Of a stretch of DNA of 64,000 bases, positions 1-64,000 are shown one piece after another. Below the pieces are notes generated by a model. It was not told where the DNA came from and searched no databases. It worked only from the letters and a program-made list of their open reading frames with translations. Every line of letters begins with the position of its first letter. Within the stretch, counting starts at the first letter, position 1. The translations under genes and the position numbers were made by a program. The DNA comes from Malania oleifera (taxonomy: Eukaryota; Streptophyta; Magnoliopsida; Santalales; Ximeniaceae): contig NC_080423.1 of the NCBI RefSeq assembly GCF_029873635.1, positions 88,519,191 through 88,583,190 of the forward strand, written 5' to 3'.

Positions 1-1114
1 AGACGCGATATGTGATATGATATTTGATCTAACTGGGTCGGCCAACCGCGGTTAGATCCAGCCTTCGGGCCGCACAACCTTAACCATGGGGGGAAGCATG
101 GTGTGTATAGAAAGATCCTCATGGTGGCCATGAGTTACATACGCAATGTTGGTATTTGATACCGAGGATACTCATGAGTCGGAAAGTAAAGTGGAAATGA
201 AAAGTGAAAGAATGATAAAATTGGCTAAAATGAGAAATGAAAGAAAGAATGGAAATTGAGAAAATAAAGAATGATAAAATTGAGAAATGGAACAGTGGGA
301 GTTAATAATATAAATAATTAAGGCGAAATGAAACTCTCCGCCTAAGGGCTTACTGAGTAAGGTGAGTGTCCTGATGGATATCAGATGTGGCCATACCCGG
401 CTTAAGGTGAGTGTCCTGATGGGTATCAGATGTGGCCATACCCGGCTGCATAACGTGTTAGAGTAGAGGGAAGCTACCTGTATGGGCGAGTAATCTTCCC
501 TATTCTCAGAAACTTCGCGGGTAAATATGTGTTGGGAATCATTGAATTTGATAAATGATTTAAAGCTTGTGTTGTATATTTATATGATTATGTGTATGTG
601 AATATCAATATATTTTCTCAGATGAAATGGTGATTTGAAAAGTAAAGTGTATTATAATTGTACTCATTTGACCACATACTATAAATAATTTATTCCTCCT
701 TACTGAGATGTGTTTCAGCCAATTTATCTAAATTTTTCAGGAAACAGAGATCGGCCGGGTGATAGAGCTCCGTGATAGTAGGGATCTGAGATCCTGATAC
801 ACAGGGTGAGTTTTTGGACTAGGGGAGATGTAATTCCCCTAGAGTTGAATAGTTATTTTTAGTATGGGAAGGTAGTGTGAATATTTGTATGTATGTTGCT
901 ACTCTGGGTATTGTATTATGACTGATATGTGTATATTGTCTTCCGCTATTAGGTTGAATATAATAAAATATTTTTTACCCGATACCCAATGCGGGTCGAG
1001 TTGTATGAATGGTAGTAGGATTGTTGACGTGACCGATTTGTGGATATTGTGGATTTATGACGTGATTATTTATTTATTATTGAAAAATAATTGTACGAAA
1101 ATCGAGGCGTCACA
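1..1114 (+). mobile_element. Ty3/gypsy LTR, 3' part (cut by window start)
   Basis: The stretch has the look of a long chromovirus-type (Tekay/Del-like) LTR. It contains GC-rich blocks describing repeated 'CATACCCGGCT' words, then an AT-rich tail that ends in an ATCGAGGCGTCACA-like terminus at about 1101-1114, the usual CA end of this LTR type. No primer-binding site follows, so if the orientation is right this is a 3' LTR or a solo LTR whose start lies outside the window. A short open frame inside (885-1139) has no recognisable domain. Family assignment is by eye only. Confidence 0.5.
361..447. repeat. Tandem duplication, 45-bp period, inside gypsy LTR
   Basis: Two copies of a unit beginning GGTGAGTGTCCTGATGG start at 361 and 406. 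They differ by single bases (GGATATC against GGGTATC) and both end in CCATACCCGGCT. It is a local duplication within the LTR. Confidence 0.85.
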
Positions 1115-2060
1115 CCTTTCCTCAAGTTTGATAAGATAAGATGATAAAGGCCTCTGTCGAGGTTTCAAAATTTCACAAATTTTCCTTGAGATTTTTGAAA
1201 ATCTCATAGTTTTTTCTTGATAATTGACTTTTTAGACACTTATACCCTTAAAAATTTGTTATTTTGCCAAATATAAAACGAGTCTTTATCTTTTTAGCCA
1301 ATCTCAAGGAAAATGCATAAAATTGACAAAATTGGAAAGACAATACTTAAAATTTTTGAAAGGTTAGGAAAAGTCAACGTTTTTTACTCTGTTTAAAAAA
1401 AAAAAAATTCAAATGAGACTAAATTATATAAAATTTATCTAAATTTATATAAACTTAAGCATTGGATTAAGAAATTCTAAAGTTGGAGAAGTGGAAATTT
1501 AAAAATTACATGTAATTGGAAATATCTTAATTACAAAATTGCATACATCACAGAAGCGTTAGAGCAGTGTCAGGGAATGGCAACTGGGCCCACGCCCCAC
1601 TCCCAAACACTGCACTCATTAGCCCAACTATATTAGAGACAGTGGGCCCCACCCCTGACTCAATACTTGATTGGTACAGCGTATGCTGAAGAGGACACAG
1701 AAATCTACTGTTGCGACGGTTGCCTTCTGTTATACAATCCCTAGTAAATTAATTATAGTTAAAAAATTAATTATATCAACAATATTGCTATTATACAACA
1801 AATAATAATGTAATTTTTTTTTAAAAAAAAATTCATTAAAAGAATAGAAAAAGAATACCCATCCCAACTTGTGATTTCTTTTTTTTTATTACATAGAAAC
1901 TCCAGCCACTAACGAGCCTTTCGGATCCCCTGACACGGCACTAAACTTACGGATCAGTGTCCTCCGCCCTCAGGTCTCACTGATCAGGGTAAAGTCTGAA
2001 TACGGATACAACTTCTGTGCATCAGTTGGACGTTTGGCCAACCCGACCCCCGGGACGCAT
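1115..2060. other. Spacer; two GGGCCCAC-type motifs
   Basis: No coding region is visible. A GC-richer island near 1555-1660 holds GGGCCCAC at 1586-1593 and a palindromic GTGGGCCCCAC at 1642-1652. These match the site II / TCP-binding consensus common in plant promoters. The nearest downstream gene starts 2 kb away, so a promoter role is only a possibility. Confidence 0.3.
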
Positions 2061-2066
2061 CTTCAT

Positions 2067-2232
2067 TATCATCCATGGTCCTCGTCGGCTCATAGAGAAG
2101 TATCACTATCCATGGTCCCCGTTGGCTCACAGAGCGAACTTTCACCATTCACGATTCCCGCTGACTTACAGAGTAAACTCTCACCATCCACAGGTACCGC
2201 TGGTCATCCACAGGTACCGCTGGTTCCGTGAG
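2067..2232. repeat. Degenerate tandem repeat, 37-39 bp period
   Basis: About four imperfect units follow one another, each with a CCATGGTC/CCATCCAC word followed by CCGYTGGCTYACAGAG. GGCTCATAGAG-like words start at 2087, 2124 and 2163. The last part holds a 20-bp unit with CACAGGTACCGCTGGT repeated back to back (2187-2223). A frame open across it (2017-2367) is explained by the repeat and has no known domain. Confidence 0.7.
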
Positions 2233-2367
2233 TGTATCTACCTGAAATTGAACTTCCGATACTTCTTCTTACTTGCTGATGTCTTTCCACCGAGCTATGT
2301 CGTGGGGACCCAAGTTGTGATATTCTTACATGGCATGTTGTTGAATAAAACAATAAAAATAAAATAA

Positions 2368-3300
2368 AAATAGATTTGTTTCTATTTCTAAACTCTTAAG
2401 CTCCAAAGTAGAAAAACTAAACATAACTTTATATTACATAATATTGTATTTATACCAATAAATTTTTATAATAAAAATAGAAATATTGTTATGTTATAAT
2501 TATATAACATAATAGTTGAAATTTTAAAATCATATTGCCCTCCATTATTTTAATTAATGGATTATTATTTATGATTTTTGAAAATTTTAGGATATGAATT
2601 TAATTTAATATATATTTTTTTATAAAATTTTGTAATAAAAAAATTTATTATTTATGTATTATTCATATCGCTTGGATTTGAAAATGTGGGTTCGCAACGA
2701 GAACGTTGCGTCCTGTAAATGGGGGAAAATGTGATACCTTGTGAAAAAAAGACCTAAATTATTACCCATATCAATAAAATGCACATTTCTTTTCGAGAGC
2801 ATTTCCATTAAAACTCCATCTAGGAATATTATTAATTTGATCTCACTTAAGTACCAAAGATCCTAAATTATTATTTTTTTAATTTATTAAAAATTTAGTG
2901 TACCATACAGTGATCTTGGAACTCATGTCCATCTCCAATTCTCTCAATATTAGATCAAGAATTTCAACATAAAAGTTTCAAAAATGAAAAATAGTTACAA
3001 TGTTTCCAGCCAACAATTGCATTCTATTAGGTCAATAATAATTTTTAAATCATTTTTAAAATTTAATTAATTAAAAAAAAATCTAAAATTGAACTCGAAC
3101 TGTACCACAATTTGGAATATCATATCCATCTTTAATTCTTTCAAAATTGGATCAAGATTTACAAACTAAAATTTTCGAAAGCAGTATGAATGTCCCCAAT
3201 CTAACAGACTATGCAATTTTAACTTTTTAATTTTTGGGTTTGGTTGGATTTGTAAAAGAACATATGGTCATTAATTTTTTACTTTTTTTAGGGGTAGGCG
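2368..3300. repeat. AT-rich spacer with a diverged direct duplication
   Basis: The stretch is very AT-rich. Two related segments, about 2898-3012 and 3099-3205, share TGTACCA, CATRTCCATCT, AATTCTYTCAA and TTRGATCAAGA in the same order, about 200 bp apart. Near 2712-2735 a GGGGGAAAATGTGATACC string resembles a gypsy polypurine-tract/LTR-start junction, so this may be old LTR DNA. No gene is visible. Confidence 0.4.
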
Positions 3301-3634
3301 TTGATTAAACTTGATTACTATTTATTAGTGTCTTGGCTTGCACTACTGAAAAGGTCACAATCTCTCACCTGGCATGATGCCAATCCCACCATACCATCCA
3401 ACATTTTCTCCCACTACAAAACACTACCCACATTTTCACTGACAAACCTCTTCCTCCCTCCCACCTCTTTGCCCCCTCGAGCTAGTTCCATTCCAACATT
3501 TTCTCTTACTTTCCCTACCCCATATTCCCGGGAAAATCCCAATGATCATCCCGAACCCAAACCCACCTACCAGAAAATTAAGATAAAAAAACAGGAATCA
3601 AGGGTCTTCGGTCCCGTCGAATAAATTTAAACCC

Positions 3635-5560
3635 ATGAACATTCAGCCTCTTTATGGGTTTCTTCTCATCATCTGGTTATCGATCGCCGGCCGGAGCATC
3701 GTAAAATCTGAGAATCACATTGAAGTAGGGTACAGGGTTATGATGGAGGTGCCGGAGGAGTACAGGTATGGATTCGTGGGGAGGGCGTACCTGATGGAGG
3801 CGAAGCAGGCGGCGGAGCCCAAGTTCAGGGCGGCATTGAGCGTGGAGGGTGTGGAGGGGAACAGGTACGCGTGCTCACTGGAGGTGTTCCTGGGGGATGT
3901 CAGGGTATGGAGCTCCGGCCATCTGTCCAGGTTCTACACGGCGGAGAAGTGCGTCGTGGAGCTGACGGAGAAGGGGGATTTGAGGCTGAAGGGCCCCCAG
4001 GAGAGGCTTGGATGGCGAACCGCCACTTCTGGACAAGGTGTGCAGGTACAATTTGTCTTTCTAAGTCAACTCTGTTTGTCTGATGTTTCAATTCCCATAC
4101 GCAACTTTACACCTCCATCGCCACACACACACACACTCACACAACAAAAATCACTTGTCTAGATAACCAATCTAAATTTATTTTATTTTATTTTTTGAAA
4201 AAAACAATGACCTAAAGTAAAAATGACTAATTGAAAAATATTTAAAATTTAAATATTTGTGTGTGTGTGTGTGTGTTTTGACATTTATCATTTTCAGGCT
4301 TTACACAAAACAACTCCCACACTGGGGGCGGGTGGGGGGGGTGTGAAAAAAAGGAAAAGGGTAAAAGAGGAATAGAACATTCCGTCTTATTGATTTTGTA
4401 ACATGTGAAATTTCTTTCCTTCACCATCAATCTCACGCATACATGTTTTGGGTCTTTTGAGATTTATCTACTTTAGGGTTCGTACCTAAAAAGGGACAAA
4501 GCATTAGGTCAGTTCTGTTTTTGCACTATGTGGTGTTAATTTTATGCCAACTTGGATGCAGAGATTGAGGTTGTTGAAGAATGGAAATCTGGTTTTAGTT
4601 GATTCCCTGAACCGCATCAAATGGCAGAGCTTCAATTACCCAACAGACGTATTGCTGTGGGGTCAGAGTGTGGAGGTTGCCACTCGCTTGACTTCATTCC
4701 CTACCAACTCAACTTCTTTCTACTCTCTTGAGATTCAAAATGACAAGGTTGCCTTGTACTTGAACTCTGGTAACATGCAATATTCTTACTGGGATTTCAA
4801 GCCTTCTTCCACCCGAAACATCACTTTTGTTGAGGTGGGCACGAGAGGGTTGGAGTTTTTCGATGATAAAAACCGAAAATTTGCGCTAATTCCATCGCAG
4901 CGACTGGAACCAGTTCGCTTTTTGGCATTGGGGAATAGAACAGGGAACTTGGAACTCTTTTTCTACTCGACTGAAAAGGAGAAGTTTGAGGCCTCTTTTC
5001 AAGCACTAAAGACTACTTGTGACCTCCCAATGGCTTGTAAGCCTTACGGCATCTGTACCTTCTCCGATGCTTGTTTGTGCCTCCAGATTGCAGCGAGGCA
5101 GGGCCGGATGGTTTCCAACTGTAGTGAGGGAATTCCTAGTGGATTCTGCGAGAGAGGCGAGGCGGAGATGCTCGAGCTAGAAGGGGTGAGCAGCGTGCTG
5201 AGGGGTGTGTCGAGCAGTGTTAATATTAGCAAGGAAGCTTGCACGGCGTTATGCATCGACAACTGCAACTGCACTGCTGCATTGTATTCCTCCGGTGAAG
5301 GTACGAACAGAGAATTGCAGGAATGCTTTCTATATGGATTTGTCGGAGGGGTGAAACAGGTTCGGACAGGAATAGGGTTAAGTTATTTGGTGAAGGTTCC
5401 AAAGGGAACAGGCGGTGATCATGGGAAGAGTTCTGGTCTAAAGAAATGGGTGTTGATAATGGTAGCAGTGGCTGATGTTTTCATTATTTTTATGGCTTTG
5501 GGAGGGCTTGGTCTCTATCTAATCAGAAAGAGAAGAAAGGACCTGCCTGACAGATCATAG
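3635..5560 (+). CDS. PAN/apple and B-lectin domain membrane protein (At5g03700-like), two exons
   Basis: Exons 3635-4045 and 4562-5560 are joined by a phase-0 GT-AG intron (CAG|GTACAA to GGATGCAG|AGA) and encode 469 residues, close to the roughly 480 of Arabidopsis At5g03700. A hydrophobic signal peptide covers residues 1 to about 25. A degenerate bulb-lectin domain follows, with LLKNGNLVLVD at 141-151 and the hallmark SFNYPTDVLLWGQ at 160-172. A cysteine-rich segment lies at about 290-311 and a PAN/apple domain with paired cysteines at about 333-419. A single transmembrane helix spans about 433-458, ending in a basic RKRRK tail. There is no kinase domain, which is normal for this subfamily. 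The family is related to S-locus glycoproteins and EP1. The product should sit in the plasma membrane with its lectin and PAN parts outside; its ligand is unknown. The first ATG in frame before the signal peptide was chosen as start. The frame is intact. Confidence 0.88.
4046..4561 (+). other. Intron with CA/GT microsatellites and a G-run block
   Basis: This is the intron of the PAN/lectin gene (516 bp). It carries a (CA)n run at about 4122-4140, a (GT)n run at about 4258-4276, and a G-rich block at 4324-4341 with runs of 5, 3 and 8 G. The CA and GT runs are complementary and about 120 nt apart, so the transcript could fold on itself there. Confidence 0.8.
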
Positions 5561-5770
5561 TTTCCAGCTCTACTTTACAGAGAGACTGCATTTTGTTTGT
5601 TTCTTACAGGCTGACGTTCATAGAGATTATAGAGAAGTTTCACACTTGCATTCTTTTTTCTTTTTTCTTCATTTTTCGGTTAGCTGGAGTGTACAATTGC
5701 ATATGAACAGCTGAGTTTCCACTTGATTCAACATTCAATTCTTCAATGTGAATTTATGATTAAAAATGTC
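5561..5770 (+). other. Probable 3' UTR of the PAN/lectin gene
   Basis: T-rich sequence with TTTGTTTGTTTC and TTCTTTTTTC blocks follows the stop codon directly. No canonical AATAAA is obvious, which is common in plants. The end point is a guess. Confidence 0.4.
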
Positions 5771-6170
5771 GAACAGTTTATAAATCTTAACATAGAAATT
5801 TGATGTGAGCGTCTTGTGTGAAAAGGTGGAGTGGAAAAGTATATATATAAAAATGGCATACATTTTTTTGAACCCTGCCCCAAAAAGAGAAAAAAAGAAA
5901 AAACCTTATCATGTATAGACATGCCAGACGGCAGTGATAACACCATATCCTGTCATCATCAAAATTAGCATTGGCATTGTCACCATCATTATGAGTTTGA
6001 GCATCATATGATAATTGTTCATCTTTTAGGTGGTTAAGTGAAGTTTCCTTCATCATTTTTGGAACAGAAGGGGCATTCCATTAAACAAATTAAACCAAGG
6101 CACAACTTGAGTTTAAAGAAGAAAGGTCGCAGTAAATATCCAAATTGTTAAAAAAAATTGTCACGACACA

Positions 6171-6317
6171 TTACAAGGGATTGAACATTCCATCTGACAC
6201 AATTCTCTGTCGCTTTCCAGCCTTGCTGGCTAGGCCATGAGCTGTAGGATGCAGGCCACCGCACCAAGAAATAAAGAACATTTGACCAAGAAGTATTTGC
6301 CTCATCAGCGAGAAAAG
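6171..6317 (-). CDS. Possible terminal exon of an unidentified minus-strand gene
   Basis: Reading the minus strand, a T-rich stretch ends in TTTGTGATTCAG at 6318. An open frame of 48 codons then runs to a TAA at 6171, with residues such as MRQILLGQMFFISWCGG and a basic end KAGKRQRIVSDGMF. The splice acceptor, the sustained frame and the protein-like composition suggest a last exon. I do not recognise the protein and no upstream exon could be joined with confidence. A possible relative piece is an open minus-strand frame near 7560-7650. It may equally be a relic. Confidence 0.25.
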   Translation of the reverse strand, partial: LFSLMRQILLGQMFFISWCGGLHPTAHGLASKAGKRQRIVSDGMFNPL

Positions 6318-8584
6318 CTGAATCACAAACTAAATGAATCTGTATGTTTGGAATATAAGGTTTGGACAGCCCACGTTCCATGTGAAGCTGAGCCAATCTG
6401 TAGAAGCCCAAAGTTAGGCCCCAGTGCTTGATGTAATGACACAACAGGAGTTGAAAGGCTGTCCAAGAAGGTACCACCATTACCAAGCTTTAAATAGTTG
6501 CAATAAAATGCAAAGAGTGGATCATCAATTCATTGTTTTTGCAGCTTGATTAGTCTTCCTCAAAATTCTTCCTATGCCTTGCCTACACAGTAGTGAACAA
6601 AAAGGTTTATGGGCAATGGACAGCACTGTACAGAGGGACATCAAACTACAAAGATACCACCACCCCTTCCCTTCCCTTCCCAAATCCTTGCAAGCCTTTG
6701 CCGTGCATCAAGTGACCAAAAGTAAGCACTACACAAATAAATATGGTAGATTAAAAATTAAGGATAAACTGGTTCCATAGTATAACGCAATGACAAATCC
6801 AAAATTTGCTTTAGAGTCTAGAAAAAAGAAGAAATTTTGAATAAAAAGCAGCACCATATCAAGTAGTTTGTTCAATGTTTGGGCTAGGTAAAATTTTAAA
6901 CTTCAGTTCCAACTCAAATTAAACTGTCCTCAGCATGGCAAGCATGGCAATGCCCCAACTGCCCCAACATCATTAGCTTGTTTCTTAACAGTTAATTTCA
7001 GGGATAAACTTAAGTTGAAATCACATAAAACCATGTAATTAAGTAAAAATAAAACCAAAATGTCTTACATGGCCTTTCATCCCAGAAAAAAGAGCAAATT
7101 AAACAGTTCATTCAAAGATTTTTCTAACAAAATCTATGATAAAGACTACGCAATGAGCTTATTTCTTGCCAAAAACTGTTGCCTGCATGTGTGTTACACT
7201 TCAGCTGATTCATGGAGATTTTGATGGAAATTTTAAAAATATTGTGAGAATTTAACACTACTGACGAAATTTAGGGCAGAACAAAAAAATGGAAATAATG
7301 ATCAGATCCTCTAGAGAGCAAAATATAAAGAAAGAACATGCTTGAAGGAAGCATGCATGTCTGATTCAATCTCTGCAGCAGCACTTTAAATAAGTTCTTT
7401 TATTAGAGACGGATGTTTACATAGATTTTTTCTCAATCCTCTAAGGAGATAATCCTACATTCAAATTATAAAAACCTAATCATTTTATTAACAAGAAGCA
7501 ACTGTACAGCAATAAGAAAATGAAGGATGATACACAATATAAAGTAATTACACTCCTGCCATTTGCTTCATTTATCATACTATCGCTTTCCCACTTCATT
7601 GGACATGTCCTCAACATCAGCTGAACAATGTCATAAAAATAGTGACTCGCAATAGATGATCTCTTGCCTCTATTTTTCTACTGTATTTGTTGAAAGTTAG
7701 CATTTTTATCCTGCGCCTGACATGATGAGAAGATTAAAGTCCATTACTTCCCATAATGAATTTACCTCAAAAAACTACTTAAAAATGTTCATTTCTTATT
7801 CATTTATTTTTTGTAACATACCCTACAGGCTATGGGTATCCAGTGCTCAAAATAAAATGCACCTTACCAAGAAAAAATTGACGAGAGCAATAAGCACATA
7901 ATTTGTAGCTTCAGATTAAGGAATACTTTCAATTATTTTTGTCAACTTATATCCCCTATCAATTTATCCCAGCACAGTAAAGTTATCTCTAAGGAGTTAG
8001 AAAAGGCATAGCAACAGAGAAAAGAATGGAGCGGTCGCCAAAGAATACCTCCAAGCGCTACAACTGCTGTACATTTAAATCAACTATAAATATAATATGG
8101 GAATTCCCATTATTTGTATCAAAATGAGAATTCTATTATTTTCCCCAAGCAAAGGGGCAATACAAAGTGCAAAATATTACAATGTGGAAAAAATATCAGT
8201 GTTGCAAGGGTCCAAACTAACCACCATAACAGTCACTAGACACTTTTCATTCTCTTTCTTATTTTTGGTTGTCTTGTATGAAGGTTTGACTCCGCCTCTC
8301 TAACTGTTGATGAGTTGATATTTGATTTAACTTTTGAATTCCTCAAACCCTAGATGCTAGTATACCATTATGCCCTTAAAACCTATATGTGATTGATATT
8401 CCTAGAAACCATTATACTATTTATTTGCCCCCCTATGAACACTAGGCCAACATGAGGATTACTAAGCCATGCTCCATAATTGGACAAACAAACTGTAGAA
8501 TACATTTATGTGTCAATGTGTGTGCGCATTTAGTAATTGAATGGTTTAAGATAGAATTATATGAGGCTTTGGAGGATGGCAATA
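6318..8584. other. AT-rich spacer or intronic DNA, no supported gene
   Basis: Only short chance frames are seen. The base composition (A/T-rich, T tracts, intermittent GC islands) would fit introns of a minus-strand gene as well as spacer. No transposon ends are apparent up to the target-site duplication at 8585. Confidence 0.4.
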
Positions 8585-8589
8585 GGGAA

Positions 8590-9035
8590 TGATATAACCT
8601 AAAAGAGACCCGACATTAAAACTCAACATTAACTTATGTAAGAAAAAAAAAGAACAAAAAAAAAAAATCATCAAGGGATCAATAGAAAGGAGGTAACGTC
8701 CATTAATTAAAGCAAGGGATTAGTACAGTCTTTACTCCTTAGTAACATATCAATAGTCAAAGTGTAACTCGTGCGATCCATTCATAGGAATAAGGAGGTA
8801 TCCTGAATGCTTATAAAAAAAAAAAAAGGACTATTGAAAGAAGGTAAAGACATCTCATTCGCACTCACTCCCTTACTATTGCGATCATATAGTCCTTCCA
8901 AATTCCCTTACTTAGTCATCGAAGTGATCCCTTGAAATATACCTCAGGTCTTCCAAGCTGTTTTTCTTTTATTCTTGGGAGGTAATTGAAGTCATGATTG
9001 ATCCAAATTCTCCTTGACAAATTTTGGCAGTAACA
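8590..9035 (+). repeat. 5' LTR of the 1.7-kb element
   Basis: This is the direct-repeat partner of 9899-10333. Shared blocks include CAATRGAAAGGAGGTA, TTTACTCCTTAGTAACATAT and TTGCGATCATATAGTCCTT. The copies differ by many substitutions and small indels, so the insertion is old. Confidence 0.9.
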
Positions 9036-9054
9036 GTTGATGTCATCAGTGGGA
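9036..9054 (+). other. Decayed primer-binding site
   Basis: GTTGATGTCATCAGTGGGA directly follows the left LTR. It lines up with the gypsy-type TTGGCGCCGTCTGTGGGAA site if several CG dinucleotides have turned into CA or TG, as expected after long cytosine methylation. Confidence 0.6.
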
Positions 9055-9393
9055 AACTTTGACAGATTTCTATCTAAAACTCAATCATGGCTGCATCACA
9101 CAAGTCTGAGTCCCAACCCATTGCTAGGAATCAATTGCCCTAATCGGTTCACTCCCCACCACTAGACAATTCACCGCAAGTTGTGCTTTTAGTCCAATTT
9201 CTAGCCTTCCAAGGGAGGTGGAAGACATGTTTAGCATGATCTTACAATAGGAAAAAAAAAAAGTCCTATAGAATATGAATCAAAGGCTGTTCAAGCAGAA
9301 ACAACACCTAAAGGTAAGGCAGTGGTAATGGTACCACATGAAGTTGCCTCGAAAATTTCATATCCGACAAAGAAAGTATAAGGAGCCAACAGT

Positions 9394-9585
9394 GTGAGCA
9401 TTAACAAACAACGTTCCCAAGTATTTGAAGAAAAATTCAAGAAAATTAATCAGCTAGAAAAGATGGTAAAAGAAATTTGTACTCCACCCTTAACAGGGGA
9501 AACCTCAGCTAAATCTTTTGATCCCCCTTTTGTCAAGGGAATAATGGAGATCCCTTTACCTAATAAATTCAAAATATCCATCTGA
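9394..9585 (+). pseudogene. gag remnant of the 1.7-kb element
   Basis: A short frame encodes a lysine- and glutamate-rich N-terminal half, then FDPPFVKGIMEIPLPNKFK. The second part resembles the conserved entry into plant gypsy gag domains (I-x-x-x-x-LP-x-x-FK). The rest of gag is missing and is replaced by short tandem repeats. Confidence 0.45.
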
Positions 9586-9589
9586 TCAG

Positions 9590-9790
9590 CACCTCTAATG
9601 AGGCAACAAGAGACGGGTACAACTCAATAAAAAATTGGCTCATCTGATGAGCATTGCTCATGACGCAACAAGAGAAAGGCACTACTTGGCAAATTATAGA
9701 CCCATCTAATGAGTACCGCTATAAGGCAACAAGAAACAAGCACCATTTGGCAGAGCATTAGCCCATCTAATGAGCACTGTTCATGAAACC
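9590..9790. repeat. About 64-bp tandem repeat inside the element
   Basis: Three diverged units share CATCTRATGAGYA, a GCAACAAGARA word and an ACYATTTGGCA-type word. They fill the space between the gag scrap and the polypurine tract. Confidence 0.75.
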
Positions 9791-9898
9791 CAAAAGTGTC
9801 ATCTGATAGCTTAATCTGAATCTCATGATAATAAAAGGACTTATAGCAAATGCAATATATTCTCGAGCTAACTCTAAAACTCAAGAGTAGGGGGCAAT

Positions 9899-10333
9899 TG
9901 ATATAAGCTAAAAGAGACCTCGAATTTAAAACTTGGCATTAACTTACGTGAGACGAAAAAATGAAAATACATTAAGGGATCAATGGAAAGGAGGTAGCAT
10001 CCATTAATTAAAGCATGGGGCTAGCACACTAATCTTTACTCCTTAGTAACATATACATAGCCAAAGTATAACTCCAGTGATCCATTAGTAGGGAAATCAA
10101 TAAAGAGGTATCCTAAAACCCTATAAAAAAGACCCCCTAAGGAAAGTAAGGCATCTAATATCATCTCATTCTCACTCACTCCTTTACTGTTGCGATCATA
10201 TAGTCCTTTCAAATTCTTTAACTTAGGCATCAAAGTGATCCCTTGGGATACACCCTAGATCCTCCAAGCCGTTTACTTTCATTCTTGGTAGGTGATTGAT
10301 TCAAAATCTCCCGAACAAATTTTGACAGCAATA
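9899..10333 (+). repeat. 3' LTR of the 1.7-kb element
   Basis: It starts TGATATAAGC right after the purine tract and ends at GACAGCAATA before the GGGAA duplication. It is the partner of 8590-9035. Confidence 0.9.
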
Positions 10334-10338
10334 GGGAA

Positions 10339-12238
10339 GATCAAGAGACCATACAATAAGCTAAAAAAATTACGAAGTTGGTTCCACAGATAATTTTCAA
10401 TTCATCTAGCACAAGACAAATAGTGGAAGAGTTTGCTTCCCTAGTTGCATAATGAAATTGGATTGAAGTAATTAAGGTTAAATTATCCATAATTGAAAAT
10501 ATTCCTAGTAAAAGGAAAACATCATAAACTCAAAAACACAGAATATGATCCATTTCAAACAAATGGGACCCCATTTAAAGTAACAACCAAAGTAGAACTA
10601 AAGCAGCCAACTTAACAAGCAGGTGACTTCATATAGTCAAGAGGATGCTTGTTTGATGATGACTTTCCAAAAAAATCCCCAAAAGAAAATTTATTCCTTG
10701 TGAAAAGAATTAAGGTATTACATTACAAAATTACAAAGTGCAATGCCCACACAGATTGCCACCACATATAAAACCAAGGCAGGCAATCCACAGCACCTAG
10801 GCCAACCTTTATAAAGCACGATCGATTCTGCAGCCTTCAGTTTTGGAAATATGCAGTCCTGCGCTTTTAGCAAGTTCTCTATGCTCCATATCAATGATAT
10901 TGACACATGTCAACCAAATTTTAACATAACAGCATGCAACAAACATGTCAGCTGCACTAAAATTTGTACCACATTTATTGCATTTTTAATTTTCAGAGGG
11001 AGATGTAGATCCTCCCCACTTCTCAATGTATTTATTCCTATAAAAAAGTTTCATCTTGGTCGAAAATCAAAGTATTTTTATTTTATTTTTTCTTTCAATT
11101 TATTTTTGCTTTTTACTGGGTTGATAGCTATGCAGGATTGTTGAAAATACAAGGCCAAGATGTACCACAAAGGATGAAGCACTGACCAAAAACCAATAAG
11201 GAACTAGATTTTCCTGTCCATCACTTCAACATCATTGGGGAGAATGACAGCGAACTAAACTTTTCTTTGACATGTCAGAGGTATAATAGATGGAGATCTG
11301 GGTGGCATAAAAGTAGTGCTGCCGCTATCAGAATGTCAGTGTGAAGAACATGGAACTTGGAAGTGCCCCTGGCAAGGGACATAAAGAGTTAGTAGACGAG
11401 GCAAATGCAGCAATTCATTTGATCAAGAAATACATGTAAGAAAATCTAGCAAATAAGTAACATACACCCAATTATGAATTTATGCCTTGATATGGTAAGC
11501 TAAGAGGAAGGCATTCAAAAATTGCAATTTAAGCTTTTGGTAATCCTTGTAGGCGTTGGGAAAAGAACTAGTCTGTTCAGTTAAGTCTATCGCCATGTCA
11601 AAACACCAATTCTGCCACAATAAAAATAAAATTCTCAATAAGAATTTAACTGGAAAATAATATCCTTATTTGCTGCTACTCGGCAGGTGATATGTTCTGA
11701 TAAAAAAGGATAGATCAATAAAGTACACATTGTCGAAAATAACTCAAATGAGAAGTTAAGAAAGTACAGTGTTCGCTTGGTCAAGACATCATCTTATTTT
11801 ATGAATTAATCACATATGGGCCATGTGACAAGTCTGCTGATTCAAATCTACGGCTTTGAGCTTTTGATGGAAGTGGAAGGAAGGAAAAGGTGAAGGAAAA
11901 AAGGACAGCTATTCATTCCCTCATTATGTTTTATCAAACAAAGGAAAATGGAAGGAAAGAAAATGATTATCACTCAATATAATGGTTAAGTTTCTTTCCA
12001 TTGATTTCTTCCTACTTTTGGAGCAATTAGTTTTGGAAGGAAAGGAAAATCCTATTTCCGCCCGTTTTCTTTCCTTAACTTTTCACCCTACCAAAGGAAG
12101 GAAAAAGAATTCTTTTTTTCTTTTTTTTTCACATTTTTCCTTTACCTTGCTTCTTCTTCCCTCCTATGAATTGCAGTGTTATGCTTGTCATCTAAAAAAT
12201 TCATTAAAAAACAATAGCACAGAATTCATAGCTACAAG
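10339..12238. other. Host spacer with possible minus-strand transcribed relics
   Basis: No gene can be drawn. Around 10690-10906 the minus strand reads like a terminal exon plus 3' UTR: a short open frame ending in a hydrophobic stretch at 10718, followed by GGAATAAATTTTC, which contains a poly(A) signal-like word. Near 11332-11437 the plus strand has a short protein-like frame (SAPGKGHKELVDEANAA). Neither could be linked to a known protein. Confidence 0.3.
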
Positions 12239-12243
12239 GATTG

Positions 12244-12418
12244 TGAAAACCGAATGGAATTTTTGTATTTCTTTTAATAAATTTGTACAGACCAATTTAC
12301 AATATTTATAATACAATCGGAAGATCTAAATATGGAAATAATCTCCTAAACAAATCTCTCTCAATAATATACAATATATACTTCCCTAATTTACTCCAAG
12401 ATATTTGGGATTTCTACA
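12244..12418 (-). repeat. 3' LTR of the chimeric copia element
   Basis: Read on the minus strand it runs TGTAGAAATCCC to GGTTTTCA. It is nearly identical to 16769-16948, differing mainly by a few substitutions and small indels. Confidence 0.93.
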
Positions 12419-12425
12419 CTCCCCC

Positions 12426-12957
12426 TCAAGTTGGATCATAGATATTGATCATATCCAACTTGCAAATGAAATCATCAAAACTCTGACGAGCTAGCCCTTT
12501 AGTAAAGATGTCCGCAATTTGTTCCTTGGTAGATACATAAGTCAGACAGATGGTTCCTTCTTCAACCTTCTCTTTGATAAAATGTCGGTCCACTTCTGCA
12601 TGCTTGGTCTTGTCATGTTGAATTGGATTGAGAAAGATACTGATGGCTGCTTTGTTGTCACAATAGAGTTTGATAGGGAACTTCACCGAGATTTGTAATT
12701 CTTCCAAGAGTTTCCGTAACCATAGTCCTTCACATATCCCTTATGCAACTGGCCTAAATTCAACTTCAGCATTGCTTCGAGCCACTACATTCTATTTTTT
12801 GCTGCTCCAAATTACCAAATTTTCCCATACAAAAGTGCAATATCCGGTGGTAGACCTTCTATCTTCTGCTGATCCTGCCCAATCCGCATCTGTGAAAATT
12901 TCCACTTCCTTGCTTTCACATTTCTTAAAAAAGAGTCCTTTGCCGGAGAACCCTTGA
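12426..12957 (-). pseudogene. copia RNase H domain, broken
   Basis: Two overlapping frames encode the end of a copia RNase H, with LYCDNKAAISI, KHAEVDRHFIKEKV and QIADIFTKGL, the conserved last third of the polyprotein. In the live enzyme it degrades RNA in RNA-DNA hybrids during reverse transcription. A frame break near 12700-12815 separates it from the upstream part. It lies next to the polypurine tract as expected. Confidence 0.85.
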
Positions 12958-14276
12958 GATACATACGGGTCTTAAACACAACATCTAGGTGAGTCCTCTT
13001 TGGTGAATGCATGTGTTGACTTACCACACTTACTGCAAATGCAATGTCGGGTCTAGTATGCAATAGGTAAATTAGTTTACTAACCAATCTCTGATACCTC
13101 TCCTTTTCAACTGGTATTCTGCAGTCTTCGACCCTCTTTACTATTTCAATCGGGGTTTCACTAGGTTTGCATCCAAGCATGCTAGCTTTGGTTAGGAGAT
13201 CAAGGATATACTTTCGCTGAGAGACACTGATACCCTTTTTTGATCTAACAACTTCCATTCCCAAGAAGTACTGCATTTGTCCCAGATCTTTAACTTCAAC
13301 TCAGCAGCTAGGACTTTCTTTAATTTTTCTATCTCCATTGTATCATTTCCAGTTAGGATTATATTATCAACATACACTACCCGAATTGTTTTCTTACCAC
13401 TTTCAGACTGTTGGAAGAACATAGTGTGATTTGATTGCCCTTGTCGATATCCTTGATTCTTTATCACTTTCGCAAATTTGTCGAACCATGCTTTGGGAGA
13501 TTGCTTGAGTCCATACAAGAACTTCTTGAGTTTACACACTTTGTTTTCTTCACCTTTCTTACTGAAACCTGGTGGTATTATCATGTAGACTTCTTCTTCT
13601 AACTAGCCATTTAGAAATGCATTCTTAATGTCGAGTTGCTGTAGTGGTCAATCTAAGTTAGTTGCCAAGGACAGGAGGACTCAAACTGTATTACTGGTGC
13701 AAATGTCTCTATGTAGTCAATGTCATAGGTCTGTGTAAACCCTTTTGCAATGAGTCTGACTTTATATCGTTCAACTGTCCCATCAGCTCTATATTTCATT
13801 GTGAGGACCCATTTACAACCAACTGGCTTCTTCCCTCTTGGCAAATTCATAACGTCCCAAGTTTCATTCTTTTCTAGAGCCCACATTTCTTCCATGACAA
13901 CTTCCCTCCATTTAGGAATCTCTAAGGCTTCTTGGATATTCTTTGGAATTTTCATCCGGTCAAGGTTAGAAGTAAAAGCACGATATTTTGTAGACAGGCT
14001 TTTATAAAATATGTATTTTGACCAGGGATATTGAGTACATGACTTGGTTTGTTTTCTAACTGCAATGGGTAAATTGATGTCATCAGGTACAGGCTTATCA
14101 GAAGGGAGCTCATGACCATCTATTACCTGATCGAGATTGGGCATGCACTCATGGTTGCTCAGAGTTATCACCAATTCCAACTCTCTTGGTACCTCAGGTA
14201 TGAGATTCTCCCCATTCTTTGTGTTTGACTTTCTTGAGTAAACAAGTATTTTTGTGTTGTTTTTTTTTTTCTGCAT
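12958..14276 (-). pseudogene. copia reverse transcriptase, broken
   Basis: The upstream part (13653-14276) has WREVVMEEMWALEKNETW, a W-x-L fingers region and GCKWVLTMKYRADGTVERYK. The middle part (13192-13584) has LKKFLYGLKQSPKAWF and the catalytic motif as YVDN in place of YVDD. A further piece (12812-13276) has YFLGMEVVRSKKGI and HTRPDIAFAVSVVSQ. Frameshifts separate the pieces. The changed catalytic aspartate and the breaks mean it cannot be active. Confidence 0.85.
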
Positions 14277-15420
14277 CTCCCCTTGAGGTTAAGTGATCTT
14301 TTGTACACGACAGGTCAGGAAATGATGCAATGGTAGACTCAGTGTATGGCACAAATTCATCAACAGAGAAATCAAAGAACCGATCTTCACTCAATTTCTC
14401 TCCCTGAAGAGAGAGCTTTGGGAAGTAAGGAATGGTTTCAAAGAACGTGACATCAAGGCTAACAAACAATTTTTTTGTGACAGGATCAAAACATTTGTAG
14501 CCTTTCTGAGTAAGAGAGTAACCAATTAAAACGAACTTAATGACACAATGTTCCAATTTATCCCGATTGTGAGCATGAACATGAACAAATGCAGTACATC
14601 CAAAGATTTTCATAGAGAGATTAGAATGGAGCTGAGTGTTGGGAAACCATTCGTGGAGTTTCCGGAGAGGAATGGCAAAAGAAAGAACTCGACTAGGCAT
14701 TCAATTAATGAGATGTGTAGTTGTTAAAATGGCATCGCCCCAAAAATATTTTTTCATATTTGTAGTGAACATCAACGCCCAAGCTACTTCAAGAATATGC
14801 CTATTTTTACATTCAACAACCCTATTTTGTTTAGGGGTATCCACACAGGAACTTTGATGAACAATTCCATTTTCTTGAAGATAATGTCCTAAGATATCAT
14901 TGAAATATTCCGTACCATTATCAATATGTTAAATTTGAATGTGAGTTTGAAATTGTGTTTGAATCATGGAGTGGAAACTGACAAAAATAGAACGGACTTC
15001 AGTTTTATCTTTCAACAAGTAAACCTAACAAATATGAGTATGATCATCAATAAAAGTAACAAACCATCTCGTGTGAGTACGATTAAGAGAGTGTGAGGGC
15101 TCCCATAAATCACTATGAATCATAGTAAAGGGTGTGAATGGTTTGTATGTGGATTTTGGAAAGGAATTATGCTAGTGTTTTGCAAGTTCACAAATCTCAC
15201 ACTGAAATTCATAAGACGTTTTATTTGAAAAAATGGAAAGATGTAAACGTCTTAGATATTGAAATTTTGGATGACCCATTCTAGAATGCCATAACAAAAT
15301 TTCACTATCACTAGAAACAGATGCAGAATCACAAATAGTAGTTTTACATTATTCACTCACATTAGCCTCCTCAAAGTAGTAGAGTCCCTCATACTCCTTA
15401 GCACTGCCAATCGTCTTCCC
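14277..15420 (-). pseudogene. copia integrase, broken
   Basis: The minus strand holds a degenerate copia integrase. The C-terminal part (14194-14700) has KIFGCTAFVHVH and KLEHCVIKFVLIGYS followed by KGYKCFDPVTKKLFVS, typical of the region after the core. Upstream, around 14820-14930, a YFNDILGHYLQENGIVHQ-like stretch and NRVVECKNRHILEVA correspond to the end of the catalytic core. A zinc-finger-like segment with CEICELAKH is near 15170-15290. Several stops interrupt it. Confidence 0.75.
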
Positions 15421-15423
15421 TGA

Positions 15424-15748
15424 TTACGGGTCCTGAAAAACACAATGAGAGGGAAGAAATTTTACAGAACAATTGGAGTTCTTAGTTAATTGGCTAATGG
15501 ATAGTAAGTTACAACATAAATTAGGAATATGAAGAACGGACTTTAGTATGATGGAGTCAGAGAGTCGCATATTCCCTTTGCCTACGACAGACGAGAGTGA
15601 TCCATCTGCAATTTTAACTTTCAAATTTCCAGCACAGGGTGAATATGATGAGAAAGGATGATAGGCATCGATCATGTGGTCAGAAGCACTAGAATCAATA
15701 ATCCAAGGAGTTTTGGATTTAGAGGTTATATTCAAGGCTTGCAAAAAA
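15424..15748 (-). pseudogene. copia aspartic protease
   Basis: The frame 15424-15879 reads through PWIIDSSASDHMI (about 15671-15710). This is the copia protease active site with DSS in place of the usual DSG. It is followed by LKVKIADGSLSSVVGKG and LCCNLLSISQLTKN. Upstream the same open frame continues without a stop into the captured GlyRS sequence, so protease and host sequence are fused in frame over at least 40 codons. Confidence 0.8.
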
Positions 15749-15813
15749 TTACCTCTTTGGGCAAAAGAACCCAAAGAAGTTACCTCTTTGGGCAAATTAC
15801 CTCTTTGGGCAAA
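15749..15813. repeat. 17-bp unit, three copies, at the host/copia junction
   Basis: TTACCTCTTTGGGCAAA occurs at 15749-15765, 15780-15796 and 15797-15813, the last two adjoining. The repeat lies exactly where the captured synthetase sequence meets the copia protease region. Confidence 0.95.
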
Positions 15814-16307
15814 TTCAACACGACCTGAAGCTTTCAGTACAACTTCTAGGGTTACAAATGGACAATCAACCTCCAACATGCTCTCCTCAAGAACAAAATG
15901 CTAAGACTAGAAGGCCAGCACATTGGCTTTAACGGCACGGCTAGGGGGTCCATAGTCGTAGAGCCTGCAACATCATGACAAATCTTGAAAGACGGGATGC
16001 AGAAGAGACGGCGCTCGAGAGTGTTAACCACCGCCTGTCGAAAATCTTCCTTGCTGAGAGCGCCATCGCCGCTGCCGTTGCTAGGGTTCGTGGAGGAGAG
16101 AAGTGCGTGAAGCTGACGCTCGATGGAGGCCTTCTCCAGCTTGAGGGCGTTCAAGGCTTCGACTGGGGAATCAATAAGCTTCTTAGCCGCACCGACCGCC
16201 TTCAACGTCCTCACGGCGCCGCCTTGGGCTTTGATGGCTGATTGCTTCTCGAAGAGTGCTCTGCGGAGGGCTTCTTTGATGGCCAATTGCTTCTCGGAGA
16301 GTGCTTT
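15811..16307 (-). pseudogene. Captured glycyl-tRNA synthetase fragment (WHEP domain and catalytic start)
   Basis: The minus strand encodes the N-terminal part of plant cytosolic/mitochondrial class II glycyl-tRNA synthetase. First comes a WHEP helix-turn-helix ([18 protein letters not shown], then AVRTLKAV), then a lysine-rich linker, then the start of the catalytic domain VVNTLERRLFCIPSFKI. After a one-base frameshift at about 15955-15970 the sequence continues in the next frame as a LYDYGPP-like stretch and MLEVDCPFVTLEVVLKASG. No intron-like sequence interrupts it, suggesting an mRNA origin. It stops abruptly at about 15811, where the 17-bp repeats begin. Parts of the WHEP helix are duplicated (16229-16259 and 16274-16304). 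The real enzyme charges tRNA-Gly; this fragment lacks most of the active site and cannot. Confidence 0.88.
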
Positions 16308-16558
16308 GGGAGGTGTGGCCTTTGCCCTTGACGCAGATGCCCATGTCAACTCCATTGTAGCGGTGACGGCTGAGCAGGAGGATGGGTTCTAGCGCCTTGT
16401 AGCAATAGGACTTTTGGAACATGGTGCGAGTACTGCAACCACCGAACTTCTTGGGTTCGCACCGCCGGGGATCGGCAACAAGGAGGGTCCGGTCGTAGCG
16501 AACCAAGATGTTCTTCTGGTAGAAGGCGACGAGGGCCTTGGTGATGCTCTGGCGGAGG
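16307..16558 (-). pseudogene. Captured ribosomal protein uS9 (RPS16) sequence in permuted order
   Basis: One open minus-strand frame holds two adjoining pieces of cytosolic 40S protein S16 (uS9). The first (16402-16558) is the C-terminal part: [15 protein letters not shown], then [18 protein letters not shown] and PKKFGG, ending FQKSYC where uS9 ends with SYR. The second (16307-16401) is the part that should come before it: [23 protein letters not shown]. The order is swapped relative to the normal protein. About 11 codons are missing between FYQK and ILVRY. GlyRS sequence follows directly in a shifted frame. uS9 sits in the head of the small ribosomal subunit; this copy cannot serve that role. 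Confidence 0.88.
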
Positions 16559-16650
16559 CACCGATCGAGACGGAGGTAGCCCGATGCAACGACAACGCCG
16601 GTGACGATAAGGAATACAACGCAGGTGATGAAGAGGAATCCATGGAGTTC
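16559..16650 (-). pseudogene. Possible third captured fragment, hydrophobic segment
   Basis: In the same frame as the uS9 piece, the minus strand encodes a strongly hydrophobic run ([17 protein letters not shown], then GYLRLDR). Its codons end mostly in C, G or T, as in real coding DNA and unlike copia sequence here. It looks like a membrane helix of some host protein. I do not recognise which. Confidence 0.4.
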
Positions 16651-16733
16651 TCAAACCTTGTGAAACTCTGTTGGAGGACCTCGTGAGATTCAGAGGTAAT
16701 CAAACCTCTACTTTGGCCGAGGGTTTCCGCCAT
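16651..16733 (-). other. Leader frame after the primer-binding site
   Basis: The first ATG after the primer-binding site (16733) opens a frame beginning MAETLGQSRGLITSESHEVL that continues 114 codons to 16389 in a frame different from that of the hydrophobic and uS9 pieces. It stands where gag should begin but shows no gag motif. It may be the retained first codons of gag or another host piece. Confidence 0.4.
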
Positions 16734-16749
16734 TGGTAGCTAGGTTTAA

Positions 16750-16768
16750 TCTCCTAGCTCTAATACCA
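16750..16768 (-). other. Primer-binding site of the chimeric copia element
   Basis: TGGTATTAGAGCTAGGAG on the minus strand touches the inner end of the 5' LTR. It matches the initiator-tRNA-Met complementary site TGGTATCAGAGC with one change. Confidence 0.9.
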
Positions 16769-16948
16769 TGAAAACAGAATGAAATTTCTGTATTTCTTTT
16801 AATAAAATTGTACAGACCAATTTACAATATTTATAATCGTAAGATCTAAATATGGAAATAATCTCCTAAACAAATCTCTCTCAATAATATGCAATATATA
16901 CTTCCCTAAATTACTCCAAGATATTTGAAGACATTTGGGATTTCTACA
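16769..16948 (-). repeat. 5' LTR of the chimeric copia element
   Basis: Read on the minus strand it starts TGTAGAAATCCC and ends CTGTTTTCA. It has a short extra AAATGTCTTC-like insertion compared with the 3' LTR. Confidence 0.93.
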
Positions 16949-17114
16949 GATTGCCTCACTAGATAAGACAGCAATGATAATTTGTAAGCCAAAATAAAGC
17001 TGGGTAGCTAACCATGCTTAAATTAATCAGTATTTTGACCCAGATTACCACAGATAAAGCATGAAGAAAACAGTAAGCACTAGATATATCCAATAGTGCT
17101 TTTAGGTGGAAGTT

Positions 17115-18920
17115 TGTTGGCCTAACAAGGTTTAGAATCTCATTTTGATGATAACAAATAAAAGAAACTTAACATATTTGGTTAAGTGAAGTTTCAGGAT
17201 TCAAGTACTTTAGATTAAGATCAAGTGCTTGACAAGACTTTTGAAAGCTCGAACTTAAAGCTAGAAGACATGATGAAGCTAAAGACTATTGAAGCACGAA
17301 GTCAAATCAAACATAACAAATGGAAGCAAAGCATGACAACTTAGTGGTTAGAAAGTCATAGTTCTTAAGAAGTCTCATGTAAATACTTCACAAATTTCAA
17401 TATAAACATTTGAAACTCTTAAGAATTATTATTGACTTAGAGACCTATTTTTGAAAACCCCAAAAAATATTTTAAAAAGTCTCCTTTCAATATTCCAAGT
17501 ATAAAAGCTAAAAAGTTTTCGAAACAACGATTTTTTTTTTGAAAGCATATGTTTTGCAAGGACAGGCGACTAATGAAACCTCATCAGGTGACTGATACTT
17601 TTATGCTGTTAAAAATCTGAACATACAGAATAGAGACAGGAGACTGACCTCGTAGGCTTAGGCGACTGACCTCATTCTATGCTTGGGTACTACGCTGAAC
17701 TCAAAAGGCACAGGCGACTAGCCTCGATATCTCAGTGGACTGATGTTCGTATTTTCAAACTTAAAACTGCGAGGGAAAGTTTCCAAATTTGATTGCTTGG
17801 TCCTCAATCTTTGAGAAAACTTGGGGAACACTGCAAGTAACTTGGGGAATACAAAAATTTACTTTTTCTATCAATAAATACATGTTAAACCCAAGAATTA
17901 AAAACACCAACAATCAGCAATCAATCAAATTCTTATACATTCAAAGTTATCTTACTGAATACTTTTACTGAAAGATTTTGCTGAGTTCTTGCTGAATAAA
18001 AGCTCATGGTTATTGCTCTTTCATTGAGATTTTCAACTTAAGATAGAACCACGGTGATATTTACTTGAGCTTCAATCATTATATTGTTATTTTGCTGAAG
18101 TATATTGCTCTTTATTTGTACAAATCTGCTCTAACAGAGACTTTTCTTGTACGACACAAAGTTTGTTTCTTTGTTATTGCTTTGACGATTCAGGGGTATG
18201 GATCGTTGCCTAGCAAGAAGGGGTATTTTTGTTAGACAGGGATCTCCACCTAAGAAGGAGAGAGGTTGTAACTTTGCCTATTAAAAAGGTTGGAAAGAAA
18301 AATCCTCATAGCGGTTGCTTGGAGCAAGGACGTAGGCTACTGACCGAACCTTAGTAGCCCAAACCTTGTAAAAAATCTGATTCTCAGCTCTTCTCCCTAC
18401 TCTCTTTAATTTTATGCAAGAATATTATATGCGTATATGATCTTTACATCTTGCTAAATTTTGGGGATTGCTGGAATCTTGATTTTTGATCCATATTTAA
18501 AATCAGCATACTATAAATTGTTGGTTGGTTTGATATATTAAATAAAGTTCTGATTTTTAAATAAAGTTGTTCTGAATTTAAAATATTAAAAAACCAAATC
18601 TCTGAAAATTATATTTCATTGATTAAAGTGAAGGAATAAATTCTAAGTTTGAATTTAAAACCTGACATTTGTTTCTAAACTATTCTAACTTGATTCTTGA
18701 ATTTACCATCAAAGTTTTAATATTAAAGAATTGAATTTGAGTTGAATATTAAATAAAAATTAATTATCAATAGCATAGTGATTGTAAAGGTTGATAAATT
18801 GCCGAAAGAAAAAATTGCTGAAATTGAAATTCAATTAAGGAATTTGTAAAACAGAGTAAGCAAAGAAAATTTTTTTTAATCCCAATTCACCCCTCTCTTG
18901 GGAGTATATCTAAATTCTCA
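17115..18920 (+). repeat. 5' LTR of SIRE copy 1
   Basis: It runs TGTTGGCCTAAC to TAAATTCTCA. The upstream third has several AGGCGACTGACC-like words (17560-17750). A TATA-like ATCAATAAATACATG stands at about 17869. A conserved hairpin stem region lies at 18325-18353, and the lineage-typical CCCAATTCACCCCTCTCTTGG lies near the end. Confidence 0.93.
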
Positions 18921-18921
18921 A

Positions 18922-18939
18922 TTGGTATCAGAGTCCTAG
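18922..18939 (+). other. Primer-binding site of SIRE copy 1
   Basis: TTGGTATCAGAGTCCTAGG stands one base inside the 5' LTR. It is the usual initiator-Met complementary site of copia elements. Confidence 0.92.
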
Positions 18940-18980
18940 GTTGTAGTAAATCCTAATCTAGAAGCTACATAAAGATCCCT

Positions 18981-20720
18981 ATGACACACTTAGGTGTATC
19001 TCCCTTTACTGAGGGCCAATCCTCATCTATACCACCTATTTTTTGCGATGTTAAACTACACCTTTTGGAAACAACAGATGAGAATATACTTACAAACTAT
19101 GGATTGGAAAGCTTGGAAAGTAGTCACACATGGTAATCTCATCCCCACTAAAACATTGGATAATAAAAAAATACCTAAGAAAGAAAAAGAGATGACTAAT
19201 AACAATCTAAAGATGCTGCAAGTAAATTCAAGTACTATGAATGCACTATATTGTGCTCTAGATGTGAATGAGTTCAATAGAATTATGGGATACAAATCAG
19301 TCAAAGAAATATGGGATAAACTTGAAGTAACCTATGAAGAAACGGTTAATGTAAGAGATAGTAGAATTGGCATGCTCACTAGCGAGTATAAGGCATTTAA
19401 GATGAACCCTGATGAAACCATCACTAGTATGTACACTAGGTTCACCCACATAATAAACTCACTCAATGCCTTTGGGAAAGACTACTCTACATATAAGATG
19501 ATCCAAAAGATCCTTAAAGGACTTCCACCTATTTGGGAACCTAAAGCCACTGCAATTACGGAAGGAAGAAACTTGAAAAACACCTCCCTTGATGAATTAA
19601 TAGGATCACTCCTCACATATGAGATGGCAATAAATGAAAGAAAATATGAAAATAATAAACACAAGAAATTAATAGCTCTTAAGGCTGCTAAAGAAAGTTC
19701 TAGTGAAGAAGAAGACAACGAATTAGGTGACGATGATATAGCCTTCATTACTAGAAGACTTGGAAAATTCTTCAAAAGGAATAAGAAGTTCACTCGAAAA
19801 TTTAAAGGTTTAAAATCTGATAAAGGGGAGACAAGCAAAAAGGAAACAAAGAATGAACCCCCTACATGTTATAACTACAAAAAGGTTGGACATATTAAAC
19901 CTGATTGTCCACAGCTTAAGAAATATGCCAAGAAGAATAAAAAGAAGGCGATGAAAGCTACATGGGATGACTCAAGCTCAAGTGAATCAGAGAATGAATC
20001 AAGCGATCAAGATATGGCAAACCTCTACTTCATGGCAAGAGATAATGAGGTAAATTCCTACTCTAACTCACAAGAAGATGAATCTAGTGATGAATCATGT
20101 AGTGACTCATGTGAAAGCATGCCTTGATATAGAGAAATGCAAGTTAAATTATTCTCTTTGCATAATAGATTTATAAAAGTAATCAAAAGAAATATAGCAT
20201 TGAAAGAACAAAATGAAATGCTAAAGAAACAGCTAGAGACTTCAATATCAGCTGAAAAAGAAAAGGACTCACACATTGATGATCTTATGAGTAAAATAAA
20301 TAAAATATCTCAAGACTTAGTAAAGCTTCAAGTAAATGGTGAAAGTAACAAAGACTCAGAGATAAGTGATCTTGAGAGCAAAATTGAAGACAAAGATAGA
20401 ATCATCTACAATTTCACTAGAGGAAAAGAAAATTTTGATAAACTGATTGGATCACAAAGAATGTCCTTGGATAAAGAAGGAATAGGATTCAATGGAGTAG
20501 AAAATAAGAAGAAAAAGAATCTATACATGAGTTATTTTGTAAGGCATCAAAGAACTATGCTAGTACATCTTCCACCAATGCATATGAACATACTACTTGC
20601 TTCTTGTGTAAGAAAAAAGGACACATAAAGTTTGATTGTTCATTTAAAAGGAAAAATATTAAAATCAAGAAAGTATGGAGAATCAAAACTGAAAATAAAA
20701 CTGAATTAAAAAGACTTAAG
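18981..20720 (+). pseudogene. gag of SIRE copy 1, frameshifted
   Basis: The natural start appears to be ATG 18981 (MTHLGVSPFTEGQ). A one-base shift at about 19050 moves the sequence into the long frame 18994-20127, with NYTFWKQQMRIYLQTMDWKAW (first 20 residues typical of this gag family), a capsid-like domain, an acidic/basic tail and a zinc knuckle in which the second cysteine is Tyr (CYNYKKVGHIKPDC). After a stop at 20125 a coiled-coil segment follows (20137-20500) and, after another shift, a second intact knuckle CFLCKKKGHIKFDC at about 20602-20643. In a live element the product would build the virus-like particle and bind the RNA. Confidence 0.85.
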
Positions 20721-20763
20721 AAGGCTTGAGTACCAAAAGTAACACCTTGAACCCTTCTTGTAG

Positions 20764-23700
20764 GTGTGTTTTAGGACCACTCCATCAAAAGACAAATGGT
20801 ACTTGGATAGTGGATATTCAAGACACATGACCGGAGACAAATCAAAATTTACCACATTAATACAAAAAGATGTACATGTCACATTCGAAGACAATGCTAA
20901 AGGTAGAATAATCTGTATCAGAAAAGAAGGTAAAGAACCCTCCTTAACTATTGATGATGTTTTATTAGTTGATGGGTTGAAACATAATCAACTCAGCATT
21001 AGTCAATTAAGTGATAAAGGATTTGATGTAATATTTAAACAAAACAAATGCATGGTTGAAAACTCAGAAAAGAATAAAATCTTGTTCATTGCAAACAGAG
21101 TTGATAATGTGTATTGTATAAACTTTGAAAATCTAATATCTCAAGAAGTCACATGCTTAACAGCCATGAATGAAACTAGCTGGCTGTGGCATAGAAGACT
21201 AGGACACACTAGTATGAATTTATTATCTAAATTAACTAAAAAGAACTTAGTAAAAGGTCTACCCGGCACAAAGTTCGTAAAAGACAAAATTTGTGATGCT
21301 TGCCAACTTGGGAAGCAAACTAAAACAAGTTTTAAAAAGAAGAAACATATTTCCACTAGTAGACCCTTGGAACTTATCCATCTAGATTTATTTGGCCCTA
21401 CTAGAACACAAAGCATAGGAGGAAAGCAATATGCTTTCGTCATAGTTGATGACTACTCCAGGTTTACTTGGATACTCTTCTTAGCCTCCAAAGATGAAGC
21501 TTGCAAGATGTTAATAAACTTATGCAAAAAGCTCCAAAACGAAAAAGGATATGGAATTCTAAAAATAAGAAGTGATCAAGGAAAAGAATTCAAAAATAAA
21601 GAAGTTGATAAATTCTGTGATGAATATGGAATAAATCACAATTTTTAGCACCTCGAACTCCTTAAAAAAATGGAGTTGTTGAAAGAAAGAATAGGTCTCT
21701 TCAAGAAATGGCTAGGACTATGTTAAATGAACAAAATTTACCTAAGTACTTTTGGGTTGAAGTTGTAAACACCGCTTGTTATGTGATGAATAGAGTGTCT
21801 CTTAGATCAAACCTAGAGAAGTCTCCCTATGAACTATGGAAAGGAAGAAGGCCTAACATATCTTACTTTCACGTATTTGGATGTAAATGTTTTGTATTGA
21901 ATGATAAAGAGGACTTAGGAAAATTTGATGCAAAAGAAGATGAAGGAATATTCTTAGGTTATGCATTAAATAGTAACGCTTTTAGAGTCTATAACAAAAG
22001 GACTCTCACAATCATAGAATCAATACATGTAGCCTTTGATGAAGCAAATCCATTCTCAGAACCACCGGAGATTGAAGAAGATGAAATTAAGGAAGGTCTA
22101 AATGACTTAAAAATTCAAGAAGTAAAGGATGAGAACAAAGAACTGAGTTTAACTTCAGATGATAGACCTCTAGACCAAACAGAACTACCTAAAGAATGGA
22201 AGTTTGTGAGAAATCACCCAAAAAACCAAATCATTGGTGAACCTTCACGAGGAGTATCTACCAGATCCTCATTGAAAAATTTGTGTAATCACTATGCGTT
22301 TTTATCTCAGAAGGAACCCAAGAACATAGATGAAGCATTAAGTAATGACTCTTGGATAATAGCTATGCAAGAAGAACTAAATCAGTTTGAAAGAAGTAAA
22401 GTATGGAAATTAGTTCCTAGACCCGATGACCATTCAGTAATAGGAACCAAATGGGTATTTAGAAATAAAAAGGATAAAAACGGAATTGTAGTGCGTAACA
22501 AGGCTAGACTCGTTGCTCAAGGATATAATCAAGAAAAAGGAATAGACTCTGATGAGACTTTTGCACCTGTAGCAAGAATGGAAGCCATAAGAATGCTATT
22601 AGCTTATGCTTCTCACAAAGATTTTAAACTTTATCAAATGGATGTAAAGAGTGCATTCTTAAATGGATTTATAAATAAAGAAGTCTATGTAGCACAACCT
22701 CTAGGATTTGAGGATGATCATTGTCCTAATCATGTGTACAGATTAACAAAAGCATTATATGGACTAAAACAAGCCCCTAGAGTTTGGTATGAGCGGTTGG
22801 TGGATTTCTATTGGATAATGACTTTTCTAGAGGAAAAGTGCACAACGCATTGTTTATCAAATCTAAAAATGAAGATATTCTTATTATTCAAATCTATGTG
22901 GATGATATCATTTTTGGTGCTACAAACGAAGATCTATGCAAAAATTTTGCGAAGTGTATGCAGGATGAATTTGAAATGAGTATGATGGGAGAGTTGACTT
23001 ACTTCCTAGCACTTCAAATTACACAAAGTAAAAATGAAACTTTCATAAATCAATCAAAATACATGAGTGACATGTTTAAGAAATTCGATATGGAAGGTGG
23101 AAAACCTTTAGGGACTCCTATGAGTACGTCAATAATTTTTGAGAAAGATGAACAAGGAAAGTCGATAGATATGAAATTCTACCAAGGTATGATAGGAAGT
23201 TTGTTTTATTTGACAGCCAGTAGATAGGACATTATGTCTAGTGTATGTATGTGTGCCCGGTTTCAAGCAGCCCCTAAGGAATCACACCAGATAGCCGTCA
23301 AAAGAATCTTAAGATATCTGATAGATACTATCGACTTAGGTCTATGGTATCCTAAAGACAAAGGATTTGAAATGATCAACTATTCAGATGCGGACTATGC
23401 TGGATGTAAAATTGATCGAAAAAGCACAAGTGGTACTTGCCACTTTCTGGGAAGATCTCTTGTATCTTGGTTCTCCAAGAAACAAAATTCGGTAGCACTA
23501 TCTACTATGGAAACTAAGTATGTGACAGCGGGTAGCTATTGTGCACAAACTCTCTACATGAAGCAATAATTAAAGGATTTTAATTTGGAGTATTCAGCTG
23601 TACCTATAAATAATATCTCCAAAAATCTCATATCTCACTCAAGAACCAACCATATAGACATAAGGCATCATTTCTTAAGAGATCATGTGCAAAAAAGAAG

Positions 23701-23830
23701 ACATCTCACTAGAATCCGTGAATACAAGTGATCAATGGGCTGATATATTTACAAAACCTCTTCCAGAGGATAGGTTTATCTCTATAAGACGTGAACTAGG
23801 CTTATTGCATAGTAGAGAAGTTGTTTAAAG
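20764..23830 (+). pseudogene. pol of SIRE copy 1 (protease, integrase, RT, RNase H), broken
   Basis: Protease: WYLDSGYSRHMTG (20803-20841), with Tyr for the usual Ala after DSG. Integrase zinc region: HRRLGHTSMNLL to CDACQLGKQ; core: HLDLFGPTRT, VDDYSRFTW, SDQGKEFKN. A one-base loss makes a stop at 21648; the copy at 59461 keeps the base. The frame 21708-22979 continues integrase and RT fingers ([28 protein letters not shown]). The catalytic [15 protein letters not shown] is in the next frame (22811-23227). RNase H follows at 23234-23830 (SDADYAGCKIDRKSTSGT), with further breaks. All catalytic motifs of RT are still present, so decay is moderate. Confidence 0.9.
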
Positions 23831-24225
23831 AGGAAATTGGATGAGTAGCCAAGTAAATATTGAAGGACAAGTGAAGACAGGCGACTGACAACTAAGTCGC
23901 AGTCGACTGAATCCTTTTTGACTTACTTGATTTTTTCAAAATCAATAAGGTCAAGCGACTGACTCTCTGAGCCTCAGTTGTCTGGCTCGCTACTATTTGG
24001 GAAAATTTAACTGGCGGTGGTTTAAATACCGAACATGCGCAAAACCCTAACTTTTCAATCGTTCAGGTTCTTGACTCTATTTCTCACATTTCATACACCT
24101 ATTCTCCTTCGATCTCAAGTGCTCCTTCACTCAAAATCCTCCGTTTAATCTCTGAAGAACATTATCCTACTTCATTCCCATCAGATTTTAAAGGATTTCA
24201 CTGTTCATTTTTTTTTTTTAAATCA

Positions 24226-25289
24226 TGATGCCAAGAACGAAAAATACAGCAACAAGAGGTTCTACTTCGGGGAAGGATGACAGCAACAATATTGAGAAAT
24301 GGCTTGTAGCTCCACACGCAAAGCGGCTATACAGAGAGCATCTTTGTTCAACTGAACCTATTCTTGGTAAGGTCTTAGACACAACTTTCTTTGAAGAAGA
24401 CTTTCCCAACATTTTACCCATGTTTAGAACCTTAGGATGGAAAAAGTTTATTACTCATTAAGCTAAAGGACTATATCCGAACTTAATCAGAAAAAATTTA
24501 TGCATATATGTTTAAGGGAGACACAGTAACCACTACCGATATCATGGGGAAATCAATTGCCCTTACTCCATAGACCTTAGCAACATTTTTTAATATCCGA
24601 CAAGGTGAGTTTAAGTGTCCATCTTATGGACAATCTTGGATTATGGCACAAGATTTCACCCCTAAAGAATTTCTACCACTGGTCATGACTGAGGAACCTA
24701 TCGATTTTGGTTATCCTCCATTATACAAATAACTTAATCTTCAAGCACAGAAGTTGATTACGTACAACATTTTACCTCACGTAGGATCACACGACTACAT
24801 TTCATATTTAGATTGTTTTGTCATGTGGTGCTTACTCAAAGGGAAAAAGCTTGATTTACCAAGCTTGATTCTCAAATGGATGATCTCTAGAGCAGAAGCC
24901 CGCAGAGTAATTCTTCCATATGGTGGCATTCTGAATCTCACATTTGCTGATCTAAGCAAAGACGACTACAAGCTCAGGAACAACAACAAGAAGTTCCACA
25001 ACCAGCTCAGCAACCTGTTCCTCCGGCTGATGATGCACCTTCATGGTTTCTTGCTTATCAGCAGCAATTCACATATTTTAGTGGTGAAATGAGATTTGGT
25101 TTAAGCTCTCTTCAAGCTAATTATGCATCTCTTCAGGAAAATTATACTTCTCTTGATCAAAGACTTGGCCGTCTTGAACTACATATGGGATCAACTTCTT
25201 CCCATGGAAAGGCTCCAATGCATATTAGTTCTGGTGATGCTGTAGATGAAGAAGAAGAAGAAGATGATGATAATGCAGCAGGTGATTAG
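24226..25289 (+). pseudogene. Extra 3' ORF of SIRE copy 1 (plant 'putative transposon protein'-like)
   Basis: Between pol and the 3' LTR, in sense orientation, a reading frame starts MPRTKNTATRGSTSGKDDSN (at 24228) and continues through stops and shifts. Recognisable parts are KWLVAPHAKRLYREHL, FRTLGWKKFITH, LPHVGSHDYISYLDCFVMW and LPSLILKWMISRAEAR, then a short coiled coil with repeated ANYASLQENYTSLDQRLGRLE and an acidic end. The arrangement resembles the widespread plant 'putative plant transposon protein' domain (family attribution from memory). It is not an obvious envelope protein; I see no signal peptide or membrane helix. The same ORF occurs in SIRE copy 2 at 61973-63046. Confidence 0.65.
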
Positions 25290-25499
25290 ATGTTTTACTT
25301 AGCTTCTACAATATTTTGGGTTGTAATTTGTGCATCAGATACACTTTTTATTCTCATGCTATTTTGGATTTTCTTGGTTATCTACTTATTCATAATGAAT
25401 CGTATTATATGTTTTGTGCTTATACTAAACTTCTCTTTTTGATTGATGTCAAAAGGGGAAGAATAATTTGGACAAAAACTGAACTAAGTATGATATGAT

Positions 25500-25750
25500 A
25501 TGTCTTACTTGTTAAAACTATGCATATGAGCTAGTTTGATGAACTGAAATGCATATGAGCTAGTTTGATGAGCTGAAATATATATGAGCTTGAATTGAAT
25601 TTGATGAACTAAAACTAAGTTTGATGGAATCTGATGATAGTCATGATATGATATGTTTTACTTGTTAAGACTATGCTTATATTAAGGGGGAGCCTTATAA
25701 AGGCTTACTCATTTTTGCTCCTTATTTGTCATCATCAAAAATGAGGAGAT
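25500..25750 (+). other. 3' untranslated part with short direct repeats and polypurine tract
   Basis: Units with GCATATGAGCTAGTTTGATGA repeat at about 25523 and 25552, with a third weaker copy. AAAAATGAGGAGAT stands just before the 3' LTR and would be the polypurine tract. The words CATCATCAAAAATGAGGAGATTG are the usual SIRE junction. Confidence 0.7.
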
Positions 25751-26895
25751 TGTTGGCGTAACAAGGCTTAGAATCTTGGTCCCCAATCTTTGAGAAAACT
25801 TTGGAAACACTGCAAGTAACTTGGAGAATACGAAAATTTACTTTTTCTATCTATAAATACATGTTAAACCCAAGAATTAAGAACACCAAAAATCAGCAAT
25901 CAATCAAATTCTTATACATTCAAAGCTATCTTACTAAATACTTTTGCTGAAAGTTTTTGTTGAGTTCTTGCTGAATAAAAGCTCACGGTTCTTGCTCTTT
26001 CACTGAGATTTTCAACTTAAGATAGAACCACGGTGATATTTACTTCAGCTTCAATCGTTATATTGTAATTTTGCTGAAGCATATTGCTCTTTATTTGTAC
26101 AAATTTGCTCTAACAGAGGGTTTTCTTGTAAGACATACAGTTTGTTTCTTTCTTATTGCTTTGACGATTTAGGGGTATTGGATCGTTGCCTAGCAAGAAG
26201 GGGTATTCTTGTTAGACAAGGATCTCCACCTGAGAAGGAGAAAGGTTGTAACTTTTCCTATTAAAAAGGTTGGAAAGGAGAATCACGGCGGTTGCTTGGG
26301 GCAAGGACATAGGTTGTTAGCTGAACCTGGTAAAAAAATATGGTTCTCAGCTTTTCTCCCTACTCTCTTTAATTTTCTGCAAGAATATTATATGCGTGTA
26401 TGATCTTTACATCTTGCTAAATTTTGGGGATTGCTGGAATCTTGGTTTTTGATCCATATTTAAAATCAGCATACTATAAATTGTTGGTTGGTTTGATATA
26501 TTAAATAAAGTTCTGATTTTTAAATATCAACAGCTGAAAGGTATTCTGAATTGAAAGTATTACAAAACCAAATCTCTGAAAATTATATTTCATTGATTAA
26601 AGTGAAGGAATAAATTCTAAGTTTGAATTTAAAACCTGACATTTGTTTCTAAACTATTCTAACTTGATTCTTGAATTTATCATCAGGGTTTCAATATTAA
26701 AGAATTGAATTTGAGTTGAATATTAATTAAAATTAATTATCAATAGCATAGTGATTGTAAAGCTTGATAAATTGCTGAAAGAAAAAATTGCTGAAATTGA
26801 AATTCAATTAAGGAATTTGTAAAACAAAGCAAGCAATGAAAAAAATTTTTAATCCCAATTCAACCCCCCCTCTTGGGAGTATACCTAAATTCTCA
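25751..26895 (+). repeat. 3' LTR of SIRE copy 1, internally deleted
   Basis: It begins TGTTGGCGTAAC like the 5' LTR. After GAATCT it jumps to TGGTCCCCAATC, which corresponds to about 17800 in the 5' LTR. This removes roughly 660 bp including all the AGGCGACTGACC-like words. The remainder matches closely and ends TAAATTCTCA. Confidence 0.92.
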
Positions 26896-27058
26896 AAGTC
26901 AATGCACTTAACATAAGCTATTAGGTTTAGCAAACTGATTGCTAAAACTAACAATGTGCTACAATGGTTATGCAGGTATAGAATAAAAATAGAATTCCTC
27001 TATAAAACAAATCTCTTTTAGGATAGATTTCACTTAAGATTGATTTCATGGTGCAAAA

Positions 27059-28922
27059 TGTTAACCTAACAAGGCTTACGAATCTTATTTTGATGATAAC
27101 AAATCAAGGGAATTTAACATGTTCTGGTTAAAGTGATGATGTTTCAGGAATCAAGCATTAGAGTTCAAGATCAAGTGATCACAAAGAGTTATTGAAAGCT
27201 TACATTCCAAAGACAGGTGATCAAAAGAAAGCTCAAAAGATCAAAGATTGACACATCTTATGAAAGCTTAAAGAATATTGAAGCTCAATGTCAAGATGAA
27301 CTCAAAGAAAGACATACATGAAGACTTCACATTTAGAATGATTCAGTCTTAAGAAAGTCTTCTGTAAGTACTTCAATTGAAAGTCAATACGAATGCTTTG
27401 AAGCTCTTTAGGAATGATTATAGATTAGAGACCCATTTTTAAAATCTTAGAAAATACATTTTTCAAATTTCAAATCAAAGATTCCAAGATTAAAAGCTAA
27501 AAGAGTTTCCAGAAACAAAATCTTAAAAACAGTAAAATTGCATGCTCAAGCGCATGACTGAGTTTTCTCAGGCGACTGACCTTTTATATGGTTTTTTAAG
27601 AAATGCAAACAAAACCATGACAGGTGCCTCACAGATCCTTCTTAGGTGACTGACTAAACACTCTCAGGTGCCTGACATAGCACTGACTTTTGAAATTCAC
27701 TGGATTTTTAAAGGGACAGGCGCCTGACACCTTTTTGACAGGCGAAGCAGCGAGGGAAACTTTCCAAAAATGATTGCTTGGGTTCCAAACTTTGTATAAA
27801 CTTAGAAAATACTCCAAGTAAACTTGGGCAACACGAAATTACTTTTAGAACTCTATAAATTCATGGAAAACCAAAGAATTTTTAGACAACTGCATACAAT
27901 CAGCAATCAAAGTCTATAATTCTCATACTCTTCAAAAGCTCTCTTGCTCACACATTCTTGCTGAAGTTTTACTGAGTTTCTGCTAATACAACCACATGGT
28001 TCTTGTGTTCTGACTAAGATTTTTCAATCTAAAAGAAGAACCGGGTGATTAATTTCTTGAGCTTCAAATTCATTCTTTATTGATATTTAATTTGACGTAT
28101 ACTAGTTGTGCTTAAACTCGTACTCATCAGCTCTGTTTTGAGAGTCTTTGTACACAAGAATTGTTCTTGTTCTTGAAGTTTTTTAACGGTTCAGGTTTGT
28201 TGAATCGTTGGATTACCGAGCGTGGGGTATCGCTTGGAGTGGAGGGCTCCATCCTACTTAAAGGAGTGTGTAAGAGGTTTGCTCCGCCCGGTCAAGAGAG
28301 CAGTATAGTGTAATCCTTGGGTGGTGAACCTAAGGCGAGGGCATAGGTGGGTATAGCCAAACCTCGTAAAAATCTCGGTGTCACTCTCTTCCCTATTCTC
28401 TTTAATTTTCTGCATATATAAACTGCGTGGTTGTGTACTTTATGTGCTGAAAATTAATTTGCGTTTCGGAATTGCGGAAACCATAAGGAAGTACGTTGAT
28501 TGATCAATATTATATTGTGGAAACCGCGAGGGAGTACGTTGATTGATTAATACCAAAGTTCATTCATATATTGGTTGGTTACATACTTAAATTCAAGATA
28601 CTTATTTGATATCAATATTTGAATTTTGGAAGCTTGGTTGAATACCTTATTGATTGAATTGATATTGAAAAGCTAGAATTTGAATATTGAAGTTTTGATC
28701 ATCATCGTCATTCATCAATCAATACTAAATCTTGGATTGAGTGTTGATTATTACAAATAAATTGTACTTGTGAAGTTGTTGTGTTGTAGAGTATGATTGC
28801 AAATTAACTCAAATTGAAAAGGGGGTTAATATTTAACTAAAAGAATTTGTAAAACAAGAATTTACAAAGAAAGTTTTAAAAACCCAATTCACCCCCCTCT
28901 TGGGAGTACACCTTACTTTTCA
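27059..28922 (+). mobile_element. Solo LTR, SIRE-type subfamily B, TSD CAAAA
   Basis: A single LTR from TGTTAACCTAAC to CCTTACTTTTCA is flanked by CAAAA at 27054-27058 and 28923-28927. It is the product of recombination between two LTRs of one insertion. It has AGGCGACTGACC-like words at 27560-27730, a TATAAAT box at 27854, the paired hairpins at 28315-28366, and the CCCAATTCACCCCCCTCTTGG terminus (split here for length: CCCAATTCACCCC then CCTCTTGG). Confidence 0.93.
28315..28366 (+). promoter_or_regulatory. Two abutting potential RNA hairpins in LTR B1
   Basis: Hairpin 1: CCTTGGG (28315-28321) pairs with CCTAAGG (28329-28335), one G-U. Hairpin 2: CGAGG (28336-28340) pairs with CCTCG (28362-28366), with an inner three-base stem. 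The same pair occurs in other LTRs of the window with compensating changes. Role unknown; perhaps packaging, dimerisation or polyadenylation of the element RNA. Confidence 0.6.
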
Positions 28923-28939
28923 CAAAATATTTTTCAGCT

Positions 28940-30420
28940 AGCATTCAACAATTTGGTTGGTAATTGTTGTAAAGTTAGAGATGGAAGAGAGAAGAAGCCA
29001 AGAGAAGAAAAGAAGAAAAAACAAGAGGCAGAAGTTTCCTGGAGCAGATGTACAACTCCAGGTCTGCCCCTTACATATTAATTATAAAAAAGACACAAAA
29101 GACAAAGACGCCCCCACTCAAACCACATAATTACTAAATAGCATATTCTCTTCTAACACTCCCCCTCAAGATGGAGCCGAACAAAAATCACCCAATCCTA
29201 GCTTGTTACAACCATTAGACAAAGCATGCTTAAATAAGAAGGCTTTGTGGACTGGAAACATTGCCTAAGTAACAGATTTCAAAAACGGACTCCTCACAAC
29301 CGTCTTCATCAGAACATCCATCACAAAACCATAGTCAACTTCAACGTGCTTTGTGTTTTCGCATCAAGCATCGGGTTGCTAGCAGTATACATCATCACAA
29401 AACATATCTATGAGTTTTGTAACCAAGAATCCCATCCATATAAGCCCACTCACAGTATACACCATAGCTCAATATTCCGCTTTAGCACTAGATCTTGATA
29501 CAATAATTTGTTTCTAAGTGACAAGATTACCTTTTTGTAACTAAATCTTGCTACACTAATTTGTTTCTTGCTACACCAGGTAACAAGATTACCTTTCACA
29601 AATGTATAGTATCGAGTAGGATCTACGATTACTAACAGAGCTAGCCTAGTCTACATCAAAGTATCCCATGATCTACAGTTTCTATCACATTTACATACTA
29701 AACCTCAAGCAGGAGAGCATTGAGACACCATAGGACCCTACAAGCAGCATCCCAGTGTAGCTGTGAAGGATATATCGGGTCTAGTGACAATCAAATAGAT
29801 CAATTTGCCAATGAACTTCCTATATAGAAGCTTGTATTCGATGTCTGGTCCAATATCCATAGATACTTCTCATTCAGATCCAAGTATCAACAGGTTCAAT
29901 TCTCAATATAGCAATTTCACTTAGCAAGTCCAAGGTATATTTTTGTTAAGATAAATTCAACCCTTTCTTACACCATATGATTTCAACACCAAGGAAGTAC
30001 TGCAAAGTATAAAGTCCTTGATTTGAAATTTTTCTTGAAGCCACTGCTTGACAACATCAATCCCACTATGACAACTGCTAGTGATGATGATTTCATCAAA
30101 TCATCAATGGAAACTACAAGAAGTACCACATCTGTCTCCCTTTTGCAGATAAAGACTGATTAATCAGAGTAGAACTGGACAAAGGCAAATGTAGAGACCT
30201 CCATACTAAATTACTCAAACCAAGCCTGAGGAGACTGCTTAAGACAGAAATGGCATTATGCAATCTATATACCTTAACCCTCCACTAAGCAACATACTTA
30301 GAAGGTTGTTCCATGTATACCTTTTCCAACAAATCTACATTCAAGAAGGCATTCTGACGAAGGACCATCTTTAGGCTGCCTATTCAATATACTTACTTTA
30401 GGCATAGAATTAGGAAACTA
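28940..30420 (-). mobile_element. copia fragment, 3' half, degenerate
   Basis: On the minus strand, an LTR start TGTTAGAAGAGAATATG at 29158 is preceded by a CTTGAGGGGGAG polypurine tract (29160-29172). Further in come RNase H relics (about 29400-29500, an AEYRAMA-like stretch) and RT relics up to about 30370 (NAFLN...VYMEQP-like). Stops are frequent. The 5' half is missing. The outer end of the LTR on the left is unclear. The solo LTR 27059-28922 lies directly beside it. Confidence 0.7.
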
Positions 30421-30672
30421 TGATTGTATTAGATTTTTTTTTTTCTCCTGTTGTGTAATTTCTGTTATATAGGGGTTTATTGAAATTTTTGTTTTAGTTA
30501 GTTGTAGGCATAAGCACATGGCTTGTATTTTCTCTTCTCTGCTATGGTTCTATTTCTCTCTCTATTTCTGATCTTTGTATTCTGTTTTCCCATTCTTTTC
30601 TAATTTGTCCTTGATTCCTTCCCTCTTCTTCCTTCTGCCCCATTGTTACCCCCCATTGTTCTCTATATTTAT
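30421..30672. other. T-rich spacer
   Basis: T- and CT-rich sequence without a supported gene or element end. Confidence 0.4.
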
Positions 30673-31343
30673 CATGGTCTTAAAATTCCATGAAATTGTC
30701 AAAACTTCTGTCGAAATTTCTGCTTTTCATCACCCTCAAAATCAAAATATTAGTAGATTTCCATTTTACAAATTTTTTGTTGAAATTTCAACAAATCATC
30801 CAAATTTGTAAAAATATCAAAACTTTAGCGAATTTAGTAGTAATTTTAACTATAGAATAAAATTTTCTTGGGATTCAAACGTGAGGTTTAAACGCAAAGT
30901 GAAATTTCTCTCCTATTTATCTTATTTTTTATTAAAACCAAAGATTATTACAAAGGCTTTTGAAATTATATGAAAAATTAAACATAGATGTTAGCAACAA
31001 CATTTACTTCAACAGTTTATATTTGAATTATCTTTATATATATAATAAATAAGTATTTAATTGATTTATGAATTTTTTTTAAATACAAATATTACTAGAT
31101 CTACTGCTACACAATTACCTGTCATTAATGTATTTACTTTATAATATATTAGTTCTAAAACTTGCATTATTATGTATATTAATTATTTCTAGAGTCCCAT
31201 AAAAGAATTCCTTACTTCAATACTAATTCCCATCACATTTTAAAAATCAAAGTCAAAATTGGCATCAAAGTGAAAATTTCTATTGAAATTTCCATACTTT
31301 AGAAGCTTTGAAATTTTAGTTGAAATCAAAATTTAAGACCTTG
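30673..31343. mobile_element. Putative non-autonomous inverted-terminal element
   Basis: The left end CATGGTCTTAAAATT and the right end, read on the other strand, CAAGGTCTTAAATTT, form terminal inverted repeats. Sub-terminal GAAATTTC words follow on both sides. It is 671 bp long and AT-rich with no coding region. It resembles hAT- or Mutator-type deletion derivatives. A clear target-site duplication was not found, so the class is open. Confidence 0.45.
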
Positions 31344-31755
31344 CTTTTATTAATGTTTTTTTCTCTATCCTACATCAATTTGGTAGCAAAGTAAACCACG
31401 GTCACCATATGGACAATGTCCATCTGCAACTTCTCCAAATTACGATCATGCCACCAATTTCAAGCACCTTTTCTTCCCAAAAGATTTCCACAACACCACC
31501 CACACTGTCAAAGAAAGAACCCTCCTAAACACCATCCCTTGAAGTTCCATTGTCACTTGACCACCAGAAAACCCCACAAGTCGACTGAAAATTTTCCCAA
31601 CTGCCCCCTACAAATCCCCCCTTACTAAAGTTGCTTTGACACACCACCACCACCTTTCGACTCAATAACCCTTACTCAACTAGGAGCCAAAAGGCCATCA
31701 TTGGAGGACCCTCTCCGGTAGGGCCGCATGAGTGTGAATTGAAAAACACAATTAG

Positions 31756-32010
31756 CAACCTTTACAACTCCCATACTTGTCAGAAACTGATTCCAACCAC
31801 AATATTTTGGGTTTTTTTTTTTTCCCTTCAAAGTTGAATTGAGGACTCAGTGTATGATAGGCAGTACACACGGCCCACTCGATGACGATGCGCATGTGAA
31901 ACACAGTTGGCACCTCTACAACCTCCAAAATCATGAGAAATTGGTTCCAACTACAATAGTTTCAGGTTTTTTCTTGAGATTTTGAAGTTGAATTGAGGAA
32001 ATTTAAGTGT
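31756..32010. repeat. Diverged direct duplication, about 155 bp apart
   Basis: 31756-31845 and 31910-31998 share CAACCTYTACAAC, GAAAYTGRTTCCAAC, a GGGTTTTTTT/GGTTTTTTCT tract and AAGTTGAATTGAGGA in order. No gene is visible in 31344-32480. Confidence 0.6.
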
Positions 32011-32689
32011 GAGTGTATGCTACTTGTTTTGAAGGATAATTTCAGCACCAACATTGAATTTAGACCTACTTGTTGCTGTTTGTGGCCTGTTCTTCGAGGA
32101 TTTGAGAAATTGGGAGTTTGAAAATTTGCATGACAATGATGAAAGCTTGAAACTTGTTGCAATTTGTGCTTATAGATTATTTTGTGAACCAAAATTCTCC
32201 CATTTATCTTGATTAATATTTACATGATTAGGGAATCAGTAATTTGCATAATAGCAAGCTTCTTTACCATCTTAAAAAAAAAAAATCTGCCCTTTATCAT
32301 ATGAGTACCTCTAGTCCGTTTATTGCTTGAATCCTTGTTCAGACCCATACTCCCATGTGGATATAATGTAGAACAATGTCAAGTCATGTGCATTATGTTC
32401 AATAGCTTAATGTGCATGATTTGTATGACTTGTACACAAGTTTAGTCTTCTTCTCATCAATTTATCATCTTTGCATTATTCATGACCACCAACAAAACCA
32501 CTCAAACCATCCCCATCAAACTTGCACCAATTGATACCCAATCTTTGTCTAGACACTCTTCACAACTCTATACACCAAAAATTAGAGCAGCTCACTGAAT
32601 GATTTGCACAAGTCATCAATTTATTAGGTAAATGCCCTATAGTAGATGGTCTAGAACAATTAGTTAGGCACCCTACTGAGACCCCATAT

Positions 32690-34200
32690 TCAATAGAGTC
32701 AGCTTAGGCATTATTCCCACTCTAGGAGTTCCTATAGCAGCTAACAAGATGAGTTAGGCCCCAAGACAACCGAGCAGACCAATTCAACCTCTTCACCCTC
32801 AAGTTAACCTAGAGCCTAGTTTTGAGAAAGGTAGTTTTGTTGAGTTTCACAATCTGGCTGACCCTAGGCATACTCTAGATTCCCTTAGGGTCATTAAGAG
32901 GATGATTGTTGAGATGTTATCAAGAGGGTAGAGGTAGATGTGCATACCTATGATGGGAAATTCAATCTAAATTCTTGAAGATATAGTGGAAGAGACGGAC
33001 GATTACTTTAAGCAGTATCATTTACAAGGAGAGGAAAAGGATCAATCTTCCAAAATGAAGCCCGTAGGACTAGCCAAGAAGTATTGGGAAATTATTCAAC
33101 AAATCCTTGAGCAATTAGATGAACCTCCCATTATCCAATGGGAAGTGATGAGAAAACTAAAATAGAAGTACCTCCCTCCTTCCTACAAGAACCAGTTGTT
33201 TGGTGACCTCTTAAACAATCAACAAACTACCATGTAGCCAATCATTTGAGCAATTTGAAAAGCTACAGCTTAAGAGTGGTATTGTTGAGGTCAGAGATCA
33301 CACATTCACTAGGTTTGTGAATGGTCTTAAGGAGGATGTTAGCAGATAGGCATTTAACTTGTCTTTAGAGGCAACTTAACAGAAATCCATTGCCACAGAA
33401 AAGGACCACAGTATCCCTTTTAGGTCATTCAATTGAGTGAGTCTCCTCACTCCAAATCCTACCCTTAATCTAGTTCTACGATTCCCCAATCTATCGCTAG
33501 AGAGAGTCTAACAAAGCAAATAGAGTCCCAATCATGTTGTTTGCTCTAGTGGATTTGGTATTCCTAAAGCTAGTAGCTCATCTGCGCAGTGTCATAGTTG
33601 TCATGCTATAGATCACTTAGCTACTCGTTATCCCCAACAAGCCTAAACTTCGAACCGTGAGACTATTGACATGTTTGATTGTGAGATGAAGCTCTTGTTG
33701 TGTACTCGGGATATGAAAGTGAGCTTGTTGATGATTTTGAGGATGATAACCATGTTACTATGGTTAGGTGTGTTTTATCCACTACTGTGGTAATGAGAAG
33801 TAGAAGCAAACCACAATTTTCCACACTTTCATTTGATGTGGGGATAGGACATGCTAGTTATTGATTGGGGTAGTAGCATGAATGTGAACTCCAAAGTTGC
33901 TCTACATAGATTGAACCTTAAAAGGGAGCAAAACCTCCATTCTTTTAGAGTGATTTGGGTAAGCAAGACAAATCTACATGTCATTGAGAGGTGTCTTGTA
34001 CCCATTCAAATGTATTATAAAGATAATGGTTAGTGTGATGTACTCCCAATGAATGTGACCGATGTCCTATTAGAGCACCCGTGGTTACATGACCATGATG
34101 TGACCATTCACAATATGGAAAGCGCTAATGTGTTTAGGAATAAAGATAAAAAGATCATTTTGAACCCTACAAAGCCTCACTCAAGGATCCCAAGTTAAGA
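32690..34200 (+). mobile_element. Ty3/gypsy fragment: gag, zinc knuckle, protease; degenerate
   Basis: The plus strand keeps gypsy gag words across shifting frames: DVHTYDGKFN (about 32930), a KYWEIIQQ-like piece (about 33080), KYLPPSYKNQLFGDLLN (about 33165-33215), FTRFVNGLKEDV (about 33310-33345). A knuckle-like CHSCHAIDHLATRYP follows at about 33590-33635. A protease region (33851-34033) then reads VIDWGSSMNVNSKVALHRLN, with WG for the usual DG/DS and ERCLVPIQMYYKDNG after it. LTRs and the rest of pol are absent. Confidence 0.75.
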
Positions 34201-34378
34201 ACAAGCTAGTCCTAAAGGTTTTGATTCAAAGAAGCACCTAATTGCTAGATCAAGGCTTTTGGGTGGAACCATGGGAGCTTATAAAATAGGTGTATATTAG
34301 CAACCGTTGCCAAAGAACATTATTTTAAATAATAGTATTAGTTTGCGCAATAGTAAGGCTAATGGTAATGGTCACAGT

Positions 34379-35036
34379 TAGGGTTGTAAATGACTTGAGC
34401 CAAACTGAGCTTTGCTATGCTCAAGCTTGTTCATTAAATTTTTAACTGAGCTCAAGCTCAAGCCGAGCTCAAACTGAACTTTAATATACTTACTTAAACT
34501 TGTTTATTGTGTAAATGAATGAGCTTACGAGCCCTTATCAAGCCAAGCTACCGAGATGCTCACTAACAATTTGGTTCTTTTAAAACCTCTCATTTTGAGA
34601 GAGGAGATGTTTTGTCAGGCAAAAAGGTAAAAAGTGGTTCCTACTAATACTAAAAGTTTTTGCCTCATCAAGCTAGCCTATTGATCTTGAGCATTAGCTT
34701 TGTCACTAAATTCATGTTATGGAGTTTGAGCTAAATAATTCCATGTACAAATAGTCCCTACTTTTAAGCTCACTACAGTCTATTAAGTCTATTCAACCTT
34801 ATTAAACTAGCCCATGAATGACTCTAATTCAAGCATATTAAACAAGCCTAAATTAACCCTATAATCGAGCCGCTTACAAGCCGAAACAAGTTGAGCCCAT
34901 TCATATTCAAGCTCTAAACAAGCTGCAAAATTGGGCTTGGGAATTGCCTGTTTATATAATGAAAGAATTTAAATGAGCTCTTACTAAGTCAAGCTTTTGA
35001 GCCATTCGTCTGCAGTTTGGTTCGTTTGCAGCCATA
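34379..35036. mobile_element. Non-autonomous hAT element, 8-bp TSD
   Basis: The left end TAGGGTTGTAAATGA and the right end read in reverse, TATGGCTGCAAACGA, are hAT-type inverted repeats. Sub-terminal GAGCTCAAGC/GAGCC words are typical. GTCACAGT (34371-34378) and GTCGCAGT (35037-35044) form the 8-bp duplication with one change. It is 658 bp long with no transposase. Confidence 0.85.
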
Positions 35037-35044
35037 GTCGCAGT

Positions 35045-35420
35045 GTAATGGTTGCAGGCATCAAGAACGTTACATAACGAGTAACAAACACTGCATTCAT
35101 GAATTCTTTTTTTGCACTAGCAACCTTGTTAAAAAGTATATGACAATCTTATATATTAATGTTTTAAATGATTTTTAGTAAATTTAATCAATGTAAATAT
35201 AACATATACTACATGTATTTGATGTCATCTTGGTTGCTTTAGTTGCCATTGGTGAGAAGAAGCATGCATTTGCCACTTTTCACTACTTTATTGATTATAA
35301 GTGAAGTTTAAACTAAGAAATCTTAAATATAAAGAAATATAAAACATAACATCTTTTGCACTCTGTTAGTCTTTAATGGAATTTTTGTTATCCAAAAAAT
35401 GGAATATAGAATGTTCATGA
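35045..35420. other. AT-rich spacer
   Basis: No gene or element end was recognised. Confidence 0.4.
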
Positions 35421-36330
35421 TTTTTTTTTTTTTTTTTTTTTGGATATCAAAAGAAAATCATTAGATATAGTAACAATGTACAGTCAAGAGAAGAGGCATC
35501 TCCTTAACAAAATCTAAGGAATCCTAGAGAAAACAAAAGAAAAAAAACCAAAAAGTGTAAAGAAAACAGCCCAAGGAAAACAACATGCCCAAAGTCAACG
35601 GAGAATGCCAATCACGTTGAATATCTAAAGAGCATGTCCCCTTGAAGTTACCATTACCCACACACTAAAGAGAATCCAGAAAATGAATCTTCTCCCGCAC
35701 CAACAAAAATGATAATTTCTTCCCTGAAAATATACATGAGTTTTGTTCCTTCCACAAACCTCAAAACACTGCAAATAAAGCACAAATCCATAATCCTTTT
35801 CCTTCCTTCTTCCTACCAAACCCAACAAAAGATATTGCCAAAAACTCCTCCACTGTCCCTGCACAAACCCAACTTTCTCCAACATAACTAACTTGTTCCA
35901 AACCTTCCATGCAAAATTACAATGGAAAAAAAGATGCAGAGCAAATTCTGAGCAGCTAAAACAAAGCACGCATATATCTAGAGAGAGAGCCTTTAAAGGC
36001 CTCATAATCTTGCAGCAAGTTAATAGTATTTAACTATTTATCCTATTAAGCACTACCAACCAAAGAAAAGCTTTGATTTTAGGAGGGATTTTGGCCTTCC
36101 AAATAGTTTTGTAAAGTGGAAAGGACAAATCGTTGCTAACCAAGAATTCATAAAAAGATTTGCAGGAATAAATCCTTGAGGGATCCAACAACCAGGGTTG
36201 ACTATCAACTTCCGAGTATATCCAAAATTAGAGAATGGATGTTGTATACAGGTGCACATACCTTTTTGGACAACAATAGGAAGATCAACATCTTGGCAAT
36301 GGGATCACTGAAACCAAAGACATACCAATA
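35421..36330 (-). mobile_element. L1-type LINE, 3' end with poly(A)
   Basis: The T run at 35421-35442 is the poly(A) tail of a minus-strand LINE. The adjoining minus frame (35625-36005) encodes the C-terminal zinc-finger-like region found after plant L1 reverse transcriptases: ICVLCFSCSEFALHLFFHC, then W-x-x-L pieces. Upstream, 36053-36259 ends in KSLLKSKLFFGW, matching the KxKxFxW word before that finger. The element is cut at about 36330, as usual for incomplete reverse transcription. Confidence 0.75.
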
Positions 36331-36623
36331 GAAGCTAAGGAGACTCCTTTGAGCAACCATCATGTATACACCTGCAAATTAGGATGATCGAGGCAATGAG
36401 GACTCAAACTAGATAAAGATGCAGATGGATGACTGGCAGAGAGGATAAGCCAAAATTCGAAAAAATTAGGCAAAGGAAGGAACTCATTGAAGTAAGAAGC
36501 ACTGAAGGAATCAGAATGGTATGAAGTAGGCTTACTTCTCAAAGAAAAGTAACATTGGCAAAGAAAAAGCAATTCAAAGCAATATCCCATCTTAAGTAAA
36601 TGACTAGCCCAAAAAAAAAAGAA

Positions 36624-36643
36624 AACACACACACACACACACA
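36624..36643. repeat. (AC)n microsatellite
   Basis: About ten AC units after an A run. Confidence 0.9.
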
Positions 36644-36689
36644 TTTTATAGCATGAGGATCCAACTTATACACCCCAGGAGTTAACTAA

Positions 36690-37000
36690 TGAACAAAGGA
36701 TAGACAATCGAATGTATGAGGTGGTAAAGAGAATAGAGGAGCACTTTGAATGGAAGATTAGGGACCAAGAACACAGGATGGATTATGTTGATAAGAGAGA
36801 AGGCAATGAGTATGGCATCACTCCCAAACACTTTAAGAACATTCATATGATAAAGTAAGGTACAAGTGGCATCAAGGATATGTCTATTTTTCCTCTTTGC
36901 AACTTCATTTTGTTGTGGGACATGAGTACTAGAGGACTACTAAACAATACTGAACTTCGTCATATAGGGGTAGTAGATTGGGTATTGAAGTATCATATAG
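36690..37000 (-). mobile_element. copia integrase fragment
   Basis: The minus strand encodes a stretch like STHVPQQNEVAKRKNRHILD, followed by a FGSDAILIAFSLIN-like piece. These correspond to the end of the copia integrase core (usual PQQNGVAERKNRHLLE). It is an isolated, decayed fragment. Confidence 0.65.
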
Positions 37001-38081
37001 GGTAGTGAATTGGGCACGGACTATGAAGTACTCTTTAGCATTATCACTACTAACTCCACACCAATCCACGTTGAACAACCATGTGCTCTTAATTCTCTAT
37101 TTTTGACTTGTGACTGCTCTTTTCTTATTGACTTTGTTTAAAGGTAATTATTTTCTATCTTGATTCACTCCTATTAGCAATTACTCAACCATCATCTCGT
37201 TGATTTGTGCTGCAAATTAGCTCTCAATTAATAATTGTTATTCTTACTATATTTTGTGTTCCTTTTTAGGGTTATTAAGATATGACGACTGAAAACCCTC
37301 ATTGTCTCTAATCAAGTCCAAAACTTTTCTTGCTTCCTCTTCCTCATTGGTGAATGCATGTGCAATAAGAACGGCTGTTGGTCACCTGCCTTCTTTGTTG
37401 TGGGGGGGGAGGGTGGGGTGGAGATCTACCCTAAAGGCAGTACATTGCATGCCTCATTTTGATAAATTTCCTGACTTGTTTTATTTTTTGCATCCATATT
37501 ACATTGTTTTACAACCCAAACAATCAACATTATCATAGAGCAGTAGAACACAAATAAAGAAGAAAAAAAAGATGTCAACAACTCAGGAATCACTGAAAAA
37601 TGAATCACCACAAATTAATTTTTAGAATTGGACAAAAAAATCTATTAAAATATCACTAGAGAGATTGGAAGTGGAAAATCAATTGATCTCTTAGATGATA
37701 ATTGGCAACCTGGTCACCCTTCATTGAACATTTTGGTAGTCACATTCAGCAAGTGCTGGAATTCAGAAGTATACTACACTACAGTCTTTTACTGCTGAAA
37801 ATCAATGGAGATGGCCAAGAAGAATTAGTCAGTATACATCAAATTCTGTTCTATTCAATTACATTCTTACCTAATGCTGAGAAAGATGATAAGATCTGCT
37901 AGAAAGCATCTAAATCTCACAAATTTGATCTCACTTATGCTTCAGAGCTCATCAGAGAGGAAAATCCTCAGGTAGGATGGGCAGATATTATGTGAAAAAG
38001 GAAAATTATTCCGAGGCATGCATTTATATGTTGGCTAGTTGTTAAAAATAGAATGCCTACATTAGATACGCTGAATTCTGA
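37001..38081. other. Spacer with a G-rich block
   Basis: No gene was supported. At 37399-37422 there are G runs of 8, 3, 4 and 2 separated by single or double bases, a quadruplex-type pattern on the plus strand. Confidence 0.5.
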
Positions 38082-39663
38082 TGTGTTCCTAAATATGTTT
38101 ATTTAGTCCCCCGTTTACCTATGCGATGTTCCTATTAACTCCGTAATTACCACTTCTTATTATTGTTTGCAGTTGCACGTGGTATATTTGATGTTTCAGG
38201 AAATCATAGTTTAAATCGAAGAGTTACGCAGTGGAAGGAATAAATGCAGCAATTTGGAAGCAAAAGGCTCGACCAAGTGCAAATCACAGCTCGACTAGAT
38301 CTCCATGGCCTTGATTCAACTGCAGCAGAAGGTCCCTAATCGACCATGTGGTGCGACCAAGAAGTCACAAGGGGCGACCAGGTCAAGCTAGAAGATTCTA
38401 GAGTACTAGTTAAACAGTAAGTTCACATAGACCCTCGACCAGGGCGCGATCAAGAGACCTTGGAAGTGCGACTTGGTCGACGATGCCATTGACTAAACAT
38501 GAAGAAATAATTGAAGATCTTCCAGATTGTGTCAACCATGGCGCGCCGTGGTCACGACGATGGTGCGACGAGCTGCCCCTGGCAGAAGATGCTCGACTAT
38601 GAAGGTTCCAAGGAAGAGTTCAACCACGGCGCTGAAGGCATAATAGGTTTAGCATGGTCGACCAAGTCGCACTTTGGCAGTGTGACCAGGTTGATGCTGG
38701 CTGACTTCAGAAATCTGTTTTATTTTGTTGCCGATTGTTTCCTGATTTGAATTTGAGCGCATGTAAACCCTAAGGGGTATAAATAAAAATTTCTAGGAGA
38801 TAATAGGAGGCCATCAAGCCATGTATTGATTTTTGTTTTCTTAGGATTGAAAAGTTTGAACGTAGTTTTGGTATTGTGTGTGAAAATTCTGAATTTCAAT
38901 AAAAGCAATGTTTACATTAGTATTTATCATCTTATCTTTGTGTTTGATTGCGTGCATAATGACTAGCTAATCTCTCAGATTCTCCAGTTGTGATGAAACC
39001 CTAAGTTAGATTTGCAAAGCTAGGGTTTAGTTTATTGTTCATACTAGGGTGTGGTTGCATGATGTTATTTAGACTTTTCTGAACTAATTTTCATAATCAA
39101 AGTACTTAGATTAGAGCAGACCAAGCCTAATCTATGTTCATGCAACGGGACTAATAGGAAGGAATACATGTTCGCTAGATAGGATATACCCGGTTCTCCC
39201 AATCATGCTCCAGACGAATGGTGCGAACCCGGATACGCTATACTACTCAAGCGAATTACTTGTCTTTATTTAAGGTTCATCCTATGCGTTCGTATTAGGA
39301 TGAACTGTTGAAGCCCCATTATGGATAATTGACCGAACCTTACTTATTGCGAATTAACAGCCTAGGGTGGATTCATAACCAGGGAATTACTCTTCATAAG
39401 GACTTCACATAAAAGCCTTGTACCCGTCTTTGTATAGTTGAATCGATTAATTTGCTTTCGTAGTTCTAAATAGAAAATCCAACATTCAACCTTTTCTTAT
39501 AGTTTCTAGCATAGTAAATTAGATCAATTTTGGTACACCACTGCATTGAGTCCCTAAGGATCGACACCCGACTTACTCATTGTTCTACCGAGCTTGGGAG
39601 TAGTTAGGGATTTATAAATTTTATCTTTAGTAGTTAAGGACCCAAGCCTTGGCAAAGCTACCA
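38082..39663 (+). repeat. Left gypsy LTR
   Basis: It runs TGTGTTCCTAAATATG to AAGCTACCA. Repeated CGACCA/TGGTCGA words fill 38270-38680. A GGGGTATAAATAAAAA TATA-like box is at about 38774, and TTCAATAAAAGC, a possible poly(A) signal, is at about 38894. Confidence 0.9.
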
Positions 39664-39667
39664 AATT

Positions 39668-39685
39668 TTGGCGCCGTTGTCGGGG
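39668..39685 (+). other. Gypsy primer-binding site
   Basis: TTGGCGCCGTTGTCGGGG lies four bases inside the left LTR, close to the TTGGCGCCGTTGCCGGGG form of Athila/Tat-type elements. Confidence 0.9.
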
Positions 39686-39771
39686 ACTCACTTACGGTAG
39701 TGAGCCAAAATTAGTGTAGTTTATTACTCGATCTTTATTTTTATTTTCTTTGTTCTTTCATTTTTTGTTGT

Positions 39772-40443
39772 TATTCGAAGTCTTGATATCCTATGCTAAC
39801 TTGTATGTAGGGTTTAAGATCTCTAGAACCTGAATTAGTGCCTATTGACCCTGAGATTGAGAGATCTCGTAGATCAGTTAGGAAGTACACTTTGAGTCCA
39901 GAGTTAGCTAAGTCCTCCGACTCTAAAGTCATGGTCAAACGCCAACCAGTTCCGGCTCTCAATAATAAAAATCAAAATCCGAACCCTCCCGCTCCCCGTC
40001 AACTTGCGGCGGTGGAGCAACCTCTTCGGCCTCTGCAGGACTACTTCACTCCCGATGCATACACATCACCGTCTTGCATCTGGTTCCCAGATGTCGAGGC
40101 AGCACAATTTAAAATCAAAACCTCGATCATCTCGATGCATCCCAACTTCTATGGGAATTCCACTAAAAATCCTTATAAGCATCTTGATGAATTCCTTGAA
40201 ATTTGTTCAACTATCCGCATCTCCAATTTTGGTGATGATGCCCTTCGCCTTAGGCTATTCCCGCTCTTCTTTAGAGCCGAACTCGGTGACCACCTAGGCC
40301 ACCATGCAGCATGAATTTCTTAAAAAATACTTCCCCATCGGGAAGACTAATCAGCTTAGGAAGGCCAACACTAGTTTTTCCCAGATGGAGGGTGAGCAAT
40401 TCTTCGAGAGTTGGGAACATTTTAGGGACATACATACTGCATG
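39772..40443 (+). pseudogene. Gypsy gag, truncated and frameshifted
   Basis: The frame 39838-40314 encodes PIDPEIERSRRSVRK, a proline-rich linker, then FKIKTSIISMHPNFYGNSTK and PYKHLDEFLEICSTIRISNF, the start of the retrotransposon gag domain. After a frame change near 40250 the domain goes on (TWATMQHEFLKKYFP-like, then TSFSQMEGEQFFESWEHFRD). It ends at about 40443, where the sequence changes to a different element. Confidence 0.8.
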
Positions 40444-43400
40444 CTAAAATTCCAGTATAGTTGACAAATTAACTATATGCTACATGTTTAAAACATACTG
40501 CATGCTAAAATTCCTCTGAAGGATGATTGAATGTGAATAATTTGACAAATTAACTTAATCCTTAGCTGAAAACCTTTATATGTGCATCCAGGGGAGCTGA
40601 GCTCCATCCTTAGAGAAAAAGGCATCAAATTAATTACCTTAAAGACTCATATGCATCATGTTTCGCTTTTTGAATATCGAGGCTCTTCTGAAAGTCCTGA
40701 ACATCATATCCGGCTCTTATGGCACTATGAATAGATATGGATTGTTCTCAGATTTGTGAGCTCTATATTGTGCCTTAATATCTATTTTCTGATGCATTTG
40801 TGGTCTATAGGGACGATTATACTGGTCAAATGATAAAATGGCTTGATAATTATCCAGTATAGTTGTTATAATAGTTTTAAAATGATTGCTTATACAACTT
40901 GGTATACTTTGTGAAATTAGTCTTTGGTTAATATAAGCAGTTCATTTCATCTAAGCTAGCATTCAAATCTAAAGGGGGAGATTTCGTAAAATTCCATCTC
41001 TAATGCTCACCCTACTTTTAGCTTAGATTCCCTTAAAAGCTTACTGTGGCATACTTGTTCAGACAAAATGACTATCTTTGCTCAGAGTAAATTTTAAACG
41101 AAAATAGGTTGCTCATAGCCATATGATCGAGTTTTTAAATCCTTTGATATTTTAGATCTATATGGAAGTTATTTCTGGTTGATCAATGAAAATTGATTCA
41201 ATATATGCCTCCCAGAAATAAATGAAGCTTGCTTGAACTATGGAAAATCATTTTGAAAATGAAACGACGGCAAGCAAAGAACTTAGAAACTTAAAGACAT
41301 TCATGGTATGTGGAATTAGGATTTAAAATTTCTGTCATGAAGTTTGAAAAACTTAAGGACTTCATTGTTTATATATATTTTTTTGGGAAAAAGGGCATTG
41401 CATGGTTGAAATACATGCTAACTAGTTAGACTGAAATCATGCTCAAACCGACATTTAGCTATCATATGCCGTATGCTTTGAACTCCAATCTTTGACTGGT
41501 TTTATGTAATATTTGAACTGCCATGGTTTGTGGATATTTCTAGTCTGACCATGTTTAACATGTGTTTTTAATCTCAAATGACCAGTTATACTATTTGTGT
41601 ACTCAACTACCAATTTAAGAAAAAAAATAGTTATAAAACTATTTTCTTTGCACAATTGTTGCAATAAAAAGGGGGGGAGTTTTCTTTTTTAAGCTAAGGA
41701 ATTCTCTCAATGCTCAAATTGTTTTATACTTAGCTTAGCCCTTTTTCTGATGCCAAAAGGGGGAGAAATTTATGAGCAAAATGGTAAAACTTTTTATACG
41801 CCCTACCTCTTATATTTTTAGTAATTGATGGGTTGAGTGTCTGAGCTATAATGCAAAATCTAAATGCATGCTAAATTATAATGTCTTCTTTCTTAAATAT
41901 GCTTGAGCTACATTGTTATTTTTAAATGATGTATATCGTAAGGGGAAGCCTTTTCAGGCTGAACCTATTTTGCTCTCGTGTGTTTGTCATCATCCAAAAA
42001 GGGGAGATTGTTGACTTTTTGAGTCCAATCCCGTTTTGATAATGACAAACCACTTGTATCTTATATGTGCATTTAGTACTTGAGCAGGTTTATAACTTAA
42101 CACACACATAAGGGAAAGGTAAAATAGAAGCCAAGAGGAACTTAAAACTTATACAATCTGGCGTATTCCATGGAGATTTGAAGAGCAAAGAAGATGAAGA
42201 CATATTGTATTTGAATTGTAATGCATTTAGTATAAATTGTATTTGCATGTCTTGCATGATATGTTTAAAGCTCAATGGACCATAGATTAACCTTAGGGAA
42301 CCAAACTTTTCATGAAAAACCTTTTTCTAAAATGCTAAAATCATTCAAAGGTTTTAAAATCGTCTTGAGATCAAAAAGTAGGCTAAAACTTTATTTTTCA
42401 AAAGAGCTCAGTCGACCGGCCTCTAAGGCCCAGTCAACTGGACCTAACACATGGCCAGAATTTCAATTCTGTTAAGGACCCACTCGGCCGGCCCTTTCAT
42501 GCCTTATAATCCCCAATCAACCAACTAGTCATTTTGGTCAAGTTTTGTAAAGCACAGCCGACCGGCCTATTCATGCACTAAAAACCCAATCAACTGGATC
42601 ATATGGCCGGCATGCCAAAGCTCGCGATTTTGAAAATCGCCTTGGACCAATCGACCGGAGCAAGCCTCAGTCGACCGAACCTCTTGGGTTTAGGCCAAAT
42701 TGAGCTCCCAACAGTCGAAATTTTAGAAATTAAAAAATCATTTTACTCCCCAACGGTCAAAAAACGGTCATATTTTGAAAAACACTATAAATACCTTGCC
42801 CAATGCTTTTAAAATGGTTGTTGAGCATATTGATTTATATTCTTTCATTTGTTGGGCATTTATTTCAAAAATTCAAAGCTTTCTTCTACTCTCTTTTTGC
42901 AAAATCCTTTTGAAGAGCCAAGCATAAGTTTCTCCCACTCATTCTATTGAAAAACCTTTTGTGGAGAAATCATTTATTATATTTGAAATCTTTGAGTATC
43001 CTTTGTATACATATATTCACTCAAAAGATTATTTACTCTCCTACTCTCTCTTCATTACAAATATTTTTGAGAGCAATTTCATATTTCTCCTACACTTTCA
43101 TTTTGAAAATATTTTTGGAGAAATCCTTTTAAAGAGATTCTTAAAAAGTCTTGAGCATATACCAACTCATATATATTGCTTGAAAGACTTTATTGTGATA
43201 CATTTTAAAGATCAAATTTCTCCTCTCTCTTTCACTTTAAAAATCATTTTTGGAGAAATTTTGGGAGTTATTCAAGAAAGCTTTGAGCATATATATATTG
43301 ATATACACCTTGCTTGAAAAGATCATCTACATTTATTTTTGCCAAACCCTAGGATCTCCTGCTTTCATTTTGAAAAATATTCTTTGGAGAAATTTTTATT

Positions 43401-44073
43401 AGGGTTGAATCTTTGAAGTATATATCATATACATCTTATTCAAAGATTGCAAAAAAATTATTGACAAAAATGCACATGCTCTACTGAGCTTTACTTCATA
43501 TCTTGTGAGAGTGTTTAGAATTTCATATGGTACATCTCTGCTTATTTTGAGAAGCATTTACTTGTACGAAAATTTGTATCATCTTTGTATCCTTGCGGTT
43601 CAGGTAGTGAACTGTGTCCAGGCGTGGGGTATCGCCTGAAGAGGAAGGCTCCATCCTGTAAGGAGTGTGCCAAGGGTGTGGTATCGCCTGAAGAGGGGGA
43701 CTCCACCTTGTAAGGAGATTTGTAAACGGCTTTACTCCGCCCGGTTATGTGAGCAATATAGTGGAATCCTCAAGCGGGTTGACTTGAGGCGAGGACGTAG
43801 GCGGGTACAGCCGAACCTCGTAAAAATATTGTGTTTGCATTTTCTCTCCCTATACTCTTTATTTTTCCGCAAGTTGTATGCCTCCATTTAATTGGTCGTG
43901 ATTGTTATATTTATTTTAAACATTTGCATACAATAATATTTGGGGGATTTGAGATTGCCTGAAAAACTCGAGGCTTGCGTAATACAGATTGAGATTGTAA
44001 AAATAGGATATACTTGACCTAGATTTTTAAATTACCCAATTCACCCCCTCTCCTAGGAATACACCATTCCTCA
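40444..44073 (+). mobile_element. 3' half of a SIRE-like copia element (subfamily C) with its LTR
   Basis: The non-coding 3' region of a SIRE-type element (CATCATCCAAAAAGGGGAGATTG at about 41989-42009, a polypurine tract) is followed by an LTR from TGTTGACTTTTTGAGTCC (42009) to ACACCATTCCTCA (44073). No gag or pol remains. It sits between gypsy gag and gypsy 3' DNA. The LTR contains GTCGACCGGCC-like words (42410-42700), an ACTATAAATACC box at about 42784 and the paired hairpins at 43768-43820. A duplicated PCR-like rearrangement of 43612-43720 (two GTGTGGTATCGCCTGAAGAGG-like units) is also seen. Confidence 0.8.
43768..43820 (+). promoter_or_regulatory. Two abutting potential RNA hairpins in LTR C
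   Basis: Hairpin 1: CCTCAAG (43768-43774) with CTTGAGG (43783-43789), seven perfect pairs. Hairpin 2: CGAGG (43790-43794) with CCTCG (43816-43820), plus inner GGC/GCC. It is the best-preserved version in the window. Confidence 0.65.
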
Positions 44074-45261
44074 CATACTCTTTTAATGCTGGTCTCTGTA
44101 TTTGCACTTGCTAGCCTAGAAGTGATGTCCAGTGGGGAGATATAAATCTAGGGACTTGTAGCCTACTCAAGATGTGAATATTAAGCCACCCTTAGAGATG
44201 AAAATAATTCATGAATTTTTTTTCCGAATTTATTTCTCTATCGGTATCACGAAGAAAATAAAAAGTTGTATTATTTGTCCCTACTGGCCATGAAAAGAAA
44301 AACAAAGAAAAAAAAAAAACTGATGAGCAAAAAAGAAAGAAAAGAAGAAAATGATGAAAAAATATATAGATGCCTGCTCCAAAAACAAAATGTTGATGAA
44401 AAGAGAATGGTCAAGTTATGTACACAATATTCTTGCAAGTATCAAGTTTCTTCGGGTGTTTCGATGCATATGAGTGGATTTATGCGTGGTTTATGAATTA
44501 TCGATCTAGGGTGATCTTGGTAAGATGTGGCAAGTAGGTGAGAAGGCGCTAGGTTGAAGGACCCGACACCTCGATATTAGGCTGGATTTCGTTCTCTTGA
44601 GACTAGTTCGCTCCATTTTCTTCGTTGTTTCTTCGATGTATGTGAGATGTTTGATCATGCATGTTTTTCCTCACATCTAGGAGTAACTCCATTTTCATGA
44701 GTGTCTTTTAGAGTATATTGGTGAGGCTAAGTCAAGACAACCATTCTATAGGTGTATGAGGATTAGCAGAGTGAAATGAGTCGTTCACTTTACACTTGCC
44801 TTGTGATTATGCTTGTTTATGCTAATATCTATAGGATAATATTAACTCTGGATATGAATTGTTGATTGATTCTCTAAGGTTTACGATATCTGAATGGCTA
44901 TATCTTATTGAGGCATGCATGGATGACTTTCTTTGAGTTGTCTTTATAATGGAGGTATTGGTAAAGGGGCATGTTTATGATGGTGCTATATGCCTGTATG
45001 TGGAGGAGTATGTCTGCGTTACTTGCTTGAGCTTGATTGTTATTCACTGGGATAGGTGTTTGTGGGAATCGCTCTGGAAACCCTCATGAGACTACAAATT
45101 GTCCACTAGGGCCACCTAGGGGTTTAAAGTCTTATTATATAAAGTAAATGCAATCGTGTTTCCCATAAAAGAGGAGGTAGTTAAGAATTTATTTCTCTTT
45201 TGTAGGTTTTTCTTAGTTTTCTTTTCTCGAAGACTAGAAAAGTGTAAGTTGAGGGTTGTAA

Positions 45262-46836
45262 TGTATTCCTAAATATGCTTATTTAGTCCCCCATTTGCCT
45301 ATGCAATGTTCCTATTAACTCCGTAATTACCACTTCTTATTATTGTCTAGAGTTACACGTGATATATTTGATGTTTCAGGAAATCAGAGTTTAAATTGAA
45401 GAGTTACGCAGTGAGTTAATGCAGCAATTTGAAAGCACAAGGCTTGACCAAGTGCAAATCACAACTCCACTAGGTCTCCATGGCCTTGATTCAACTGCAG
45501 CAGAAGTTCCCTAATCGACCATGTGGTGCGACCAAGAAGTCACAAGGGGCGACCAGGTAGAGCTAGAAGATTCCAGAGTGCTAGTTAAACAGCAAGTTCA
45601 CAGAGACACTCGACCAAGGCACGACAAGGAGACCTTGGAAGTGCGACCTGGTCGATGATGCCATTGGTTGAACATGAAGAAATAATTAAAGATCTTCCAG
45701 ATTGTGTCGACCATGGCGTGCCGTGGTCACGACAATGGTGTGATGAGCTACCCCTAGCAGAAGATGCTCGCCGATGAAGGTTCCAAGGAAGAGTTCGACA
45801 AGGGCACTAAAGGCATAACAGGTTTAGCATGGTCGACTGAGTCACAACTTGGCAGTGCGATCAGGTCGACGCTGGTTGACTTCAAAAATTTGTTTCGCGA
45901 TTTTGTTGCCGATTGTTTCCTGATTTGAATTTGAGCGTGTGTAGACCCTAAGGGTTATAAATAAAAACTTCTAGGAGATAATAGTAGGCCGTCAAGCCAT
46001 GTATTGATTTTTGTTTTCTTAGGATTGAAAAGTTTGAACGTAGTTTTGGTTTTGTATGTGAAAATTCTGAATTTCAATAAAAGCTATGTTTACATTGGTG
46101 TTTATCATCTTGTCTTTGTGTTTGATTGCGTGCATAATGACTAGCTAATCTCTCAAATTCTCCGGTTGTGATGAAACCCTAAGTTAGATTTGCAAAGCTA
46201 GGGTTTAGTTGATTGTTCATAATAGGGTGTGGTTGCATGATTTTATTTAGATTTTTCTAAACTAATTTTCATAATCAAAGTACTAAGATTAGAGTGGGCC
46301 AAGCCTAATCTATGTTCATGCAACGGGATTAATAGGAAGGAATCCGTGTTCGCTAGATAGGGTATATACGGTTCTCCCGATCATGCTCCGGACAATTGGT
46401 GCGAACCCAAGTACGCTATACTACTCGAGCGGATTACTTGTCTTTATTTAGAGTTCATCATATGCGTTCGTATTAGGATGAACCGTTGAAGCCCATTATG
46501 GATAATTGAACGAACCTTACTTATTGCGAATTAACGGCTTAGGGTGGATTCATAACCGGGGAACTAATTTCCATAAGGACTTCACGTAAAGACCTTGTGC
46601 CTGTCTTAGTATAGTTGAATAGATTAATTTGCTTTCGTAGTTCTAAATAGAAAATCCAACATTCAACCTTTTCTTATTGTCTCTAGCGTAGTAAATTAGA
46701 TCAATTTTTGTGCACCACTGCATTGAGTCCCTAAGGATTGACACCTGACTTACTGTTCTACCAAACTTGGGAGCAGCTAGGGATTTATAAATTTTATCTT
46801 TGGTAGTTAAGGACTCAACCCTTGGCGAAGCTACCA
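45262..46836 (+). repeat. Right gypsy LTR
   Basis: It runs TGTATTCCTAAATATG to AAGCTACCA, co-linear with the left LTR with scattered substitutions and short indels. An L1 LINE fragment follows directly. Confidence 0.9.
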
Positions 46837-46844
46837 ACTTCCTC

Positions 46845-47310
46845 AGGTAAAACTACAGATTCAAAGTGCAAATTATGTAATGGAGGCATGGAAACCAAGG
46901 ACCATTAATTTTTTGATTGTCGGGTAGCTAGCCATAGTTTTCATGGGGCTTTAATGGAACTGAATATTCAGCACAAAGATTTTAGATGGAAGGCAAATTT
47001 GAATTGGTTATCTAGGTTGAGGAATTCAAATGTAGATACTAAGGCTAAAGTAGTGTGGGCTGCAGCAGTTTGTCATACTTGGAGATTAAAAAATAGTGCA
47101 ACACTGTGGTAATCAAAGGAGATGCAAGAAATCTGGTACAAATGACAAGACAAGCAATTCAGGAAGTTAAGGTCTGTGTAATGTGATGCAAAATTAAATT
47201 TTGATTTGTTACTTTTACTATGGTTTGAACTCTTGTAAGGGACTATGACCTGTTTTCCCCTCATGCTAATGAAACGGTTCTTAATGCCTACATTAAAAAA
47301 GAGTTTAAAG
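46845..47310 (+). mobile_element. L1-type LINE C-terminal fragment
   Basis: The plus strand encodes SKCKLCNGGMETKDH, FDCRVASHSFHGALM, WKANLNWLSRL and VVWAAAVCHTWRLKNS across one stop. This is the zinc-finger-like end of a plant L1 reverse transcriptase protein. It starts abruptly beside the gypsy LTR. Confidence 0.7.
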
Positions 47311-47345
47311 ACACCCCCCTGAAGACTTCAAGGCCATAACCATAA

Positions 47346-48830
47346 AATAACAACAACAACAACAACAACAAGCCTTGGGTCCCATTAGATGGGGTTGGCC
47401 ATATGAATCTTTTTTCGCCAATTCACTTTATCAAGAGCATTTTCCTCTACTAGAAATCCTTCCTCACCACCCCATAACAAGTTATTTTTAAAGTCTATCC
47501 CTACCTTTTTTCAAGCCAAAAAACAATAACTAACACACTCCTCCTCACAAGTGCATTATTAAATTTATGTTTCAAATGCCCACACCATCTAAACCACCCT
47601 TCCCTTATCTCGTCCTCGACCAATGCTACGCCTAAATTATTGCATATATGCTCGCTTCTTAGTTTATCTTTTAATGTTATACCACTCATCCACCTTAACA
47701 TTCACATTTCAGCAACTTTTACTTTTTGTATATGTTATTTCTTAATTGCCCAACATTTTAAACCATAAAGCATAGCTGGCCTTAAGAGTCATTCTATAGA
47801 ACTTTCCTTTTAATTTTAAGAGTATTCTACAATCACACAAAACACCTAACACACTCCTTCATTTTACTCAACCTGCTTTAACTCTATGTATTACATCCTC
47901 TTCAATTTCCCCTTTTGCTAGCATAATGGATCCACGATATTAAAATCTATAAGTTTTATTAATTTATTAATTATCAAGTTTAATCTTCTCTCCATTACTC
48001 CCCCTTACATTACTAAAATTACATTTCATATATTCTATTTTATTCCTACTTATCCTAAAAATTTTAGACTCTAAAACATTTCTCCAAAGTTTTAACTTAG
48101 ATTCCATTTCACTCCTACATTTATCAATCAAGATAATATTATCTGCAAACAAAATACACCAAGGGATCTTGTTTTGGATACTTCTAGTAAGTTTATCAAT
48201 CATTAAAGTAAGAAAATAAGGACACAAAGTAGAACCTTGATGTACACCTATTGTGATTGGAAAATCTCTAAATTCCCCTCCTACAGTCCTAGCGTTAGTC
48301 ATTACTCTATCATACATACCCTTAATGACCATACCCCCCCTTTTTTTTTTCTAAGACCAACCAAAGAATTTCCCTAGATACTCTATCATTTGCTTTCTCT
48401 AAATCAATAAAAACTATATGCAAGTTCCTATTCTTTTTCCTAAACTTTCCCATTATTCTTTTTAAAAAATAAATAGCTATCTTCAACACATAAAACCAAA
48501 TTGATTCTCTAAAACCCTTGTTTCTAATCTTATTCTTTGTTCATCATATGACTTATAATCTTAATTCCACAATAGTTATTATAATTTTGAATATCACCTC
48601 TGTTTTTGCATTTTTTTATTTTTAAAATAATATTGAATAAATTAGTTAACCATATACTTCCTTTACCTCCTAAATATTTCCAAACTTCAATTGGTTAGTT
48701 TTCTGGTCCTATAAATTTTCCACTTTTTATCTTTTTAAAGTCATCTTCATTTCAAGTACTCTAAGTTTATAAATAAATCTCCTATTTTTAGTCTCCTCAT
48801 TTGTAGTTCAATCTTTCAACTTAATTTTCA
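47346..48830 (-). mobile_element. RTE-type LINE, 5'-truncated, with (TTG)n tail
   Basis: The plus strand shows (AAC)n at 47347-47370 then AAGCCTTGGGTCCCATTAG, the reverse of an RTE 3' end with a TTG-repeat tail. Minus frames encode RT pieces: GVHQGSTLCPYFLTLMIDKL, IPWCILFADNIILID (FADN for the usual FADD), WRNVLESKIFRISRNK (47967-48332). The C-terminal RWMSGITLKDKLRSEHI with EGWFRWCGHL lies at 47501-47701. Upstream the homology fades at about 48830. The LINE has the same orientation as the partial gene to its right. Confidence 0.85.
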
Positions 48831-48913
48831 TTAAACAAGTACAATATAAGGGCATAAACCCTAATTCATGAAATGTAAACTTAAAAAAAAAAAATCAACA
48901 GCCAAAAACATAC

Positions 48914-49301
48914 CCTTTTCAGAGGCGTCAGAGATAGAAAGCTTTTGAAAACTCGGCGCAGACTGCTTCAGCAGCGTCATACTAATTTCCAGTCCTTCAA
49001 ACTGGCAAAGCAACAAACTCCAAAGTTAAAACCCAATCCTTTCGCGTCATCAAAAGATCAGAGTAGGAAAACAAAAGAAAATTGGAAGGAAATATAAAGA
49101 CTAAATTTTGTTCTTCCCATCCTGGCTTGCTTCCCACCAATTTCTCAGCACCCAGAAAATGCGCGAAGAGCTCAAACTTACAGACAGCTTCAAAGCCTGA
49201 CCAGAACCTTTTCCTTCAATCGTAAGAATCAGTGGCTTGTCGCAGATGGGAGTCTTGAAAGAAGAAGAAGAGGAATCCAAGGCAGCAGTGACATCGCCCA
49301 T
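48914..49301 (-). CDS. Unidentified gene, first two exons
   Basis: Exon 1 (49182-49301) begins MGDVTAALDSSSSSFKTPIC and ends after 40 codons at a GTAAGT donor. Exon 2 (48914-49001) follows a TTTGTTGCTTTGCCAG acceptor in the same phase and encodes FEGLEISMTLLKQSAPSFQK then LSISDASEK, ending at a GTATGT donor. The 180-bp intron is AT-rich. Splice sites, matching phase and the absence of stops argue for a real gene, transcribed leftward. A CCAATTGG word at about 49376 may belong to its promoter. The next exon would lie beyond a truncated RTE LINE at 47346-48830, so the gene may have a TE in intron 2 or be cut off. I do not recognise the protein. Confidence 0.5.
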
Positions 49302-49439
49302 TCCTTGCCGAGCAGAGAAACGTCAAATATGTTTTTAACTGAAAAGAGAAAGGCCAAATTTGCGATGAGGTTGGACCAATTGGCACTTTGTGTCGTGTTT
49401 TTTTTTTTTCTTTTTTTTCTAAAATGGAGTATAATTAGT

Positions 49440-49915
49440 AGTGTAAGTGAGTAAGCTTATTCCTAAGTTACTCAAAATCGATCGTACGTTAACTCAATTC
49501 AACTTGATTTTACTCGAATTCAAATAGAGTTCAAGCTACTTCACTATTTTAATAAGTCGAATTAAATTTTTATAATAGTACTTAAGTCAAATTTGAAACC
49601 TAATCGAACTTTTTAATTTTATTATTTTTATATTATATATATCATTTAATATATATTTTATAAATATATTTAATATTTAATATACATTATTTATATTTAT
49701 ATATGTATTTAATATTAATTTATAATTGATTCAAGCTTAAACGAGTCGAGCTCGAGTTTTATGAAGTTATAATCAAGTCGAACTCGAGTTTAATAATTAG
49801 GAAATTGATCACATTCGACTCAAGTTTCCAATTCAATATTTTCATGTTGAGTCAAGTTCGAATTATTTTACTGCGTTGATTCGACTCAATTCGAATGCAC
49901 CCATAGGCTAATTTT
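49440..49915. mobile_element. hAT-like fragment
   Basis: The stretch is rich in CGAGTCGAGCTCGAG, GACTCAA and ATTCGAA words. It ends in CTCAATTCGAATGCACCCATA, the reverse of a TATGGGTGCATTCGAA-type terminus. The opposite end was not found. Confidence 0.45.
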
Positions 49916-50163
49916 GAGGTCTAATTAATTTATAAGTTGTCACGCAATTTGTTTGGTTCAGCAAAGTAGTTATTCCTTAGAATAAAATGAAATATTGTTT
50001 AAATTTTAAAAATTAAGAAAATTATTATTCTTTATATATTTCTAATTGTTTCATTTAACATGTAATAAAAAAGTAATAGGCATTTGCATGATGAAATTTG
50101 GGAAAAATTATTGCTTCTCAATTTTTTATTACGGACTCATAAAATATTTTATACTTTTATTTA
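49916..50163. other. AT-rich spacer
   Basis: No feature is visible up to the target-site duplication of the next LTR. Confidence 0.5.
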
Positions 50164-52332
50164 TGTTGACTTTTTGAGTTTTGTCTCTATTTTGATGTTA
50201 ACAAAACACTTGGATCTAATGTGTATGTCTAGTACTTGAACAGACTTGTGATTCAGATCACACACATGGAAGAGGATTGATGGAAGCCATGAAGGACTTA
50301 ACGCTCATACACTTGGCGCATTCTATGAAATCAGAGGAGCAAAAAAGAAGAAGAAGACATTTGGTTTAAATTGTAAATGCATTTTTGTTTCATAATTTGG
50401 TTTGTAATAATGCATTTCATGCATGGTATGATGATAAATCTCAAATGACCGTAGACAGACCTTAGGGCATCTAAAATTTAATCAAAAAATCCTTTTCATA
50501 AAATGATAAAATCAAACAAAGATTTTTGGAATATCTTTAGGGTCAAAATTGGGGCAAAAACAGGGTTAAAATTAATTTTACAAAGACTTTGGTCGATTGA
50601 CGTTGCATTTTTTAGGTTTAATTAAAAAGCCTAAGCCGACCGACCACGTTCCTATTGGAACGGCTAGCCAACCGACCTCTTGGACCGATAGACCGGCCTT
50701 TGGCCTCAGCCTATTGGCCTTTGTTTATTGACACATTTTGACCGCCCAGCCGACCGACCTTTTAGTTCAAAAACGCCTCAACCGACCAACCTTCTGCCAC
50801 AGTCGACCGAACCTACGAAAATTCGAAATCACCTTTTGGTTAGCCAACTGGCACCTCCCTAGGTCGACCGAAGCCCTTTAGAAATTCAAACTTATTGTGT
50901 GAGGTCAACCGACCAATGCAGGGTCAGCCGATCGAACCTCTCGAGCTGACTTAATTTCATAACGCTAATCGTCATCAATTTTTCAATTAAACTTTTCTAA
51001 AATGACTAGTGTGTCCCTAACAGTCATATTTTTCCCAGACTTTATAAATACCTTCTTTAGAAACATAATTACTAAAATGATTAGCCAAAAATTTTCTCTC
51101 AAATATTTTTGCTAATTTTCATCTTCAAAATCATTTTTCATACTCTCTTACTCCCATTCTTTTTCAAAATCATTTTTTAAGAGAGCATTTGTTTGTTCTT
51201 TCACTCCCTTGTTTTCAAATCAATTGTTTTAAGAGATTATTGAGAGAAGTATTTTTATGTTTGGACATATATTTTTAAAAACATTTACTCTCATTTTACT
51301 CTCATTTTTTAGAGTAAAACATTTACTCTCATTTAGCTTGTGGATCTTTGCACATATATTGCAAAAATTTCCAAAGCTCATTATACTTTTATTGCAAAGA
51401 TATTTTTGAGCAAAAACCCTTGCTTCCCTTCGAACTATAATTTTTGAATATTATGTTTGGGAAAATCTTTGGGTAAGTTAAAGAGTACCTTAAGCATATA
51501 TTCGTATACATCTTTGCTTGAAAGGTATCACATTTTTTATCATTGAGGAAAATTATTTTCACACTCTCAATCTTAATGGAAAATATTTTTTGTGAAAAAT
51601 ACTCATACTCACCTAAGATTAATTTTATATCATATGTGAGTGCATTGTACTTTAAATTTGTACACATTTGCTTGTTGTAGAAGCATTATGTTTGTACACA
51701 AAAATATTATTTGATATTGTTGTATTCCTGATGTGTGGTCAGAAGAGGATTGCACTGGCCTATAACGTGCACTGGATAGACTTAGACCCGGTTAAAAAAA
51801 GTCCTAGATTGGTTTAGACCTGGTTAGGAGAACTAGAAGCACCATCCTATAAGGTGTGGCTAGGTTAGGGTCTATCCTGTAATGTGACCTGGGGTATTTC
51901 TCGCCTAATAAGGAGAGGAGATTGTAATCAGTGTCGCTCCACTTGTTAAGTAAGCACCCAATGGAATCCTCGTGCTGGTTAGCTTGAGGCGGGGATGTAG
52001 GTTGGTTTGGCCGAATCTTGATAAAAATACTATGTCCATTTTCTCTTCCTTACACTCTTAATTTTCGCATTACATTTTCCTACACATGCATGTTTATAGT
52101 TGATGCATAGTGAATGTTATGCATGGTTTTAAATATTGTGAATGGTAGAGAAATACTGAGACTGATATATCGTTTTTCATATTTGCTCAGTTAAATATTG
52201 TTAGGTAATTGACATTTGCTTAGATAGACTCTAAGTTGTGAAATACTGATTGCTAATTTGAACCTAACCTAAGAAGAAATTTTTAAATACCCAATTCACC
52301 CCTCCACTCTTGGGAATACACCAATTACATCA
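50164..52332 (+). mobile_element. Solo LTR, SIRE-type subfamily D, TSD ATTTA
   Basis: A single LTR from TGTTGACTTTTTGAG to CCAATTACATCA is flanked by ATTTA at 50159-50163 and 52333-52337. GACCGACC-like words lie at 50630-50940, a TTTATAAATACC box at about 51041 and the paired hairpins at 51968-52020. Confidence 0.93.
51968..52020 (+). promoter_or_regulatory. Two abutting potential RNA hairpins in LTR D
   Basis: Hairpin 1: CCTCGTG with CTTGAGG (six of seven pairs, one G-U). Hairpin 2: CGGGG with TCTTG, five pairs of which three are G-U. The order and 31-nt length of hairpin 2 equal those of LTRs B and C. Confidence 0.5.
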
Positions 52333-52369
52333 ATTTACTTTATAGTAATAATATAATTTTTTGTATAAC

Positions 52370-54545
52370 TATTGGAATTGGTGTATTTCCAAGAGGGGGT
52401 GAATTGGAAATTTAAACACTCCTAGGTCAATTTATATAAACAGCAGTATTTCACAACTTAGGGTATTTCTAAACAGATTCTAATTCCGACAATAAATTAA
52501 ACTAAGCAGAAATTTAAACAATTAAGGCAACTCAGTGTTTCCTAAGCACTCACAGTAATCAATAAAAAGCATATAAGTGCGGAAATTAAATATCGTAAGG
52601 AAAGAGAAAGCTGGACACAAGATATGATATCGGGTTTGGCCAACTGTGTCTACGTTCCCACATCAAGCCATACCAGCTATAAGGATTCTACTAATGCTCA
52701 CTTGCGGGTAGAGCGACACAGAATACAACCCTATTTCCTTATTGGGTAAGGGAAAACCCTAGGTAAAATTTGCAGGGCTAACCCCAACCTTTACAACCTA
52801 ATCCTTGTGGGTTAGATCAACACCCCTTTAGGCCACACCTAGAATACAACAAATGATAAGAATTTTTGTGTACAATTTAAATGCTTCTACACAAGCAGAT
52901 ATGTACTACAATTCAGCACAGTAAACAATACACTCACGTATGATAGAGAATTAATGTTCAAGTGAGATTTGTTCTAAACAGTGTATCTACTCACAACAAG
53001 ATATGTATCAAAGTATACTTATAAGTGAGTAAGGTCTTTGTTTCTAGAATATGTATTCACAATCTAAGCAATCATAGAATCTAAACAACCTTAAGCAAAT
53101 ACCTTAATAATATTTTTCACAAATTAAGCACAATAGAGGTTATAGATTATAGCTTACCAAAAATATTTATCAAAGATAAATGTAAGCTTTCAAGTCTTGC
53201 AATCAGAATGCAAGAGACTCACAAGCTAAAGTAAGATTTTCCCACAAGAATATAAATCAATACGAAAATAAAAAGGGAAAATCACCAAGCTAACTCTCAA
53301 GCAAGCTTTTTCAATGAGTAAGAAATGTGAGATCATAAGCTTAAAAATAGTGTATAGAAATGCTCGCAGCAATATAGAGACTACTCTTCAGTCTTGCAAT
53401 CAAATTTGCAAGAGAGGAGTATAAGAAAATGAAACTCTCTTTTTTTAGCAAAGAATGTAAGAGAGAGAATGAAATATTTGGCTTGAAAATTTGAAGTGTA
53501 GGAAAATAGGAGTATATAAAATTTGAGAGAATTTTTGCTAATATATTTGCTAATCTCATTCCTAATCAAAGCAAATAAATGAGTATTTATAGGTACTCCA
53601 CAAATTATAGTCATTGGGGACTTATTTGGTATTTTAAAAATGTTTTATCAAGTTTCAACCTCAATTATCGCGGTTAAATTAAGCGAACTCGAGAGGTTTG
53701 GTCATCCAGTCCTTAGGGTTGGTTGCCCGAACAGACACAATGCTGTTCTTAGGTTCGGTTGGCTGAGAGAAGGCCGATTGGCTGAACACCAGGGCGATTT
53801 CCCAACCTTCTTGGTTTCGAGCAGTTGATCTATGGTTTGGGTTGCCAAACCTTACAATTCGGTCGCCCGAGCCAATTTTGAACTACAAGTTCAGGCGTCT
53901 GGGGAAGGTAAAAAGTGACAGCTCTAAGTTTCGGTCGATTGTGGACATTCAGTTCATTCGCCTAAACCATAGTCAACAATTTGACCTAGTCTAGTTCGGT
54001 CGATCGAGGCATTTATAACGCTAAGGTTCGGTCGCTCAAATCCCTTTCAAGCTTAAATTTTGGTCCTAATTTTGATAAGTAGTCACCCTTATTCATATGC
54101 TTATAACTCTTGAGTTATAAAGGATTTGTCATGAGGTACTTGGAGACCAAGAGTCAGTCTACGACCTAGGCTTTTAAATTAAGCACAAAAATCTGGCGTC
54201 GGTTGACCAAAGTCAGGTTTGGTTCCCTACGGTCAGTCTATGGCCTTTTGAGCATTAAATCCAAATCATGTATGAGATGCAAATATTACACACCATTATT
54301 ACAGACCCACAAGATAAAACTTAAATGCATTACAATTGAAAACAAATATGTTTGCATCCTCTACTTTTTGCTCTTCTTGTCTTTATGGAATGCGTCAGAT
54401 TGTCTAACTTTAAGCGTCCTGACTTTCATCTTCCATTTTCTTTTGTGTGTGTTAAAATAGAATCCTACTCAATCACTTAATAACACACATAAGATGATTG
54501 TACTTTGTCAGCATTAAAACAAGGATTAGACTCAAAAAGTCAACA
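52370..54545 (-). mobile_element. Solo LTR, subfamily D-like, inverted, TSD ATAAC
   Basis: Read on the minus strand it starts TGTTGACTTTTTGAGTC (54545) and ends at CCAATTCCAATA (52370; TA for CA). ATAAC stands at 52365-52369 and 54546-54550. It is clearly related to 50164-52332 but much diverged. Thirty-seven bases separate the two. Confidence 0.9.
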
Positions 54546-54550
54546 ATAAC

Positions 54551-54931
54551 TAATTGTAAATAAACTATTAAAATTAATTTATTCCTATAAATAGACATTC
54601 TATAAATCAAACGTTAATTTTTATGCTACTACAAATAGATCAGTACAAAATACTTTTACTACTTTAATTGATAAATTACTTTTACTTTTATTTATTATAA
54701 TTTTTATGTCATAATCAACATTATTTCCCTATACCAATTTACAAAATTAGAGCCATAAAAAAATGAAGAAATAAAAAATCAAGTTTTTAATTAAAATATT
54801 CAAATAAATAGAAAATAATAATAAATATCAAATAAATTTCAAAATTTAATAAAAATTGTCCTAAAATAAAAACACATTTTTTCCCCAAATTTTAAAATTT
54901 TTTTAAAATAAAAAACTATTTTAAATGATTT
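54551..54931. other. AT-rich spacer
   Basis: Very AT-rich; no gene or element end. Confidence 0.5.
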
Positions 54932-56424
54932 TGTTGGCCTACAAGGCTTAAGAATCTTATTTTGATGATAACAAATCAAGGAAACTTAACATATTTTGTT
55001 AAGTGATGTTTCAAGATTCAAGTGTTTTTTGATTAAAAAATTTAAGATATCAAGTGCTTGATAAAGTTCATTAAAAGCTTAGACTCAAAAATAGAAGATC
55101 TAATAAAACTAAAGTCTATTGAAGAAAAAAGTCAAGATAGAGTGAATGGGAGCAAAAACATGAAGACTTAGTGTTTAGAAAATTATAGTCTTAAGAAGTC
55201 TCATGGAAGTGCTTCGCAAATTTCGATATAAATGTTTGAAACTCTTAGGAACCATTATTGACTTAGAGACTTGATTTTGAAAACCCGGAAAATATTTTAA
55301 AGTCTCATTTAAGTTTTCCAAGATTAAAGATTAAAGATTTAAGTGTTGAAAATCAAAGTTTTTGGAAAGTTGTAAGATTAGACGACTAACCTGATTCGAT
55401 CAGTTGATTGACATTTTTATGCTGAAAAAATTGAGCAGACAGAATAGAATCAGGCGACTGACCCCATTCTATATTTGAAAATTTTCTGAATTATAAAGAA
55501 TCAGGCGACTGACCTTATGAATACAGTCGACTGACCTTTATATTTTCAAATTTAAAACAGCGAGGCAAAGTTTCCAAAATTAATTACTAGCCCCCAAACT
55601 TTGAGAAAACTTGGGAAACGCTGCAAGAAATTTGGGGAATACAAAAGTTTACTTTTTCTATCTATAATTTCATGTTAAACCTAAGAATTATAGACACCAA
55701 CAAGCAGCAATCAATCTTATTCATATATATTCAAAGCTATCTTGCTAAATACTTTTGCTTATTAAAAGCTCACGATTCTTACTATTTCACTGAGATTTTC
55801 AAATCTAAGATAAAACCCTGGTGATATCTTCTTGAGCTTCATTCATTATCTTGTTATTTTGCTAAAGTATTTTGATCTTTAACTTGTACAGATATGCTCT
55901 AACTGAGAGTGTTTATTGTACGACACAAAGCTTGCTTCTTTGTATTGTTCTTTTCGATGATTCAGGGTTGTTGGATCGTTGCCTAACAAGAAGGGGTATT
56001 CTCGTTAGAGAGGGATCTCCACCTGAGAAGGAGAGAGGTTGTAAGTTTGCCTAATTAAGAAAGTTGGAATCCTCACAGCGGTTGCTTGGGGCAAGGATGT
56101 AGGCTGCGGGCTGAACCTTGTAAAAAATCTGGTTCTTAGCTCTTCTCCTTACTCTCTTTAATTTTCTGCAAGAATATTATATGCTTGTATGATTTTTTTT
56201 ATATCTTGTTGAACTTTGGAAATTGCTGGAATCTTGGTTTTGATCATTATTTGAAATCAGCATACTATAAATTGTTGGTTGGTTGGATATTTTCAATAAA
56301 AGTCTGATTTTTGAAAATAAACAATTGAAAGGTAATTTCAACTAAAAGTTTTACAAAATCAAATCTTTGAAAATCATATTTCATTGATTGAAGTAAAAGA
56401 ACAAATTATGAGTTTGAGTTTAAA
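54932..56424 (+). repeat. 5' LTR of SIRE copy 2, 3'-truncated
   Basis: It begins TGTTGGCCTACAAGG and follows the copy-1 LTR up to GAGTTTGAGTTTAAAA. The next bases, GAATCTCTATATGGG, belong to gag and match copy 1 at about 20517. The hairpin-2 region is at 56092-56120 with CAAGG pairing CCTTG. Confidence 0.9.
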
Positions 56425-57235
56425 AGAATCTCTATATGGGATATTTCGTAAAAGAATCAAAACATTATGCTAGCACATCTTCCACAAATGCTTATGAATA
56501 CACTACTTGCTTCTTGTGTAAGAAAAAAGAACATATAAAGTTTGAATGTCTATTTAAAAGGAAAAATGTTAAAATCAAGAAAGTATGGAGAGTCAAAATT
56601 GAAAATAAACATGGAATAAAAAGACCTAAGAAAGTTTAGGTACCAAAAGTAACACCTCGAACCCTTCTTGTAGGTGTGCTTTAGGACCACTCTATCAAAA
56701 GATAAATGGTACTTGGCAGCGAGTGTTCAAGACGCATGACCGGAGACAAATCAAAATTTACCACACTAATGCAAAAAGATGGTGGATATGTCACCTTCAA
56801 CGATAATGCTAAAGGAAAAATTATCAGTATCAGAAAAGTAGGTAAAGAACCACCCTTCTTAACCATTGATGATGTTTTACTAGTAGATGGGTTAAAACAT
56901 AATTTACTTAGTATAAGTCAATTAAGTAAATAAAGGCTTTGACATAATCATTAAATAGTTGAAAATCGAGAAAAACATGATGTTTTATTCACTGCTTATA
57001 GGGTTGATAAGGAATATTGTATAAACTTTGAAAATCTAATATCTCAAGAAATCACATGCTTAATAGCCATAAATGAAGCTAGCTGGTTATGACATAGAAG
57101 ACTAGGACACACTAGTATGGATTTGCTATCTAAATTAGCTAAAAAAAACTTAGTCAAAGGTCTACCTAGCACAAAGTTCGTAAAAGACAAAATTTGTGAT
57201 GCTTGCCATCTTGGAAAGCAAACTAAGACAAGTTT
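56425..57235 (+). pseudogene. SIRE copy 2: gag end, protease, integrase start
   Basis: The second gag knuckle CFLCKKKEHIKFEC is at about 56497-56538. The protease frame (56706-56933) has RRMTGDKSKFTTLMQKDG, but the DSG active-site codons are lost by a small deletion. The integrase zinc region continues (DLLSKLAKKNLVKGLP, CDACHLGKQTKTSF), with a stop replacing a Trp in the expected WHRRLGHT. It ends where the nested LTR begins. Confidence 0.85.
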
Positions 57236-59145
57236 TGTTGGCCTAATAAGGTTTACGAATCTTATTTTGATGATAAAAAATCAAGGGAATTTAACATACT
57301 TTGGTTGAAGTGATGATGTTTCAGGAATCAAGTATTAGAGTTCAAGATCAAGGGATCACAAAGAGTTATTGAAAGCTTACATTCCAAAGACAAGTGATCA
57401 AAAGAAAGCTCAAAAGATCAAAGATTGACAAATTTTATAAAAGCTTAAAGAATATTAAGCTCAAGGTCAAGATAGACTCAAAGAACGACATACATGAAGA
57501 CATCACATTTAGAATGATTAACTCTTAAGAAAGTCTTATGTAAGTACTTCAATTGAAAGTCAATACGGATGCTTTGAAACTCTTTAGGAATGATTATAGA
57601 CTTAGAGACCCATTTTTAAAACCTTGGAAAATAAATTTTTCAAATTTCAAATCAAAGATTCCAAGATTAAAAGTAAAAAGAGTTTTCAAAAACAAAATCT
57701 TAAAAACAGTAAAATTGCATGCTCAGGCGCCTGACTAAGTTTTCTCAAGTGACTGACCTTTTATATGGTTTTTAACAAACGCAAACAGAACCATGACAGG
57801 CGCCTCATAGATCCTTCTCAGGCGACTGACAGGTTTCTAAGGTTGAGTCAGGCGACTGACTAAACACTCTCAGGCATCTAACACAGTACTGACTTTGAAA
57901 TTCGCTGGATTTTTAAAGGGATAGGCGCCTGACACCTTTTTGACAGGTGATCGTAAAATTTAAAATAAAGCAGCATGAGAAACTTTCCAAAAATGATTGC
58001 TTAGACTCCAAACTTTGTATAAACTTGGGAAATACTCCAAGTAAACTTGGGCAACACGAAATTACTTTTAGAACTCTATAAATACATGGAAAACCAAAGG
58101 ATTTTTAGATAACTACATACAATCAGCAATTAAAGTCTATAATTCTCATACTCTTTAAAAGCTCTCTTGCTCTCACATTCTTGCTGAAGTTTTACTGAGT
58201 TTCTATTGATACAACCACACGGTTCTTGTGTTTTTATTGAGATTTTCAATCTAAAGGAAGAACCCAGGGATTAATTTCGTGAGCTTCAAATTCATTCTTT
58301 ATTGATATTTAATTTGAAGTATATTAGCTTTGCTTAAACTTTTACTAATCAACTTATTTTGAGAGTGTCTTTGTACACAAGAATTGGTCTTATTCTTATT
58401 GTTTTTTAACATTTCAGGTTTGTCAAATTGTTGGATTACCGAGCGTGGACTATTGCTTGGAGAGGAGGGCTACATCCTACTTGAAGGAGTGTGTAAGAGG
58501 TTTGCTCCGCCTGATCAAGGGAGCGGTATAGTTTAATCCTTGGGTGGTGAACTTAAGGCAAGGACGTAGGCAGGTATAGCCGAACCTTGTAAAAATCTCG
58601 GTGTCACTCTCTTCCCTATTCTTTTTAATTTTCTGTATATATAAACTGCGGGGTTGTGTACTTAATTTGCTGAAAATTAATTTGCTTTTGAGAATTGTGG
58701 AAACCGTAAGGGAGTACGTTGATTGATCAATATTATATTGCGGAAACTGCAGGGGAGTGCGTTGATTGATTAATACCAAAGCTCATTAATATATTGTTTG
58801 GTTACATACTTAAATTCAAGATACTTATTTGATATCAATATTTGAATTTTGGAAGCTTGGTTGATTACCTTATTGATTGGAATGATAATGAAAAGCTAGA
58901 ATTTGAATATTGAAGTTTTGATCATCATCATCATTCTTCAATCAATACTAAATCTTGGATTGAGTGTTGGTTATTACAAATCAATTGTACTTGTGAAGTT
59001 GTTGTGTTGTAGAGTGTGATTGCAAATTAACTTAAATTGAAAAGGGGGTTAATACTAAACTAAAAGAATTTGTAAAACATGAATTTACAAAGAAAGTTTT
59101 AAAAACCCAATTCACCCCCCTTTTGGGAGTACACCTTACTTTTCA
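57236..59145 (+). mobile_element. Nested solo LTR, subfamily B, TSD AGTTT
   Basis: An LTR from TGTTGGCCTAATAAGG to CCTTACTTTTCA lies inside the integrase coding region, flanked by AGTTT at 57231-57235 and 59146-59150. SIRE copy 1 shows the empty site at about 21326-21345, with a single AGTTT between ACAAG and TAAAAAGAAG. It is very similar to 27059-28922, has many AGGCGACTGACC-like words at 57722-57950, a CTCTATAAATACATGG box at about 58075 and the paired hairpins at 58538-58589. Confidence 0.95.
58538..58589 (+). promoter_or_regulatory. Two abutting potential RNA hairpins in LTR B2
   Basis: Hairpin 1: CCTTGGG with CTTAAGG (two G-U). Hairpin 2: CAAGG (58559-58563) with CCTTG (58585-58589), a compensated change from CGAGG/CCTCG in its sister LTR B1; inner GGC/GCC is kept. 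Confidence 0.65.
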
Positions 59146-61545
59146 AGTTTTAAAAAGAAGAAACACATTTCCACTAGTAGGCCCTTAGAACTTATCCAAT
59201 TAGATTTATTTGGCCCTACTAGAACACAAAGTCTAGGAGGAAAGCAATATGCTTTCTTCATTGTTGATGACTACTTCAGGTTTACCTGGGTACTCTTCTT
59301 AGCCTCCAAAGATGAAGCTTGCAAGATGTTAATTAACTTGTGCAAGAGACTCCAAAATGAAAAAGGGTATGGAGTTCTAAATATCACAAGTGATCAAGGA
59401 AGAGAATTTAAAAATAAAGAAGTTGATAAATTTTGTAATAAACATGGAATAAATCACAATTTTTCAGCACCTCAAACTCCTCAACAAAACGGAGTTGTTG
59501 AAAGGAAGAATAGGTCTCTTCAAGAAATGGCTAAGACCATGCTTAATGAGCATAAATTACCTATGTATTTTGAGTTTCCATAAGATCACGCCTAGATAAG
59601 ACCCCCTATGAACTATGGAAAGGAAGACAACCTAACATATCTTATTTGATACAAAACAGATAGAGGAATCTTCCTAGGGTATGCATTACATAGTAAAGAA
59701 TTCAGAATCTACAACAAAAGAACACTCACAATCATAGAATCAATACATGTAGCCTTTGATGAGGCAAATTCATTCACTAAAACAATTGACATTGAGGAAG
59801 CTGAAACAATACAAAAACTAGAAAACTTAGAAATTAAAGAAATAAAAATGAGAACAATGAATGAACCTCAAATGATGAACCAACATATAAATTTGAACTA
59901 CTTAATGATTGGAAGTTTGTAAGAAATCATCCAAAAGACCAAATCATTGGTGAACCTTCACGTGGTGTGTTCACTAGATCCTCATTGAAAAATCTATATA
60001 ATCATTACACATTTCTATCTCAAGAGGAACCCAAAAATATAGAAGAAGCCTTAAGTGATGATTCTTGGATAGTAGCTATGCAAGAAGAATGAAATCAGTT
60101 TGAAAGAAATAAAGTATGGAATTTAGTTCATAGACCCACTGATCATTTAGTAATTGGAACCAAATGGGTATTTAGGAATAAAAAGGATGAAAACGGTATG
60201 GTGGTACGTAATAAAGATAGACTTGTAGCTCAATGATATAATCAAGAAGAAGGAATAGACTACAATGAGACCTTTGCCCCCGTAGCTAGAATGGAAGTCA
60301 TAAGAATGTTATTATCCTATGCATCTCACAAAGAATTCAAACTCTATCAAATGGATTTATAAATGAAAAAGTCTATGTGGCACAACCTCCAAGTTTTGAG
60401 GATATTCATAACCCTAATCTTGTGTTTAGATTAACAAAAGCTCTATACAAACTAAAACAAGCCCCCAGAGCTTGGTATGAAAGGTTGAGTGGATTTCTAT
60501 TGGATAATGGTTTTTTCTAGAGGAAAAGTGGACAACACATTGTTTATTAAATCTAAAAACGAAGATATGCTTATGATTCAAATCTATGTGGATGATATCA
60601 TTTTTGGTGCTACAAATGAAGATCTATGTAAAGACTTTGCACAGTTTATGCAAGATGAATTTGAAATGAGTATGATGGGAGAATTGACTTACTTCCTAGG
60701 ACTTTAGATTAAGCAAGCTAAAAATGGAACCTTCATAAATCAATCAAAATATATAAGGGATATACTTAAGAAGTTTGATATGGAAGGTAGCAAACCTATA
60801 GGAACCCCAATGAGTACGTCTATAAATCTTGGTAAGGATGAAAAAGGAAAACCGGTAGATATGAAATATTACTGAAGCATGATAGGAAGTCTACTATATT
60901 TGACAGATAGTAGACCAAACATTATGTTTAGTGTATGTATATGTGCCCGATTTTAGGCAGCCCCTAAGGAATCTCACCAAATAGCCATCTAAAGAATCTT
61001 AAGATATTTAATAGGTACTATTGACTTGGGTCTATGGTATCCTAAGGACACTAGCTTTGAGGTGATCAATTATTCAGATGCTAATTATGCTAGATGTAAA
61101 ATTGATAGAAAAAGCACAAGTGATACTTGCCACATTCTAGGAAGATCTCCTGTGTCTTGGTTCTCCACGAAACAAAATTTCGTAGCCCTATCTACTGTTG
61201 AAACTGAATATGTGGTAGCAGGTGACTGTTGTGCACAAACTCTCTATATGAAGCAACAATTAAAAGATTTCAATTTGGAATATTCAGCTATACCTATAAA
61301 GTGTGATAATACCAGCGCCATAAATATTTCCAAAAATCCCATATCACACTTAAGAACCAAGCATATAGACATAAAACATCACTTCTTAAGAGATCATGTG
61401 CAAAAAGAAGACATCTTACTTGAATTTGTGAATACAGGGGATTAATGGGCTGATATATTTACAAAACCTCATCTAGAGGATAGGTTTATCTTTACAAGAC
61501 TTGAACTAGGCTTATTGCACAATAGAGAAGTTGTTTAAAGAGAAA
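59146..61545 (+). pseudogene. SIRE copy 2: integrase core, RT, RNase H
   Basis: Integrase core resumes after the nested LTR (LDLFGPTRT, VDDYFRFTW, SDQGREFKN and [20 protein letters not shown], 59326-59583). A deletion near 59575-59660 removes integrase sequence. RT has lost a few codons around 60355, but [17 protein letters not shown] (60573-60623) is intact. RNase H at 61026-61445 is one open frame (SDANYARCKIDRKSTSDT, CDNTSAINISKNPISHL, KHIDIKHHFLRDHV). Stops elsewhere are numerous. Confidence 0.88.
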
Positions 61546-61972
61546 ATTGGATGTGAAGCCAATAAATTATAGGAAGGAGAGTGAGGTCAGGTGACTGAAA
61601 AATAAGTTGCAGTCGACTGAACTCTCTATGACTTTCTTAGTTTTTAAGATTAGTAAGGTCAAGCAACTAACACTCTGAGCCTCAATCAGCTGACTCGCTA
61701 CTATCTGGGTAAATTTAAATGTGCTAAAATTGTCAAGTGACTGACCCTCGATATTAGTTGACTGACTGACGGCAGTTTAAATACCAAATGTGTGCAAAAC
61801 CCTAACTTTTCAATCCTTCAGGCTCCTGACTCTATTTCTCACATCTCATACACCTATTCTCCTTCGATCAAAAGTGCTCCTTCACTCAAAATCCTCCGTT
61901 TAATTTCTGAAGAACATTATCCTACTTCATTCTCATCAAATTTTAAAGGATTTCATTATTCATATTTCATCA

Positions 61973-63046
61973 TGCCAAGAACAAAAAATACAGCGCAAAA
62001 CATTCTACTTCGGGGAAGGATGACAGCAACAATATTGAGAAATGGCTTGTAGCTCCAAATGTGAAGCGGCTATACAGAGAGCATCTTCGTTCAACTGAAT
62101 CTATTCTTGGTAAGGTCTTAGACCTGACTTTCTTTGAAGAATACTTTCCCAATATTTTACCCATTTTTAGAACCCTACGATGGAAAAAGTTTATTACTTA
62201 TCAGGCTAAAGGACTATATTCAAACTTAGTCAAAAATTTTTATGCAAATATGGTTAAAGGAGACACAGTAACCACTACCGAAGTCATAGGAAAAGCAATT
62301 GCCCTTACACCACAAACCTTAGCAACAATTTTCAATATTAGACAAGGTGAGTTTGAGTGTCCATATTTTGGACAATCTTGGATTATGGCACAAGATTTCA
62401 CCCCTGAAGAATTTCTACCACTAATCATGTCTGTAGAACCTATCTATTTTGGTCATCCTTCATTATACAAATAACTTAATCTTTAGGCACAAATCCTATA
62501 CAAGTTGATTACATTTTGCCTCAAGTAGGATCACACGACTACATGTTATATTTAGATTGTTTTGTCATGTGGTGCTTACTCAAAGGGAAAAAGTTTGATT
62601 TACCAAGCTTAATTCTCAAATGGATGATCTCTAGAGCAGAAGCCTGTAGAGTAATTCTTCCACATGGTGGCATTCAGAATCTCATATTTGCTTATCTAAA
62701 CATCACTTCTCCATCTAAACTCTTCATTAAGCAAATCTATTGTGATCTCTTTTCATCCACTACTCTTAAGCAACTGGGTTATGAGAAATATGAGGAAGGA
62801 TGGTTTCCTAAATTGGGTAGAAGACAAAGACAAGTTCCTGATCCATAACCACCTATTTAGCAACCAGCTCCGCAACCTGCTCCTCAAGTTGGTGATGCAC
62901 CTTCATGGTTCCTTGCTTATCATCAACAATTCACTAATTTTACTGGAGAAATGAGTTTTGTACTTAGCACACTTTAGGACAATTTTGCATCTCTTCAAGT
63001 TAACTACTCTTCACTGGATCAACGACTTGGTCGTATTGAGCATTAA
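61973..63046 (+). pseudogene. Extra 3' ORF of SIRE copy 2
   Basis: This is a better preserved version of the ORF at 24226-25289. After a frameshift near the start (MPRTKNTA), the frame 62061-62474 runs 137 codons: KRLYREHLRSTESILGKVLD, WKKFITYQAKGLYSNLVKNF, YANMVKGDTVTTTEVIGKAI, ALTPQTLATIFNIRQGEFEC. A further frame (62516-62848) adds DYMLYLDCFVMWCLLKGKK and FDLPSLILKWMISRAEA, and the end has the SLDQRLGRIEH coiled coil. The layout fits the plant 'putative transposon protein' domain. Function unknown. Confidence 0.7.
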
Positions 63047-63237
63047 GTTTAAGCATTAAGTATGATCCTAAATTCTGATATGATGTGATATTGAGCATGA
63101 TATTGCTGAGCATGATCCTAAATTCTAATATGACACGATATTAAGTATGATATTGATAGTAATCTTGATATATGGGTATAATATTGAAATTGATCTTTAA
63201 AATATACACTAAGTTAGTATGCATTCATGATATATAT
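63047..63237. repeat. Short repeats before the inverted LTR
   Basis: GAGCATGATCCTAAATTCT-like units and GATATTRAGYATGATATTG words recur between 63055 and 63180. It corresponds to the repeat-bearing 3' untranslated region of the SIRE element. Confidence 0.6.
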
Positions 63238-64000
63238 TGAGAAGTAAGGTGTACTCCCAAAAGGGGGGTAAATTGGGTTTTTTTTTTTTTTTAAATTTCT
63301 TTATAAATCTTTTTTTATTAAGTCTTTCCCAACTCAATCCAAGATTTAGTATATATTTATAAATGGAAAAAGTTTAATTTTCGTATTACCCAAGTTACTT
63401 GGAGTGTTTCCCAAGTTTTCATAAAGTTTGGGGGCCAAGCAATATATTTTGGAAACATTTCCTCACTGTTTTATTTTGAATTTTACGAAGGTCAGTCGTC
63501 TGATTTATCGGGGTCAGTCCCCTGAGCTTATTCTGTTTCAGCAAAAAATTCAAACTCAGAATAAGATTAGTCGCCTGATCTTAGAGGGTCAGTTTATTGG
63601 GCCTATTTTGTTTGCTCAATTAATTCAGCATAAAAATGTCAGTTGACTGATCTATTTTGGTTAGTCACTTGAACTAGCAAATTTCCACAATTTTTAATTT
63701 TCAAGACTTTGATCCTTCAACTTTTGAAAAACTTCAATATAACTTAATTAAAAAAACATTTTTTGGGGTTTTCAAAAAGTGGTTTCTAAGTCAATAAAAG
63801 ATTTCTAAGAGCTTCATTCATTTATATTGAAATGTATGAAGTACTTACATGAGACTTCTTAAAAACTATGACTCTTCTAATCACTAAGTCTTCATGTATA
63901 ACTTCCATTCTTCATATTGAGTTTGGATTTAAGCTTCATCTTTAACTTCATAAGATTTTGTGTCATTAAGTTCAATCTTTTAACAGACTTTGTCAAGCAC
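63238..64000 (-). mobile_element. Inverted SIRE-type LTR, internally deleted, cut by window end
   Basis: It starts TGAGAAGTAAGGTGTACTCC, the reverse of the subfamily B terminus, and about 100 bp later reaches the TATA-region equivalent (about 63355). In complete LTRs roughly 1 kb lies between, so the R/U5 part with the paired hairpins is missing. GTCAGTCGTCTGA and TCAGTTGACTGA words follow. It continues past the window. Confidence 0.85.

Follow-up and report, generated by a model that had tools for sequence, protein, structure and literature searches.

Pieces of two host genes, uS9 and glycyl-tRNA synthetase, inside a decayed copia retrotransposon of Malania oleifera

How pieces of two unrelated host genes came to lie between the long terminal repeats (LTRs) of one plant retrotransposon is the question raised by a locus of Malania oleifera (Santalales, Ximeniaceae), whose genome assembly is described as 1.5 Gb in size with 28.9% Copia (passage of PMC10199050). 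The window analyzed here is a stretch of 64,000 nucleotides of contig NC_080423.1, and all coordinates are counted from its first letter.

A copia frame around a host-like block

The window contains a 4.7-kb Ty1/copia LTR retrotransposon on the minus strand with a host-like block inside it (Table 1). The original prediction had placed an insert at 15811-16558, between the primer-binding site (PBS) and the protease of an element whose LTRs are bounded by a perfect GATTG duplication. Both copies of the duplication are present, and the block, which is about 740 bp long and runs from 15814 to 16554-16560 between the start of gag and the protease, agrees with the predicted range and position. The LTRs have TG..CA termini next to this 5-bp target duplication, and an alignment of the two shows 7 differences over 170 sites as well as two indels (K2P 0.042); no further LTR copy was found within the 64-kb window. 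The 5′ LTR is followed by a PBS, TGGTATTAGAGC, which we take to be a match to initiator Met tRNA, and the 3′ LTR is preceded by a polypurine tract (PPT), the purine run GAGGGGGAG adjoining it. The G+C content is 36-42% outside the host-like block and rises sharply to 51-60% within it.

Read along the minus strand, the 5′ LTR and PBS are followed by an ATG at 16733, the host-like block, the protease region, the GAG-pre-integrase domain, an integrase motif, an SH3-like domain, RVT_2, RNase H motifs, the PPT and the 3′ LTR. This corresponds to the copia order of protease, integrase, reverse transcriptase and RNase H, with Pfam matches to Pol_BBD, gag_pre-integrs, SH3_retrovirus and RVT_2. Integrase lying ahead of reverse transcriptase is a mark of copia elements, and the assignment was made on this basis. 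The integrase core and RNase H were placed by motif patterns that we presume to be diagnostic, and TPWIIDSSASDHM at 15673-15711 (minus strand) is presumably the protease motif. A Pfam scan of 14701-14928, 12426-12740 and 12792-12971 gave no match.

Since pol is broken up into several frames and contains stops, this copy of the element is dead. None of the four ORFs scanned between the PBS and the protease matched a gag family in Pfam, and a loose scan of 15600-16760 on the minus strand found no zinc-knuckle pattern; these scans thus gave no gag with capsid and nucleocapsid, and the element is therefore read as a defective, non-autonomous copy. In P0248, a relative of the protease region, a zinc-knuckle-like stretch was seen by eye upstream of the protease. 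Given this stretch, together with the lack of such a stretch and of any gag family match in the scans of the present element, it seems that most of gag has been replaced by the host block. Words from the GlyRS tail were absent from the best 120 of 157 relatives of the protease ORF.

Table 1. Features of the Malania element and the captured block
Feature	Position	Strand	Basis or remark
Target-site duplication GATTG, left	12239-12243		
3′ LTR, 175 bp	12244-12418	-	
Polypurine tract TTGAGGGGGAG, adjoining 3′ LTR	12419-12429	-	
Broken pol: integrase end, SH3-like domain, reverse transcriptase (RVT_2), RNase H motifs	12492-14928	-	
GAG-pre-integrase domain	15172-15348	-	Pfam, E 1.5e-14
Protease region	15427-15768	-	Pfam Pol_BBD
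17-nt unit, three identical copies, GlyRS/pol junction	15749-15765, 15780-15796, 15797-15813	-	
GlyRS second-exon part (HFVLEESMLEVDCPFVTLEVVLKASGRVE)	15814-15900	-	
Spliced join, inferred GlyRS intron site of relatives	15900-15901	-	Relatives' proteins
GlyRS first-exon part with WHEP domain; frameshift and two stops near end	15901-16307	-	
45-nt tandem duplication, uS9/GlyRS junction	16229-16313	-	
uS9 middle piece, residues 51-82	16306-16401	-	P0127 numbering
uS9 C-terminal piece, residues 87-148	16402-16554	-	P0127 numbering
Leader holding 24-nt tandem duplication (16592-16639)	16561-16639	-	
Database model P0113, uS9-like, 164 aa	16183-16733	-	Implied 56-nt intron 16650-16705
Gag-like frame start, ATG at 16733, MAETLGQSRG...	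16640-16733	-	Gag identity from position only
Primer-binding site TGGTATTAGAGC	16757-16768	-	
5′ LTR, 180 bp	16769-16948	-	
Target-site duplication GATTG, right	16949-16953		

The uS9 and GlyRS pieces and their decay

The minus strand was predicted to encode ribosomal protein uS9 (RPS16), and ORF 16183-16650(-) indeed matches plant uS9 chains (E 7e-30, 8auv) and the Pfam family Ribosomal_S9 (E 5.7e-12). The order of the uS9 pieces is swapped in the element, with residues 87-148 coming first and residues 51-82 second, so that the outer ends of the uS9 block (82 and 87) are separated by only 4 residues in the parent. The first piece also carries a 33-nt deletion that removes 11 residues between 16512 and 16513. 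Among the best 120 of the 2,585 relatives passing the threshold, the swapped order was found solely in P0113, and the 11-residue deletion in none of the 119 others.

The predicted WHEP domain and GlyRS similarity were likewise recovered on the minus strand. ORF 15852-16388(-) matches Pfam WHEP-TRS (E 5.3e-08; 33.2 bits, with a cut-off of 32.5) and 112 proteins in a large database (best E 1.9e-30), the named ones being mostly glycyl-tRNA synthetase or hypothetical plant proteins. No GlyRS chain was returned from the PDB at E up to 1, where the highest-ranked entries were a zinc protease (0.011) and several tryptophanyl-tRNA synthetase chains (0.028). The captured part is the N-terminal part of GlyRS and ends in HFVLEESMLEVDCP..VLKASGRVE (15814-15900, minus strand). 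In 93 of the 112 GlyRS-related proteins, a V directly follows WR[QK] and the sequences then diverge, as read-through of a GT intron donor would give; six have the spliced form WRQHFVL, and the remaining 13 show neither form or end early. This places a putative intron on the evidence of proteins from other sources, rather than of DNA or of Malania's own gene. The piece in the window has the spliced form and continues without a gap into HFVLEESMLEVDCP. Because it lacks the intron deduced from the relatives' proteins, the GlyRS part apparently came from spliced RNA. The prediction of two captured cellular mRNAs is partly supported, as regards two unrelated host genes within both LTRs and a probable RNA origin of the GlyRS part; the uS9 matches are largely annotated proteins, which carry no gene-structure information.

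We then compared the decay of the block with that of the LTRs. A codon was considered conserved when it was the same in 90% or more of the relatives, and the consensus for the last GlyRS segment came from 3 sequences. Among 142 conserved codons, 22 were changed, by at least 23 substitutions, a count that covers neither the codons under the 90% threshold nor most of the WHEP part and that also omits the frameshift and the two stop codons. G>A or C>T accounts for 14 of the 23 minimal changes, and such changes are typical of decaying methylated DNA. The decay of the block exceeds the LTR rate of 7/340 branch sites (p = 0.0013, with 315 block sites if a 0.74 share of codon bases is assumed), which suggests that the chimera moved after forming. 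The copies of the tandem duplications differ at 8/57 sites compared to 7/170 for the LTRs (p = 0.026), or at 8/74 when the 17-nt repeats are included (p = 0.077); when only transitions at G/C sites are counted, the figures are 6/30 and 3/45 (p = 0.14). The block is therefore likely, though not proved, to be older than the last insertion, and base composition may instead explain its excess decay.

Both uS9 and GlyRS lie in the same sense as pol. However, uS9 and most of GlyRS occupy different frames, the last GlyRS part is preceded by a frameshift and two stops, and a fused uS9-GlyRS product would require further splicing or frame shifting. The pieces have also decayed, and nothing points to a function. 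ORF 16183-16650(-) has 100% identity along its entire length with P0113, "small ribosomal subunit protein uS9-like [Malania oleifera]", a predicted model in which nine codons of the gag-like start are joined to the uS9 frame through a 56-nt intron. The chimera is hence public as a Malania uS9-like protein, probably an annotation error due to the transposon, and it illustrates the practical hazard of a decayed transposon being listed in databases as a ribosomal-protein-like gene.

Routes into the element

We consider it quite probable that the block arose by template switching among the copia RNA and two cellular mRNAs, followed by integration and decay. Template switching, which had been proposed from the outset, is supported indirectly by the exchanged positions of the uS9 pieces, by the 33-nt skip and by the tandem duplications near the junctions, and the frame of LTRs, target-site duplication, PBS and PPT that surrounds the host block is consistent with it. 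In such a scenario, a virus-like particle would have contained copia RNA along with mRNAs of uS9 and GlyRS, and the copia reverse transcriptase would have switched templates during synthesis of the first DNA strand, probably in the following order. Coming from the pol side, it would have left the copia RNA just before the protease, copied the spliced GlyRS mRNA to near its own start, and moved to the uS9 mRNA at codon 82. After copying to codon 51, a backward jump would have taken it to where the uS9 coding sequence ends, from which it would have copied to about codon 87 with the 33-nt skip before returning to the copia 5′ end, most of gag being thereby replaced. Integration with the 5-bp duplication could have occurred in the same cycle or in later cycles, presumably helped in trans by other copies, and the functionless block would have decayed since then, probably neutrally.

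Backward jumps of reverse transcriptase could also make tandem repeats, and the swapped uS9 order requires a jump of the same kind. The 45-nt and 17-nt duplications overlap or touch their own joins. The 24-nt duplication is separated by 32-38 nt from the first certain uS9 codons, depending on whether the leader/uS9 join is set at 16554 or 16560, and it reaches this join with a margin of 40 nt but not with margins of 0, 10 or 25. All three junctions thus have a tandem duplication at or no more than 40 nt away from them. With 40-nt margins, the 18 merged tandem arrays cover 4.1% of the window, and the chance of three junction-array matches is about 7e-05, an after-the-fact figure since the nearness was noticed post hoc. 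As the three 17-nt copies are identical whereas the copies of the 24-nt and 45-nt duplications differ at 4/24 and 4/33 sites, respectively, the duplications may not all be of one age.

The leader at 16561-16639(-) contains, besides its 24-nt duplication, a hydrophobic reading frame for which no match was found, and it could be a third captured piece. A search for a third captured gene there found none, as ORF 16389-16739(-) matched no family in Pfam at E up to 1. ORF 16183-16650(-) gave uS9 alone in Pfam, and no second copy of the leader was found within the window.

One point against template switching is that the uS9 ends nearly meet, which separate jumps would reach only by coincidence. A circular or tandem uS9 RNA, or a circularized cDNA, would account for this if a single lap over residues 51-148 had been copied from a template opened between 82 and 87, and LTR sequences are reported to flank circRNA-derived retrocopies in mouse (passage of PMC5408686). 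However, the inner join falls at the last uS9 codon, where back-splicing would require splice sites, and one backward jump plus a coincidence explains the arrangement likewise, the 45-nt duplication showing that a backward jump did occur in the block. A circular template is accordingly unlikely in our view, and a fuller version, in which the copia reverse transcriptase copied circular or end-joined uS9 RNA beside spliced GlyRS mRNA and the element kept transposing without its own gag, is slightly more doubtful still.

The apparent RNA origin of the GlyRS part would also fit a processed pseudogene or chimeric retrogene made by a LINE and inserted into the gag of a resident element. Inspection by eye found no poly-A tract at the edges of the block, and no duplications flanking the block itself were noticed. 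Moreover, the GlyRS part stops within the coding region, uS9 has no start and is swapped, the block replaces gag instead of interrupting it, and it appears older rather than younger than the LTRs, subject to the caveat on composition. We regard this route as very unlikely. Entry as DNA, whether through filler DNA in double-strand-break repair or through gene conversion within the element, is equally hard to accept. Break repair also gives many short pieces with small duplications, but the missing GlyRS intron of the relatives would require cDNA, and a cDNA filler would remain RNA-based. That the block is an assembly join is most improbable, since an error would be needed at each of several separate junctions and the host pieces show a decay that functional genes do not; the sharp rise in G+C would fit such a join but is also what any foreign piece would show, and the presence of the chimera in the database sequence with P0113, presumably from the same assembly, is not independent evidence.

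Precedents and neighboring sequences

Gene capture and template switching in LTR elements have precedents, which are compared here as they appear in passages of the cited papers. One is Bs1 of maize, which carries three host genes (PMC13317346, PMC5408686) and resembles the Malania element, with its uS9 and GlyRS pieces, in holding fragments of more than one host gene in its interior. In contrast, Bs1 is reported to have a chimeric gene that is transcribed and translated (PMC13317346), while the Malania pieces occupy different frames interrupted by stops and one of them is internally swapped. Captures in maize, rice and sorghum likewise consist of gene fragments inside otherwise normal LTR elements, and a maize survey described 425 intact LTR elements with gene fragments, derived from at least 189 captures, none of which contained more than one standard nuclear gene under the survey conditions (PMC2774510). 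The Malania element differs in holding pieces of two. Complexes in Triticeae also involve abnormal template switching in plant LTR elements, yet they join two retroelements rather than host mRNAs (PMC1950507). In LTR-mediated retroposition of metazoans, template switching at microsimilarities links a cellular mRNA to an LTR element and could in theory do so several times (Tan et al. 2016, via PMC5408686); these are animal cases, and Bs1 is the sole plant multi-gene element in that passage of PMC5408686.

The expectation that two captures in one element would be unusual therefore agrees with the 425 maize elements and is tempered by the three genes of Bs1; going by these passages, a two-gene LTR element is rare yet known. 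No mention of the Malania element was found in the open-licence papers searched. It is a real, uncommon and well-preserved record of two host genes captured by a copia element, apparently from RNA in at least one case. Traces of the jumps are still legible in the absence of the intron, the swapped uS9 pieces, the skip and the short duplications close to the junctions. Alongside Bs1, the element provides a second example, from a distant order of plants, in which the entry of cellular mRNAs into retrotransposon particles can be studied.

Other repeats and gene-like sequences were observed elsewhere in the window. A second copia element of another lineage, with gag (Retrotran_gag_2), a protease region and integrase, lies at 18994-23566(+), and stretches resembling it by eye recur at 59083-62845. 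Two tandem arrays whose 43-nt units closely resemble each other, at 28471-28552 and 58694-58775, are 30 kb apart and probably lie within copies of one repeat. ORF 47970-48350(-) resembles, by eye only, a fragment of a LINE-type reverse transcriptase. ORF 4508-5557(+) shows weak similarity, at or below the curated cut-offs, to B-lectin, S-locus glycoprotein and PAN domains and is perhaps a G-type lectin receptor-kinase gene or a remnant of one.
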